Assembly: GCF_963675165.1 (NCBI RefSeq)
Contig: NC_087385.1
Span: 1,798,501 to 1,862,500 of the forward strand
Direction: 5' to 3'
DNA: 64,000 nucleotides
Source of the DNA: Halichondria panicea
Taxonomy: Eukaryota > Porifera > Demospongiae > Suberitida > Halichondriidae
The first letter of the stretch is position 1, and every line of letters starts with the position of its first letter. Under the pieces are notes generated by a model. That model made no database searches and was not told the DNA's origin. It saw nothing but the letters and a program-made list of their open reading frames with translations. The translations under genes and the position numbers were made by a program. Positions 1 through 64,000 of the stretch are shown piece after piece.

Positions 1-140
1 TCTTCAGAATCTTTCGTAACATTATTTGTTCGCACAAAGTTTCTATTCAACTTATAAGTTAGTCTAGCTTGCACTAAAGCACTAGCTTTTTGTTAGCTAT
101 ACAAGAGTCAGAAAAGAGCTGTAAAACTAGCTACCGTATA
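1..140 (+). repeat. Dispersed repeat family A, fragment
   Basis: Starts at the window edge with TCTTCAGAATCTTTC and runs through a stretch ending near AGTCAGAAAAGAGCT. The same block recurs at 34800-34920, 35040-35160 and 62286-62420 on the plus strand and at 6720-6810 on the minus strand. It is non-coding and lies upstream of the ankyrin gene. Confidence 0.7.
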
Positions 141-440
141 GCGAATGACATTCTGACAGAAGAGCTCTCTGTCCTCGCCCTCCTCGTCCAGGTAAGTCTC
201 TACTCTATTGTAGTAGCGCTTAGTCCCATCATCGAGCCGAGGTAAGGAGTTGGTTATCTTTGCTTCCATATGCCACGTGGGTTAAATAAATCCTAGTCAT
301 TGCGCATGCGCATCTACCCTACAACAGTAGATGGGCCGGCCCCGCCTAGGGAGTTTTTTAGTGTAAATACTCTCGATCTCATCATTGAAAGACATTCAAG
401 CAATTTGTGTGCAATTCAAGGTACTAGGTACATACATACT

Positions 441-3400
441 ATGGATATCATTTCAGCCGTTAAAGCTCAAGACTTGGATGCTATTGAAGCAGCAATTGAA
501 AGAGGAGAAGACGTAAACAGTGTGGATCCGCTGGACAATGTAATGGTTTTTAGATGAAGAGGGGTGTGCCCTGTTTTGTTCTGTAGATAATAACTCTTAC
601 CCTACAGGATGGTATTACACCTCTCTTTATAGCAGCGAGACATGGTTTCACAGAGATGGTCACCAAGCTGCACTCATGTGGAGCAACTATGGACAAAGCT
701 ACCGTTGTGAGTCAGATTGTCCAGTTAAAAGTACCGCATAAGCTCTTTTTAAGGTGCCCCTCTAAAAATGTGCCATGAAGCCTCTAAAATAATTTTTGAA
801 ACTCCAAATGGGAGCTCCACCACATGTGGGTAATTATTTTTAGACAGTGCGTTGGTAGATAGAGGTAAAATGAGCAAACAGATCACAGAATTCTTCCTTC
901 CACATCTGGGCAGCCCCCAAGCCAAAACGAACCACATATATGCAGTACCTCTTTAACGTGTGTAACCTACGCACAGGCCTGTTGGAAGACCAAGAGCTAC
1001 AGGTGCCATATGCACAGTCCATTTGCAAAGCTGTTTTTTTATCTCTAATTAGAAGGCGCCCCTCTAAAGACGCGCCATCCAGCCTCAAAACTAATTTTCC
1101 AACCTCCTAATAGAGCCACCTTTACCAGTGTAATTATTTTAATGTGGCGCCTTAAAAACTTATACGGTACAGCGATTCCCATGTCCTATTGTAAGAGAGT
1201 ACTATGGTGTGAGTAACTTTCTTTGCATTGTATTGATCAATGCTTAGCTGACTGCACATAAGGCCAGGCAAAGTAGATTCCTTGTTTCTCATCTTATCCA
1301 CTTCCTCAATTATTCATTATTGCTTCATCATAATTTATAATTATTATGATTATCAGCACTAGGGTCGCCTAAATTTTTAGCCAAAAGAGCACGTCATTAA
1401 GAAATGAAGGGGTGTGTCATTAGAGCAATATATTGACGGTCAAGGAGGCATACTTTTACCACAAGCGGGGGCTGATAAAAAACAAGGATTCTACTTTGCC
1501 TGGCCTAAGCTCTGGTATGCATGTGTGTACACATGCAGCGTGGGGATACTCCACTTATGTCAGCGGGCTGGAATGATAATCCAAGAACTGTCAGGGAACT
1601 ACTCAGATGTGGAGCTTCTGTTGATCTGGCAAACAAAGTAAGGGGTTAAAGTTTCTCACGGTCTTAATAATCACTGTTATGACTTCCATATCTGATTATT
1701 TAAGGATGGGAATACACCGCTAATATCGGCAGCGAGAAGAGGCCACAAAGATGATGTACATGAGATACTCCTAGCGAAAGCCACTGTGGATCTAGCTAAT
1801 AATGTAAGTGCAACGCTGACTATTAAATCTCTATATTTGGTTGGTGTTTTTTACTATTATTGCTTGCATGAAGAAAGGGGACACAGCACTTATCGTCGTG
1901 GCAGCCATGCTTGGATACAAAGGTACAGTAAGGGAACTGCTTTCATCTGGAGCAACTGTGGACTTATTAAACCTCGTAAGTTTGCTACTGAAGCCTTGTC
2001 TGCAGACATTTATACAATGGGTACTAGCTGGCATACCTATGCCATATAGGTATGCCATTGAAAATCTATACTGCAAACAGTGAAAGTGATAATGTGTATC
2101 ATGTAGCATGCTCCAATACATGATGTTTTAGAAAATCAGTTATTCCCAATTGTCATCAGTTTTTGTTGGTTTATAGGAGGAAAACAACCCACTTATCTTG
2201 GCAGCAAAGAATGGACACACGGATATCGTCAGGCAACTACTACGCTATAAAGCAACAGTCAATGTGGCGAATAAAGTGAGTAATATCATGCAGCTATGCA
2301 GTTTGATGATGATGCATGCATCTGGCGTTGACTTTAATTGATTGTGTATATCCCACAGTTAGGGGACACTCCTCTAATCCTAGCAGCCAGGTTTGGTCAC
2401 ACAGATATTGTGAGGGATTTGATGTCAGCCGGAGCCACTGTGGATTCTCTAAATAGAGTGAGTACCATACATATATTATTCCTCACATGTATAATTATAA
2501 TAGGCATTCGTATCCATATAATATACTGTTGACTGGCTGTAATGTGATATACAATGCACGTTCTTATTTAGCATTTGTACCTTCAATTGCTGTTACAGTA
2601 TAACTGTGTGTCTATATTCCCTATTACAGTAATAGGTTAGTGGGAGTGCGCGATCACATCTGCTAGTATATTTAACCCCATGCATTTTATGTTACAGGAA
2701 AGAAGTAGCGCTCTTATCAGGGCCGCATTTTTTGGACATACTGACATTGTCAAGATACTGTTGTCGTCGGGAGCACATGTTAATCTGGCTAATAATGTTA
2801 GTCGCTAACATTGTATAATTATTATCTGTTGAATTGTCACACAGTATTCTATAGACTGGGTTTAATATTAATCCCAATGGCTACATATACCTTATTTTAC
2901 ATCGAAGGTCAAAGTTTGGAATTTTCCTGTATTTAGTCTTGCTCTTGCTGCAGCAGCCATTGCATTAATTTTGGACTCTTTGAACTTTTTTGCATCCTTT
3001 TTAGCAAGCATTCGTATTTTCATTTCGGCACACAGATTGGAAATACTCCACTCATTTCGGCAGCTATTAATGGACACACAGAGACAGTTGGGACTCTTCT
3101 TTTATCTGGAGCCTCTTTAAATGTATCTAATGAAGTAAGTTATATAGTGAAACCTATATTTCATAGCGGTAACCCCTGCATTAATTGACTGCAATAAATA
3201 TAGGTGGCCTGCATGCTAGCATGCACAGGTTGAATCACGTGCTACGTACAGTGAGGATTATAACAGTCTACATGGTCAAAAACCGACTAAGTGGCTCAAA
3301 TGACAGGCCCACTATCAGCTTTAGCAGACACTATTGACCGACCGACCGAGTATGCTGAGCTGGCTAGCATGCGTACTATATTAATTAATTTACCAATGTG

Positions 3401-6400
3401 TAAGAGAAGTTTAGCCATTTGATGGTTATTAGTATGGCTGCTGGTTTGAAGCAGTGCTAGGAAGTAACAGTGGCTACCTTCAGGCAGTGGCTATTGAATG
3501 TTGAAGGACCTGAAATATTTGTGTGTGTAAACAATGAAAGCACCACGGGTGCTGAGATGCCTCGGTGGATATGTCAAAGCTAATAACGTAAAAGTTATAT
3601 CATGATGAACATTTTTGCATATGGCTAATCACAGGGAAACTCAAATAGTTGGAAATGATGATTATTGCTGCCAAAGTACAAAGTCTAAAATTAATGGCTG
3701 CTGCATCGGTAAAGCCTTGCATCACTCTTGCAGCTATACCATGCAATAGCTAGCGTTCTAGTGCAGAGCTAACTACTATATATAAGTAGAGTAGCAACAC
3801 TCCATACGGACAAGTTTTGCTACACACTCTTCTGAAAGGCTACAATGGCATTCCAAGTAAGCAAAACTAGGCATAACTCAAGAGCGAAGCATTATCTTAC
3901 AAATCCACAAATAAAAATTCAAAAACGTTACTAGAAACCTATATAGAAACTCTTACTTGCATGTTCATTGATCCTTGAGCAGCTGTAGCACACACACACA
4001 CAAAGACATACTATCGTATAGCTTGCTTGCGCATGCGCACCGAGGCATAAAAAGCCCAGAAATTTGATCAGCGACACTTCAATCGTCTAGTATACTATAG
4101 TATATACATACAGAGCTAGAAGTTGAACAATCAACATTAGACCATTGGATTAACTATTAATTACTGTTGTAATTTGAAATAGCATGCTGGCCTAGCATAT
4201 AAAGTCAATTACTGATCATTTTATACAGCATGGTCTGGCATGCAAATGTCAGCTAGAAGAATCGTTGACTTGTATATGCATAATTATATATGGACTTGTT
4301 ACCTATATGTAGCTGCATGTTAATAATTATGAGGGTGACATTCTTGTGTACAGTAGACAGGCTTCACTGCATGTGTCTGAAATATACTTCAGTTCCTTGA
4401 TTGTGTATGTTAACATCACCACATGTATAGGCTGGAAACACTTCTTTGATGGAAGCAGCTCAGAACGGTCATGCTGGGACAGTCAGAAAACTCATTTTGT
4501 CCGGAGCCTCTTTTGACAAGGCTAACAAAGTAAGCAATAATAATATACTATCTACAAAAAATTATGCTTCATTCTTCATCAGGTTGGCAACACTGCACTT
4601 ATTGCAGCGGCCATGGGAGGCCATAAGGATATACCATCGTGGAGCTTGTGTTGTTAGGAGCCACAGTAGATCTACCTAACAACTTAAAGGTCAGAAAACA
4701 TTTTGTTTATGAATAATTGCTGGCCTGTATGTTATGATCCCCTATATATAGCTGCAAATACTGTATATATATGCTTGATCAGAGGCCGCTTTTATATAAA
4801 AAATTAACGAGTGTTACAAGCTGCGCTATGCTAATGCCTCTTACTATAATATAGAGTGTATATAGAAGAGGTAATTAGTTTGCTTTTTAATCCTGCGATT
4901 ACAAATTCTATATTATACATGCACAATGCATAATAAACTGCAAGTAACTGTATCATGCAACTCACTTATATTTCAAGGTCTATATCTAGTGTATAGTAGT
5001 CATAACCAGCACGCTTATACACGCTACATGTTCCATTATAGTTCTATTTGTGACAGGGCCAATGAAAACGGACCTTAACACGGCAATAATTAAATTAAGC
5101 TATAGGCCAATTTAGTAGAAATGAAAAACATGGGCAAAAATTTTTTTTTTTCACAGGTGCTAACTTCAACCCTTCCTCTACCTACCTGTAAAAATTTGGG
5201 TCTCTACGAAGCTTTAAACAGGTCAAGCGCGGACGTTGAAGAAACTCACCGAACGTTCATTTTTTACAATGAAATTTACTGTCTACGTGAGGGGAAATTC
5301 CCTGGGAATTTCCCTATTATTGTTAATTATTTTTAACAAATAAAAGATGACAACTTGTACAGGACTATTTCATCAGCCCAGTACTTACAATCATCAAGAG
5401 GAGCCAGGTATATTATAGCTCCACTTCTTAACAAACATAATTTAGCAACAGAAATAGATTAGAAAGAGCAGCTATCTAGCTAGCTAGCTTGGCGTAGATC
5501 CACTCTTGTTTCTTTAGATGTACGTATCCCGTGCCACTTGTCTTCATAAACACTCCATAACAACCTACAGATAAGTAGTAAGTTAAGATAGACACAATAT
5601 CAATGTCACTTACATTCTAGCCAATAGACAAGCGTTTCTCAGGCCTCCGACACTTACCACCACCTGGGGGAACCATCAATATAAATGTTATACGACAATT
5701 CCACGCAGTTTCCTGGGCCCTCCATGATGTGATCACCCATCCCATCAGGCCTGTTACTACTAAGCACAATGGCAGTGATACCAGTACTAAATTAAAGGAG
5801 GAAAGCTTCTTATAAGGCTACTAATAAGTTGGATCAAGCCTTAGATCGATACGGATGAATACTAAGTGAAAGACTACCTATAATAGATCACTTAGGCTTC
5901 CTTTAAGCTGTATGAAGGACAGAGACACTTTCTGTAGGCTCCATACAAGTGAGGGATCTTTTATAAGACTGATACATTACACAGATAATAAGTACAAGCT
6001 TATAACAAGACATGAGAGCTTACCATTTGAGCGACGGGAGTCCTTGTCTCTTTATTTCTTCGAAGATCCTTCCTAGGTGCCAAGCAATCCAGCTACATAG
6101 CTATACTAGCTAGCTAGAGAGTCCTAGAACGCCTAGCCTTCATCTAACTAACTTGTCTTATCCAGAATATCTTTTACTAAGCTTTATGAGTATACGGAAG
6201 TGCCCGGAAGCCAATAATTGAACTTCAATTATCATGACGTTTGAGCGTCATTTACTCAAGAGGGCGTTGCAATACCTTTGTAGCGTTCCCTCGAACATAT
6301 CTCCGGAAAGAAAGTAGCTAGGAGGTCGATCTTGGTATCATTTTGAAGCTTAAAGGACGCCCTATCAGATTCAACAATAAAAACTGATTCGAAAATGCCC

Positions 6401-9400
6401 GCGTTAAGGTCTGTTTTCATTGGCCCTGTCACATTTAACTTTATTGGAATATCTCTTTTTACTTGGTGTGGTCAGTCATTAGAAAGTACTACACGTGGCT
6501 CATGGACTAGGTGTGTTATAAATTGCTAAAAGAGATATAACGTCTTTCTTATTTTGATGGCAAAAATTTTGCTTAATAGCCTCGTTCATAGGGCGCAGCG
6601 CAGATAGTTTTCGAGGGTCCACTGCAGATTCAATGTGAAAGCATCACGTGCACTACTCTGTTTCCAATTCCCTTTTAAAACTGTTCAATCTATTCAGCTC
6701 TGCAGCTCTATTCTCACTCTTGTAGCTAACAAACTAACAAAGCAAGGCTAACTCATAAGTTGAATAAGTTTGTGCGAACAGATGATGCTATGAAAGATTC
6801 TGAAGAGACCTTCACTGTGAGTCAAACTATCCTTATACCACACTTACGTCACCACTAATTGATCTCATTGGTCAACAGCTGTAGGATATATAGAATATTA
6901 GCAGGCCCCAGGCATGCACAGTTTTCAAGTTGTTTTTTAGTTTTTTCATTTGTTCAAGAAGGTAAGCAAAAAGAAAAAAGCCATGCTTGACTGTACTAAG
7001 ACTCAAAGCAACGGCAGAAACACGGAAGGTGCTCTCCAACAAGATGGCTAAGCTTCCATGGGTCCATAGGCGTGGTTTATATAGATACATTTTATCCAAG
7101 AAGAGGTTGCAACTCCAGTAAGGGACGTCGAATGGTCAACGCTTGGACCAAGGAAGCTGTTGAGCATCTGTAGGAGTCGACGTGTTGCTCAACTAGCTCT
7201 TTGACGGCTGTAAAATCCGGCATAGTCTTGTTCTTTTTTGCAGTCTGCATCGTGGATTGAATTGTTGCTATAGGGGGAGGTCTTTTTATAGTGCTGCGGT
7301 CACGTGGTATAAATTAGATATGCCACACCTACTCGGAGGATATGCACCCCATATATCCTCCTCTTAGGTGTGGTATATCCTATACATAACTTGAAAAATA
7401 AGCTTTAGCCAGTTCACGAATCAAAATCCAAGAAAGCATGGCTAGAAGCCTATAGAAGCTGTTAGTTTTCGTCACATTGCAATCCGTTGCATGAGCAGTT
7501 ACAGCTGGAACAAACACACATACACACACATACGCACACATGCACAGTCAGCCTTACCGTATCCCTTGTGCGGCTACGCCTCGAGGTATAAATAAAAAAG
7601 GGGTGATACGTTGAAGCAAGGGCTTATAAAGAGAAGAATTAAAGCATGCAACTCACTATAATTATATCCTATATGTAGTCACCATGCATACTTCATATCA
7701 GAGGCAGGATCTAGAAACTACTAGTTATTTTACCTGCCTGCCGGGTCTAAAATGTTGGTAATCAATTTGGTCTGGCCTTATTGTATGTGTGTTGTATTTG
7801 TATATATAGGGTGGAGTTACACCGCTTATGGCTGCACCAAATTATGGCCATTTAGATGCTGTTAAAGAGCTACTATCGTCAAGAGCCATCGTACAAATTA
7901 CTAACAAAGTGAGATTTACTGATCTGTCCCTAAATTATCATGCACTACAATGTCCATGGTGATTGAATTATTCATATTCTGCATCGCATATAGATGGATA
8001 AAACTGCATTGGCAGTGGCTAAAGAATCGAGGTTTTTAAATGCCGCCACTATTGCTTGTCTGGAAGCAGCTGCTCGAGGGTATATGACTGTAAGTGCACC
8101 CCCATTACTCAATGGAATGTTCATTTTTGGTTAATGATTTCAGCCACGCCAGCGTACCCAGTCAGAAGCAGACTCTAAACGTTCAACCGTAGCTGATGCT
8201 AACTTGGAAGAGTGAGCTGTGGGGTTGACTAGTATACGTACTTAACTTGGGTCGATACAGATCCCACAAAAATGCTTTTAGCCACAACTATTCTTTATAG
8301 CTTTCTATATGTATATTTTACTGCTATTGTATTATAGCATGATAATATTATATTGCTTTATCTTTTCTTTATATTATATAGGGAGAGAAAAACAAGACGT
8401 CAGACAGGTGGAGAGGAGCTATTATTCAAACACCGTACTGGTTTAGAGGACTTACTCGCTACGTCTCTTAAGCGTAAGTACATAATGATATATAGATTAT
8501 TTTGCATGCATCGAATAGTATTTTATCGAACACTCTCATGGAATATCGAGTTGCTTTTCTCAAATAGAAGCCTCAAAAAGTGCTGTATTGTACTCTAAGG
8601 GTATCTTATCATTCTTTACACATGAATGCAGCTATCCCAGGTGTCTCTATTGAAAGCCATACTAAACTGGAAGTAACAAACGATGCTCAAAATTTTCATT
8701 GGAAAGGATATGGGTTTAATATGTTTATACCCAAAGATTGTCTGCCAGCTAAAGCTGAATCCAAGCATTACACTATACACTTGTATGCAACTATCTCACA
8801 AGAATGTTACCGCTTTCCTAAAAATCACGAATTGATGAGTGCCGTGTACTGGATCAGATGTAACCCTCTTTGTCGATTTAGAAACCCTATCACTATTGAA
8901 ATACAACACTGTGCATATAGAGAGGCAGTTAAAGGTCTTTCATTTGTAAGAGCACTTTGCTCCCAAAAATATCTCCCATACAATTTTAAGAAATTGGAAC
9001 CACAGGGCTCCTTTTCTGACAGTTCCAGTTATGGATCCATCTTGTTAACTGGTTTTAGTGGCATCGGTATTGTAAGTTCGGTTGATCCGCCAATTCCAAG
9101 CTCGATGGAGCCTCAACGCAAGCACACAGCCACTCTCTACTATCTTAGTAAGAGCATCAATAACTGGACAATTCACCTCGCAATAACTTGGGACCTTGAA
9201 ACTTGCATCAATGTGAGTGAGGAGTAAAGTATATAAGTCATGTGTGTATACATGTAGCCTTCTTTCAATTATGAGTTGCATGATGTTGTGACATCGTTTT
9301 GCTCTATTATATATAGAGTGTGAAGAAGTATTATGATACTGATGGTCTATGGACGAAAGGTGCTTTTCTCAGTGCAGTTGAGATTATGGGCGATAAAATT

Positions 9401-10293
9401 GAGGTTGACATTCCACGACCTGATTTAGTGAATGGTTGGATCTTGAGACCTCTAACCGCCAAATTTGTAAGTGTTCTTTTCTTAGCATGAAAGTGACGTC
9501 ATTCAATATTCAATGATAGTACAGTGCATGATAAAAATATTGTTTACCGATAGAGGTTCAATCAAAATTAATCTGTTAATCCAAGGTTTGTTTTTCACCA
9601 TGCGTTCTTGTTGCAGCTATTAATAAAGACAGTGAACTACTATGAGCCTGGCAAAGCAGTCCCTTCCATTCAAATCAAGGCCGTGTTTCGGCACCAAAAT
9701 TCCGCTTCAGATTCAGTACCAGAACTGTTTTATCAACTTGCTCTGAAAGGGATCCAGGAGCCAAACATAATCACCATTGATATTGACCCTTCTCTGTCAA
9801 TTATAGAGAGCCAATGCACTTTTCAAGCAGGCCTAGGTACATGTACATGTTCACATAACAGGTGTTCACTAATACATCACTTGCATGCGCGTGCATTATT
9901 TTGTATTACATGCATGCATGTACCTTACTGTGTAGTTATACTTATACAGGTGTTTCTGTTGAACTTCAAGAAATAATGCGTAACACCGGTATTCGAAAAG
10001 AAGATTTGAATAACGAAGTTACTGATGAGAACGTTAGGCGTTTTGCCTCTAAATTTGCTGATTATAACTGGTTGGAATACGCTATCATTCTTGGACTCGA
10101 TGAATCTGAAAGAAGAGCTATCAGGACAGATGTGCAACTAGACAATGAATTTTTGAAGGCTCACGAAACGCTGCAAATGTGGCACAAAAGAAATGGCTAT
10201 AGAGCAACCTATAGAATTTTGTTAGACGCATGCTGTAGCCACAAGAATATGAGACTTGCTATGGACTTATGCCATTTTATTAAAGCAATATAA
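441..10293 (+). CDS. Ankyrin repeat / ZU5-like / Death domain protein (multi-exon gene)
   Basis: Spliced gene that I assembled from open exons with GT/AG borders: 441-539, 608-706, 1539-1637, 1705-1803, 1874-1975, 2177-2275, 2359-2457, 2698-2796, 3036-3134, 4431-4529, (4583-4689 broken), 7810-7908, 7994-8089, 8144-8211, 8382-8473, 8632-9212, 9317-9466, 9617-9836, 9950-10293. Exons up to 7908 each encode one ankyrin repeat of 33 residues (34 in one), with the usual TPL..AA..GH.D.V..LL..GA pattern, and are all phase 0. A linker follows, then a ZU5-like region and a C-terminal Death domain. Without the broken exon the frame stays open for about 880 residues. The start ATG has A at -3 and G at +4. 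There is no signal peptide or membrane segment, so it is probably cytosolic. Proteins with ankyrin, ZU5 and Death domains are adaptors in apoptosis or innate signalling; that role here is inference. The upstream in-frame ATG at 300 is an alternative start. Confidence 0.85.
734..1167. mobile_element. TA-flanked MITE in the intron after ankyrin exon 2
   Basis: Terminal inverted repeats of about 28 bp (CCGCATAAGCTCTTTTTAAGG and its near complement at the right end) are bounded by TA at 732-733 and 1168-1169. Internal copies of a GGCGCCCCTCTAAA-like motif lie in both halves. The TA target duplication suggests mobilisation by a Tc1/mariner-type transposase. It has no coding capacity. Confidence 0.65.
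3510..3720 (+). pseudogene. Possible decayed ankyrin exon remnants
   Basis: Within the long intron after exon 3036-3134 there are short stretches that resemble ankyrin repeat pieces: near 3550-3590 the translation reads ASVDMSK, and near 3650-3715 it reads MMIIAAK and MAAAS. Neither forms a complete 99-bp unit with proper splice borders. They look like worn-out repeat exons, but chance similarity cannot be excluded. Confidence 0.3.
3690..4055 (-). repeat. Dispersed repeat family B, minus-strand copy
   Basis: Reverse complement of the 52391-52790 repeat. It starts (minus strand) with a TGCCTCGGTGCGCATGCGC head, then a short GT run and the body with the TTTCTATAGGCTTCTAG motif. It lies in the same intron as the decayed ankyrin remnants. 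Confidence 0.65.
4583..4689 (+). pseudogene. Frameshifted ankyrin-repeat exon
   Basis: Acceptor AG at 4581-4582, then VGNTALIAAAMGGHKDI in frame. The second half of the repeat (IVELVLLGATVDLPNN) lies in another frame, so one base is missing or two are extra near 4632. The segment to the next GT is 107 nt instead of 99. Skipping it leaves the gene in frame, because its neighbours are phase 0. A sequencing error is the alternative. Confidence 0.7.
5050..6432. mobile_element. Non-autonomous TIR element in an ankyrin-gene intron
   Basis: Ends are inverted repeats of about 36 bp: GTGACAGGGCCAATGAAAAC at the left and its complement at the right, with few mismatches. ATTT directly flanks both ends (5046-5049 and 6433-6436), a candidate 4-bp target duplication. 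The 1.38-kb interior has no recognisable transposase. It separates the broken ankyrin exon from exon 7810-7908. Confidence 0.7.
6720..7600 (-). repeat. Dispersed repeat family A, minus-strand copy, interrupted
   Basis: Read on the minus strand it begins with CCTCGAGGCGTAGCCGCAC near 7590, passes a CA/GT run and the block ending near 7385, then resumes at 6826 down to 6720 with TCTTCAGAATCTTTC. The uninterrupted copies at 34560 and 62075 show that 6829-7384 is an insertion. Confidence 0.7.
6829..7384. mobile_element. Small inserted element within repeat family A
   Basis: Absent from the other family A copies. Ends are short inverted repeats (TTATACCACACTT left, AGGTGTGGTATA right). Near its right end, 7316-7376, lies a 28-bp-arm hairpin built on GCCACACCTACTCGGAGGAT and its complement. 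No coding capacity. Confidence 0.5.
8632..9212 (+). CDS. Exon with ZU5-like region of the ankyrin/Death gene
   Basis: Largest exon of the gene, starting after TGCAG and ending at a GTGAGT donor in phase 0. It opens with IPGVSIESHTKLEV. Its middle part, GYGFNMFIPKDCLPAKAE followed about 40 residues later by FRNPITIEIQHCA, matches the ZU5 pattern (a V-PxGxLP strand and a KPVTLxIPHCA strand). ZU5 mediates protein contacts in ankyrins, UNC5 and PIDD. The next two exons (9317-9466, 9617-9836) extend this beta-rich region and could be UPA-like, which I cannot confirm by eye. Confidence 0.7.
9950..10293 (+). CDS. Terminal exon with Death domain
   Basis: Starts after TTATACAG and ends with a TAA stop at 10291-10293. 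The translation opens GVSVELQEIMRNTGIRKED. It shows Death-fold landmarks in order: VRRFASKFADYNWLEYAIIL, LGLDESERRAIRTD, LQMWHKRNG, ATYRILLDAC and LAMDLC. The spacing and the W..LA..LGL / W..RNG..ATY pattern fit a Death domain, a homotypic interaction module. Position at the extreme C-terminus is usual for the family. Confidence 0.8.
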
Positions 10294-10519
10294 TCTTTGT
10301 TAATTGTTTTTCTTTGTACCAGCTCAATGAATTTTAAAAAGTTTGGGAGCACCTGTCCAAAACATGTTTAGCTACGCCCACTTTTGTTGACCACCACCCC
10401 CCCCCCCATATTACAGCAGTGCATCACAGTAAATTAAGGTTATTACTTTGTGTAAATGTCCCGAAATATGCGACTATAATTATATGTGCATGTATAATAT
10501 TTCTGTACTGTATGTTGTG

Positions 10520-10665
10520 ATACTAATTCGTTCTCAAGGTTCTCCTGTTCTCCGCGTTTTAACGGTTCTCCTATTCTCCACGTTCTTTGCATTTTCATGG
10601 TTCTCTTTGTTCTCTGTGTTCCTTGCGTTCTCCTGTTCTCCGTATTATCACGGTTCTCTGCGCTC
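10520..10665 (+). repeat. Degenerate GTTCTC minisatellite
   Basis: About ten imperfect units of GGTTCTCCTGTTCTCCG type. The open frames crossing it on both strands are low-complexity by-products, not genes. Confidence 0.6.
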
Positions 10666-10758
10666 TGAATACGATCGTCGCATTGAGCGGCTTGTTTTGA
10701 GGTCAACGCACAGCTGGCCTCGAGACTTGTATCTCTGCTTTTGAGCAAAATTGGCGAA

Positions 10759-10764
10759 AATAAA
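10759..10764 (+). terminator. Possible polyadenylation signal
   Basis: AATAAA lies about 470 nt after the Death-domain stop codon. It is the first clear hexamer downstream. Its use is inference only. Confidence 0.3.
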
Positions 10765-10867
10765 ATTTTACCCCCCCTCGTTTTAAGCTTACAGGCACTA
10801 AAAACTAGACTAGAAGTAATCCGCAAGAGAAGTTTAGAGAAATCCCGGCCAATTAGTGATCATAATT

Positions 10868-12278
10868 AGTCTGATAGAATCTAAACACACAATCTAGACT
10901 AGTAGATCATCTAGCTAAGCCTAAGGTATAGCTAGCTATAGTGCTTGCAAACTTCCAGTTCCAAGTCCATGTCCAGCTTGCTGCAGGCAAAGTTTTATTA
11001 GTCGTAGACCTCTGCGTGGGCAGTCCAACATCTCTAGCTCAGTATGCCCACGCTCATTTTCACCCTTCTACCACCCTTCTACCCTCACGCGACTTCCCAA
11101 TACTTTTTCCTAACTCTACGTCTATTTCTTTCTTTATTCCTCCAATTAATACCGTATTTTATCTCATTGAACGAATAATACAGTATTTTATCTTATTGAA
11201 CAATTATGGATAAAGAACAAAAGGCGATAATAACGGGAAGGTTTCCATATGCTGACTCAACAAATATTATTTGTTGCTGACTCAGCACTCTATATGCAAT
11301 TTTAAATCAGCTAGCTAGCTAGCTACATTAGTTCTAGCAACTCTTCAATCTATGGTTCTAGTGAGGCAGAGCTCATGTCAATGATTCTTCCAGAGACTAG
11401 ACTCATGCATATAGATCTACACTACTGTGGACTAGACTCATCTACTTGTAAGAAGGTAAAAGGTATATAAAAAGGAGGAACCTCAGTCTGACTTTATCAA
11501 TACCTGCTTCTATACAACCAACTACAGGTAGTACTGTACTGTATGTAGGTGGCTGTTGATTATGTCAAGAATTGCCAGCATGAACTCGTGAGCATCTTCT
11601 TGGTTTATACCTGTTTGGAGCGTGGTATGACTATCCTATATAGCCGAATGTCTTTGTCTATCGCTATATAGGGTTGGACAGAAGGGTTATGGCTGCCAGT
11701 GATGCATCTCAATAAAAAAGTAAGCAGCTTTTTATTTTATTCTAATAACAATTACTATCACTTTTCAGCTGAGAGTTTTCAGCTGAGAGTTTCCAGAGGA
11801 AGAAACGTGGGATACATGCAGCCTCACTATACATGATAACTTTTCACTTCACTTCACTTCCCTGAACATAATTTCTGTTACAAGTTTTACATCAAATGTG
11901 CATTAATAGTCTCTGTACCATGACTGGTATAATCAATGAAACTTGGAAGCAAAGCATGTGTTTCAAATGTTTATGCATGCCTCCTCCAACATGCAATAAT
12001 TATGATCAACACTGAAACCATAATTATGAACCACTAACTCAGCCATAATGTATTTAATAGGATTGGCTTACATACAATAAATTTATAAGGCTCTTGATAG
12101 CACCAGGGGCACTCCAGAGGGCCAGGGAGCACTCTCTTGTGCTCCTGATAGCACAAGAAAATATATAGAGGGCGATCATAATTCGAAAGTGCCAAGTCAG
12201 CATATGGAAACCTTCCTGTTAATATCACCATTCTAAAGAACAGAAAAAGGAGAGCCTGTGTAGAGGCTAGATTTACAC
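10868..12278 (+). repeat. Repeat shared with 21134-21511, interrupted
   Basis: 10868-11219 and 12235-12278 together match 21134-21511 almost base for base, ending in GAGCCTGTGTAGAGGCTA. At 21511 that end is the right terminus of a TAG...CTA transposon, so this is probably another, partly preserved member. Its left end is not recognisable. It is split by a 1-kb insertion. Confidence 0.65.
11220..12234. mobile_element. hAT-like non-autonomous TIR element
   Basis: Inserted in the preceding repeat with an 8-bp target duplication AAAGAACA (11212-11219 and 12235-12242). Ends are imperfect inverted repeats of about 38 bp around GGAAGGTTTCCATATGCTGA. The 8-bp duplication fits the hAT superfamily. 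No transposase seen. Confidence 0.75.
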
Positions 12279-12390
12279 AAGCTGTAGCCCAGAGTCACCA
12301 GTCCCTTTTCTCCCGCCGCCCCCGTCCAACCAGAGAAAAGGGAGTGGCTTGCGAGTCTACTAGCTCGCAGCATGCAAGATAGCCTGAAGG

Positions 12391-12929
12391 CAGAGGAGGT
12401 ACGACACGGTCACATGACCAGCCAAAAGGATTATGAATCTCATTAACTTGTGCATGAATATCATTCAAGACTGTGTACTTTGATAGTGGATTTGGTTTGG
12501 CGTGTATCTTTCAAGAAATACACTTGATGTTTCTAAGATCAGGATGGTTGATTGCTGGGCTTATACTGATGTGAAATAGCTTTTCAACCAGTTTCAACCA
12601 CCACTTAGATTTTGAGATATTATTGTTTTTAGTGTAATTCTGTTTTAGAGTATTTATTAAGTATTCTGTGCCTGCATTCAGGATAGGATCACTGCCAACA
12701 TCTGAGCCTTGGTTCTTACAACAAATCTAATCTCTACTTGTAAAGCTCTAGCTACTAGCCAGCAACAAATTCACTGAGTTTTATGCTCTCAACTTGTTTC
12801 TTTATGGCGCTTACTTGCCACCAGTTGAATGTCGTCATTGGAATGCATTTTTAACGACTTCTTTGTCTTTCTTGCCTCAATCAAGACATACCAGCCACGT
12901 GAGCTTAACCGCGTGTCGTACCTCCTCTG
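12391..12929. mobile_element. CAGAGG-type MITE, copy 1
   Basis: Ends CAGAGGAGGTACGACACG and its complement, flanked by GCCTGAAGG on both sides (12382-12390, 12930-12938). The outer 8 bp could be a hAT-type duplication. 539 bp, non-coding. It has a close second copy at 13340-13831. Confidence 0.75.
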
Positions 12930-12938
12930 GCCTGAAGG

Positions 12939-13330
12939 TAGTCTGGCCCCAGACCACTCCCTTGCACGTGATCTGACATGTGCCAGGGAGAGGGTCTGGC
13001 ATTTAGAGTCACTTTTCTTGGTTCAGATGTCAAAATTTGACATCTCCAACCACTTCACAGAGGAGGTTGATAGTACTTGACCTTTGTCATTTTTAAAACT
13101 ATGCCAGTAGGCAATGGCTAACTTAAATTCCTGTATACATCAACTAAAAATGTTATTTCAAGTACAGAGAATCTTTCAAATCTCCCTAAATCTGTATAGG
13201 AGTAGAGATAATAGCCAGCCAGTTTTAGCATCGTCACCACGCCCATTTCCGACATGCCCACTTTTGACTGTAGAAAAGTGACTCTGTTTGCCAGACTCTC
13301 TCCCCTGGGAGGAGTCTGGCCTCGAGACTA
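12939..13330. mobile_element. TAG...CTA MITE between the two CAGAGG copies
   Basis: Starts TAGTCTGGCCCCAGACC and ends GGAGTCTGGCCTCGAGACTA, with inverted repeats extending about 80 bp imperfectly. It is flanked by the 9-mer GCCTGAAGG on both sides. Nine-base duplications and TAG/CTA ends match the larger TAG...CTA elements at 20033, 54557 and 62637. Confidence 0.65.
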
Positions 13331-13339
13331 GCCTGAAGG

Positions 13340-13831
13340 CAGAGGAGGTACGACACGGTCACATGACCAGCCAAAAGAATTATGAATCTCATTAACTTGT
13401 GCATGAATATCATTCAAGACTGTGTACTTTGATAGTGGATTGGTTTGGCGTGTATCTTTCAAGAAATACACTTGATGTTTCTAATATCAGAATAGTTGAT
13501 TGCTGGGCTTATACTGATGTGAAATAGCTTTCAACCAGTTTCAACCACCACTTAGATTTTGAGATATTATTGTTTTTAGTGTAATTCTGTTTTAGAGTAT
13601 TTAATAAGTGTTCTGTGCCTGTATTCAGGATAGGATCACTGCCAATATCTGAGCCTTGGTTCTTACAAGAAATCTAATCTCTACTTGTAATACTCTAGCT
13701 TCTTTATGGCGCTTACTTGCCACCAGTTGAATGTCGTCATTGGAATGCATTTTTAACGACTTCTTTGTCTTTCTTGCCTCAATCAAGACATATCAGCCAC
13801 GTGAGCTTAACCGCGTGTCGTACCTCCTCTG
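13340..13831. mobile_element. CAGAGG-type MITE, copy 2
   Basis: Direct copy of 12391-12929 lacking about 47 internal bases near its right third. It has the same ends and the same flanking GCCTGAAGG (13331-13339, 13832-13840), so it probably arose by local duplication rather than by an independent insertion. Confidence 0.75.
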
Positions 13832-13840
13832 GCCTGAAGG

Positions 13841-14590
13841 CGCCATGGAAGCAGATTGGTTGCCTAGTTCGTTCCTAGTATAAGTTGGCTTGGTTACAAC
13901 TTCTCTTCTGTAAACGGACTTCCGAGCTGCTACCAGAACTCTGTTCATTTCGACTTATAGTACACAGCCAAAAATCCACGGGGCGTGTCAGGTCCGTTAC
14001 AGGACGTTTACCACATCCTGATACAGGACCGTTGGGTAGACACTACTAAACAGGCCGTTCACACACAGCCTGTAAAGTACAGTAAACAGCCCGATTTAAT
14101 AAGCTAGTATCATGCTTCAAAAGGTCACAATTCAAAGACAAAGAAGACAAGAACAAGATATATTATATAATTATATTAATTTCTGTTCAGCTACATTATG
14201 TCTCTCATTATCATGTCCGTGTCTTCACATCCCCACGGTGGCACTGCAGATAAAAACAACCAGTTGAACCATACGTCACATAAGTATACTAACTTACTGT
14301 ATTTATATTCGTCTTGTTTTTGTGCACAAAGATAGACTCTGAGGAGAAGAGGCTGGGAATTATACAAAAATACACCACTGCTTACCGGCGTACTATGAAA
14401 TCAGTGAACAGCTTGAAGGGCCGTTCTTCATCTCCGAGATAGCTCGCCAGCTGTATCCTATTCACATAGATTAAACTAAGTTGCTTACCAGGCAATTGTT
14501 GCATTCTCTTTATCATTCGTCTAAAAACTTCAATCTATGAGGCATATAATGCATCACCAAACACATACAAAATAATGGCACTTACCTAAC
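13841..14590. other. Intergenic stretch, nothing recognised
   Basis: No open frame with splice borders, no strong inverted repeat and no RNA gene seen. It lies between the CAGAGG MITE cluster and the 3' end of a retroelement. Confidence 0.5.
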
Positions 14591-14630
14591 ACATCCAGAC
14601 TCCAACTCGGCATGCCAATAAAGAAATCTA

Positions 14631-15905
14631 TTAAGGTATAGCCAGCTCCGCAGCGATAATTGCCTTGCCGCGAGAAGATCTGGCTCCTCTTATTGCCTGG
14701 ATCGAGGATCTAAGCAGTGAAAAGGAGAGGCGGCATCTTAGCCAGTTGAGGGTTTTGCAGTACTGATTGTCCCATTTGTGCGAGAGCAGGGAAGCCAATC
14801 GTTTGTGGAAGGTTGTGGCCTCTCTGCCCATCCCTCCAGTAGTAGACATTACCAAGGGTGTAAATGATGCATGTTCAATTTCTCTTACTCTCTGTTCATA
14901 AGATCTTTTCTTCTCTCTTTCATGTTTCTTGTAGCAAGCAGTTAGTGGGCCTTTGTTTGATGGGGCATGGGGATTGAACACTCTTACATCGAAGTAGGTC
15001 TTTTCCAGTCTGCCTCCCCATACCCCGTTCGCTGAGATGTCTAGACGAGCTCCCTCTTGAGTGTTGGCTGTAGCACACCGGAGTGTTTCTTCACAGTAAT
15101 TGGCTGCAGGTCCGGTTCTATGCGAACGTCGTTACATACTTCAGTGAGCAGGTCCGCGGTTAAGTCTCTTATCTCGTTGTGCCTAATAGTCGGAAAACCT
15201 CCTTTGGCACACGAGAGAGCAGCGTGTTCAGTAGAAAAGGCTTTGCCGCAGTCACAATTTGTTGGAGTGTTTGTTGGGTTCCAGCCATATCTCAATGCTA
15301 GGGCATCTTGGAAAGCTCCCTTGTGTAGGGTAAAGCCATGTTCTGACAGTGGGAGTGCCGTCAGCCATGAGGAAGCTCCCTTCTTGCTGGCAAGATCCAT
15401 TGCTCTTTGCAGAGTGTCTGGGAGAAGTTGATTTAGCTCAGTGGCTTTTGACTTGTTCTCATGATTATTCAATCTCCTAACATCTTTCTTCTGGGCCAGT
15501 TGTGTGTCAAGAGTTTCCAATCTATAAGCATGGTCCTGCAATTGAATTCCATCAATGAGAGGCCCACAAATAGCTAGTGAGGATCGGAATTCCCTTTTTG
15601 CCTTCTTCGATGGAATGCTGATGCCCAGTCCCCCTAGGCTGGCAGGTAGTGCATGTAGGGTTGTTTCGAGGTTATTTGGTGGTGGTCTCCCCGTAAGGGC
15701 TGGAATTAGGTTTGCTTGGATACATTCATCAAGCGGTTGTAACAGCTGACCAATGGCAGGCATTACTCTGCTCAGATAGGTCCATTTGCTCATTAATCCA
15801 TGATGTCTTACCTTGGATCTGTACTGTATAGGCTGTGGGAAGTGTATGGTCATGCAGAGCCTCCAAGTAGAAACTTTTCTTTTCAGTATTAATCAGCGTA
15901 TTTAA
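14631..15905 (-). pseudogene. 3' fragment of a non-LTR retroelement (RT C-terminus with restriction-like endonuclease)
   Basis: The minus-strand frame 15853-15041 has the region after the RT fingers and palm, then a zinc-knuckle-like block CDCGKAFSTEHAALSC followed by RHNEIRDLTADLL. It shifts frame near 15075 and continues as ARLDISANGVWGG, TYFDVRVFNPHAP, KKHEREKKRSYEQRVREIEH and FTPLVMSTTGGMG, ending at a TAA at 14631. This zinc-finger plus PD-(D/E)XK-like order is typical of non-LTR elements with a restriction-like endonuclease (R2/R4/NeSL/Utopia grade). I cannot assign the clade. The 5' part is missing: a piggyBac-type MITE abuts it at 15906. The frameshift and truncation make it inactive. 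Confidence 0.75.
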
Positions 15906-16227
15906 CCCTTTAACCGTCGGATTCTTAATTAACAGTGAAGTGAAATGTCTGTAAATTCTCTATCGGGTTTCCAGAGCAATAAAATGCCTAGCAACAATAT
16001 ACCAATAGAATGCCCATACAACAATGAATAAAATGGTGCAACATGTGTTGCCATAACAACCACGGTTATTACGCTTACCCGTTTTTATCATTTTAAATGC
16101 TCGGCCAGCGGTGAGATAAAATCCAAAAATTTTTTTTTATGGATCAGCCTATCATATGGTATAAAGGCTTGATTTTCACATCATATGATTTTCACATCAT
16201 ATGAATTGACGATTGACGATTAAAGGG
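15906..16227. mobile_element. piggyBac-type MITE
   Basis: Exact TTAA at 15902-15905 and 16228-16231 bounds an element starting CCCTTTAACCGTC and ending GACGATTAAAGGG. TTAA duplications and CCC-rich ends are diagnostic of the piggyBac superfamily. The right subterminal region repeats ATTTTCACATCATATG twice and GACGATT twice. 322 bp, non-coding. Confidence 0.85.
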
Positions 16228-16368
16228 TTAATTAATGATAATTTTCAGTATAAAACGATTGGAAATGAGATGAAATGCTGTTTAGTGGCTTTGTAATTGC
16301 CCCGCCCCTTCAATAAAGGGGCGTGGCAAGCGAGACTTCGTTTTAATTAAATAAAAAGAAGCCAGTTT

Positions 16369-17020
16369 AGGCCACTCCAAATGAGACTGTAGTTTCCCGT
16401 CCAACTCGTGCTTCCTGCTTTAGCTACCTCATTGATAGTCATTATGGCCCTAATTATCAATGAAATATTGAAATAACTTTTTTCTTGTTCTTTGTTGCCT
16501 CTAAGCACATTGGTTGGCTGAATTTTTGTGGCTAATCATTGATGACGGACCAATTTATAATTATATTCATAGTAATGAATAATGATAATACTGCTCACAT
16601 CCGCTTTTATAATTTACTGGAGTCTCTGACGGGAAACTACTAGTCGGGCGCCGCCGCCCTCTACCGTTGCCCGGAAGGAGGTCGGGAATCAAGCCTATCC
16701 ACAGTTTTGTTCTGTTGTTGGAAATCCAACAATTCCACCAGCTCCAATCAGATTGCAGTATCTCAAGGGGATTGATCACACCCACTCAACTGTGTACCAC
16801 GTGTGAATTTTGCACACGTTGGATTGAGAGGCGAGGCCAACACCCACTTTAATAAATGATATTCATCGCTATTGGTTAGCACCCACATAGAATGAATGAT
16901 ATTCATGATACTATTGTGTAACAGGCCAGAACAAAACTGTGGATAGGCTTGATTCCCGACCTCCTTCAAGGAGGGCGGCGGCGCTCGACTAGGAAACTAC
17001 AGTCTCATTTGGAGTGGCCT
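16369..17020. mobile_element. TIR element with an interrupted left arm
   Basis: Left end AGGCCACTCCAAATGAGACT pairs with the right end at 17001-17020. The next arm segment (GCGCCGCCGCCC, then GGTCGGGAATCAAGCCTATC) is at 16648-16712 on the left but directly adjacent to the end on the right. About 240 bp (about 16396-16632) has therefore been inserted in the left arm, itself bounded by GTTTCCCGTC and GACGGGAAAC. Confidence 0.65.
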
Positions 17021-17329
17021 TAGTAATAATATAGGAGTGGCTATTTTAAGCTTACCTTTGCTTGCCTACTAGCCTGGCATAGCTGAAGAGAGCTGGTCTA
17101 GACACCGTCAGGCGTCTAGAGCTAGCTGTGTTGTTTCTTCTGGCTGGTTGCTGCGCAGTAAGTGGAGGGAGGGGCTGACTAATTGAACAGAGAGGGGGAG
17201 TGGCTCTGTACCTTTCGCTTTGAGGGAGGGGCTGGCTGCTCATATTCTGTCCAGGCTGCGCAAGGATTTGAGTGTGGACAGCAGCCCTGGTGTGTGGACG
17301 AGCTCTCTTTTCCTGGCCTAGTTGTCTTC

Positions 17330-17577
17330 TAGACTCGAGACCATCTGTTCGTTATCTGAAAGAACCCCTGGTCAAGTTCCAATGTACGTAGCACTTGTCC
17401 AACGGTCCAGGAATTTCTTGGACCGGTAATTGCCCATGCCCACGCAAGGTCCGCCCCAAGGTGTATTACCCATGAATATCATTATGATGCTATAAAACGC
17501 TGACTCAGCTGGACGAGTGCTACATTGGAACTTGACCAGGCGTTCTTTCAGATAACGAACGGCTGGTCTCGAGGCTA
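17330..17577. mobile_element. Short TAG...CTA hairpin MITE
   Basis: Ends TAGACTCGAGACC and GGTCTCGAGGCTA with about 70-bp arms containing CGTTATCTGAAAGAAC and GGTCAAGTTCCAATGTA. A clear target duplication is not visible. The termini resemble the TAG...CTA family. Confidence 0.6.
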
Positions 17578-18300
17578 GCATTGCTTGTGAGAATGGTAAT
17601 GGGAATTGCTTTCTTCACCCTGTAGCCGGCGAGATTGGATATGATATCAGTACAGTGTACTAATGTCATTACTTCCTGCAGCTTTATACGACAGGACTGG
17701 CAGATTAGAAATTGCTTGGTTTGACAAACAGTTTTGGAAGTTTCTTTGCTGTTGCTTACATGTAGATGTTGACATTGAGTCCAGTCCATTGACTATCACT
17801 TGCCCACTGGATTGTGAAATCGGTGAATGTATTGCCAGTATAGCCACGCATTGGTAAATTGTTTGGGACTGTGGGACTGTAGGACAGTACATGTAAGTAC
17901 CGTTACGTAGGTACGTAGATCTGATGTCTGAACCATGCCAGTCGTACATGGCACACAAGTAGATCGAGGTAGAGAGTGTCACACCGTGTACCAGCTGATA
18001 GAGGAACATAAGTTAGTATGCCTGTATGGTGGCAGAGTACCAGGAGGTACCTGTATCTCAGTAGATGCATAGATTGAAGAGCTACTCTTCAATCTATGGT
18101 AGATGTTAGCTTCGTCTTCAGACTTGCTCTGCGTAACAGCTTGTGTCTCGTTCTCATTTCTTCATTTCCTCATTTCCTCATTTCCTCATTTCTGTTTTAT
18201 CACAACCCCTCATCAAGACGGGTTGTTATAAAACAGGGAATGAGAAATGAGGAAATGAGAAATAAGAAATGAGGAAATAAGAAATAGGAAATGAAGAAAT
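17578..18300 (+). repeat. Dispersed repeat, second copy at 30569-31205
   Basis: Begins GCATTGCTTGTGAGAATGG and runs about 520 bp in parallel with 30569-31090. It is followed by a palindromic tract of ATTTCCTC / GAGGAAAT units around CAACCC...GGGTTG (18140-18300). Open frames on both strands here are non-coding by-products. Confidence 0.7.
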
Positions 18301-18404
18301 AAGAAATAGAATAATAATAATACATGTAATATATTTATGGTTACAATCATCACCATGGCATTAATTTTCATCACAATAATTATGACATTATTATAAATAT
18401 AGGT

Positions 18405-18545
18405 TATAGGCTGAGTCCAAGGTCTCTATGGGGTTTTGAGAACCGAAGGCCCGAGGCTGTAGCATCTCGAGCGTAGCGAGGGTGCTACTAAGGGCCTAAG
18501 GGTCTCAAAACTCCATAGTGACCGTTGGACGAGGCCTATAACTGA
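18405..18545. repeat. Hairpin repeat
   Basis: TTATAGGCTGAGTCCAAGG... pairs with ...CCGTTGGACGAGGCCTATAA, with inner arms TATGGGGTTTTGAGA and TCTCAAAACTCCATA. 140-bp snapback structure, function unknown. Confidence 0.6.
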
Positions 18546-18699
18546 TTTAGAATAGTGCTAAGCAAGCTAAGCTATTATTAACACAAAGAAGACTCTGTTT
18601 CTACAAACCTCAAGCAACATTAAAGCTTTGCTCTGGCTAGTCTACATAAAAAAAAATCACATTGAAGGCAGTTTCTGTCTCTTGCATAACAAAAACGGT

Positions 18700-18800
18700 T
18701 AATAGAAAGTTGCTATTCTACTTAGTAGTTAGCTCTGCACTAGAGCACTAGCTATTGGTAGCTGCAAGAGTGAGATAAAAGCTACAAAGCGGCACTGCAG
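18700..18800 (+). repeat. Fragment of dispersed repeat family B
   Basis: Contains GTTGCTATTCTACTTAGTAG, AGCTCTGCACTAGAGCACTA and CTATTGGTAGCTGCAAGAG, as in 52675-52740 and the minus copy at 3700-3800. Confidence 0.6.
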
Positions 18801-19083
18801 AACACAAAGACTTTTAAAATTAGTTTTTAATGATGCACTGCATCATCGTTACTATGACTTTGTGTGTACTTGTGCATGTATAAAACAGATGTTGCTAAGC
18901 ATTCCATGTATGATTGTATGTATCATGTAAAAAATGTTAAATGCATGTAGTGAACATAATTATAATAGACCTCCATAGAAGACCTCTGAATGACTGAGAG
19001 GTCTCTATAAAGGACCTCCAAGTAACCAATCAGATTGCACCATTTGTGACAAGCATTTTCTAATAATAATCAAAACTAAAAAA

Positions 19084-19530
19084 CATTTGCAATGTGAACG
19101 TTGCTAGGATTGCCAGGAAAAGGAAAAGCGCGAAAAAGCGAAGAAACAAGAAATTCGGCGTGTGCATAACTCCAATCCGTTACAACTTCATTCCTGTTTT
19201 AAGCAATTTTTTGTTTTTGTTTTTGTGCTTTTCCGCAAATCCTTCAGTAATTTTTATGAATTTTTTGCAAGGTATGTATTGTGTTTGTGATGTTTTCCCT
19301 TACAGTGTTGAGGAAACATGCAAGTGTTGGATGTGTGAGTGGATGCATTGTGAATTCTTCTCGGTTCATTTTTACCCAACTTGTGTTTTGATTCTAAAAT
19401 CATTATCAACAGTAGGCCACTCGACTGTACACATGTTCATGACGTTGTAACGGATTGGAGTTATGCACTTGCCGAATTTCTTGTTTCTTCGCTTTTTCGC
19501 GCTTTTCCTTTTCCTGGCAATCCTAGCAGA
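19084..19530. mobile_element. Snapback MITE, right end truncated
   Basis: Long arms of about 110 bp (CATTTGCAATGTGAACGTTG left; CTGGCAATCCTAGCA right) enclose about 230 bp. The complete sister copy lies at 28986-29487. The right arm here ends at TCCTAGCA, about 25 bp short. Confidence 0.7.
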
Positions 19531-19580
19531 TAAATGTGACATTGATTAATTTGTTTTTGTCCTGTAATCTTGTTGAAGAT

Positions 19581-19701
19581 TGTTGGTGCATACATGTTAT
19601 ACCTTATTACGTAATATTTACTACAATTCAAACCATAATTTGCTGCTGTTAAGTTGTACTTTTGGACTCTAGTATTTAGCCTCACTATTGTTTAACATTT
19701 C
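19581..19701 (+). repeat. 5' LTR of the BEL/Pao element, first part
   Basis: Matches 27716-27836 of the 3' LTR. It ends in TAACATTTC, duplicated at 21512-21520 on the other side of the inserted transposon. Confidence 0.9.
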
Positions 19702-20032
19702 TAGCCTCGTTCCCAGGCCTTACTTTTTCCTACTGTTGTCACTGTTCATCCGTAAACATAAGAAAGACATAGTGAGGCAGCAAAGAAAGAAATGGGCGTA
19801 CAGTTAAGAAAAAGTAAGGCCTGGTTTGGGAAATCGCGTGATCCACAAGGATTTTTATGAACGTGGGCGATATGTAGCCCACAATCGTGACGTAAGGTAT
19901 TCTCCCACGCATTCAGAGTAAGACTGTACTGTACTGTACTGCACTGAGACAACCACCAAGCTGTGCTGCAAGTCAGATCAGAGAACCAGCGTGGCCAGCT
20001 CTGGTGGCAGTAGCTACCTGCTTAGCCTCGAT

Positions 20033-21064
20033 TCCAAGCCGCTGAGAAAGGCGGCCTGGTATACACTGTTTACGCATGCGCCAGAATTACCAAGAATCTT
20101 GGTAATCGTAAATTGCAGTATATTTATCAGTATTCTTATTCCGCATTAGTTTGTAAAACATTGATATCCGTTTCATTCATAATGATGTCATTGAAAAAAG
20201 AAATCTAGTCCAAGTTGTGTAATGGCTGCTACCTTCTCTTCTGCTCTTGTGTACGCGTTATCCTGTGTTGGAATACCAGGTCTAGTCTTGAAAGACAAGC
20301 AGCTGGAGGCGTTGAAGTGTCTGTACGCTGGTGTTTATGTGGGTACCGTACCGACCGGCTATGGCAAGTCCCAGAGCAAGTCCATCTGCTTTCCAGACAC
20401 TCCCTTTCTTGATTGATGTGAAGCTTGACAGGACCAGTGCACCTCTCACTTCCTCTTGTTTCTCTGAGTGAAGCCATCTTCAAAGTGTTGGTGTGTCTGT
20501 TCGACGTTCAGTGCCATTCTCTCTGGAAGGAAGTATTGTTGTGACATTTGCCGAAAATTGGTCACAGAGTAAGTACGTGGTATCTGATCCGAGAACTGTG
20601 TGGCCTGAATGTGTATCCGATCCGAGGGACTTGTTGCTTGAGTGTGTATCCGGACTTGTTGCTTGAGTGTGTATTAATGGATAGTGCTTTCAATGGTAAA
20701 TCTATTGTGTAAATCAATAAGTAGTCCTCACATTATGTTACGTCACAGCCACTGTACTTATCCACATTTATTTTTTACCCACAGGTTTAACTAATTTCTT
20801 ATGAGATTAACTTGTTGCCTGAGTGTGTATCCGATCCAAGCCTCAAATTAATGAATAAATCTACAGAGCTGATGTTTTACTTAGCTGTCTCTGTCTACAG
20901 TATATGCAGAGAGGTAGCCTCTTCTTTTTCTTTTTTCTGTTCTTTATCACAATAAGATAAAATACGTTCAATGAGATAAATACGGTAAATAATAAATTAA
21001 TTGTCCACCCACGCGCCAACAGTAAATACCAGGCCCACTATTCAAGGGGCTGGAGTCGAGGCTA
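20033..21064. mobile_element. Nested TAG...CTA transposon with helicase remnant
   Basis: Starts TAGCCTCGATTCCAAGCC and ends GGGCTGGAGTCGAGGCTA. Flanked by the exact 9-bp duplication CTACCTGCT (20024-20032 and 21065-21073). The inverted repeats of about 60 bp include a GGCCTGGTAT core and TAAATACCAGGCCC on the other side. 1032 bp. Contains the RecQ-like fragment 20222-20416. Confidence 0.88.
20222..20416 (+). pseudogene. RecQ-like helicase N-terminal fragment
   Basis: The short frame contains LKDKQLEALKCLYAG and PTGYGKS. This resembles the RecQ motif 0 / motif I arrangement (Q..A.......D......TG.GKS) of superfamily 2 helicases; the Walker A lysine is in place. The frame ends soon after, and downstream text is only vaguely helicase-like. 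It lacks motif II and the C-terminal half, so it cannot be an active helicase. The same segment occurs in two other TAG...CTA elements here. Confidence 0.65.
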
Positions 21065-21511
21065 CTACCTGCTATATGATAGTGATGACTAAGCTATTCT
21101 ACTATAGCATGTAGAAAGACACAAGAAAAGGTAATAGTGATAGAATCTAAACACACATTCTAGACTAGTAGATCATCTAGCTAAGCCTAAGGTATAGCTA
21201 GCTCTATAGTGCTTGCAAACTTCCAGTTCCAAGTCCATGTCCAGCTTGCTGCAGGCAAAGTTTTATTAGTCGTAGACCTCTGCGTGGGCAGTCCAACATC
21301 TCTAGCTCAGTATGCCCACGCTCATTTTCACCCTTCTACCACCCTTCTACCCTCACGCGACTTCCCTCCTTTTTCCTAACTCTACGTCTATTTCTTTCTT
21401 TATTCCTCCAATTAATACCGTATTTTATCTCATTGAACGAATAATACAGTATTTTATCTTATTGAACGATTGTGATAAAGAACAGAAAAAGGAGAGCCTG
21501 TGTAGAGGCTA

Positions 21512-21779
21512 TAACATTTCCTCTCTTTGTTTATGTGAGCCCCACCCAGGGCCTCCATCACTGTACTTTGTGCTCCTGCAGCCATTTTGTACTCACTTTG
21601 CTCTCTATCTAAGAATTGTTGGCACAGCAATAGTGAAGTCAATTTGCATGAATGCTTGCTATAGTTTAGTTACAGTATTTCAATTGCATATAGCGGAATA
21701 GAACCTGTTTCTATTTAGATCTAGCCTGTCTAGTATCACTTATCTAACTATTTGTCTATACCGAGAAAGGGCTCAAACA
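21512..21779 (+). repeat. 5' LTR of the BEL/Pao element, second part
   Basis: Matches 27828-28097 of the 3' LTR. The first nine bases are the duplicated target of the inserted transposon. Ends CTCAAACA. Confidence 0.9.
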
Positions 21780-21783
21780 TTTA

Positions 21784-21801
21784 TTGGTCCTTCGAACCGG
21801 A
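21784..21801 (+). promoter_or_regulatory. tRNA primer binding site of the BEL/Pao element
   Basis: TGGTCCTTCGAACCGGAT starts four bases after the 5' LTR. It is complementary to a tRNA 3' end including CCA and the TTCGA of the T loop, as expected for minus-strand priming. I do not assign the tRNA isotype. Confidence 0.8.
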
Positions 21802-21859
21802 TCCTCAACGGATCGCATTGCAAACAAGTTCTTTCTCGTCCTCGCAATCGTTGCTACAG

Positions 21860-22125
21860 TCTGCACAACGGTGCACGATTCACTTGTCTCTCGGCACAAA
21901 GGTGCACAATTGTTTGTTTATCGCTCGCACAAAGGTGCATTCGCTTGTCTATCGCTCGCACAAGGGTGCATTCGCTTGCACACACGGGTGCATTGCACAA
22001 GGGTGCTCCATTGTAAATCGTTAACTTCTGTCGCACAAGGGTGCAAAACGTTGTTTTCGCTCAGCCCAAGGTGTGCTGTATTGTTTTTGTTTGGTTTTCA
22101 TTCTGCACATAGGTGCAACTCGACG
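21860..22125 (+). repeat. Array of GCACAAAGGTGC mini-hairpins in the BEL/Pao leader
   Basis: Between primer binding site and gag the motif GCACAAAGGTGC or GCACAAGGGTGC recurs about nine times at irregular 20-45-bp spacing, often preceded by TCGCTC. Each unit is an imperfect palindrome (GCAC...GTGC). The open frames through it are probably incidental. The position suggests a role in RNA packaging or translation, which is inference. Confidence 0.7.
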
Positions 22126-22187
22126 GAGCAACACTGAACTCATACTTTGATCAATAATTTATCTCAAACTCAATTCACAGCAGTGTT

Positions 22188-25100
22188 ATGGCTGACTTAG
22201 CGACTCTCAAGAGACGAAGAGGTACTATAAAGGCTAGCCTTGCTAGGCTCACCACGAAACTAGCTGAACTGGAAGACTCGGATCGGGACGCATCCTTCTC
22301 AACCCATGCCCAACAGTACGTTAAGAAGCTTGAAACACTTGATGCTAGCTTCAAAACTCATCACCTCGCTATTATGGACATTGAAAAGGAAGAGCAACTT
22401 GGCGCAGAGCAAGAAGCTCTTGATCAACACGACGAAGATATCAAGACCCTATCTGTGAGATTGCAAGTGTTATTGTCCTCTACTGCTACTTTGACTGTGA
22501 CACCTCCTGAGACTCGCTACCTCCCAGACCGTGCCGTTCTTGAGCGTCGCTCAGCACAACCGCAAGAAAGGCTCCTAGCCATCAGTGAAGACGTCTCTAG
22601 ACTCTCGGGTGATCCCAGCGAACTCCATCTAGTTTTTCTTCATCAAGAACAACTATCAGACCTCAAGAAGGAACTGTCAGACCTCAGAAACGAAGTACTG
22701 GTAATCACCACAGACACCTCAGATGTACTCTGGGTGGATACACAACGACAAGACAGAAGTATATTTGATGCATCTGTGAAAGTTAAGAAGCTGCTACACA
22801 GCCCACCCTCTGATCCAACTGAAACTCTCACACCAGAACCTCATGGTGTCAAGCTACCTAAGATCGATGTACCCACATTCGACGGCGATATGTTACACTG
22901 GAAAACATTTTGGGAACAATTTGACATAGCGATCGACGGCCGTTCAGACATTTCCAACACGGAAAAACTGGTGTACTTACGTCACTCCCTCAAAGATTGT
23001 ACAGCTAAATCTGTAATAGAAGGATTGTCTCACACTGGTGATCAGTATGCTGAAGCTATTGCCTCCCTGAAGTCTCGCTATGACCGTCCTCGCATCATCC
23101 ACCAAGCCCATGTCAGAAAAATCTATGAAGTGGCTAATCTGAAGGAAGGCTCAGGAGAGGAACTAAGACAGCTGCATGACACTGTACAGCAGCACTTACG
23201 AGCTTTGAAAGCGATGGGTCATGAACCCTCTGGCCCCTTTATCACCTCACTACTTGAGCTGAAGCTGGACAAAGAGACCATGTTCGAATGGCAAAGGGCC
23301 AGTCAAGATTCCTCTGACATACCCCACTACAGCAAGATCCTCAATTTCCTCGACCTGCGTGCTCAAGCCTCAGAAACATGCTCAACTGATGCCAAAAAAC
23401 ATCCTCGTTTTGACCAGAAGAAGTTCAACACAAGGACAGTAACCTCCCATACCTCGAGTGCTACAGACGCAACTCCGAAATGTCCCCACTGCAAAACCCA
23501 AAGGCATCCTGTATATGTCTGTCCTCAATTCAAGTCGCTTCCTCACGACAAGATGCTGGCTGTGGTCCACACAAACAGTCTGTGTCTCAACTGTCTTCGA
23601 CCAGGTCACATTGTAAGAAATTGTGTCAGCAACAACCGTTGTAGAAAGTGCCAGAAATCTCACCACACTCTACTTCACAATGAAGCGAAGACTCCACCTG
23701 ATGAGGAAACTTCTGCATTCGCCGTAGCTCCTATGGTTTCAAGCAATGCCCAGCCTGGCTCCTCAGGGAAAGCCCTTCTGATGACTTGCCAAGTACTACT
23801 TCACTCCCCCGATGGCTCGCAAGTCCATGCCCGTGGTCTTATTGACTCTGGCTCCTCAACTTCATTTATCTCTGAGCGCTTGGCACAATCTCTCTGTCTC
23901 CCTCGATCGACTCAGAATATCAGAATCTCAGGGATCGCTGGCATATCCCATGGCTCTCCTTTACACTCAATCGCAAGTTTCAAAATCTCTCCTGTCCTCT
24001 CACCCAAAGAGCAGCTACAAGTCTCAGCAATCGTTGTGCCACGTGTAACTTGCGATTTACCTATTCAACCTATCCATTTCGACTCAAAATGGAAGCACCT
24101 CTCTAACCTCCAACTCGCAGATCCTGACTTTGGACAACCCAACAAGATCGATATACTTTTGGGAGTAGATGTCTACGCCGATGTAGTACTGCAAGGCCGG
24201 CGGAGTGGACCTGTTGGGACTCCTGTGGCATTCGAGACAAAGTTTGGGTGGGTTCTCGCTGGAAGAGTAAACAAGCTCACGATCCCATCTGAAGTTACAT
24301 CTCATCATGTGACAGCTATTTCAGGAGATGATATCCTACGCAAATTCTGGGAATTAGAAGAAGGTCCTAGGGATTGCTCCAACTTCTCTCCAGAAGAACG
24401 TTTTGTCATTCAGCACTATGCGAACACTCACACCAAAACAAACACTGGTCGGTTTGTAGTTCCCTTGCCAAAGAATCCTCAAGCGAAGCCACTTGGCGAG
24501 TCCAGGTCTTCAGCCATCCGTAGATTTCTCTCATTGGAGCGTTCACTGCACGCAAGAAATCAGTTTCAAGAGTTTGCCTCAGTAATGCAGGAATATGTGG
24601 ATATGAACCATGCTGAGCTGGTCCCAGAAACAAACTTGAAGAAACCTAGTGAGAAGGTATTTTACTTGCCCATGCATGCCGTTCGCAAGGAAGACAGTAC
24701 TACTACCAAGCTCCGAGTTGTATTTGATGCTTCTGCGAAGTCAAGCACTGGCGTCTCACTCAACGACACTCTACTAGTTGGACCGACCGTCCATCCTCCT
24801 CTCATTGATGTGCTACTCCGTTTCCGGACTCACCGTGTTGCCTTGACCACGGATGTTAGTAAAATGTATCGGGCCATTGATCTAACCATGGATGACAGAG
24901 ATATGCACAGATTTGTATGGAGAAACGATCCAAACGACCCCCTTTGTGACTACAGGATGACTCGAGTCACATTTGGTGTTTCAGCCTCCTTTTTTGCAGC
25001 CAACATGTCGGTAAAACAAAATGCCATTGACCACGCGACAAACTACCCACTGGCCGCAAATGCTGTAAACTACTCATTCTACGTCGACGATGGGTTGACT

Positions 25101-27236
25101 GGAGCAGACTCCGTCTCTGAAGCTATAGAGTTACAGCGGCAACTTCAAGACCTTTTTTCCCTGGGAGGGTTCCTCCTTCGGAAGTGGACGTCCAGTGAAC
25201 CATGTGTCATCGAAGACTTGCCCGCTGAATTGAAAGATTCCAAATCTACACAGACTATACCTTCATCTGAAGAATATACCAAAACTCTTGGAATCCAGTG
25301 GAACGCCCACAAAGATCACTTCAAGTTGGCTATTGCTAGTCCACCCCCACTCGAAAGCATAACCAAACGTGGGCTACTCTCTGACGTCGCTAAGACATTT
25401 GATGTCCTAGGATGGTTCTCACCGTCGACTATCAAAGTCAAAATCCTAATGCAACTACTATGGGAGTGTAAGATTGACTGGGATGATCCTGTCCCTTCTG
25501 ACATCCAAGATGCGTGGATCCAATGGAGAAAAGAATTACCACTCCTGTCTCAAAAACACATCCCTCGTTGCTACTTTGACAAGAAATCTCAACCTCACTG
25601 TCTACAGCTACACGGTTTCTCAGATGCTTCGGAAGTCGCATATGCAGCGGTTGTATACCTACGCATTACGGACAAGTCTGAGAATGCTCAAATCTCTTTG
25701 GTAATGTCGAAGACAAAGGTTGCTCCAATCAAGCGGTTGACAATCCCTCGTCTGGAACTATGCGGAGCACAGTTGCTCGCCCAGCTGATACACCACGTCA
25801 GACAAGTGCTCGAAATTCCCCTTTCTCATGTTTTTGCTTGGACAGACAGCACTATTGTCCTCAACTGGCTAGATGGATCCCCCAAAAGATTCAAGACCTA
25901 TGTAGGCAACCGTGTCTCGACCATAGTTGATCTCATTCCACCTGACAAGTGGAGACACGTAGCTGGAACAGAGAACCCTGCTGATTGCGCTTCAAGAGGT
26001 CTCTACCCCTCTGAGCTTCTGAATCACTCTTTATGGTGGGACGGTCCGATCTGGCTCAAGGAATCTTCTAGCAGTTGGCCTGAGAAGTTCCCTCTACCTT
26101 CAAACAAGAAAGAAATTGAAGAAAGTGAAGTGTCGCTATCTGCACTCACCCTAACTCCTACCCCAATCATACCCGTTGACAGATTCTCTGGATATAGCCA
26201 CTTGAAACGCATTACTGCATGGATGATTCGTTTTGTAACAAATTTTCAAACAAAAAATCATGCTGAACGAAGCAAGGGAAATCTCTCAATTAGTGAACTG
26301 CAAGCAGCTGAGAATTACTGGGTTAAGCTCATTCAGACTACTCACTTTGGATCTGATATTGTATCTCTTCAAAGAAAACATGCTCTCTCTGCCTCCAGTC
26401 CACTCTTGCCTCTACAACCATTCATTGATTCTTCAAACCTCCTTCGCGTTGGCGGTAGGAGGCAGCTCTCACAGACGTCCTACCAGTCTCAGCACCAAAC
26501 CATACTGCATGGGAAGCATCTCCTTACTCATATGATTATACGCGATGAGCATCTACGCCTGTTACATGCTGGTCCAACACTTCTCGGAGCTTCTCTATCC
26601 CGGCGCTACCATATAGTTGGTGGACGAAAGTTGATTCGATCCATTGCTCGAAAATGTTTCACCTGCCGTAGATATACAGCAAGACCCAAGCCACAAATGC
26701 TTGGACAACTCCCTGTTGAGAGAATTACACCAGGTTTAGTGTTCGACAACGTTGGTGTGGACTATGCTGGTCCAGTCTTAATCAAGTACGGCTACGTACG
26801 CAAACCAAAGTTGGTGAAGGCTTACATATGCGTGTTTGTCTCCCTCTCAGTGAAAGCAGTCCACCTGGAGTTGGTGACTGACCTAACATCTGAGGCATTC
26901 ATTGCTTGTTTCAAACGCTTCATTGCTCGACATGGCCTCCCCTCACTTGTATGGAGCGACAATGGCACAAACTTTACCGGAGCTGCCAGAGAGATCAAGG
27001 AACTCTACCAATTCCTCCAGACCCAATCCACTCAAGACGAAGTCAACCGCTACCTTTCTGACAAAGGAGTGACATGGAAATTCATCCCTCAGCGCGCACC
27101 TCACTTCGGTGGAATCTGGGAAGCCGCCGTCAAATCAACAAAGACCCACTTAAGACGAGTTTTGGGTGAAGTGAAACTAACTTATGAAGAGCTGTCTACT
27201 CTGTTAGCCCAGATTGAGTCCTGTCTCAAAAGCTGA
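22188..27236 (+). CDS. BEL/Pao Gag-Pol polyprotein, interrupted in integrase
   Basis: 1682 codons from ATG 22188. Order (approximate residues): coiled-coil N-terminus; Gag core with PTFDGDMLHWKTFWEQF near 228 (DUF1759 type); zinc knuckles CPHC...HPVYVC near 431 and CLNCLRPGHIVRNC near 467; aspartic protease LIDSGSSTSFIS near 550; reverse transcriptase with TKLRVVFDASAKSSTG near 841 and YVDD near 965; RNase H LHGFSDASEVAYAAV near 1142; integrase with zinc-binding H..C..C near 1458 and catalytic core VGVDYAGPV, WSDNGTNFTG, HFGGIWEAAVKS near 1522-1650. This is the full BEL/Pao plan in a single frame. A stop at 27234 cuts the protein just after the integrase core, and the same frame continues open beyond it. 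Confidence 0.95.
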   Translation: MADLATLKRRRGTIKASLARLTTKLAELEDSDRDASFSTHAQQYVKKLETLDASFKTHHLAIMDIEKEEQLGAEQEALDQHDEDIKTLSVRLQVLLSSTATLTVTPPETRYLPDRAVLERRSAQPQERLLAISEDVSRLSGDPSELHLVFLHQEQLSDLKKELSDLRNEVLVITTDTSDVLWVDTQRQDRSIFDASVKVKKLLHSPPSDPTETLTPEPHGVKLPKIDVPTFDGDMLHWKTFWEQFDIAIDGRSDISNTEKLVYLRHSLKDCTAKSVIEGLSHTGDQYAEAIASLKSRYDRPRIIHQAHVRKIYEVANLKEGSGEELRQLHDTVQQHLRALKAMGHEPSGPFITSLLELKLDKETMFEWQRASQDSSDIPHYSKILNFLDLRAQASETCSTDAKKHPRFDQKKFNTRTVTSHTSSATDATPKCPHCKTQRHPVYVCPQFKSLPHDKMLAVVHTNSLCLNCLRPGHIVRNCVSNNRCRKCQKSHHTLLHNEAKTPPDEETSAFAVAPMVSSNAQPGSSGKALLMTCQVLLHSPDGSQVHARGLIDSGSSTSFISERLAQSLCLPRSTQNIRISGIAGISHGSPLHSIASFKISPVLSPKEQLQVSAIVVPRVTCDLPIQPIHFDSKWKHLSNLQLADPDFGQPNKIDILLGVDVYADVVLQGRRSGPVGTPVAFETKFGWVLAGRVNKLTIPSEVTSHHVTAISGDDILRKFWELEEGPRDCSNFSPEERFVIQHYANTHTKTNTGRFVVPLPKNPQAKPLGESRSSAIRRFLSLERSLHARNQFQEFASVMQEYVDMNHAELVPETNLKKPSEKVFYLPMHAVRKEDSTTTKLRVVFDASAKSSTGVSLNDTLLVGPTVHPPLIDVLLRFRTHRVALTTDVSKMYRAIDLTMDDRDMHRFVWRNDPNDPLCDYRMTRVTFGVSASFFAANMSVKQNAIDHATNYPLAANAVNYSFYVDDGLTGADSVSEAIELQRQLQDLFSLGGFLLRKWTSSEPCVIEDLPAELKDSKSTQTIPSSEEYTKTLGIQWNAHKDHFKLAIASPPPLESITKRGLLSDVAKTFDVLGWFSPSTIKVKILMQLLWECKIDWDDPVPSDIQDAWIQWRKELPLLSQKHIPRCYFDKKSQPHCLQLHGFSDASEVAYAAVVYLRITDKSENAQISLVMSKTKVAPIKRLTIPRLELCGAQLLAQLIHHVRQVLEIPLSHVFAWTDSTIVLNWLDGSPKRFKTYVGNRVSTIVDLIPPDKWRHVAGTENPADCASRGLYPSELLNHSLWWDGPIWLKESSSSWPEKFPLPSNKKEIEESEVSLSALTLTPTPIIPVDRFSGYSHLKRITAWMIRFVTNFQTKNHAERSKGNLSISELQAAENYWVKLIQTTHFGSDIVSLQRKHALSASSPLLPLQPFIDSSNLLRVGGRRQLSQTSYQSQHQTILHGKHLLTHMIIRDEHLRLLHAGPTLLGASLSRRYHIVGGRKLIRSIARKCFTCRRYTARPKPQMLGQLPVERITPGLVFDNVGVDYAGPVLIKYGYVRKPKLVKAYICVFVSLSVKAVHLELVTDLTSEAFIACFKRFIARHGLPSLVWSDNGTNFTGAAREIKELYQFLQTQSTQDEVNRYLSDKGVTWKFIPQRAPHFGGIWEAAVKSTKTHLRRVLGEVKLTYEELSTLLAQIESCLKS

Positions 27237-27665
27237 CCTCTTGCTTCCCTCGTGAATGACGATGATGGTATAGAAGCACTCACTCCTGGTCACTTTATTA
27301 TCGGCAAACCTCTCACTGCTCTGCCAGAAACGACCCCCTCAAGCCGATCAATTTCTCTCCTAAAGCGTTGGCAACTTTGCAAATCATTGTTACGGCATTT
27401 TTGGAACCGATGGTCCTCAGAGTATGTTACTCAAATTGGACGATTTACGAAATGGCGTCACCCCACCAGAAACATAGAAACTGGCGATTTGGTTCTCATC
27501 CATGAGAATTCACCCATACCCACTAAATGGCCACTAGCCAGAGTCGTCAAAGTACACCCTGGAAAAGATAATTTGGTACGCGTAGCCACTGTTAGAACTG
27601 CTACCGGAACATATACTCGCCCTGTGACGAAGCTAGCATTGCTTCTACCGAACGATGAACAATGA
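27237..27665 (+). pseudogene. Integrase C-terminus of BEL/Pao, same frame after the stop
   Basis: Open in the same frame as gag-pol. It contains EALTPGHFIIGKPLTALPE, WQLCKSLLRHFWNRWSSEY and an SH3-like tail with PTKWPLARVV, all characteristic of BEL/Pao integrase ends. It ends at TGA 27663. It is separated from the main frame by a single nonsense codon, so the copy is disabled unless the stop is read through. Confidence 0.9.
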
Positions 27666-27715
27666 CTGATGCACACCATTTAATTTGTAAGACCACTTGG
27701 TCTTGGCCGGCGGTA

Positions 27716-28097
27716 TGTTGGTGCATACATGTTATACCTTATTACGTAATATTTACTACAATTCAAACCATAATTTGCTGCTGTTAAGTTGTACTTTTGG
27801 ACTCTAGTATTTAGCCTCACTATTGTTTAACATTTCCTCTCTTTGTTTATGTGAGCCCCACCCAGGGCCTCCATCACTATACTTTGTGCTCCTGCAGCCA
27901 TTTTGTACTCACTTTGCTCTCTATCTAAGAATTGTTGGCACAGCAATAGTGAAGTCAATTTGCATGAATGCTTGCTATAGTTTAGTTACAGTATTTCAAT
28001 TGCATATAGCGGAATAGAACCTGTTTCTATTTAGATCTAGCCTGTCTAGTATCACTTATCTAACTATTTGTCTATACCGAGAAAGGGCTCAAACAAA
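27716..28097 (+). repeat. 3' LTR of the BEL/Pao element
   Basis: 382 bp, TGTTGG...CAAACA, uninterrupted. It serves as the reference that shows the insertion in the 5' LTR. AAGAT follows directly. Confidence 0.93.
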
Positions 28098-28179
28098 GAT
28101 AATAATAAGTGGTTGTTGGACAAAAGTATATTATACGTCTCGATCCCTTCACTCAGGGAATTGAGGAGTTAGCCTCCTT

Positions 28180-28985
28180 CACCGGCCTTCTTTTCTCAAT
28201 AATGAAAGTGAAATACCTAAGAGGAACATCAAAAAGCAAGAAGTTCAAGAAGAGAAGACAGGACTGGAATAAACATTATTTTATTATCTGTAATTTTTAT
28301 GATAAAAATAATGGCAGCCATGTTTATCTGTAGATGTACTTCCAAGCGCAAAAGCATGGAGGCCTATGGTAGATCCAGTCAGTGCATACGTCTAGCATAA
28401 ATAGTATACATACCTGAAGTGAGAGAATGGAGAGCTGAGCTGAAGAAAGGAGGTTTTGTGTTGATCGATGTCACAGCCACGCCCACCTCCTCATAAGTTT
28501 TTTTTTTTTTTTTTTTTTTTTTTGCCATGTGCGTTGCTGTGGCAGTCATTTAATAAAGATGGCGGAATTGCGTAGGTAAGAAAAGTGGAGCCTGAGAGGT
28601 CATCTGCCTCTTGGAAGCGAACGCAATTCTAAGAAAAACGCCCATGGTCCGGGTTCTAGTCGACTAGAGGCTGTATCTAGAATCTTCTAAACATGTTTGT
28701 ACAAGGAGGAAATGCTTTCCAAGAATGTTACTAACTTACTTAGTCAGTCAGACAAAATGCAGTGAAATATGAAAATAGTGCAATTCTTCAAATATCAATA
28801 GTAATGCTGAGAATATTCATAGAGTATAATATCACACATTTGGACAGATAAAAGGCTAACTAAGCTATCTATCCAGTCCATTTCTTGATGTGGCCTTTCC
28901 CTGCAGAAATAGAGCAGTCTAAACACGAATCAAAATGTGTGCAATAATTGAAAACACACACTACTGCACTGTCAATCCTATGTAC
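28180..28985 (+). repeat. Duplicated segment, left copy
   Basis: Parallels 29515-30325: both contain CCTAAGAGGAA, AAGTTCAAGAAGAGAAG, GGCAGTCATTTAA, AAGCGAACGCAATTCT-like and GTCAATCCTATGTACAA segments. A 24-base T run (28499-28523) occurs only here. Non-coding. Confidence 0.7.
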
Positions 28986-29487
28986 AATCAAACTAAAAAA
29001 ACATTTGCAATGTGAACGTTGCTAGGATTGCCAGGAAAAGAAAAGCGCGAAAAAGCGAAGAAACAAGAAATTCGGCGAGTGCATAACTCCAATCCGTTAC
29101 AACTTCATTCACATGTACTGTTTCAATTTTTTGTTCGTTTTGTGCTTTTCCTGCCTGGCCAACCCTTCATCATACAATTATAGTGAATTTTTTGCAAGCT
29201 ATATAATGTTTGTGATGTTTTCCCTTACAGTGTTGAGCAAATATGTAAGTGTTGGATGTGTGGGTGGATGATTGTGAATTCAGTTATTCGCGGTTCATTT
29301 TTACCCAACTTGTATTTTGATTCTAAAATCATTATCAACAGTAGGCCACTCGGCTGTACATGTTCATGGCGTTGTAACGGATTGGAGTTATGCACTCGCC
29401 GAATTTCTTGTTTCTTCGCTTTTTCGCGCTTTTCTTTTCCTGGCAATCCTAGCAACGTTCACATTGCAAATGTTTTTTTAGTTTGAT
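28986..29487. mobile_element. Snapback MITE, complete copy
   Basis: About 125-bp inverted arms from AATCAAACTAAAAAAACATT to its complement at the right end, including the CCAGGAAAAG and GTGCATAACTCCAATCCG blocks. It sits between the two halves of the duplicated repeat. A truncated sister is at 19084-19530. Confidence 0.75.
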
Positions 29488-29514
29488 TCCCTTTCTTTTT
29501 CAGTACAGCAGTAT

Positions 29515-30325
29515 TTTTATACTCTTCAATAATGAAATGTGAAATGCCTAAGAGGAATGTCAAGAAGCAAGAGAAGTTCAAGAAGAGAAGAGAAGACAGG
29601 CCATGCAGACTGGAATATAATTATGAACACATAATTCTTATTACAGTGTTCATTTATCTATGCATGTTAATTAAATACTAGAGTGTATACTTCAAAGTGC
29701 AAAAGCATGGAGGCCTATGGTAGATATCTAGCCAGTAGCATACCTGAGTTGAGAATGGAGAGAAGTTGGAGAAAAGGACTAGACTAGGGACTGTTTGTGT
29801 ACCGATCGATGTCACAGCCGGTTAACCAGCCACGCCCATCTCATAAGTTGCCATGTGCGTTGCTGTGGCAGTCATTTAAAGATGGCGGTATTGCGTAGGT
29901 AAGAAAAGTGGAGCCTGAGAGGTCATCTGCCTCTTGGAAGCGGACGCAATTCTGAGAAAAACGCCCATGGTCCGGGTTCTAGTAGACTAGAGGCTGTATC
30001 TAGAATCTTCTGAACATGTCGGTACAAGGAGGAAATGCTTTCCAAGAATGTTACTTACTAACTTACTTACTTACTTACTTAGTCAGTCAGACGAAACGCG
30101 GTGAAATATGAAAATAGTGCAATTTTTCAAATATCAATAGTAATGCATGAGAATATTCATTGACTATAATTTCACACATTTAGACAGATAAAAGGCTAAC
30201 TAAGCTATCTGTCAACTCAGTTTCTTGCTGTGGTCCTTCCCTGCAGAAATAGAGCAGTCTAAACACAAGTCAAAATTTGTGCAATAATTGAAAACACACA
30301 CAACTGCACTGTCAATCCTATGTAC
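29515..30325 (+). repeat. Duplicated segment, right copy
   Basis: See 28180-28985. It differs by small indels and includes a four-base ACTT expansion near 30055-30080. Confidence 0.7.
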
Positions 30326-30568
30326 AACCTACTGGTTGTACTAACCTACTGGTTGTACTAATTATTATAATTATAGATGCACAAAAGTAATGACTGATAT
30401 CAGCCAAGAAGCTAGTAGGTGACTAAGTATTTAGTTATCAAATATATAATTATAGTGGCACCTCCACACAGTACAGGTTGTCGGACACATTGTAAGAATT
30501 AAATTTTACCATCGCTTCAGATGGCACAGTGAGCTTTCTTCATTAAAGGTAGCATCAGCTTTCATTAG

Positions 30569-31205
30569 GCATTGCTTGTGAGAATGGTAATGGGAATTGC
30601 TTTCTTCACCTGTAGCGAGATTGGATATGATACCAGTACAGTGTACTAATGTCATTACTTCCTGCAGCTTTACGACAGGACTGGCAGATCATTAGAATTT
30701 GCTTGGTTTGACGTTTTGGAGGTTTCTTTGCTGTTACTTACATGTAGATGTTGACATTAAGTCCAGTCCATTGACTATCACTTGCCCACCGGATTGTGAA
30801 ATCAGTGAATGTATTGCCAGTATAATTATATATAGCCACGCATAGGTAAATTGTTTGAGACTGTGGGACTGTAGGACAGTACATGTAAGTACCGTTAGGT
30901 AGGTAGATCTGATGTCTGAACCATGCCAGTCGTACATGGCACACAAGCAGAGAGTGTCACACCGTGTACCAGAGGAACATAAGTTCTGTATAGTGGCAGA
31001 GCACCAGGAGACTTGTCACCAGGAGGTACGTACCTGTTGCTCAGTAGATGTTAGCTTCGTCTTCAGACTTGCTCTGCCCATAGATATGCTCTGCCTAACA
31101 GCTCATTTCTCGTTCTCATTTCTTCATTTCCTCATTTCCTATTTCTTATTTCCTCATTTCCTCATTTCTCATTCCCTGTTTTATAACAACCCCATCAAGA
31201 CATAC
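30569..31205 (+). repeat. Dispersed repeat, second copy of 17578-18110
   Basis: Begins GCATTGCTTGTGAGAATGG and ends in the same ATTTCCTC tract and CAACCCCATCAAGAC. Here it joins ACATACCAGCCACGTGAGC, a sequence also found inside the CAGAGG MITEs. Confidence 0.65.
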
Positions 31206-31569
31206 CAGCCACGTGAGCTGAATCTACACGGAAGTGATTGTGCGCACGTGCTCCGTTTCCCATCCCTCCCCTTTTTATAGTCTGATATTATCATTCTATG
31301 AAGACAGTCTACTTTATACTATACTAAGAACAGCTACTTTCTGGAAGAAATAGAAGTTGAGGTAGGTACTTAAACACATGCACTATATATTATTGTAATC
31401 ATTATAATTACGTCTAGTCACTGCATACCCGCTTGGTATTGATCTAGCTTGGTACGATCTACTGCATGTGTAAGCATGTTGACATGCTGCACTGACTCTA
31501 TCAATGGCAACTCTACCTATGTTGTATGTATTTTCTATGATTATATATATGGACTCATAATTATTCCAG

Positions 31570-34500
31570 AGAACCTCTCAAACGATTCCTCTACTACTGC
31601 TGGTATGGCACAACAGCCTACCATAGCAAAATCCCCAGAGGTATCAAACGAGGACTCTTCGAGTCTCTCAATTGTCGAGCCTCAGTCCTGCAGTGGACCG
31701 GATACACCTCGAAATCCACCTGTTTTTGATTTTCACTCAGCGACATGTGCATCGAGCATCATGAATGGTACGCGTATACACTGCTGTCTCTGGCTCAATT
31801 CACACACTGTACACCTTCTATACTTGATACTTACATTTCAATTGCATGCATGGGCAATCATTCTCATAATTATACATTTTGCCAGTATATCCGAGTCCAG
31901 TTCTGGTTAGTGTACATATTGAGGGAACTGTGTATAGTCATTTGCGAAGGAAATTATAGTATCACTAAACTGCATTTACATGCATAACTAAGCTTTTGAC
32001 TTCACCTCAGCAATATATCAGTGGGAACTTTGAGAGGTGACATCATTTTATTTTTATTTTCGCGGGTACTGCTATTTCTGGGAATAAGAGTAAAATCACA
32101 AAAATGTGTACTCGCAGATAATTGGAAAATGCAGTAAGTATTGAATGTCACTTGCGAGTAATTAGCTAGTAGAATCGCTATGAATAGCATTAATTTCACA
32201 ACTTGAGCAGAGAATTTGCAAAATGGGCTCAACATGCAGTAAAATCGCGGACAAATCTACCTGTCAGGTTACTATAATTATAGTACATTGTATGCATGCA
32301 TGCATGTGCATGTGTTGGGCTGCATGTGATCATGATTTTCATTATCACTGCAGGAGGCCTGCCATATTTGAATATATTTATAATTATGTGTACATAATTG
32401 GTAGGTGGGATATAAACCAGACTTTGTTATGCTATTCTCAGGTCTGAAGCTTCGGCTCAAAAATTGTACCACCACTCAGCTTGCTTCCTACACATACGCC
32501 TTGTACCCGTTCATGGACAAGTGCGTGGCTGTGGACTGGAAAATCATGGTCACTGATGATGTGCAGAGTCATCACATTCGTTGCCACCAGTTACAGGCTG
32601 GGGACAAGCTCTCAGTGCTATTGTCTAACTTTAAAAAACAACATGCCAAAGCTGTGATCCTCATCAATACACAGGACAACTACTCTATTGTCCCTCAGTT
32701 CCTGGAAGGTGAGTTTGTGAGTGATAAGGTTACAAACAGCACTGCATGTGGTGTTCACTATCGTATTTTCTATGAGCATCATATTGTTATAATTATTCAT
32801 AGGGCTGTAGTAGATTACAGAGCTTTCATTTGTCCTGCTCTAGCCATTGATTCTTAATAGTTAAAGTTGATATTGCTGTACTGTACAGACAAAAGGTGAA
32901 ACTTCATGCTTTAATCTATACAATGAAAAATAATGTTCATTTTACATTCTACAACTCTAGCTATTTCCTGCATTGATATACAGTGGCTTTCCACACATGT
33001 AACCTTTGCAGGCTATACTCCAAGAGCACTGTAACCACAATGTAGTGATTTACCTGCTGTGTTATTTTAGTCCACCCACACCACCTATACACATCACAAA
33101 CTGAATCAACAGTAAAGTAAAATACTGATGCATCTTACACTTGGATACTGCAGACTTTCATACAACTCAAATTTAGGGGGGGGTGTACATTTACTACTCT
33201 ATTGCACAGCATTTGTCACTCCTCCTACTCATTGGCGCTCGAGGTCAACAAGGAAAAATCCAATTTTGAGCAACTTATGCAGTGGTATTATAGTTAAACC
33301 CAGATAAAATGAATGAATATAGTAAATACAGGCCCTCGGCTCCCTATTCCAAAGTTTTAGCTCGTATCAAGCAACAAGTAGTAGAGCTACCATCCTTCAG
33401 TCAGACGAAATATGAGAATAGTTGATCGTATAAGTGGAAAATTTGACGATTATTTGGCGAATGAGCCATAATTATTTTGCGTTTTTTTAACAGCAATGAG
33501 GTTGTGTCCACCAGAAAACTTAAATTTGGCAATCTTTGGTAAAATTTGCCAAATCACCAAATTAAAAAACCCACAAATTTTCTTATATATATACCTTAAT
33601 GTTACTATTATAAACGGGTACTAATTTTAGCGAATTTGTAATCAACGCTAAAGTAAGTACGCTAAAACGCATTAAAAAAATCTTTTTTAGAATGTACGCT
33701 AAGCAAGCTAGCCCTTTTTTCATCTGTATCTGACTCCAAACTTCCTTAAAACTACGTCTTTTGCAAATATTGTGCTAATCAATTTGCCAAATCCGCCAAA
33801 ATTTAGTACCCTAAAAACAGAGAAAAATCTGAGAAGCTAAAATTACTACCCGTGTCTATAATAGTAACATTATATTGCATTTTGCAGGTCATGGCAATTC
33901 CAGTTAATTCTTATGATTGTTTTGTTGGGTTGTTACTTTGACAATCATAACAGAAGCCAACCAAAATACTGATTACCCTATATATATTTACTTCATTGTG
34001 AACTTTGGAGTATAGCTATAATTATATAGCATCTGTACCAGGCCGATTTTTTTTAATAGAACAATACGACCTAGTATTGATTGTATCTGGGCAATTTTCA
34101 CATTCCAAGTGCAGGTTTCTGCCCAGGATGAGTTGAGTGGTGGCTAGACCACAATAGGGGGGTCCGGGAAATTTGAGTGTTTATTTACGCTACATTCAAT
34201 TTCAGCAATTCTAGAGACAAATTACACCAGAACATTTATTGAAATAAAAAATTAACATTGAATCACTAAAAATAGATTGTTAGTCTCTTCTGCATCATGA
34301 TCACTATTATATACAGTAGCTGCTAGCACTAGCACTGGAATCAGTTTCTTGGCATCTCCTCTTAGAAGTGTAGGACTATATACTGTCTATATCTCTAAGT
34401 CTTTGGATGTATATAGTCTAAAAGAGTTCAGAATAGTTTACTAACTTGTACTTGTAATATTCTTGTGGCACTGATTATTGCTGAGTAAGCATGCAGTAGT

Positions 34501-34598
34501 GCTGCCTCAGCACATTAATGCGCGTGCTCAGAACAGCTGCAGCTGCAGCTATAGCTAGCTAGCTTGGGATACGGTAAAGCTGACTGTGTGTGTGTGTG

Positions 34599-34629
<31 letters not shown>

Positions 34630-37600
34630 CGTGTGTGTTCCAGCTGTAACTGCTCAATGGTTGCAATGCGATGAAAGCTAACAGCTTCTATAGGCTTCTA
34701 GCCACGTTCTCTTGGATTTTAATTCGTGGATTAGCAAACTATATAAAGCTTCTTTCTCGAGTTATGGCTAGTTTGACTCACATTGAAGGCTGTTGCAGTT
34801 TCTTCAGAATCTTTCATAGCATCATCTGTCCGCACAAACTTTCTATTCAACATATGAGTTAGCCTTGCACTAAAGCGCTAGCTTTTTGTTAGCTACAAGA
34901 CTCAGAAAATATCTGTTAAAACAGCTAGCTAGCAGTAGCCATTTGTGAAATTGATCTCTTTGGACACACCCTTTAATTATTCCTGTGGATGTAATGCGCA
35001 TGCGCGCTCATTCCCCATGTGTGAGAAAATGAGCAACAGCTCTTCAGAATCTTTCATAGCATCATCAGCCTGTCCGCAAATGCAAACTTTCTATTCAACA
35101 TATGAGTTCTACCTTGCACTAAAGCGCTAGCTTTTTGTTAGCTACAAGACTCAGAAAATACAGCTAGCTATAGCAGTGCCATTTGTGAAATTGATCTCTT
35201 TGGACACACTCTTTAATTATTCCTGTGGGTGTAATGCGCATGCGCGCTCATTCCCCATGTGTGAGAAAATGATCCAGATCCAGATCCTCCTGGCAGAATC
35301 ATCTTTTTCTTGAGGGCCTGGTAAGCCACAAAACACTACCATATCACAATATATATAGATAACAATATGCATGTACACAAGTCTTTTCTTCTTAGATATT
35401 ATATACACTGAACTATACAGATCCTGGAAGAATCAATTTTGTTCTTTCTTGAGGTCCTGCATGGTAGCCACATAATACAATAGATAACAACAATAGATGC
35501 ATGTAAATAAGTATTTTCTTCTCAGTGACTTAATATAGATAAGCTAACTTTAATAAAAAATTCATTATAGAAACTACTGTAACACTAATACTTTTTGAGC
35601 GAAAGCATAACATGGCGAGAAGCATTAGCAAGCGCACGCTTGCAACACTCGTAAACTAAGTTCTCATTTCATCTATAATTATATAGTGAGCGCAACATAC
35701 TTTTTGCTTTCCAGTAAAGACGGAAGTTTCAATTCTTGTTGAAGCTCACAGATAACTTTTACCTGCCCAGTTTTACTTATAAAATAGTTTGAGTAATCTC
35801 GTAAAGTTTTTTCGGAAGGTAATTTTATAAAGCCAGCAGTTCTCATCCCATGTTAGCTTGAATGGTTGTTCAGCAAGCTTACAATAATGCGCGCGACAGT
35901 TCTCATCAGCTCTATATATATACAACCCAATATGTTGGTAGTACAACTGAGTCAACAACAACCTTAAGATTACAAGCAGTGCTATCACTTTGATCATTCA
36001 CTGGAAGCCGGTGACGTGTACTACCAGGGTGGTGACGTGTTGGAGTAGATTGAAGCTGGCGTTGTTTAGGGGTGGAGAGAGCAGGGGTGTCTTCTTTCTT
36101 CTTCAGTGTACTCTTTCTAACAGTAAGCTTAGACTTGCGGGACATTACTATACAAATGTAGATGAAACAAGTGATGATTACACATTCATGCACATAATAT
36201 AATTGCCGTACATCCATTCGATAAAAAACTGGAATGATCACTAATCATATAAGGGGATGTTTATTTAAATTTTATTCATGTTACACTTGCATTTTCCCGA
36301 AAAAGGGATGATAAGTAGTGCTACTTTTTGTAGCACTAATTTCTGTACCAGCTGATCTATGACAATTTTTTGCGGGCTTGGGGTGATACCACATCATTTA
36401 ACAACAAGAAGACAAATATAATTATCAGCATGTTCACTGGTATATCTTTTCTTTAATCGTACACATTTATCCCTTTTTCTCTAATATAATATACTAATTA
36501 TTTATGCGAAGATACCAGCATGCCTTAATTGAGCCATCAGGCCTACAGCGGTTGGATGGGAAGCGCCCAGATGGCGTCACTATGGTGCCTTGGAAGTATG
36601 GGAAGCTGCTTGTGACGTGCCTGGACACATTTGCCCCATCCTATACTCCCTATAAGTACCACGGAGGCAGGGCTTGTATAGCTGCAGGAACAGAAGAGGA
36701 ATGAGGCAAAATACACCAGCCTTGGTTCCCTGCACTGCTTCACCCCAATAGCCACAGGGACACCTGATATTTGTCCAAGAACTATAGGTGCATGAGCGTG
36801 TTACCGGGGATAAAAGTTCTCCTACCGCAAAGGCTATCAGTCGCAGTACAGCGCGGGAATGCGGCCTCAGTAATGGGACAACCCTTAAGTGCGCTAGAGT
36901 AGGATGATCTTCTTAAGTCTGACGTAGGAAGTCTGACGTAGGAGCACATTTTTATAATTTTTTTATGTGCTCCTGGATATAATTATCGAGACACTGTTTT
37001 CTGACAATAGCAGTTATAATTATAGTATTCTCCCATTGCAGGTATGAACAAGAACACCATCCCAACGGTTGTCATTACTCAATATGACGGTAACATCCTG
37101 CTGGACATTTTGGACAAAAATCGTGACAATGTTCAAGCCCGATTGGAAGCTGAGAGTGATGTGGACGTCCTCGTTGGAGGAGGGCATGGACATTTTATCG
37201 GTACAGCTATAGTTCTCTTGCATGCATATGGATGTCATGTACACATCTGTAAATTGGTTTTAAAAGTGCTACAAGAGTATAGTGCCAATCCTAGTTATAA
37301 GCCTACTGGCTTTAACAATACTATATAATGCAGGGGCGTAGCCAGGGGGGTGCTAGGGGTGCTCGAGCACCCCCAACCATCCTGAGTCAAGTATATACAC
37401 TGAAATCACAGAGAAATGTATCTGATTATCCAGCTGAGCAGTTACACAGTCAGTGCAGTTAGGCTGTTAGCTAGCTAGTTAGCAAGGAAAACGATTCAGT
37501 CTAAACTGTGAGCTATTCTGGCTTAAATCTATGAACTAGTTCGGTTATTCTCTTTTGTGATCGTGGCCAGCTTTTCAATGCGGTTCAGCCATGCCCAACT

Positions 37601-40600
37601 TGGCAGATAAGTTAATTATGACGTCTTAATAAGACTAAATTTCGGCGCTTTGTGCCCTCTTTCATCTATGATAGCACCCCTTTCTCGCTACGCCCCTGTA
37701 ATGGCCGGGCCTATATGTGACAGGCTCTGGGAAACAGACCAATTGGAGTATAGATATTGGTATTGAGCAATAGCCAGATTTATAGACTAAAGTGTAAATT
37801 TTTTTCTTGGCTATCTACTACAGTCTTTCTACTACACCTCTCTGCAAAATCTGATGCTCTGAATCCAACTCTTTCCACCAAAGCGCTTTGTCTAAGCATC
37901 CACCATTACCTTACTTTTCCCAATTTAGCAATCTTTGAGTGGGCGTTTCTCATCTTCTATTCTTTGCTCTATCATCTGGTATATAGATCGCCAAAAATAT
38001 AGCTTGCGCCAATTGGTCTGTTTTCCCAGAGACAGGGCCGTAAGAACCAGGGAGGCAGTTCCCAGCCCCCCCTGGTTTTCAGACAGTGAAATGGGGTGGG
38101 GCTCTCTGCAGCCAACAAATCACAGTCCTGATATTATATTTAGTGCCTTTTAATCTAACTACATTGGTTAAATGCATGTGGTTTGTTGCATCAACACTGT
38201 ACAGTAACTAAAGTAAGTTGATCCACATGCAGCTGAAATTTATATAGCTAGAGCTCACTATGGCACAAGGAGTATTCATTCTTTTTTCTCTTCAGTACCT
38301 CAGCCTGCATGCCCATGATTAAGAAGGTAGGCAAACTAAGACCTTCTTCTTACGAAGCTCGATGAATTCCCAGCGTCTATTCTTAGTTTATATACACAAG
38401 TCGCTAACTGATTCGCTTGACTTTGAAGCAGTTGCTCGTGACTTTGCTTCCACCAACACACGTCGAATAAACTATTTTGCTATAGCTCTCAGATGCAGAT
38501 TATTTCATTCATGTATCTTTCTCCTGTTCATCTCTGAGAACATTCAAATGTAAAAAGTTCGCCTCCGGCGGAACAGGAGGGGAATTTCCCTTTCCCGGAC
38601 TCATCCCCTGCGTCGCAAGGAGAAGGTCCATTCCTTTTTTCTGACCCTCCACCTAAACAATTTCTTACGGCCCTGACTGAGCCTGTCGCATAGCTATAAA
38701 TGTAGTTTTGAAGTTGAGTTGTGAATCTGGTTGCCTGTACATTTTAGCAGGCTAGCTACGTTCTTGTGTCTCTGTTGGTAATTATTGAATTAACAGTTAC
38801 ACACATGTGCAAACAAATAATTATATGTTGGTGGGGCATTGCAGAATATTGGGTCCATGTGGCACGACCAAGAATCACATCAAACCAGAGATTGCTCTTC
38901 AATCTCTGCTCACACTCTGGATGATTTAAGCCACAGAGCTAACTCTCAATCAATATCAAGTATCGAGTATCCAACTTTCAACAATAACTTCTATAGAATC
39001 TAGCCTCTCCACTGAAATTATTTTGCTGATGACAGGAAGTGAAATTCAACCGCAACTAATTAAAAGAGATGTGGCTTCTGGCCAAAATGTTTCTGCTGCT
39101 GGCGCGCCCAGGGAAAAAACTAGCTGGGCAGGTTGCTCCCCCTTTCTATAAATCCTGGCTACGCTCCTGCATGTATATATAATAATTATAGTATATATAC
39201 CGGGTACTAATTTTAGCGAATTTATAATTAACGCTAAACTAAGTACGCGCTAATAATAAAACGCAATTAAATGATAAAAAAAAAATTTTTTCTTTTCTTT
39301 TTTCTAATGTACTTTTGAGAGTATGCTATAAGCAAGTTAGCCCTTTTTTCGTCTGTATCTGACTCCAAACTTTTCATTCAACCTTAACTCACACATTAGT
39401 TACTAGTAGCCCATGCAGAATCCAGCAATCTGATTGGTCAGTACAGGGTTTCTATTTTCCATATTAACCTGTAAATTCTCATATAAACCTGTAATTTTCA
39501 TATTCACAACAACCATTCATTATTTTGTGTTTTTCAAACATGTTTTTTGTAGATTGTATTATAAAAAACAATGAGAAGTAACTGTTCTGTTTTTGGTAAT
39601 GACATAAAATTATAATGTTCAGTCGCTGTTAATACGTTCGTTGTTGGATGTAGGCATAGAGAGATTGATGGTAACGTTGCAGGTACTAAAGTTAAAGTTT
39701 GGAGGCATAAATTGACAGCAGTTGGTTTGTGAGTTCTGTTGCACTGCCATCTGTGAGTGATCAGTGTGTACCAGTATGTTAATTGGCTTTACGTTGAGGA
39801 TGTCTGAAACTGACTTCTTTTGACACTCAGAAGTTCTCTTGTAGCTGCGAACTCCTTCCAAGCTTCGGTGTCCAGTTGTTTCCATTATCATTTGTTCGTC
39901 CACTCCAGCGTTGTAGAGTCTAGTAGCAGCAGTTGCACGGAGAGAATGATTCGTTCGGTACCCCTTAATACTAGCTGCAGAGCATAGTCGAGCCACTGTT
40001 TGGTCCAGTGTATTGTGGCCAATTGGTTTGTTCGAAAACCAAGTAGTAGGTGTTGGGTTTTTCAAGGCTCGAAAGTAAAATGAATTTTTAGGACAATCTT
40101 TTGGCAGGAGCTATTGGTAAAGCTTGAATAGCCGAACGAAGCATCTTTCAGGGTTTTCGGGATTGTTGTAGTGAGACACTACTTTTGGCTTGAGTTTCCT
40201 GCATGCCTTTCAAGCCTCCTGGTCGATTTTTAGATATGTCTTCTTTGTATTTCAAATACGACCGCTGTCCTTCAACTTCAATTACTTGAATTTGGCATGG
40301 TTCTGACCTCAATTGACGATGTTCGCTACCACTTCGTAGAGCAAAGTAGACACCATTCATAAAAGTACCGTATCAACCAGTGCTTGTGGAGTTTTGCATC
40401 CAAGAAGACCTTTGTTCCATAGAACTTCTTCTTCTTCTGTTAGAGGTTCAGCCTTCTTCTTTTGTGACCCTAGCCCAGCTCTCTGCAAGCGCTTCATTTC
40501 GGAGTCTAGGCACATTCGAAAGTCAGCAAAACAAGCATCCTTGAACAGGTCAATCCCGGGATTTCCATTCCATCGCAAATACCTCTGTATGCCACTCACA

Positions 40601-43600
40601 ATGTGGTGCAGTGTATCAGGGGGAAATTCTGAGCCATTGTTCTTCCGAATCTGAAAAATGAAGCATTTCAGATTCGTTCCTCGGATTTCAGGTCACTCAT
40701 AGTAGAATAACATCCCCATGGCACTTTAATCGGTACTCACACCAGTCATTCCATAGCTTGAAGCAGCTAGTACTTTGTATCTGAAGTTGTGCTATTAGGA
40801 ATAGCATTCTTCTTCAATTTTTCCATCTCATTTTTTGTTAACTGAGGTGCAAATGCACGCACTTGCTTGGAGGTAGAGGCACTGCTTGAAGAAAGCTTCA
40901 TTCGCTTTGAGTTAGGTAGAGAAGATTGTGCAGGTTCTGTTGGCTAGTCCAGCTCCTCCTCCTTTCTTTGTTTTGTAGAAAGAGTAGCCAGCTCCGCCTC
41001 CACATTTATGTCGTAGAGGGCGGGGTCTATGGGCTCGGTCATTATTATGCCGAGTACTTCTTCAGAAAAGAGCTTGTCTAGGCCTAGGTCCAGTGTGGAT
41101 TATAAAAAATCTGACAGGAACTGACTTATGTCAGACCATAACCAAAATGCTCTGTCATTGTAGTTTCTTGTTCTGCCATGACTGTCTCAAGGCCCGACTA
41201 ATGAGGAAAGTCTAGGGCCTGATGCCCTGAGACATGGATCTACCATGCATTATTATTTATAGCTCATTGACGTTCATTCTGATAAAATATGATATAAATA
41301 ATTATGACAGTCTAATTATTAATATGCACAAGTGAACATTTAGAGTAAACCACTGAAGATCAGCCACCATGATAAATCGGCCGCTCGTACGCCAACACAG
41401 CACTTGCAAATTGATTTATTTTTGCTACTATATAGAGCTCTTGATGTGATGTTCCTATGAGCCAAACGAGACTTGCAACCAACGTTGTGTTCCGGAGTTA
41501 GAGTTAACTTTCCAGCGCTGCCGAAAGTACATATATTCAGCCAATTGCATGTATTTCCGGCACAACGATCTTCTCTAGAGTATGGAGGCACGATCCAGCT
41601 AAGATTAACTTCTAGTAGTAGCTAACTATGTCTACTAGCTGCATGCAAAATATGAAACTCTGTGGTGCAGCTGTTCCGCTACTAGCAACGCTTTTTTCTC
41701 ACAAATCTACTGATTGAAATTCGGCCACGCCCCATTGCAGGTTATAACATCATTAGCCTCGACTCCAACCGCCCCAACTATTATAAACAGCAATCCTCAA
41801 AGATTATATGGTAACACAGACAAAATAGACAAAATAGACTACAAAAAGAACATAAAAACAATAAACAATATTATTATTACTACTGGCTACACGACATACA
41901 AAACCATGTTTTTTGAGTATCATTAAAAACAGCGTTTGGAATGTTTTCGCAATCCTGGTGGTACCATTTACTGCAACTGTCACATGACGCCATATCCCCA
42001 AACCTCGATGTGACTTCCACATCAGAATATCGGCACCTACAGTATACAGGAACCTGCGTTTTTGCGACTATTGTCTTGGGGCAATCCCTTTTTTTTGCAG
42101 CTCGTGGGAAGCGTGACAGTTCACGATTGTTGAAGCAACGCTCCAGATGAACTCTCATCATCGATTCATCGTAGCTGATTTTCAAAGGGTTTCGACCAGA
42201 ACATAAATCATAAGCCATAGCGATGGCAAACAAACCACAAGAATCACCAGTATACTGAAGTTGAACATTCACAACTTGGATTGTGAAACGATCTTTCATA
42301 CAATGGAGAATCGTGCAAGACTGTTCAATAATGGTAGGGCCAGGTTCTATGTGAAGACTGTCATACAGCTGTATTTCACTTGCATCAGATGATAATTTAT
42401 TTGATAAGCACGCCCAATGAAATCCTCCAACATGAATTATTTGCACAAATTCATGAGCTGACGATCTCCACTGGAGATTTTCGAGCAAGTACATAGTATC
42501 TTGAAGTCCGTTTTGATGAGGGAATTCTCTTCTGAGCAGCATATTTGCAGCAGAAATATGATTTGCTGACAGCCAAGCATTACGTTGAAGGGCTTGTTTC
42601 TCATAAAGAGAGAGACCAAGATCACTAACCCAATCTTTTAAGCACAGATTTGTTTCTGAGTCATCAAGCAATGATTCATTGGATACTTGAAAGTGTACCT
42701 ACAGATACAATGACATACGTAACAAGATGCTCATAGAGCATCATAACAAATATCTTACCCCACGAAAATTACCCGCTGTATGATATACAACTCTATGATA
42801 TTATCCTATGGAGTGTAACTGCACAAGTAATACATTATTTACCTTGTATGCCTTCGAGTCACCAGCACGTGTACTAAAGGGCGTAGATTTGACATTCCTT
42901 GCAGCACTTTCCCCGCTGCTTTTCACTGGGCTCTCAGGATCAATGACAACAACAGGAGCTTGGTCGTCTGGAGCTGCATTTTACCATGAATATACAGTCA
43001 GTACAATACATGCATGTACACAAATACAAACCTGTCTCGGTCTTTCTCCCAGTCTGAACACTCACTCCTATAAATGCACACCAGAATCACGTGGTAACAA
43101 AACAATGAGACCCACACATATACAAGTACATGTACATGTACATGCACATTACTTACCAGCGCGTGTCCTAGATCGCGTAGATTTGACATTCCTTGTACAT
43201 GTAGCACTTTCCCCGCTGCTTTTCACTGGGCTCTTAGGGTCAACGACAACGACAGGAGCTTGGTCGTCTGGAGCTGCATTTTACACAGTAAGTACAATAC
43301 ATGCATGTACACAATGCAAACCTGTTTTCTTTCTCCCAGTCTGAACACTCACTCCTATAAATGCACACCAGAATCACGTGGTAACAAAACAATGAGACCC
43401 ACACATATACAAGTACATGCACATGTACATGCACATTACTTACCAGCGCGTGTCCTAAACGGTGTAGATTTGATGGTGGTTGTAGAACTTTTTCCACTGC
43501 TTTTCACTGGGTGAGCTTGGACGTCTGGAGCTAATTAATTGAGAAGGTCAATCCACATGTGTAGATATACATGTATACATTGTGACAACTCACATGTACT

Positions 43601-46600
43601 AAGAGGAGAACTCTCAAAACCACCGCCACTGAATGTATACGTATCACATAGGGTATCTGACCAGTTATCCGGAGGATCTATGTACATGTACACGACTGCA
43701 TGACGTATAAAGGAACACGACAATTTGTATTGTGACAGCAATCATAATTATGTTCACACATAAGCTCACCAGTTACTGTTATTTTTACAGGATTGGTGGC
43801 CTGATCCCTACTGTGATGATTGGGTGGATCTGTATGAGCACAAAACTTATACATAGTTGCTACGGATAAAGGGATAGGAGGAATAACTCCACAAGTAATA
43901 AAGGTGCATTACTTACCAAACAGAGAAAGCTGAAGAGGGCTTACAAGTAAACTGTCCTCATCGCTGTCACACACCTCATCTGTAGTACGATAAACCGAGT
44001 AAGCACAGCACATGTAACAACAGTTAAACAAGCCAAATACCTTTTGTCTCTGTCTTGCTCTTGTCTTGTTTCTCAGTCTTGCGACGGGTTCCTATAGTGT
44101 ATAATATGAATGCATGTATGCAATGTACAAATAATTATGATGGTAATAATTATTATGAAACCTACCTGTTGATTTTGGTTTCGATTCAATAAGTTTTTTT
44201 ATATCATCTGATACAGCTGAACCTAACGATATAAAAGTATACTATAATATATCTATGTGTAATATTCGGACTTACTTTTCTTTAATTCTCTGATGTACTT
44301 ATTTTGCTCTTTTCGGAATTTCTCTTGTGCTTTATCCACTTCCTTTAATTCCATTTTTTGCCTTTCTTCTGAAGATGTTGCCACTCTAGATGTCTTTCTC
44401 GGCTTGATTGTTGGAAGCTTATGGATTGGCTCAGGGTAAGTTAAAATTTCTTTAAGGGGTCTTCCAGCAGTTGGATATGTGTAGTTTCTGGAAGCATCAG
44501 TTTCTTTTCGGGAGTACGACTTTCGTGACGGAGTCAACAATGGCAGAAATGGCAACCCATTCACATCTTCTTCCAAAACGCTTTCCTCCAGATACTCAGG
44601 TGGCATGATTTTACTCCTGTCAAGTGGATACACTCCTGTTGTTTCAAATCCGGACTGAACATTTACCATCGTTAGTGCCTGAACCCATGCCTTCTTAAAC
44701 AGACTGCTAAACGAGAATCTGCTGAGCACCTTTCCTGGATTTTGGGCCAAATATTCATGGCAGAATTGACTATAGCGAATTTTAAGGGGACCGAAAATCC
44801 CCTTATCAAGTGGCTGCGACAGGTGCGTAGTATTAGGGGGGAGAATAAAGAGAATAACTTTTTGCTTTGCTGCAAGACGGATGGTTTCAGGTGAATAGTG
44901 TGTGCTGTGTCCATCCATCAATAGCAATAATGGGCGAACAGCAGGGGCATAACGTAGAAATAAGTTATTAAACCAGACGTCGAAAAGCTCAGTGTCAATC
45001 CACCCATTATCAGAGAAAGCATGCAACGTCCCATGAACTTCACCAGCTGCCATGTCAGGGTGCATGGACTTCCCATTCCAGATAACCATCGGGGGAATAC
45101 AGTAACCAGCAGCACTGACACATGCAACTACAGTTATTTGGGTCTTTTTTCCACTCGTGATACATGAAGGATTTTTCATTCCTTTTTTGCAAACAACTTT
45201 TGGAGGATGGTGGTCCAGAGGCATGCCTGTCTCGTCAACATTAAAAATATGTGCTGGTGTGTCTAGAAGGTCATACTCTACTAGAACCTTCTCCAACATG
45301 TCAAAGTAACTCGAAATAACTTCTGGATCTGTGGCTTTTGCTCTTGCTACAGACAATTTAGGAATTCGCAAAACTAGTTCCGAGTGTCGCTTTGTGAAGC
45401 TTTCATACCAACCATGAGTGACTGTGACCTTGACTCCTTTACGGTCGCACACTCTTTGCACAATTGCAATTACATTACTTCTGGTTTTAGGAAAGCCAAC
45501 AGAGGCACATCTAATCAAGAACCTGGTCAGTTCTGCTTCTTCTGCATCAGAGAGATACTTGTTTGGGCCACTTTTGGCACCAGGAAGAGTGCTTCCTCGA
45601 TAGTAATCGCCCAGTGTGGACCTAGGAATACCATATTCTTCAGCAGCACGTCGTTGACTCAACGTACCATTTCTAATAGCTGAACAAGCAGTGCTTACGG
45701 TTTTCAAATCCCAATGCTTGTATGAGGGTGGGCGATTTTTTGAGTTAACTTCACATACAGTCGCAGCTTTCTTAGTACGGCTATAAAATATTCTTTCTTT
45801 TAGCGGTACCTCAGCCATATGTAACCTACAGAATAAGCAAAGACAAAAATAAATGTTCAGCACCATAATTGTGGGGTTCTAAGTTTGTCTCAAAGTGAAG
45901 TGAAGCTGTTGTTATTACAACACTATACAAGCACACTGTAAACCATTGCCAAAACATAGATACAAATTATGGCCATGAAGCTAGCTAGCTCATTAATTAC
46001 CTAGAAGCGAGCCTAGAAGCACCTAGTACCTGGAAACACGTCTCACACAGTAGCACTTTCGATTTATCCACGTGGCAAGATAGTTTTGAAAGCAATGGGC
46101 GTGGCTGAATTTCAATCAGTAGATTTGTGAGAAAAAAGCGTTGCTAGTAGCGGAACAGCTGCACCACAGAGTTTCATATTTTGCATGCAGCTAGTAGACA
46201 TAGTTAGCTACTACTAGAAGTTAATCTTAGCTGGATCGTGCCTCCATACTCTAGAGAAGATCGTTGTGCCGGAAATACATGCAATTGGCTGAATATATGT
46301 ACTTTCGGCAGCGCTGGAAAGTTAACTCTAACTCCGGAACACAACGTTGGTTGCAAGTCTCGTTTGGCTCATAGGAACATCACATCAAGAGCTCTATATA
46401 GTAGCAAAAATAAATCAATTTGCAAGTGCTGTGTTGGCGTACGAGCGGCCGATTTATCATGGTGGCTGATCTTCAGTGGTTTACTCTAGTCATTGAACCA
46501 TCCTATAAGTATTCAGCCAGTGAAATGGTTGACTCATCTTCATCAGGACTGGTTGTAGAGCTAGATGTGCTTGTTTTGCTCAGATTCACAACACAGTCAT

Positions 46601-49600
46601 GGTATAGTGTTTAGTGATCTTTCTCCAGTTCAATGGACTTGCCTCTTCCTACATAAACTTGTCTCTCAGGCTGTTTGACAGCTAAATGCTGAGAAGAGTG
46701 ACGGTTAGAGGGCATAGCTAGCCTGTAGGTACGTAGCTACTTTACAATCTATTCTTAATTTCGCACGTGGCTATTTAGCTTGCTGAATCAGCATCCAATA
46801 GCAACTAATTAGCTTGCTGAATCAGCATGCATATAGAGCGCATGCGCAACTAGATCTCGAGTACTGGCAGGTCATTGTGGCAACCCAGAGCTAAACTGAC
46901 CGGTTATTCAGGTTCTTGGGTCGGTAAATAGCCGAATGCCGACCGTTATAATCCACACTGCAGGTCTTCGTCCGCGTCCATTCTTTCGGTTAGTTTTTGA
47001 AATGAACCTAGCAACTAACTCGTTAGATACTGTTTAGTCGGTATCTATATGGGAATTATAAGCCCGTAGACACTCGTAGTACCCTCGCTTTGCTTGGGAT
47101 AGTACAGCAGGCCTTTGGGCTTATAATTCCCATAGATACCTCCTAAACAGTATCTAACTATTATTTATTGTGGTAATGAATTTGCTACAAATCTGCCAAA
47201 ATTAGTACCCTAAAAACGGAGAAAAATATGAAAACGCTAAAATTACTACCCGTCTATAATAGTAACATTAAGGTAGGCATGATTGTGTCAATATCAGCTA
47301 TATATATATATAGGCAGAGGAGGTTGGACATGCATCATAACTTGTCAGCTGATATTCTTCTTCTGGACACTCATGCATGCATAGCTCACAACCTCCTACC
47401 ACATGTGCCTATATCTATGGAACGCCACCTGGGTCAAAAATAGAGTATCAGCATCAAGGACCAGACTGTCAGCAATCAGTGATTCCAGGAAATCAATGTA
47501 CTAGCAATCAGTGATTCTAGGAAATCATGTACCGTATATCTTCTAATTTATCGGACAGCAAAAAATAATTATTTTGGAAATTGTCCGGGTATAATTGGAA
47601 CAGATTTTTATAGAGCATGCAAAGTGTCCGTAGAACAAGCAAGCAGCTGCATGCGAGCTAGCTAAGTTTAATAGAACAGTGTGCGACTGAATAGTTGCAC
47701 TAGCTATCTAAAACTAGCTCTCAAAGCTATCTAACTGCAGCACTCTAAGTCTTACTTGCCGTCTATGACAACTTTTCAAGGGTATTGTCCGGATATTTAG
47801 AACAAATGTAATATTAAAGCACTGGAGTGTCCGTTGTATTAGAACAAAGAAAATTGCCCAAAAGAGTGTCCGGGGTAATTAGAAGTGTCCGATAAATTAG
47901 AAGATATACGGTACTACCAATCAGTGATTCCAGGAAATCGATCCAGCAATCAGTGATTCTAGGAAATGGATGGGCCTGCAATTGATTACCAGTACAGTAC
48001 TGTGATCCTGTACTGGCAGTGGCTAGTGATGTCGCAATGCTTGCAGCTTTGCAGTCACGTGACCTATTGCAAGGTCAGATGTTGACAGGATACTACTTAA
48101 CACAGAAATTCCTTCCTGCAGCTTTTTTGCTTGGTCTTCTGTGAAGGACATTATTGTTGTAGGGTAGAACCGAGCAACTGCCACGTGGCCGTGGCTTGTC
48201 TTGCAATAACTTTGTCATGTGACTAGACTAATCTGCCATGAGGCCCATGACTGGAGGAGCACCGATTACCTGAAATCACTGGTTTGCTGGGTGCATGCAT
48301 CAGTTACCTGGAATCAGTTGCTGGCGCATCGATTCACTAGGTCTAGATATTGCAGGCCCCACCCATTTCCTAGCATCACTGATTGCTAGTACATCGATTT
48401 CCTGGAATCACTGATTGCTAGTACATCGATTTCCTGGAATCACTGATTGCTGACAGTCTGGTCCTTGATGCTGATACTCTATTTTTGACCCAGGTGGCGT
48501 TCCATATATATCATCCATGCATGCCTGTATAGTAGTCAAAAAACAGTCTAGAGTTGTAATTCGCTACAGTTTACTAAGAGCACTGAATATGCCCGCACGC
48601 ATGCAGATATATATACTGTACCCTCGCCGCAATAATATGTGTGTAGTGTCATTAGCCTATAGCTGAATAACATATATAGCTAAACTGACAGGGGTTTAGT
48701 AAGCAATAAAATCATGGCGGTAATACTGAACATAACATACAGCTAGTGCACTGACTGAAATACACACAACAGGACTAACTAGGAGAACAGGAAACCATAT
48801 AAGTACTCTTTTGCTACGAACATCTTTCACGAAGGTATCTTGACTCAATAATGCGTCCACCCAGAATGAAGAATTTGAGCATGCAAAGTAGCTAAAATGA
48901 CATATTAGTGAGTATAGTTCGCTGGTACTAAGATATGGCATATATAAGTTTCACTGTGTGGTTATCTTTGCCCAGATGTGTATGCAGAGAGCAACTATAT
49001 AGTCCAACTAGTTCGAGCACTGAAGTACTAACCCTCGGCTGTTGACATGAATCGTATAGGTGCAAACTGTCCGGAATTGGCCGGGACTGTCCCAGACTTA
49101 GCACCCCTGTCCCTTGTCCCGAAATGAAACTGCTATTATTAGTCAGAGCCTCTCTGTACTATATACTCGCTACTATGGGACGAGCCTCATGGCTCGCCCT
49201 AAAACCCATGGCCGCCCGCACGCCTCGAGTATAATAATGAATGTCGATCATCTAATTTTATATAGGCTACTCTACTTTACCTTGGGTTGCTGTTCCTTTC
49301 GTTTTGTGGAAAAACATGCATGCAGAATGTATACTTAATGCAACAAATGACACACAACGTCTTCAGGTTGTGTCGAGATTACAGTAAACTGTTGTGTTGA
49401 TCATTCTGTACTGATATGCAGGCAATGAACCGGCTATACGAAATCAGAAGGTCAATAAGGGCTTTGGGCTGATGGAAAAATTCACGGAACACATGTTTAG
49501 TGAGGAAAAAAGGCCAGTGCTTGTATCAAATGATCCAGCCGTGTTCACTATGGTGATGTCCACCCTCACAAACTATGAGAAATGGGTGAGGATGGTTTCA

Positions 49601-52479
49601 GTTATACATTATATATATATATATACACTATAATTGCCAAGCGAGAAGCGAGGCGAATAATCGTACTACCTGGTTCTGGCCCATGCATGTATAGTATAAT
49701 TATATGTAATATATAATTATGTCTGTAACGAATGTGAGTTGGGCTCCCCCGGGGCGAAGGAGTAAAATAATTCAGATTCCCGAGGCCTGGCTCAATTTCC
49801 TTGGAGATTATACATCGTAGTAAAAAAATGTGCACTTGCACAAAGCTGCTTTATGGGCATCATTGTGATTCATTTCATTCACGAGATAATTGCACCCTTT
49901 AATTATTCCTGTGGATGTAATGCGCTCATGTTCAAGTCTAGCTGAGACCTTAGCTGTTTATTAATGTTAATGTTTTATTACTCTAACCGATTACCCACTA
50001 TAACATTTGCCGTTGTTCTATTAATCCCCCCAAACCCACCACCTCATGTTTTCATGGACATTTTTTTAGATATGTTGTAGTTTATTCATTCACCTACACA
50101 TGCAATTGTATCAACACCATTTCTTAGAAAGGTTCCATATCAACAAATAAGTACAACTACTCACATGCACATTGTGGTAATCTATCGATGCACTAGCTGT
50201 ATCAATTTCTATAGGACACTATAACTACAGGATGCATGCTCTTATACATTTATATTACAATCTACAGCCATGCATGCATGCACACCACTGTGCAACTTTA
50301 GGGCATCTTGTATATAGACAACACAGACCGGACACCCTATATAGGGTGCATGGGAACATGAAACACCATGGACTGCACAACTTTATAGGACACTACAGAC
50401 ACTATAGACACACACTTCAATAGGGATCCTGTCCACGTAGCTTTAGTGCGCTGTGTAATGGCTGGTGCCTGGAACTAAAGCCGCTTTTAGCTGGTATAAG
50501 CTTCTTATAGCAATTGTCAACGAAGCTTATAATTATTATCTAATATATCCATGCTGTAAATGCAGCGCTATATATATATACAGCTTAAAATACACAGTGT
50601 GAGAAACAAACCAACGGACTAGTATTGAGTACCGTACACGCATCAGACACAATGATGGTAGAGAGACGCTGTTAAAATGCTGACACAGCTTATTTTGTAG
50701 TTCACATACCAACTGTTTTGACAGCTATATATATATAAACCAATAGTGCTATTTGTTATTCCTGCCACCACATATGCCTGTGGTAGCTTCCCTGTTAATG
50801 TAGATTTTTGTGTATGAGACAGTGATTTTCCTTCAGGCAAATAAAGACAATAAGCACCCCACGGTTAACAAAGCCCTGAGGAGGATAAAGCCACACTTTG
50901 ACAAGCTATTTAACAAGGACCTTCCCTTCTACCTGGTGTTTGCCTATCGTCTTTACATCAGGTCTGCATACTACCAGTGTGACGACATGGGAAAGTTTAT
51001 CACAGCATGCCTGAAGAAGATTGAGAGCTTTGAATACAAACAACTAGCTCAAATAATAAACGACTTTATCAAAAGGTAAATATTTACATCGGAGACCAAT
51101 TCTGCTGTATATATAGAATTGAGAGTGAGGTTGTTTATTGTTTTTTCGTGCACCTGTTTACTTTTACACTTCGATTTCAGAGGAGACTTTCAAGTGATGT
51201 ATGGCACTACAAAGGAGGAAGAAAGTGTGAGTATGTTCTCGGTCATGGAGTGTGCTTGTCTGGTGTTGTCGAAGGTCTCTCAAAATCTGGAGAGTCAGAG
51301 TCAAGGGCCTGCCAACCCAAGACCAGTTCTCCCCAAGTTTTGTTGCATAACAATGATGTGGTGTAAGTATGAAACTGCATGTCATTGATAAATAATATAG
51401 GAATCTGCATGCATTCTAATATACACGTTTCAACTTTTAAGATAATTATACATGCCCAAATTGCAGCCTTTACATGTAATACGTATACTTAGTCTAACGG
51501 ATATGATTCTGAAATTCGTCAGTTATGCCTCGGTGCCCATGCGCAAGCAAGATATATACGGTACTGTGTTTGTGTGTTTGAGAAATTGGAAATAAAAACA
51601 TTAATTTGGGTATATACATCCGTCGAATAAGACCTTGGTCTCTGACTCGAACGGGCTGTTATATAATTTCAAACTTCAAAATTCTCGAACAGGACGATGA
51701 CCACCCTCCAGTTCATAGAATACACACATGCTTATCTGCTTATCTTATTACGATTGTCTTAAGGGTTGTGTGAGCAAATAGGCAGGTTAGCTATATAATA
51801 TAGCTGTTCTGTTGAAGACTGTCGACAATTGGAAGGCTGCCCTTTTGTCAGCACGACCTCAATGTGAATAGCTTGCAATAATAATTCAATTATATAGAAA
51901 CTTTCCGTTTGGTGTGCGACTGAATTCTTGCCCACCCATACTTTGTACACCCTTCAATTAAACACATGCACACTATCGTAATACCTTGCTTGCGCATGCG
52001 CATCGAGGCAATAATTATGTTCATATTTCTTGTATCTCCATGCAGTGTCATTGGCTCTCAAGTTTCACAGTGAGTGTAGCAAAGTTACAAGTGTAAATCT
52101 CCGAGATTGGTATGACAGTTTTTTCAAGAATCATCATCGTATCATCCTTAACGACGATGTGATCAAAGATTTGGTGGAAGGAATGGATTTTGTTCGTCTC
52201 CTATACCTACCAAATGAGCTCTGTTTCAAATTTAAACACATGGCTGATTTAGTTTTGTCAGAAAAATTCATTCGACCGTTCAAACATCTTAGGTGAGTTG
52301 AACAACCTAGTCTTCGGTAGTGTATGAGAAGAAATATATCGCTTTTTCTCAGGGTTAAACAGTTTGGCCATGGAAAAGTCATGATTTTTATGCCCCGGTG
52401 CGCATGCGCAAGCGAGGTATACGATATAGTAGGTATATATAGTGCATGTGTTTGTGTGCCTGTGTGTGTATGTGTGTAG
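31570..52479 (+). CDS. Multi-exon host gene, PA-like region and winged-helix-like C-terminus; function unknown
   Basis: Eight exons with GT/AG borders and matching phases: 31570-31767, 32442-32708, 37042-37200, 49422-49585, 50837-51075, 51181-51362, 52046-52292, 52353-52479. The reading frame is continuous for about 527 residues; the first exon is not identified. Exons 2-3 give [15 protein letters not shown], then [18 protein letters not shown], a pattern like a protease-associated (PA) fold. Exon 4 ([13 protein letters not shown]...) and the helical exon 5 ([13 protein letters not shown]...) are unrecognised. Exons 7-8 read [20 protein letters not shown], then [19 protein letters not shown], which faintly recalls the ORC3 C-terminal winged helix. 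That is a weak hint, not an assignment. The last exon takes its stop codon from repeat family B. The intron 37201-49421 is 12.2 kb and packed with transposons. Two unrelated genes fused by my model is the alternative. Confidence 0.5.
32869..33590. other. Intron stretch, nothing recognised
   Basis: AT-rich, with a short poly-G tract near 33176. No exon with convincing borders and no inverted repeat seen. Confidence 0.4.
33597..33872. mobile_element. MITE with TAATGTTACTATTATA ends
   Basis: About 40-bp inverted repeats: left TAATGTTACTATTATAAACG then GGGTACTAATTTTAGC, right GCTAAAATTACTACCCG then ATAGTAACATTA. 276 bp, non-coding. A second copy is split between 39195-39385 and 47145-47270. Confidence 0.75.
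34035..34110 (+). repeat. Fragment of a TAG...CTA element terminus
   Basis: CCAGGCCGATTTTTTTTAAT and TAGTATTGATTGTATCTGGG match the left end of the element at 54557. Only the terminal piece is present. Confidence 0.55.
34560..35660 (+). repeat. Dispersed repeat family A, long copy with internal tandem
   Basis: Runs from GGGATACGGTAAAGCTGACT through a GT run (34584-34638), the TTCTCTTGGATTTTAATTCG block and TCTTCAGAATCTTTC. The 240-bp segment 34800-35039 is tandemly repeated at 35040-35278. Downstream CAGAATCA...GGTCCTGG and ACATGGCGAGA...CGCTTGCAACACTCG blocks also occur in the copy at 62075-64000. Non-coding as far as I can see. Confidence 0.75.
36504..36920 (+). pseudogene. C-terminal remnant of a retroelement reverse-transcriptase protein
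   Basis: Translation shows [20 protein letters not shown], then DTFAPSY, and after a stop and frame changes [17 protein letters not shown] near 36830-36880. This order (DGKRPDG..PW..GK.LV, TC.DTF, then [12 protein letters not shown]) is one I associate with the tails of invertebrate RT elements. Several frame breaks make it a relic. It lies in an intron of the 31570-52479 gene. Confidence 0.55.
37331..37698. mobile_element. hAT-like MITE, CAGGGGCGTAGC ends
   Basis: Starts CAGGGGCGTAGCCAGGGGGG and ends CTCGCTACGCCCCTG. Such ends are typical of hAT MITEs. The flanks share only TAATG, so the expected 8-bp duplication is imperfect. 368 bp, non-coding. Confidence 0.65.
37725..38031. mobile_element. 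MITE with CTCTGGGAAACAGACC ends
   Basis: 22-23-bp inverted repeats (CTCTGGGAAACAGACCAATT left; complement with one extra T right), flanked by ACAGG on both sides. 307 bp. The 81-codon frame inside has no recognisable domain. Confidence 0.65.
38033..38675. mobile_element. MITE with CAGGGCCGTAAGAA ends
   Basis: CAGGGCCGTAAGAA at the left and TTTCTTACGGCCCTG at the right, hAT-like by terminus. It abuts the preceding MITE, and both appear nested in an older element whose ends (GTGACAGGCTC and GAGCCTGTCGC) are at 37716 and 38680. Confidence 0.6.
39195..39385. mobile_element. Left part of a split MITE (right part 47145-47270)
   Basis: CGGGTACTAATTTTAGCGAA through GACTCCAAACTT matches the first two thirds of 33597-33872. 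The rest of that MITE resumes at 47145 (TATTGTGGTAATGAATTT) and ends AGTAACATTA at 47270. The 7.8 kb in between, with the Crypton relic and the pogo element, was therefore inserted into this MITE. Confidence 0.65.
39619..40935 (-). pseudogene. Crypton-like tyrosine recombinase relic
   Basis: Minus-strand pieces in order: [15 protein letters not shown] near 40760-40715; [16 protein letters not shown]...[12 protein letters not shown] (40654-40357); [16 protein letters not shown] (40360-40148), which carries the first catalytic Arg region; then [20 protein letters not shown] and [14 protein letters not shown] (40065-39619), which carry the H-x-x-R, second His and Tyr of tyrosine recombinases. 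The N-terminal helix pattern plus this core is that of Crypton/DUF3504-type recombinases, which integrate circular DNA without target duplications. At least three frame breaks show that it is dead. Confidence 0.75.
41343..41738. repeat. Left terminal inverted repeat of the pogo element
   Basis: Pairs with 46091-46486. The inner end lies near ATTCGGCCACGCCCCATTGC. Immediately inside, at 41754, is TAGCCTCGACTCCAACCGCC, a sequence like the ends of TAG...CTA elements. Confidence 0.88.
41880..45818 (-). CDS. Predicted fusion: pogo DDE transposase - linker - Ulp1-like protease - PHD finger
   Basis: Ten minus-strand exons: 45818-44276, 44222-44166, 44091-44041, 43979-43917, 43829-43770, 43677-43594, 43530-43444, 43273-43157, 42973-42843, 42698-41880. 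All internal junctions are GT/AG and phase 1 except the last (phase 0). The total is 3012 nt, 1003 residues. Exon 1: psq-type HTH ([20 protein letters not shown]), CENP-B-like HTH ([12 protein letters not shown]) and DDE_1 core with Asp residues in [19 protein letters not shown] and [13 protein letters not shown]. Exons 2-9: short acidic or basic linker exons, of which exons 7-9 are three copies of one module. Exon 10: Ulp1/C48 protease with [15 protein letters not shown] and [10 protein letters not shown] supplying His, Asp and Cys, then a C4HC3 PHD finger (CRCRYSD...[12 protein letters not shown]...WFCMSC). Transposition is expected from the DDE core. SUMO-like deconjugation and histone-tail reading are inferences from the families. 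Separate transcripts for transposase and protease are possible. Confidence 0.8.
46091..46486. repeat. Right terminal inverted repeat of the pogo element
   Basis: Complement of 41343-41738. It lies upstream of the transposase start codon and should hold the promoter. The 83-codon open frame here duplicates the one in the left arm. Confidence 0.88.
47018..47155. repeat. Hairpin repeat
   Basis: GTTAGATACTGTTTAG and GTATCTATATGGGAATTATA pair with TATAATTCCCATAGATACC and CTAAACAGTATCTAAC around a loop rich in TAGCGA-like text. Same style as 18405-18545. Confidence 0.6.
47417..48505. mobile_element. TIR element with subterminal CAATCAGTGATTCCAGGAAATC repeats
   Basis: Ends ATGGAACGCCACCTGGGTC, with about 75-bp inverted repeats to CAGACTGTCAGCAATCAG. 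Subterminal copies of AATCAGTGATT(C)(C/T)AGGAAAT occur at least four times on the left and, inverted, at least four times on the right: candidate transposase binding sites. The interior has no transposase and carries a nested MITE. Confidence 0.7.
47532..47911. mobile_element. TA-flanked MITE nested in 47417-48505
   Basis: Ends CCGTATATCTTCTAATTTAT and its exact complement (27 bp), with TA on both sides (47530-47531, 47912-47913). Mariner-type by target duplication. GTGTCCG motifs recur inside. It interrupts one of the host's AATCAGTGATT repeats. Confidence 0.82.
49000..49240 (+). repeat. Dispersed repeat related to 57166-57765
   Basis: Shares GAGCACT-AAGT-AACCCTCGGCTG-TGACTGA-like text at one end and CCCATGGCCGCCCGCACGCCTCG at the other with the insertion in the minisatellite element at 57166-57765. 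Confidence 0.5.
49590..50830. other. Intron stretch, nothing recognised
   Basis: Intron between exons 49422-49585 and 50837-51075 of the host gene. Contains TA runs and a fragment like family A (TTTAATTATTCCTGTGGATG near 49896) but no element with clear ends. Confidence 0.4.
51526..52010. repeat. Repeat with TGCCTCGGTG...CGAGGCA ends
   Basis: Left end TGCCTCGGTGCCCATGCGCA and right end TGCGCATGCGCATCGAGGCA form about 45-bp imperfect inverted repeats. The body (TCTCGAACAGGACGATGA) matches 54326-54536. It lies in the intron before exon 52046-52292. Confidence 0.6.
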
Positions 52480-53138
52480 ACTGCTACAGATGATCAAAGA
52501 TCAATGAAGTGCAAGTAAGAGTTTCTATAGGCTTCTAGTCATGTTTTCTTGGATTTTAATTCGTGGATTTGCAAAATAATGCTTTGTTCTCGAGTTATGC
52601 CTAGTTTTGCTTACTTGGAATGCCATTGCAGCCTTTTCAGAAGAGCACGTATAGCCAAACTTATTTACCGAGTGTTGCTACTCTACTTAGTAGTTAGCTC
52701 TGCACTAGCTATTGGTATAGCTGCAAGAGTGAGAAGAGAGCTGCAAGGCTCTGCTGATGGCAGCCATTAATTTTATACTTAAACTACACGTTTTTAACAA
52801 CAATCATGGTTGATCATCACCCACTCTTTGAGTGTTTGCATGCAGCAATTTACATGGTTTCATCCAGGATTGTAAGTTTGGGGGGAAAAGCTTGAAAAGA
52901 TACAGCGCGAAAATTGTGAGACCACGCCCACTTCCGGTCACCACACCCCCTATATTGTGTTGTTGGTGCCTATTAGCGATGTACTCCTGGCAATGTGCAT
53001 TGACAGGCAACTCCATATAACTTAGTATGCTGGTTTGAAATTGTGGACCACAAAAGCAATGGATAGATTTGTGGTAATACTATAGGTTATGACCAAGCAT
53101 CCTCTAGCAAAGCTACATGTAGCGTGTCTAGTTATAGT

Positions 53139-53445
53139 ACCCCTCTCTCTCTCCCTCTCCCTCTCCCTCTCTCTCCCTCTCACTCTCTCCCTCTCTCCCT
53201 CTCCCTCTCTCTCTCTCTCTCTCCCTCTCTCTCTCCTCTCTCTCTTCCCTCTCTCCCCTTCTTCCTCTCTTCTCCCTCTCTCTCCCTCTCCCTCTCTCTC
53301 CCTCTCCCTCTCTCCCTCTTCCTCTCTCCCTCTCCCTCTCCCTCTCCCTCTCTCCCTCTCTCCCTCTCTCTCTCCTCTCTCTCTCTCTCTCCTTCTCCCT
53401 CTCTCCCCTTCTTCCTCTATCTCCTCCTATTTCCCCCTCTCTTTT
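53139..53445 (+). repeat. CTCTCC low-complexity tract
   Basis: About 300 bp of CTCTCC/CTCT units. The Ser/Pro/Leu-rich plus frames and the Arg/Glu-rich minus frame are artefacts of the repeat. Confidence 0.9.
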
Positions 53446-53549
53446 GGGGGGGAAGCTGAGCATTCTGGGGGGTAAGCTTCCCCCCCGCCCCCCCCCCACT
53501 AAATGAAACCCTGGCAAATTGAAAAAATGTTCATCATGTGCATAAAATT

Positions 53550-53963
53550 GAGTAAACAATGGAACTTTGAACGACATGGATTTTCGAACGATTTAGCACT
53601 ACGGTAAGCAAAAGCAAATAGTGCTATGCAGAATCTGACCCTACACAAGCCGACTTACATGCCTTAGGAACTTTGCTGGGTTGAATAGCAACGTCGCAGC
53701 TCTTGCAATGATGACGTAGTAAGAAAAGTGTGCGATAGTTGGAATTTATTTTTTTCAGAAATTCCAACTATTGCACACTTGTTTTGTGGCTTATTACGTC
53801 ATCATTGCAAGAGCTGCGACGTTGCTATTCAACCCAGCTTGTTCCTAAGGCATGTAAGTCGGCTTGTGTAGGGTCAGATTCTGCATAACAATGTTTGTTT
53901 TTGCTTACCGTAGTGCTAAATCATTTGAAAATCCATGTCGTTCGAAGTTCCATTTGTTTACTC
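53550..53963. mobile_element. Snapback MITE with GAGTAAAC ends
   Basis: Almost perfect palindrome: two arms of about 185 bp around a short spacer near 53750. Ends GAGTAAACAATGGAAC and complement; TA follows the right end (left flank TG). The terminus GAGTAAAC equals that of the pogo element at 41343, so it may be mobilised by that family. Confidence 0.75.
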
Positions 53964-54325
53964 TAGTAGCTTTATGTTATGTAGCTTTGGCATCTCCACC
54001 GAGGCATCAGCGCTTTCTTGTCATGCTTAAAGCACATTAGTGATACCAGGAGGTGTGGTGATACTTATTATTGGGATCTTACTCAAGCATCCAATCAAGC
54101 TCTGAGAAATCTTCAGGGGAATATACAGCACAAACTAGTAAAATAAAACGTCCTATAGCTTTGTGTTCTTCTCAGTACAATACTCCAGGGCGGTTTTTTC
54201 TTTACAGGCCGCCAAGCACCTTACAGTCCGTTCTTTATTAGATCTACATGTATACCTCATGAATAATTAATGCAGTTCGTAAACTTAATATTGAAGGCAG
54301 ATGAGTATCATTGGAATAATTATGC

Positions 54326-54536
54326 CTTAGTGCGCATGCGCAAGCGAGGTATACGGTAGTGTGTGTGTGTGTGCGCGTGTGTGTGTGTGTTTGGGAGATT
54401 TGAAAAATAAAAAATAAATTTGGGTGTATATCCGTCCACTGAAACCCTGCTGACTCATATAATAACTTCAAAAATTCAAATTTCTCGAACAGGAAGATGA
54501 CTGTTTTCCCGTTCATAGCATACAACACATATCAAT
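54326..54536 (+). repeat. Repeat fragment of the 51526 type
   Basis: Head TGCCTTAGTGCGCATGCGCA and GT run, then AATTTGGGTGTATATCCGTC and TTTCTCGAACAGGAAGATGA as in 51526-51731. Confidence 0.6.
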
Positions 54537-54556
54537 GACAAACACATATCAATGAC

Positions 54557-55357
54557 TAGCCTCGGTCCCAGGCCGATTTTTTTTTAATAGAACGAAGTTG
54601 AAAAATACGGCCTGGTATTGATTGTATCTGGGCGTGGCAGGAACCGGAAACTAAAGCAGAGATTCTTCACATTTTGCTTCCTGCTTTTTTTCTGTAATAC
54701 TAAAGGTGTACGTAGAGGCATTTTACTCCCGTAAAACTTACAGTAATGTAGCTCCGTGTCATGTTCTCAATTTATAGCTAGCTAGCTAGCTATGGCATGC
54801 AACGCGTTGTTTGTTTGAAGCAAGATGGCCTCACTCTCATGGCAGAACAGGCCCAGGCTCTCAAGCTCCTGTTTGAGGGAAGGGACGTGTTTATCTGGTT
54901 CCCAACGGGGTATGGCAAGTCTCTCTGCTATATCAGTTGCTACCCTTTTTAATGGACTACAAGCTAGGTAGGACCAAGGCTCCTCCTGTTGACAAAAGTG
55001 TTGTTCTTGTTAATTGTCTCTCCCCTTGTATCTCTCATCATGAGACTCATAATTGACCAGGCAGGAGTCTAAACAATAGAGGTGTTTCTGCTGCCATCCT
55101 CAGTAGCTCAGTAGCAATAAAGGAATCGACAAAAATTTGGTTGCCACTGCCAAAGAAGTGTCTTCTGGGAAGTATTTCCTGCTGTATACTGCCCCAGAGG
55201 CTGTTGTTGAAGACCACTGTTGGAGGATTCATTTTTTGTGTACCAGAGTCAATTTATTAAAAAACCACGCCCAGATCACGCCCAAATACAATCAATACCA
55301 GGCCTAGTAGGCGACCTAGCGTTCAATTGGAGACGGATCGGCCTGGGATCGAGGCTA
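54557..55357. mobile_element. TAG...CTA transposon with helicase remnant
   Basis: Starts TAGCCTCGGTCCCAGGCC and ends GCCTGGGATCGAGGCTA. Exact 9-bp duplication ATCAATGAC (54548-54556, 55358-55366). Inverted repeats of about 90 bp with gaps include TATTGATTGTATCTGGGCGT. Contains the RecQ-like fragment. Confidence 0.88.
54797..54952 (+). pseudogene. RecQ-like helicase fragment
   Basis: The 51-codon frame includes EQAQALKLLFEGRDVFIWFP directly followed by TGYGKSLCYI: motif 0 and Walker A of a RecQ-type helicase. After the stop, other frames up to about 55250 keep motif Ia-like text (VVLV, SPL, IDQAGV, RGVSAAILSS) and GKYFLLYTAPEAVVE. The original insert thus covered at least the first RecA-like lobe and has decayed by frameshifts. 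Confidence 0.75.
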
Positions 55358-55366
55358 ATCAATGAC

Positions 55367-56218
55367 ATGCTATTTGTTAAATGTAGTGCAGTCCAACATA
55401 TAATTGGTTTAATCTTATCCTGTGTCCTAAGAAGAAATATAGCTAGAGCAGTAGTTATAGTTAAACACATTGGAATAGCAACCGGGGGTAACTAGACGTC
55501 CGACCTTGAGAATCGGAAACGGTGGATTAAAGATCTTTGGAGGCGCGCCAACTCTCCCCACACGTCTAGCACATTCCCAGTTGCATATTTTAATAACAGT
55601 CACACGTTACTTAGTACATTATTGTAACCAGTTACAATGTTGTGCTATTAAGAAAAACTACAAATAGACAATTATATTAAAATATACATAATAATTTTTT
55701 TTAGAGGCTTAGAATTGTAGGCTTTATTGTAGGAATAGTTGATACAATTACTAAGTATGCTGTTTAGGCTTCAAGTATACACTATAGAATGCTAGTGGTA
55801 TGCACAATATTCGTTTGCTTACTGCATGGTTTCTTTCCTCGCCATTTTTAAAAGTTCCATGTGCTTTCTGGTATCACATGATTCCTTTTTAGCTATTAAT
55901 TTTATTGTTGTGATGCTCTTTATCATATGGGTACTGTGTGGGACTGCAGGGGCTAGAGTGTTGTGTTCCTCTAACCTTGTGGTTATTGTGTTGTATTGGT
56001 AGCTAAAGAGAAGCCATAAACTATGCCCACGCTTTTGGACCACTCATTTTTTTGGGGTTTTTTTTGTATTTTGGTCATTCGGCATTTTGTCAAAAGAAAT
56101 TTTTTTTTTAATTATATAATTATGTGTGTGTGAATGGGTTAGTCTTCTATTGGGAACGTAAAAAATGTTTGGTTCTTAGAATTATCTCCAGGCATTAGTC
56201 AAAATAACTAGATATCAG
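55367..56218. other. Intergenic stretch, nothing recognised
   Basis: AT-rich text between a TAG...CTA element and the minisatellite element. No exon, hairpin or RNA gene seen. Confidence 0.45.
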
Positions 56219-56220
56219 TA

Positions 56221-59200
56221 GCCCCGTTTACACGAGGCCTTTAATCCGGGTTGGAATCCGGATTAAACCTAACCGCGCTCATGTAAACGGCCCTTATCCG
56301 GGTTCTAATCCGGATTAGCCAACCCACCTTTGGAGGTGGTTCAGATTTGTGTCAGAAGCGGTTTAGCTGTGAGTAAGCTAATTCTGAGGTGTTGTACATG
56401 TTTGTGAGTGTTTCTAGAGTAAGCCTGTAGCTTTCTATCAGTCCAATGTTTGCGCAAATGAAATTAGTGGTCATTTTACTATGCCCACTACTCAGAAAAA
56501 TCGGCTATACCTTGGTATAAAAAATCACAATTCATGAATATAATTAAACCTATTGGCATCAATATTATGGTTACATTGTATGCATGGAGTGTAACATATA
56601 ATTATGTCACTACTGTAACAACTGTAACGCCATAGTCACCACTGTGTAACAACTGCAACACACGTCACAACTGCATGTAACAACTGTAACACATGTCACC
56701 ACTGTAACAACTGTAACACCAGTCACCACTGTAACAACTGTAACACCAGTCACCACTGTAACAACTGTAACAACTGTAACACCAGTCACCACTGTAACAC
56801 CAGTCACAACTGTAACAACTGTAACATATGTCACCACTGTAACAAGTCTGTCAGCACTGGAACAATTGTAACAACTGTAACAACTGTAACACCAGTCACC
56901 ACTGTAACAACAAAACTGTAATACATATCACCACTGTAACAACTAGTCACCACTGTAACAACTGTAACAAGTAATACCAGTCACCACTGTAACAACTGTA
57001 ACAACTGTAACACCAGTTACCACTGTAACAACTGTAACACCAGTCACCACTGTAACAACTGTAACACCAGTCACCACTGTAACAGCTGTAACACATGTCA
57101 CCACTGTAACAACTGTAACACCAGTTACCACTGTAACAACTGTAACACCAGTCACCACTGTAACTAGAGCACTAAAGTGCAAACCCTCGGCTGGTGACTG
57201 ATAATTAAGAAACCAGAAGAGTGATAATGCAGTGCATGTAGCATGTATGACTAGCATGCGCTAGCACAGCAACTCAAGAGCAATAAAACTAAACTAACAA
57301 CGTACATGCATGAGACATGCACTATGGACTGGGATCACAGCAAAGAAGTCTTAGACTAAGAGAAGTATGGCTCCTTCCAGGCTGGAGTACGTATAGGATC
57401 CAGAGTCAGTCAACAACCAGTCACAATTCTACTTTCTTGACAATTGTTCCTGGTACGGGATCACTTTAGCTGAAAATACATAATCAAGCCTTGACTACGT
57501 ATTTTCAGCGGAAGTGATCCCGTACCTTGACTCAAGGCCACGTGGCAAGTTTAAGCTTCTTAGCTTTTGCTCGCTTTTACTCGACAAAGAAGCTTTAACA
57601 TCAAAATCTGCCACTATTTAAACCAAGATATTGTTGTGTGAAGACTACCTATGCTGCAAACGCAGTGCTATGGCATCCAGGTGAGTAGATATACTCGTTA
57701 CAAACAAACAAACAAACAGACAAACAGACAGACTACTATAACCCGTGGCCGCCCACGCGCCTCGGGTTAACAACTGTAACACCAGTCACCACTGTAACAG
57801 CTGTAACACCAGTCACCACTGTAACAGCTGTAACACATGTCACCACTGTAACAACTGTAACACATGTCACAACTGTAACAACTGTAACACCAGTCACCAC
57901 TGTAACAACTGTAACACCAGTCACCACTGTAACAACTGTAACACTTGTCACCACTGTAACAACTGTAACACTTGTCACCACTGTAACAACTGTAACAACT
58001 GTAACACTCGTCACCACTGTAACACCAGTCATACAACTGTAACACTTGTCACCACTGTAACACATGTCACCACTGTAACAACTGTAACACCAGTCATCAC
58101 ACTAACAACTGTAACACATGTCACCACTGTAACAACTATAACACCAGTCACCTCTGTAACAACTGTAACACATGTCACCACTGTAACAACTATAACACCA
58201 GTCACCTCTGTAACAACTGTAACACATGTCACCACTGTAACAACTGTAACACTCGTCACAACTGTAACAACTGTAACACATGTAACAACTGTAACACATG
58301 TCACCACTGTAACAACTGTAACAGCTGTAACACTTGTCACCACTGTATCAACTGTAACATCTGTACAACTGTAACACTTGTCACCACTGTAACAACTGTA
58401 ACAACTGTAGCACTTGTCACCACTGTAATGACTGTAACACTTGTCACCACTGAACAACAGTAACAACTGTAACACTTGTCACCACTGTAACAACTGTAAC
58501 ACATGTCACCACTGTAACGCTAGCAATTGTAACGACTGTAACAACTGTAACACTTGTCATACTGTAACGACTGTAACACTTGTCACAACTGCTGTAACAA
58601 CTGTACAACTGTAACAACTGTAACACTTGTCACCACTGTAACAACTGTAACACTAGTCACAACTGTAACGCTAGTCACCACTGTAACAACTGTAACACTT
58701 GTCACCACTGTATCAACTGTAATATCTGTAACGCTAGTCACAACTGTAACACTTGTCACATGCAACCAACAACTGTAACACTAGTCACAACAGTAACACT
58801 AGTTCTTATAGAACTTATATAGTCTATAGTGGTGCCAGACTATAGTGTTACAGTTGTGACTAGTGTTACAGTTGTTACAGTGGTGACATGTGTTACAGTT
58901 CTGTTGTTACAGTGGTGACTGGTGTTACAGTTGTTACAATTGTTCCAGTGCTGATAGACTTGTTACAGTGGTGACATATGTTACAGTTGTTACAGTTGTG
59001 ACTGGTGTTATAGTTGTTACAGTGGTGACTGGTGTTACAGTTGTTACAGTGGTGACTGGTGTTACAGTTGTTACAGTTGTTACAGTGGTGACTGGTATTA
59101 CAGTTGTTACAGTTGTTACAGTGGTGACTAGCGTTACAGTCATTACAGTTGTGACTAGTGTTACAGTTGTTACAGTGGTGACATGTGTTACAGTTGTTAC

Positions 59201-60202
59201 AGAGGTGACTGGTGTTACAGTTGTTACAGTGGTGACAAGTGTTACAGTTGTTACAGTGGTGACATGTGTTACAGCTGTTACAGTGCATGGTGACTGGTGT
59301 TACAGTTGTTACAGTGGTGACGTGTGTTACGGTGGTGACTGGTGTTACAGTTGTTACAGTTGTTACAATTGTTCCTGTGGTGACAGATGTTACAGTTATT
59401 ACAGTGGTGACATGTGTTACAGTGGTGATATGTGTTACAGTTTTGTTGTTACAGTGGTGACTGGTGTTACAGTTGTTACAGTTGTTACAATTGTTCCAGT
59501 GCTGACAGATGTTACACTTGTTACAGTGGTGACATATGTTACAGTTGTTACTGTTGTGACTGGTGTTACAGTTGTTACAGTGGTGATTGGTGTTACAGTT
59601 GTTACAGTTGTTACAGTGGTGACTGGTATTACAGTTGTTACAGTTGTTACAGTGATGACTAGTGTTACAGTTGTTACAGTAGTGATATGTGTTACAGTTC
59701 TGTTGTTACAGTGGTGACTGGTGTTACAGTTGTTACAGTTGTTACAATTGTTCCAGTGCTGACAGACTTGTTACAGTGGTGACATATGTTACAGTTGTTA
59801 CAGTTGTGACTGGTGTTATAGTTGTTACAGTGGTGACTGGTGTTACAGTTGTTACAGTGGTGACTGGTGTTACAGTTGTTACAGTTGTTACAGTGGTGAC
59901 TGGTATTACAGTTGTTACAGTTGTTACAGTGGTGACATGTGTTACAGTTGTTACAGTTGTGACGTGTGTTGCAGTTGTTACAGTTGTTACAGTGGTGACT
60001 ATAGCGTTACAGTTGTTACAGTAGTGACATAATTATATGTTACACTCCATGCATACAATGTAACCATAATATTGATGCCAATACCCTTATTATAGAGGTT
60101 TAATTATATTTATGAATTGTGACTTTTTATACCAAGGTATAGCCACTACCTGACCCGGATTCAATCTGGATTCGACCCGGATTAGGTGTCGTGTAAACGG
60201 GG

Positions 60203-60203
<1 letters not shown>
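56221..60203. mobile_element. Palindromic 4-kb TIR element built of GTAACAACT minisatellite
   Basis: Ends GCCCCGTTTACACGA and TCGTGTAAACGGGGC, with TA outside both (56219-56220, 60204-60205). Inside the ends are AATCCGGATTAAACC-like motifs. Unique arms (TACCTTGGTATAAAAAA... to GTCACTACTGTAAC) are repeated inverted at 60020-60145. Between them are arrays of about 27-30-bp units (CACCACTGTAACAACTGTAA) on the plus strand at 56590-57165 and 57766-58800, and inverted at 58845-60030, with the turn near 58820. A roughly 600-bp repeat (57166-57765) interrupts the left array. Val/Thr/Tyr/Cys-rich frames are repeat artefacts. Confidence 0.8.
57166..57765. repeat. Insertion interrupting the minisatellite array
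   Basis: Non-minisatellite text related to 49000-49240 at its ends. It contains a 28-bp-arm hairpin at 57452-57527 (GGTACGGGATCACTT and AAGTGATCCCGTACC). Confidence 0.6.
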
Positions 60204-60205
<2 letters not shown>

Positions 60206-60295
<90 letters not shown>

Positions 60296-60310
60296 TTAGG
60301 GTGTGTGTGT
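60206..60310 (+). repeat. GT microsatellite
   Basis: About 45 GT units, directly after the minisatellite element and before the family B body. The Cys/Val frames here are artefacts. Confidence 0.95.
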
Positions 60311-60677
60311 GTGCGTGCGTGCGTGGACTGCTACAGCTGCTCAAGGATCAATCCAGTGCAAGTAAGAGTTTCTATAGGCTTCTGGTCATGTTTACTTGGA
60401 TTTTAATTTGCTTTGTTATCGAGTTATACGTACTTTTGCTTACTTGGAATGGCATTGCAGCCTTGTCAGAAGAGTGCGTAGCGAAACTTGTCAACAGTGA
60501 GAAGAGAGCAGCAAGGCTCTACTGTACTGATGCAGCCATTAATTTAGGCTTGAACTTTTGGCATTGATCGTTTTTAACAACAATTATGGTTGATCATTAC
60601 CCACTCTTAGAGTTTCCCTGGCAAAAAATCAATGCAAAAATGTTCATCAAATTCATAATGTGTGTATAACGCTATTA

Positions 60678-61999
60678 GAGTAAAGTATAATTGGACAGCT
60701 GCCGGAGGAGAACGGATGGGCGAAACAAGCTGATTTTTCACCTGACAATAGGTCTACCTATTAACAACATAACGATAGCCCAATTCTAAAATCTGAATGA
60801 AATATACACCAAAATGTGGTCGTGTCTGATATATTGATTAATCAAACATAATATCAGACACAGGAACATACAAATCACTGAAGAGGCAGAGCCACAAGAT
60901 TAAGGTGCTTTTGGTAGCTAAAAGACTCCCCTACAAAACAAAAAAGCTACATGTATCCTACGCATGACAGCAGCAGTTACAAAACCACTAACAGCACTAC
61001 ACAAATATCAGACAGTGCATGGGTATATAGCTCATACACACTCACAAGACCCTTTTATCATATGCAAGAATGCTTGTATGTAAATGGTATTAATGGTTTA
61101 GGGTCATGAATGGTGTAACAGGGTCTCTCAGCATCGATAACACTCCTGAAGATTAACTTGCTGATTCTGCACGAAAGTATCAGTCAGAGGAATGGACAGC
61201 ATTTCTAGCTAGGATCACAGATAATGCTATAGGCCTACCATAATAGATCTGGAAATGTAGTTACAGATTTAATCTGAGAATCCATGAAGTTAAAGGTTTA
61301 GCTGGGCGTAGCCTGGCACCCGTTCCCAACGGGTGGCCGGGGGACATGCTTATATAGGATTTGTACTGCTGCACTGAGGAGTGCAGCCCAATCAGATTGC
61401 AGTATTTTTAAAATAACGATATTCATAACCGGATGTGTGGTTTATAATTTTATTCATGATGCTTACAGAGCAGTATTGCATAACACAGCAGAACAAATCC
61501 TACATAACGTGTCCCCCGGCCACCTGTTGGGAACGGGTGCCAAGCTACACCCAGCTAGTAAAGGTTCTTGTGAGTACTTATGGAGCATGACCTTTGACCC
61601 CACTGTCTGATATTTGTGTACATGTAGTGTAGTTAGTGATTTTGTAACTGCTGTCATGCGTAGGATACATGTAGCTTTTTTGTTTTGTGAAATGTTGTAG
61701 GGGAGACTTTTAGCTACCAAAAGCACCTTAAATCTTGTGGCTCTGCCTCTTCAGTGATTCGTAGGTTCCTGTGTCTGATATTATGTTTATTTTGTCTGAT
61801 TAATCAATATATCAGACACGACCACATTTTGGTGTACATTTCATGCATATTTTAGAATTGGGCTATCCTTTTTTGAGGTTATGTTGTTAATAGGTGGACC
61901 TATTGTCGGGTTAAAAATCAGCTTGTTTCGCCGACCCGTTCTCCTCTGGCAGCTGTCTGATTATAATTTATGTTCTGTCTGATAATTGATACTTTACTC
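60678..61999. mobile_element. Long-armed MITE with GAGTAAAG ends in family B
   Basis: TA at 60676-60677 and 62000-62001. Ends GAGTAAAGTAT and ATACTTTACTC. About 330-bp arms (GACAGCTGCC, GAACGG, CGAAACAAGCTGATTTT, TGGTCGTGTCTGATATATTG) with small indels. pogo-like terminus. It sits at the same place in family B as the 53550-53963 palindrome, but its interior differs. Confidence 0.75.
61299..61558. mobile_element. Nested hAT-like MITE
   Basis: Inside the preceding element. 8-bp duplication TAAAGGTT (61291-61298, 61559-61566). Arms of about 65 bp with GGCACCCGTTCCCAACGGGT and CCGGGGGACA. 260 bp. Confidence 0.75.
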
Positions 62000-62636
62000 T
62001 AGTAGCTTTATGTTATGTAGCTTTGGCACCTTCACCGAGGCATCAGCACCCACGATGCTTTCATTATGCCTCGAGGCGTAGCCGCACGAGGGATATGGTA
62101 AAGCTGACTGTGTGTGTGTGTGTGTGTGCATGTGTGTGTGTATTCCAGCTGTAATTTATCAACTGTTGCAATGCGACGAAAACTAACAGCTTCTATATAG
62201 GCTTCTATAGCCACGTTCTCTTGGATTTTGATTCGTGGATTAGCAAACTAAAGCTTCTTTCTCGAGTTATGGCTAGTTTGACTCACATTGAAGGCTGTTG
62301 CAGTCTCTTCAGATTCTTTTGTAGCATCATTTGTTCGCACAAACCTTTCTATGCAACTTATGAGTTAGCCTTGCACTAAAGCGCTAGCTTTTTAATAGCT
62401 ACAAGAGTCAGAAAAGAGCTGTTAAGAAGCTCAGTATCTCACTTAGTAGCCACAGGAGTGCCATTATTAATTTTTGTGAACTTGCAGACACACCCCTTAT
62501 TCCTAGATCTAATGCGCATGCGCTCATCATCACCACATGTGAGAGAATCCAGGCAGAATCAATTCTTTTTGAGGTCCTGGTAAGCCACAAACACTACAAT
62601 TATACCAGAATACAGTAGATGCATGTACACAATATA

Positions 62637-63752
62637 TAGCCTCGATCCCAGGCCGAGTTTTCGCTTTTATAACGGTTAGGCGAACAACTGGGCCTGGTAC
62701 TAGTTGTCTGCGCATGCGTCAGTCGTTCGTCAGATTCTGACGAATAGATATTCTCGTTCACTTTCGTGACATTTATATTCGTGTACTATCGTGTACTAGA
62801 AGTCAGTTCCCGTTTTATCATTATTGGAATCGATTGGAATGGCTCTTAGCTGAAGCTTCTCTCTTCTCTGAAGCTTATTCTGAAGACTGAACAACAAGGG
62901 AAGAGGTATAAAGCTTTGTCAAGCTTGTTAAGGTCAGATATTTTTGTGTGGGCCCTATGGCTATGCTATCAAGTCTTGTTCATGTTTGGCAAGATCTACC
63001 GGTAGGTAGACTATAGTTTCATCATTAATATGGTGGATCAAGTGAAGAGTGTGAGCTAGAGAACTTGGTGCTGCCATCATCAGCTCGTCGACAATGACAC
63101 TATAACACGAGAAATTTAATATGTATAGATCTACACGTATTTAGAATGTCTACTTCTCTGTACAGGAGCAATGGCTAATATCCAGCTATCCCAACAGTGC
63201 TCCTCTTGGCTATACTAACGGACGAGACTGGACAGTTTGAGGTAAGGGTTTAACCGTCTTTGGTTTCTTTTAATATTGTCCTATACTCACAGGACTGGAG
63301 TATGACCTGCTCATTCGAGCGTTGCTGGGTAGCTCAGAGACATCAAGAGAATCTACGTTTTCTCAAGCAAAATTTAACTGAGTTACGAGTTGGGGCCTAG
63401 AATCAGAGAAGTCCAGCAGCCTGGTAAATCTTTTTGAAACGTAATTTGAAGGCATTCAATCATCCTGAAGTTTCCCTGGCTCACTGTAATTGTGCTGCAG
63501 CACAACTGGCAACTCCCCAGGCCTTTGTGAAGCAGCTCCCTATGTGCATCTTTTGTGTACTCCCTATGTGCATCTTTTGTGTACTCACTCTGTGCATTTT
63601 CTGTGTACAAATTTCGATTATTGATTTATTAAATATTTTTGCCGACCACAAATATACAATGAAAATTTGACGCATGCGCAGACAACTAGTACCAGGCCCA
63701 GTTGTTCGCCTAACCGTTATAAAAGCGAAAACTCGGCCTGGGATCGAGGCTA
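62637..63752. mobile_element. TAG...CTA transposon with 100-bp arms
   Basis: Starts TAGCCTCGATCCCAGGCCGA and ends GGCCTGGGATCGAGGCTA. Exact 9-bp duplication CACAATATA (62628-62636, 63753-63761). Arms of about 100 bp are almost perfect (TTTTCGCTTTTATAACGG, TTGTCTGCGCATGCGTC). Family A on both sides confirms the insertion. It carries a third helicase relic. Confidence 0.92.
62895..63120 (+). pseudogene. Strongly decayed RecQ-like helicase relic
   Basis: Frames here read YKALSSLLRSDIFVW, then a damaged PYGYAIKSC in place of PTGYGKSLC, and further on MVDQVKSV and AAIISSS (motif Ia region). The order and spacing match the helicase fragment at 54797-55250. No single open frame remains. Confidence 0.5.
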
Positions 63753-64000
63753 CACAATATATAGATATACTCCTTTTAGAAACTTTTATACTTTTAGACT
63801 GCTTGTTATAGATACTATACTTTCTGTAGATAGATAATTTTATTACCTCTTCTATAACACTCTAATACTTTTGAGTGAAAGAAAAAACATGGCGAGAGGC
63901 ACGCTTGCAACACTCGTTACATATATAAGCAGTACTTTAATCAGATCTGCCTAAGACATACTTCATGCAAATTAATTATTATGTTTCACATCGAATGCTG

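Follow-up and report, generated by a model that had tools for sequence, protein, structure and literature searches.

Ulp1-type proteases are carried by unrelated DNA transposons (Ginger1, Mutator, and Crypton). In the accessible part of PMC2836005, Ginger1 elements are described as encoding a DDE recombinase with a C-terminal Ulp1-type protease, Ginger1-9_HM having a PHD finger as well, and most of the Ginger1 families listed have introns; the Ulp1-bearing Mutator elements named there have an alike protease but a Mutator transposase. CryptonF and CryptonS also carry a C48 (Ulp1-family) protease, although their recombinase is a tyrosine recombinase and the CryptonS peptidase is an additional protein (accessible part of PMC3212892). 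The pogo superfamily is characterized by HTH_psq, DDE_1, DD35D, and TA duplications, with terminal inverted repeats of 392 to 856 bp in some unclassified insect elements; the fusions described in the accessible text concern host genes (CENPB, POGK, and POGZ), none being a transposon with SENP and PHD domains, and the words “protease” and “PHD” are absent from that main text (PMC7386202). No published pogo element with a Ulp1/SUMO protease or PHD tail was found in the literature searched, as far as its texts were accessible; it included two pogo surveys, and most subscription journals were outside its scope.

The window, a 64,000-nucleotide stretch of the Halichondria panicea genome, contains a pogo-type element whose predicted gene extends into such a tail. 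Its ends and exons are as follows.

41341..41342, unstranded: TA target-site duplication, left
41343..41732, plus strand: left terminal inverted repeat, beginning GAGTAAACC, at the gene's 3' end
46097..46486, minus strand: right terminal inverted repeat, at the gene's 5' end, 100% complementary to the left repeat
46487..46488, unstranded: TA target-site duplication, right
44276..45818, minus strand: exon 1, with the ATG, the HTH_psq DNA-binding domain, the DDE_1 transposase, and a Lys/Glu-rich tail; exit phase 1
44166..44222, minus strand: exon 2, linker, phase 1-1
44041..44091, minus strand: exon 3, linker, phase 1-1
43917..43979, minus strand: exon 4, acidic linker, phase 1-1
43770..43829, minus strand: exon 5, linker, phase 1-1
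43594..43677, minus strand: exon 6, linker, phase 1-1
43444..43530, minus strand: exon 7, linker repeat exon, first of three
43157..43273, minus strand: exon 8, linker repeat exon, phase 1-1
42843..42973, minus strand: exon 9, linker repeat exon, entered in phase 1 and left in phase 0
41880..42698, minus strand: exon 10, protease domain, then PHD finger and stop

With the flanking TA counted, the inverted arms (41341-41732 and 46097-46488) are 392 nt long and 100% complementary, and a TA stands on either side of GAGTAAACC...GGTTTACTC, in agreement with the TA duplications and long, nearly identical inverted repeats reported in the first-pass annotation. The ten-exon, in-frame model proposed there was recovered by an exon chain built independently, with nine introns, all GT/AG and all predicted from sequence, 3012 nt including the stop, and 1003 residues; both chains have the 44276/44222 and 42843/42698 junctions. 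One pre-mRNA would be spliced into a single fused protein; the exon-1 frame reads 23 nt beyond its donor to a stop at 44253.

The domains of the predicted protein are the following.

45591..45689, minus strand: HTH_psq (Pfam PF05225), E 3.5e-10
44646..45143, minus strand: DDE_1 (Pfam PF03184), E 1.7e-20, with D195, D302, and D338 of the model
42114..42656, minus strand: SENP/NEDP1-like protease domain, exon residues 15-195, with His94, Asp113, Gln148, and Cys154
41889..42047, minus strand: PHD finger, exon residues 218-270, Pfam E 1.6e-8

Both transposase matches pass the Pfam cut-offs, whereas the CENP-B component (CENP-B_N/Tc5) that had been claimed beside psq and DDE_1 has no Pfam match in the window protein at E ≤ 1; the same holds for integrase families, and so for the Gypsy-type integrase with H2C2 zinc finger and GPY/F motif of Ginger1. 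The catalytic aspartates were picked by motif, and 35 residues separate D302 from D338, giving DD35D. TA duplication, terminal inverted repeats, an N-terminal HTH (psq), and DDE_1 with a DDxD triad together place the element in the pogo superfamily, an assignment made by domains, DD35D, TA, and inverted repeats. The element shares the tail of Ginger1 (Ulp1-type protease plus PHD), but has psq/DDE_1 and TA duplications where Ginger1 has a Gypsy-integrase-type DDE and an H2C2 zinc finger (accessible part of PMC2836005). Having this tail, the element may resemble Ginger1 in how it works while belonging to another group, and a module known from other transposons appears fixed to yet another transposase.

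The proposed C48 protease with His, Asp, and Cys is borne out: while the protease in the window protein itself has no Pfam match, Peptidase_C48 is matched at E ≤ 0.1 in 16 of 36 aligned members, the window member not being among them. The predicted structure of this part has the SENP/NEDP1 fold, with NEDP1 and SENP matches less than 1 Z apart and identities of 10 to 18% to the solved SENP/Ulp1/NEDP1 members listed; two viral processing proteases match this fold with lower Z, 6lj9 at 10.9 and 9lik at 9.2. In the 36 aligned relatives, Gln and Cys are invariant and His and Asp are present in at least 90%. We take His94, Asp113, Gln148, and Cys154 to be the catalytic and oxyanion residues; predicted structure and alignment give the window protease the fold, His-Asp-Cys, and oxyanion Gln of the CE clan. 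It resembles the SENP/Ulp1/NEDP1 (C48) peptidases in fold and catalytic residues; what sets it apart from them is the attached PHD finger and, according to the gene model, a transposase in the same protein. The PHD finger claimed earlier passes the Pfam cut-off, and its Cys/His residues, putatively the Cys4-His-Cys3 ligands, as well as Met236 and Trp245 are almost invariant among the 36 relatives; the last two are, as in PHF2, presumably aromatic-cage positions, and the finger may be of the H3K4me3-reader type. Protease and finger would agree with SUMO trimming and histone reading that guide or protect integration, as proposed in the first-pass annotation, SENP and NEDP1 being tied as fold matches.

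The same genome contains nine copies of the window family, with TA at both ends in eight, one end of the ninth (C6) not having been found. Since the arms are identical and the sister copies match at ~92 to 98% over the first 1001 bases, the earlier view of the element as recent is supported. Six of the nine share one internal deletion that takes out the DDE and leaves the psq part of exon 1 joinable in frame to protease-PHD, for which reason we read them as derivatives; the resulting frame is open in four of the six. According to the first-pass annotation, sister elements with only one of the two parts between their inverted repeats would refute the fusion. This pattern was half found: the six copies lack the DDE, yet keep psq along with protease-PHD. 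Such a natural derivative with an open tail makes it possible to study the tail separately from transposition.

Other copies with the same domain order, which the first-pass annotation had suggested seeking, exist in that genome: four further families, at 40 to 49% protein identity, carry transposase and protease-PHD inside their own long inverted repeats. For C1b, C6b, and C16a, no inverted repeats above shuffles were seen in short flanks, and they were found once wider flanks were compared. Phase-1 introns join both parts in frame in two of the four families, and the phases of donor, linker, and acceptor are consistent across three families; C16a and C16b are broken copies, and C6b has no Met ahead of the psq region in frame. 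His, Asp, Gln, and Cys of the protease are all present in C1b and C6b. Between families, pS is saturated and pN restrained, alike in transposase and protease-PHD, and these sequence comparisons show similar constraint on both modules. Support for the fused architecture within a pogo-type element comes from the intron phases, from the absence of Met between the exon-1 tail and the protease, and from the layout common to four diverged families.

How the fusion is used admits several readings. The same protein might serve target choice, its PHD finger steering integration to H3K4me3 nucleosomes and its protease helping only in target assembly or repair. The reader type of the finger suits this account, and a Ulp1/OTU repair role in transposition has been proposed for Ginger1 (accessible part of PMC2836005), but the DDE-less derivative retains the tail though unable to integrate by itself, and we consider this account unlikely. 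Slightly less probable in our view is one element with two separate proteins, a transposase stopping at 44253 and a protease expressed from a separate promoter or upstream exon. The readthrough past the exon-1 donor and an in-frame Met in a C6b linker exon would allow for this; however, no Met is encoded between model residues 490 and 783 of the window gene, C1b exon 2 has none ahead of the protease core, the splice phases match in three families, and exon 1 of the deletion derivative still joins in frame.

It is very unlikely that the protease cuts the fusion itself, freeing the transposase from protease-PHD in the manner of viral CE-clan polyprotein processing. While the fold is shared with 6lj9 and 9lik and exon 6 encodes GGG, the Gly-Gly position shifts from exon 6 in the window gene to the transposase tail in C1b, the C6b linker has no Gly-Gly, and the top fold matches are deSUMOylases and deNEDDylases. 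A captured protease-PHD passenger with no role would be in line with described pogo transposases, which are without such a tail (accessible part of PMC7386202), but is hard to square with the conservation of the four protease residues and with a restrained pN, under saturated pS, similar to that of the transposase; we give it hardly any credence.

The reading that we prefer, though we regard it as evenly poised, makes the element a recent and apparently intact representative of an old pogo-type lineage, its transposase gene extended 3' by a SENP/Ulp1-fold isopeptidase and a PHD finger, with a chromatin-reading tail most likely directed against SUMO-dependent silencing. The psq/transposase part would place the fusion on the element's own inverted repeats, the PHD finger would keep it at H3K4me3-type active chromatin, and the protease would free silencing or repair proteins at the site of SUMO (or of NEDD8/ubiquitin), allowing the element to escape SUMO-dependent repression and to be cut and joined. 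An unspliced, transposase-only form ending 23 nt past the exon-1 donor is perhaps made too. The DDE-less derivative (psq plus protease-PHD) would be a stand-alone anchored isopeptidase. It is tempting, if rather doubtful, to go further and see a pogo lineage with a self-anchored histone-reading deSUMOylase as its counter-silencing effector, the DDE-less copies being a second, transposase-free effector gene that serves the whole family as a derepressor. Deleted P elements, in contrast, are known as repressors. The deleted copies may also have spread as ordinary non-autonomous copies, their open frame being a chance matter; within the family, pairs differ by 0 to 23 changes, too few for dN/dS to show selection, and pN exceeds pS in some pairs (exon 1 of the window copy and C10a, exon 10 of the window copy and C1, and exon 10 of C10a and C1).

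Of the 58 transposase loci compared, 45 lack a protease in the first 4.5 kb downstream, and many of these are fragments. Thirteen transposase-protease pairs were counted, nine of them copies of one family, against a random control that takes no account of transposon clustering. Within 12 kb there are 21 pairs; the eight left out comprise three downstream on the same strand, at distances of 4.8, 6.5, and 7.5 kb (the 7.5 kb pair being at the locus of L074), another 0.25 kb downstream on the opposite strand, and four that lie upstream. L076, a candidate transposase-only sister that would have spoken against the fusion, was rejected because it is a C16b copy (97%) whose end falls within the protease region, and L077, from a multi-copy family, has no protease in the 2.7 kb read, a stretch that stops short of its 3' end. 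Module trees of transposase and protease resolve only in part, and among the eight pairs compared in them, three are linked solely by two contigs of the same size: P0023/P0118 (8103), P0008/P0130 (820161), and P0053/P0114 (1674267), from 105/106 and 120/120 listed sizes. Only the first supports one element, because the contigs of the other two are too long. With the full-model query restricted to the protease, none of 475 candidates for a single ORF with both parts reached E ≤ 0.01, as expected since the gene has introns, and no relatives were confirmed among 5 pattern matches in viral contigs and 63 in prokaryote contigs. At three loci of the sponge genome (L048, L055, and L063), a protease lies beside integrase-like sequence, either Ginger or Ty3/Gypsy.

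Both the limits of the pogo-type element and the ten-exon gene put forward in the first-pass annotation were regained from the raw sequence. The element proper (41343-46486) starts GAGTAAACC, has TA on both flanks and is bounded by inverted arms (41341-41732 and 46097-46488) of 392 nt, including the TA on each side, that are 100% complementary. A splice-site scan with the frame held open gave one open gene model of 3012 nt, stop codon included, that encodes 1003 residues; all its predicted introns are GT..AG, and the last exon encodes a protease fold and a finger of the PHD type.

Exons of the window gene (splice-site scan)
45818-44276, minus strand: exon 1 (psq and DDE_1 transposase)
44222-44166, minus strand: exon 2 (linker)
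44091-44041, minus strand: exon 3 (linker)
43979-43917, minus strand: exon 4 (linker)
43829-43770, minus strand: exon 5 (linker)
43677-43594, minus strand: exon 6 (linker)
43530-43444, minus strand: exon 7 (linker)
43273-43157, minus strand: exon 8 (linker)
42973-42843, minus strand: exon 9 (linker)
42698-41880, minus strand: exon 10 (protease and PHD finger)

Eight of the nine introns are in phase 1, and the last is in phase 0. Exons 7-9 are copies of a single exon, with repeat units of ~287-300 nt; symmetric phase-1 exons can multiply without loss of frame. The linker exon is found in tandem, with three copies at window positions 43157-43530 and more at C10:3227972-3232166. A short stretch of intron 9/10 (42743-42798) lies behind 37 of the 56 matches listed, seven in close inverted pairs, and behaves as a small dispersed repeat would.

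Other copies with the same domain order, a search proposed in the first-pass annotation, were sought in the host genome (131 Mb, 39 contigs), and four diverged loci hold both parts inside inverted repeats. The protease exon matched at least 142 places (merged to 140 loci) and the transposase at least 88 (merged to 58 loci). Of the 58 transposase loci, 13 are followed on their own strand by a protease locus no more than 4.5 kb away, namely, the nine copies of the window family and the four diverged loci; this count leaves out eight further pairs within 12 kb. Uniform random placement gave an expectation of 0.13 such pairs (maximum of 2 in 2000 trials), the true expectation being higher because transposons cluster. 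Each of the four diverged loci has its two parts framed by long inverted repeats.

Diverged loci with transposase and protease
C1:14026398-14033773 (C1b): inverted repeats of 420 nt, 97.6%
C6:744979-751953 (C6b): inverted repeats of 129 nt, 99.2%, and 271 nt, 97.8%
C16:~3835854-3842216 (C16a): inverted repeats of 310 columns, 93.9%
C16:2070742-2076107 (C16b): inverted repeats of 262 columns, 92.4%

C1b and C6b show TA-GAGTAA at either end, C16a and C16b at the left end; the outer right end of C16a was not found in the inverted-repeat comparison of its flanks. C16a has stops and C16b has frameshifts, and a C16b copy in truncated form is present at locus L076. Judged from these sequences, the transposase plus protease-PHD layout predates the window family, and the pairing is old and conserved. 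In all ten pairs of five families, pS was 0.74-0.97 and pN 0.26-0.42 (codons reading stop omitted), with transposase and protease pieces alike. By these counts, change across the five families is saturated at synonymous sites but not in the amino acids, and constraint on the protease is about equal to that on the transposase. The window family itself has too few differences to gauge constraint.

Against other genomes, the protease exon matched 106 proteins at E<=0.01, and 888 of 7999 scored transposase candidates reached E<=1e-10 (120 of the 888 listed). Among the matches listed, three protease/transposase pairs are on contigs of equal size (8103, 820161, and 1674267 bases), and the two members of each presumably share one contig; the values for the 8103-base pair are 55% (protease) and 61% (transposase). 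The window and 8103-base contig sequences pair with good support in both the transposase and the protease tree (100/100 and 95/93), and the protease tree places the 820161-base contig next to them; the remaining branches of the two trees are mostly weak. Path lengths for the eight rows common to both trees correlate with r 0.45, which 861 of 40320 label permutations matched or exceeded. Since transposases without a protease within 4.5 kb (L074, L075, L077, and L078) intermingle in the tree with those having one, one has to assume that tails were lost or went undetected. At L074, a short match to the protease occurs 7.5 kb further downstream; of the four, L077 was followed over 2.7 kb downstream, where neither a protease nor the 3' end was found.

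The fused architecture is very probable. Apart from deletion copies, splice joins were modelled for the window gene, C1b and C6b. In C1b, a single intron of 182 nt, phase 1 at either border, is predicted; its removal would connect the protease with the Lys/Glu-rich tail of the transposase in a product of 842 residues that starts with Met. The predicted C6b join runs from a phase-1 donor through a 60-nt exon, also in phase 1, to a phase-1 acceptor and comprises 880 residues; these are numbered from the stop ahead of the frame, whose first Met falls within the psq region. The join is likewise open without the 60-nt exon. In the window model, the stretch between residues 489 and 784 is free of Met, and residue 784 already belongs to the protease domain; the first Met of C1b exon 2 falls inside that domain as well, and the small C6b exon contains one Met. 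Thus, the start of the protease core could come only from exon 1 or an unrecognised exon in two families (window and C1b).

Copies of the window family in the host genome (three long, six short)
Window, minus strand: long copy
C10:3227425-3234690: long copy with extra exon repeats
C1:9226586-9236244: long copy with an insertion and losses
C10:2662620 (C10b), C8, C3, C6, C5, and C14: short copies (~2.7-3 kb)

Among the long copies, the transposase match is a single unbroken frame in the window copy only, being split into several pieces, with stops, in the two others. Ends and TA were inspected in all nine copies: TA stands beside both ends in eight, and one end of the C6 copy was not found. The flanking bases of the C3 and C8 copies (C3:979700-984650, L012; C8:4949700-4954650, L011) are nearly alike on both sides, so these may be one duplicated insertion; alternatively, it is as if the target site were a repeat in its own right.

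All six short copies have one junction in common, from element position 1160 to the linker-exon donor; C6 and C14 retain one extra linker repeat. In C10b, C8, C3, and C5, exon 1 stops after 496 nt (phase 1), directly abutting a GTGAGT donor, and exons 9 (phase 1 in, 0 out) and 10 follow with splice sites retained. The predicted join is open in these four (481, 481, 481, and 482 residues) and would yield a product with the psq part, one linker, the protease and PHD, without DDE. C6 and C14 are disrupted, their exon-1 frames stopping after 31 and 84 residues, which leaves four of six open. Because a phase match alone has a chance of one in three and the coding parts of the open copies are nearly identical, the open frame counts as one event and is suggestive only.

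If a single fused protein is made, psq would anchor it on the element's inverted repeats and PHD on active chromatin, and the protease would take SUMO or a like modifier off silencing or repair proteins. A counter-silencing role of the protease-PHD tail is favoured, tentatively and at even odds or slightly less, because in worms, outside the host genome, HDA-1 SUMOylation promotes Argonaute-directed silencing (PMC8131101).

Ginger1 carries Ulp1 behind a Gypsy-type integrase, with Ulp1 plus PHD in Ginger1-9_HM (PMC2836005), and oomycete Cryptons bear a C48 peptidase (PMC3212892). Ginger1 and the window element both have a Ulp1(-PHD) tail on the transposase, which is a Gypsy-type integrase in the former, whereas it is pogo-type in the latter. 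No pogo element with a Ulp1/PHD tail was found in the literature searched, and "protease" and "PHD" are absent from the main texts of the pogo surveys examined. Therefore, the kind of element is known and, as far as these searches go, its pogo-type carrier is new.

Other protease loci in the host genome (G000), with integrase-like letters recognised by eye
C11:3514815-3518543 (L048): protease ORF and PHD
C5:6561888-6565598 (L055): protease ORF and PHD, SH3_Tf2-1 match
C4:6973638-6977363 (L063): protease ORF, SH3_Tf2-1 match

The Tf2-type integrase SH3 matches are weak, under the Pfam cut-off. These loci may be either Ginger or Ty3/Gypsy elements, and in the host genome the protease module seems to be carried by several kinds of recombinase. 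L049-L051, L053, and L054, together with the many 137-271 or 106-270 matches of the protease exon, represent further multi-copy families of protease-PHD-like ORFs (~425 aa and ~200 aa); no transposase was recognised in the stretches inspected (L049 by Pfam only).

Elsewhere in the window, a minus-strand tyrosine recombinase ORF (39619-40110; PF00589, E 1.6e-12; weak DUF3504) lies ~1.2 kb outside the left end of the element. An open frame of 1692 residues (22158-27236) resembles a BEL/Pao retrotransposon polyprotein by eye, and 56597-60000 holds a long array of 9-bp units that occurs in both orientations (GTAACAACT/GTCACCACT) and has large inverted arms.
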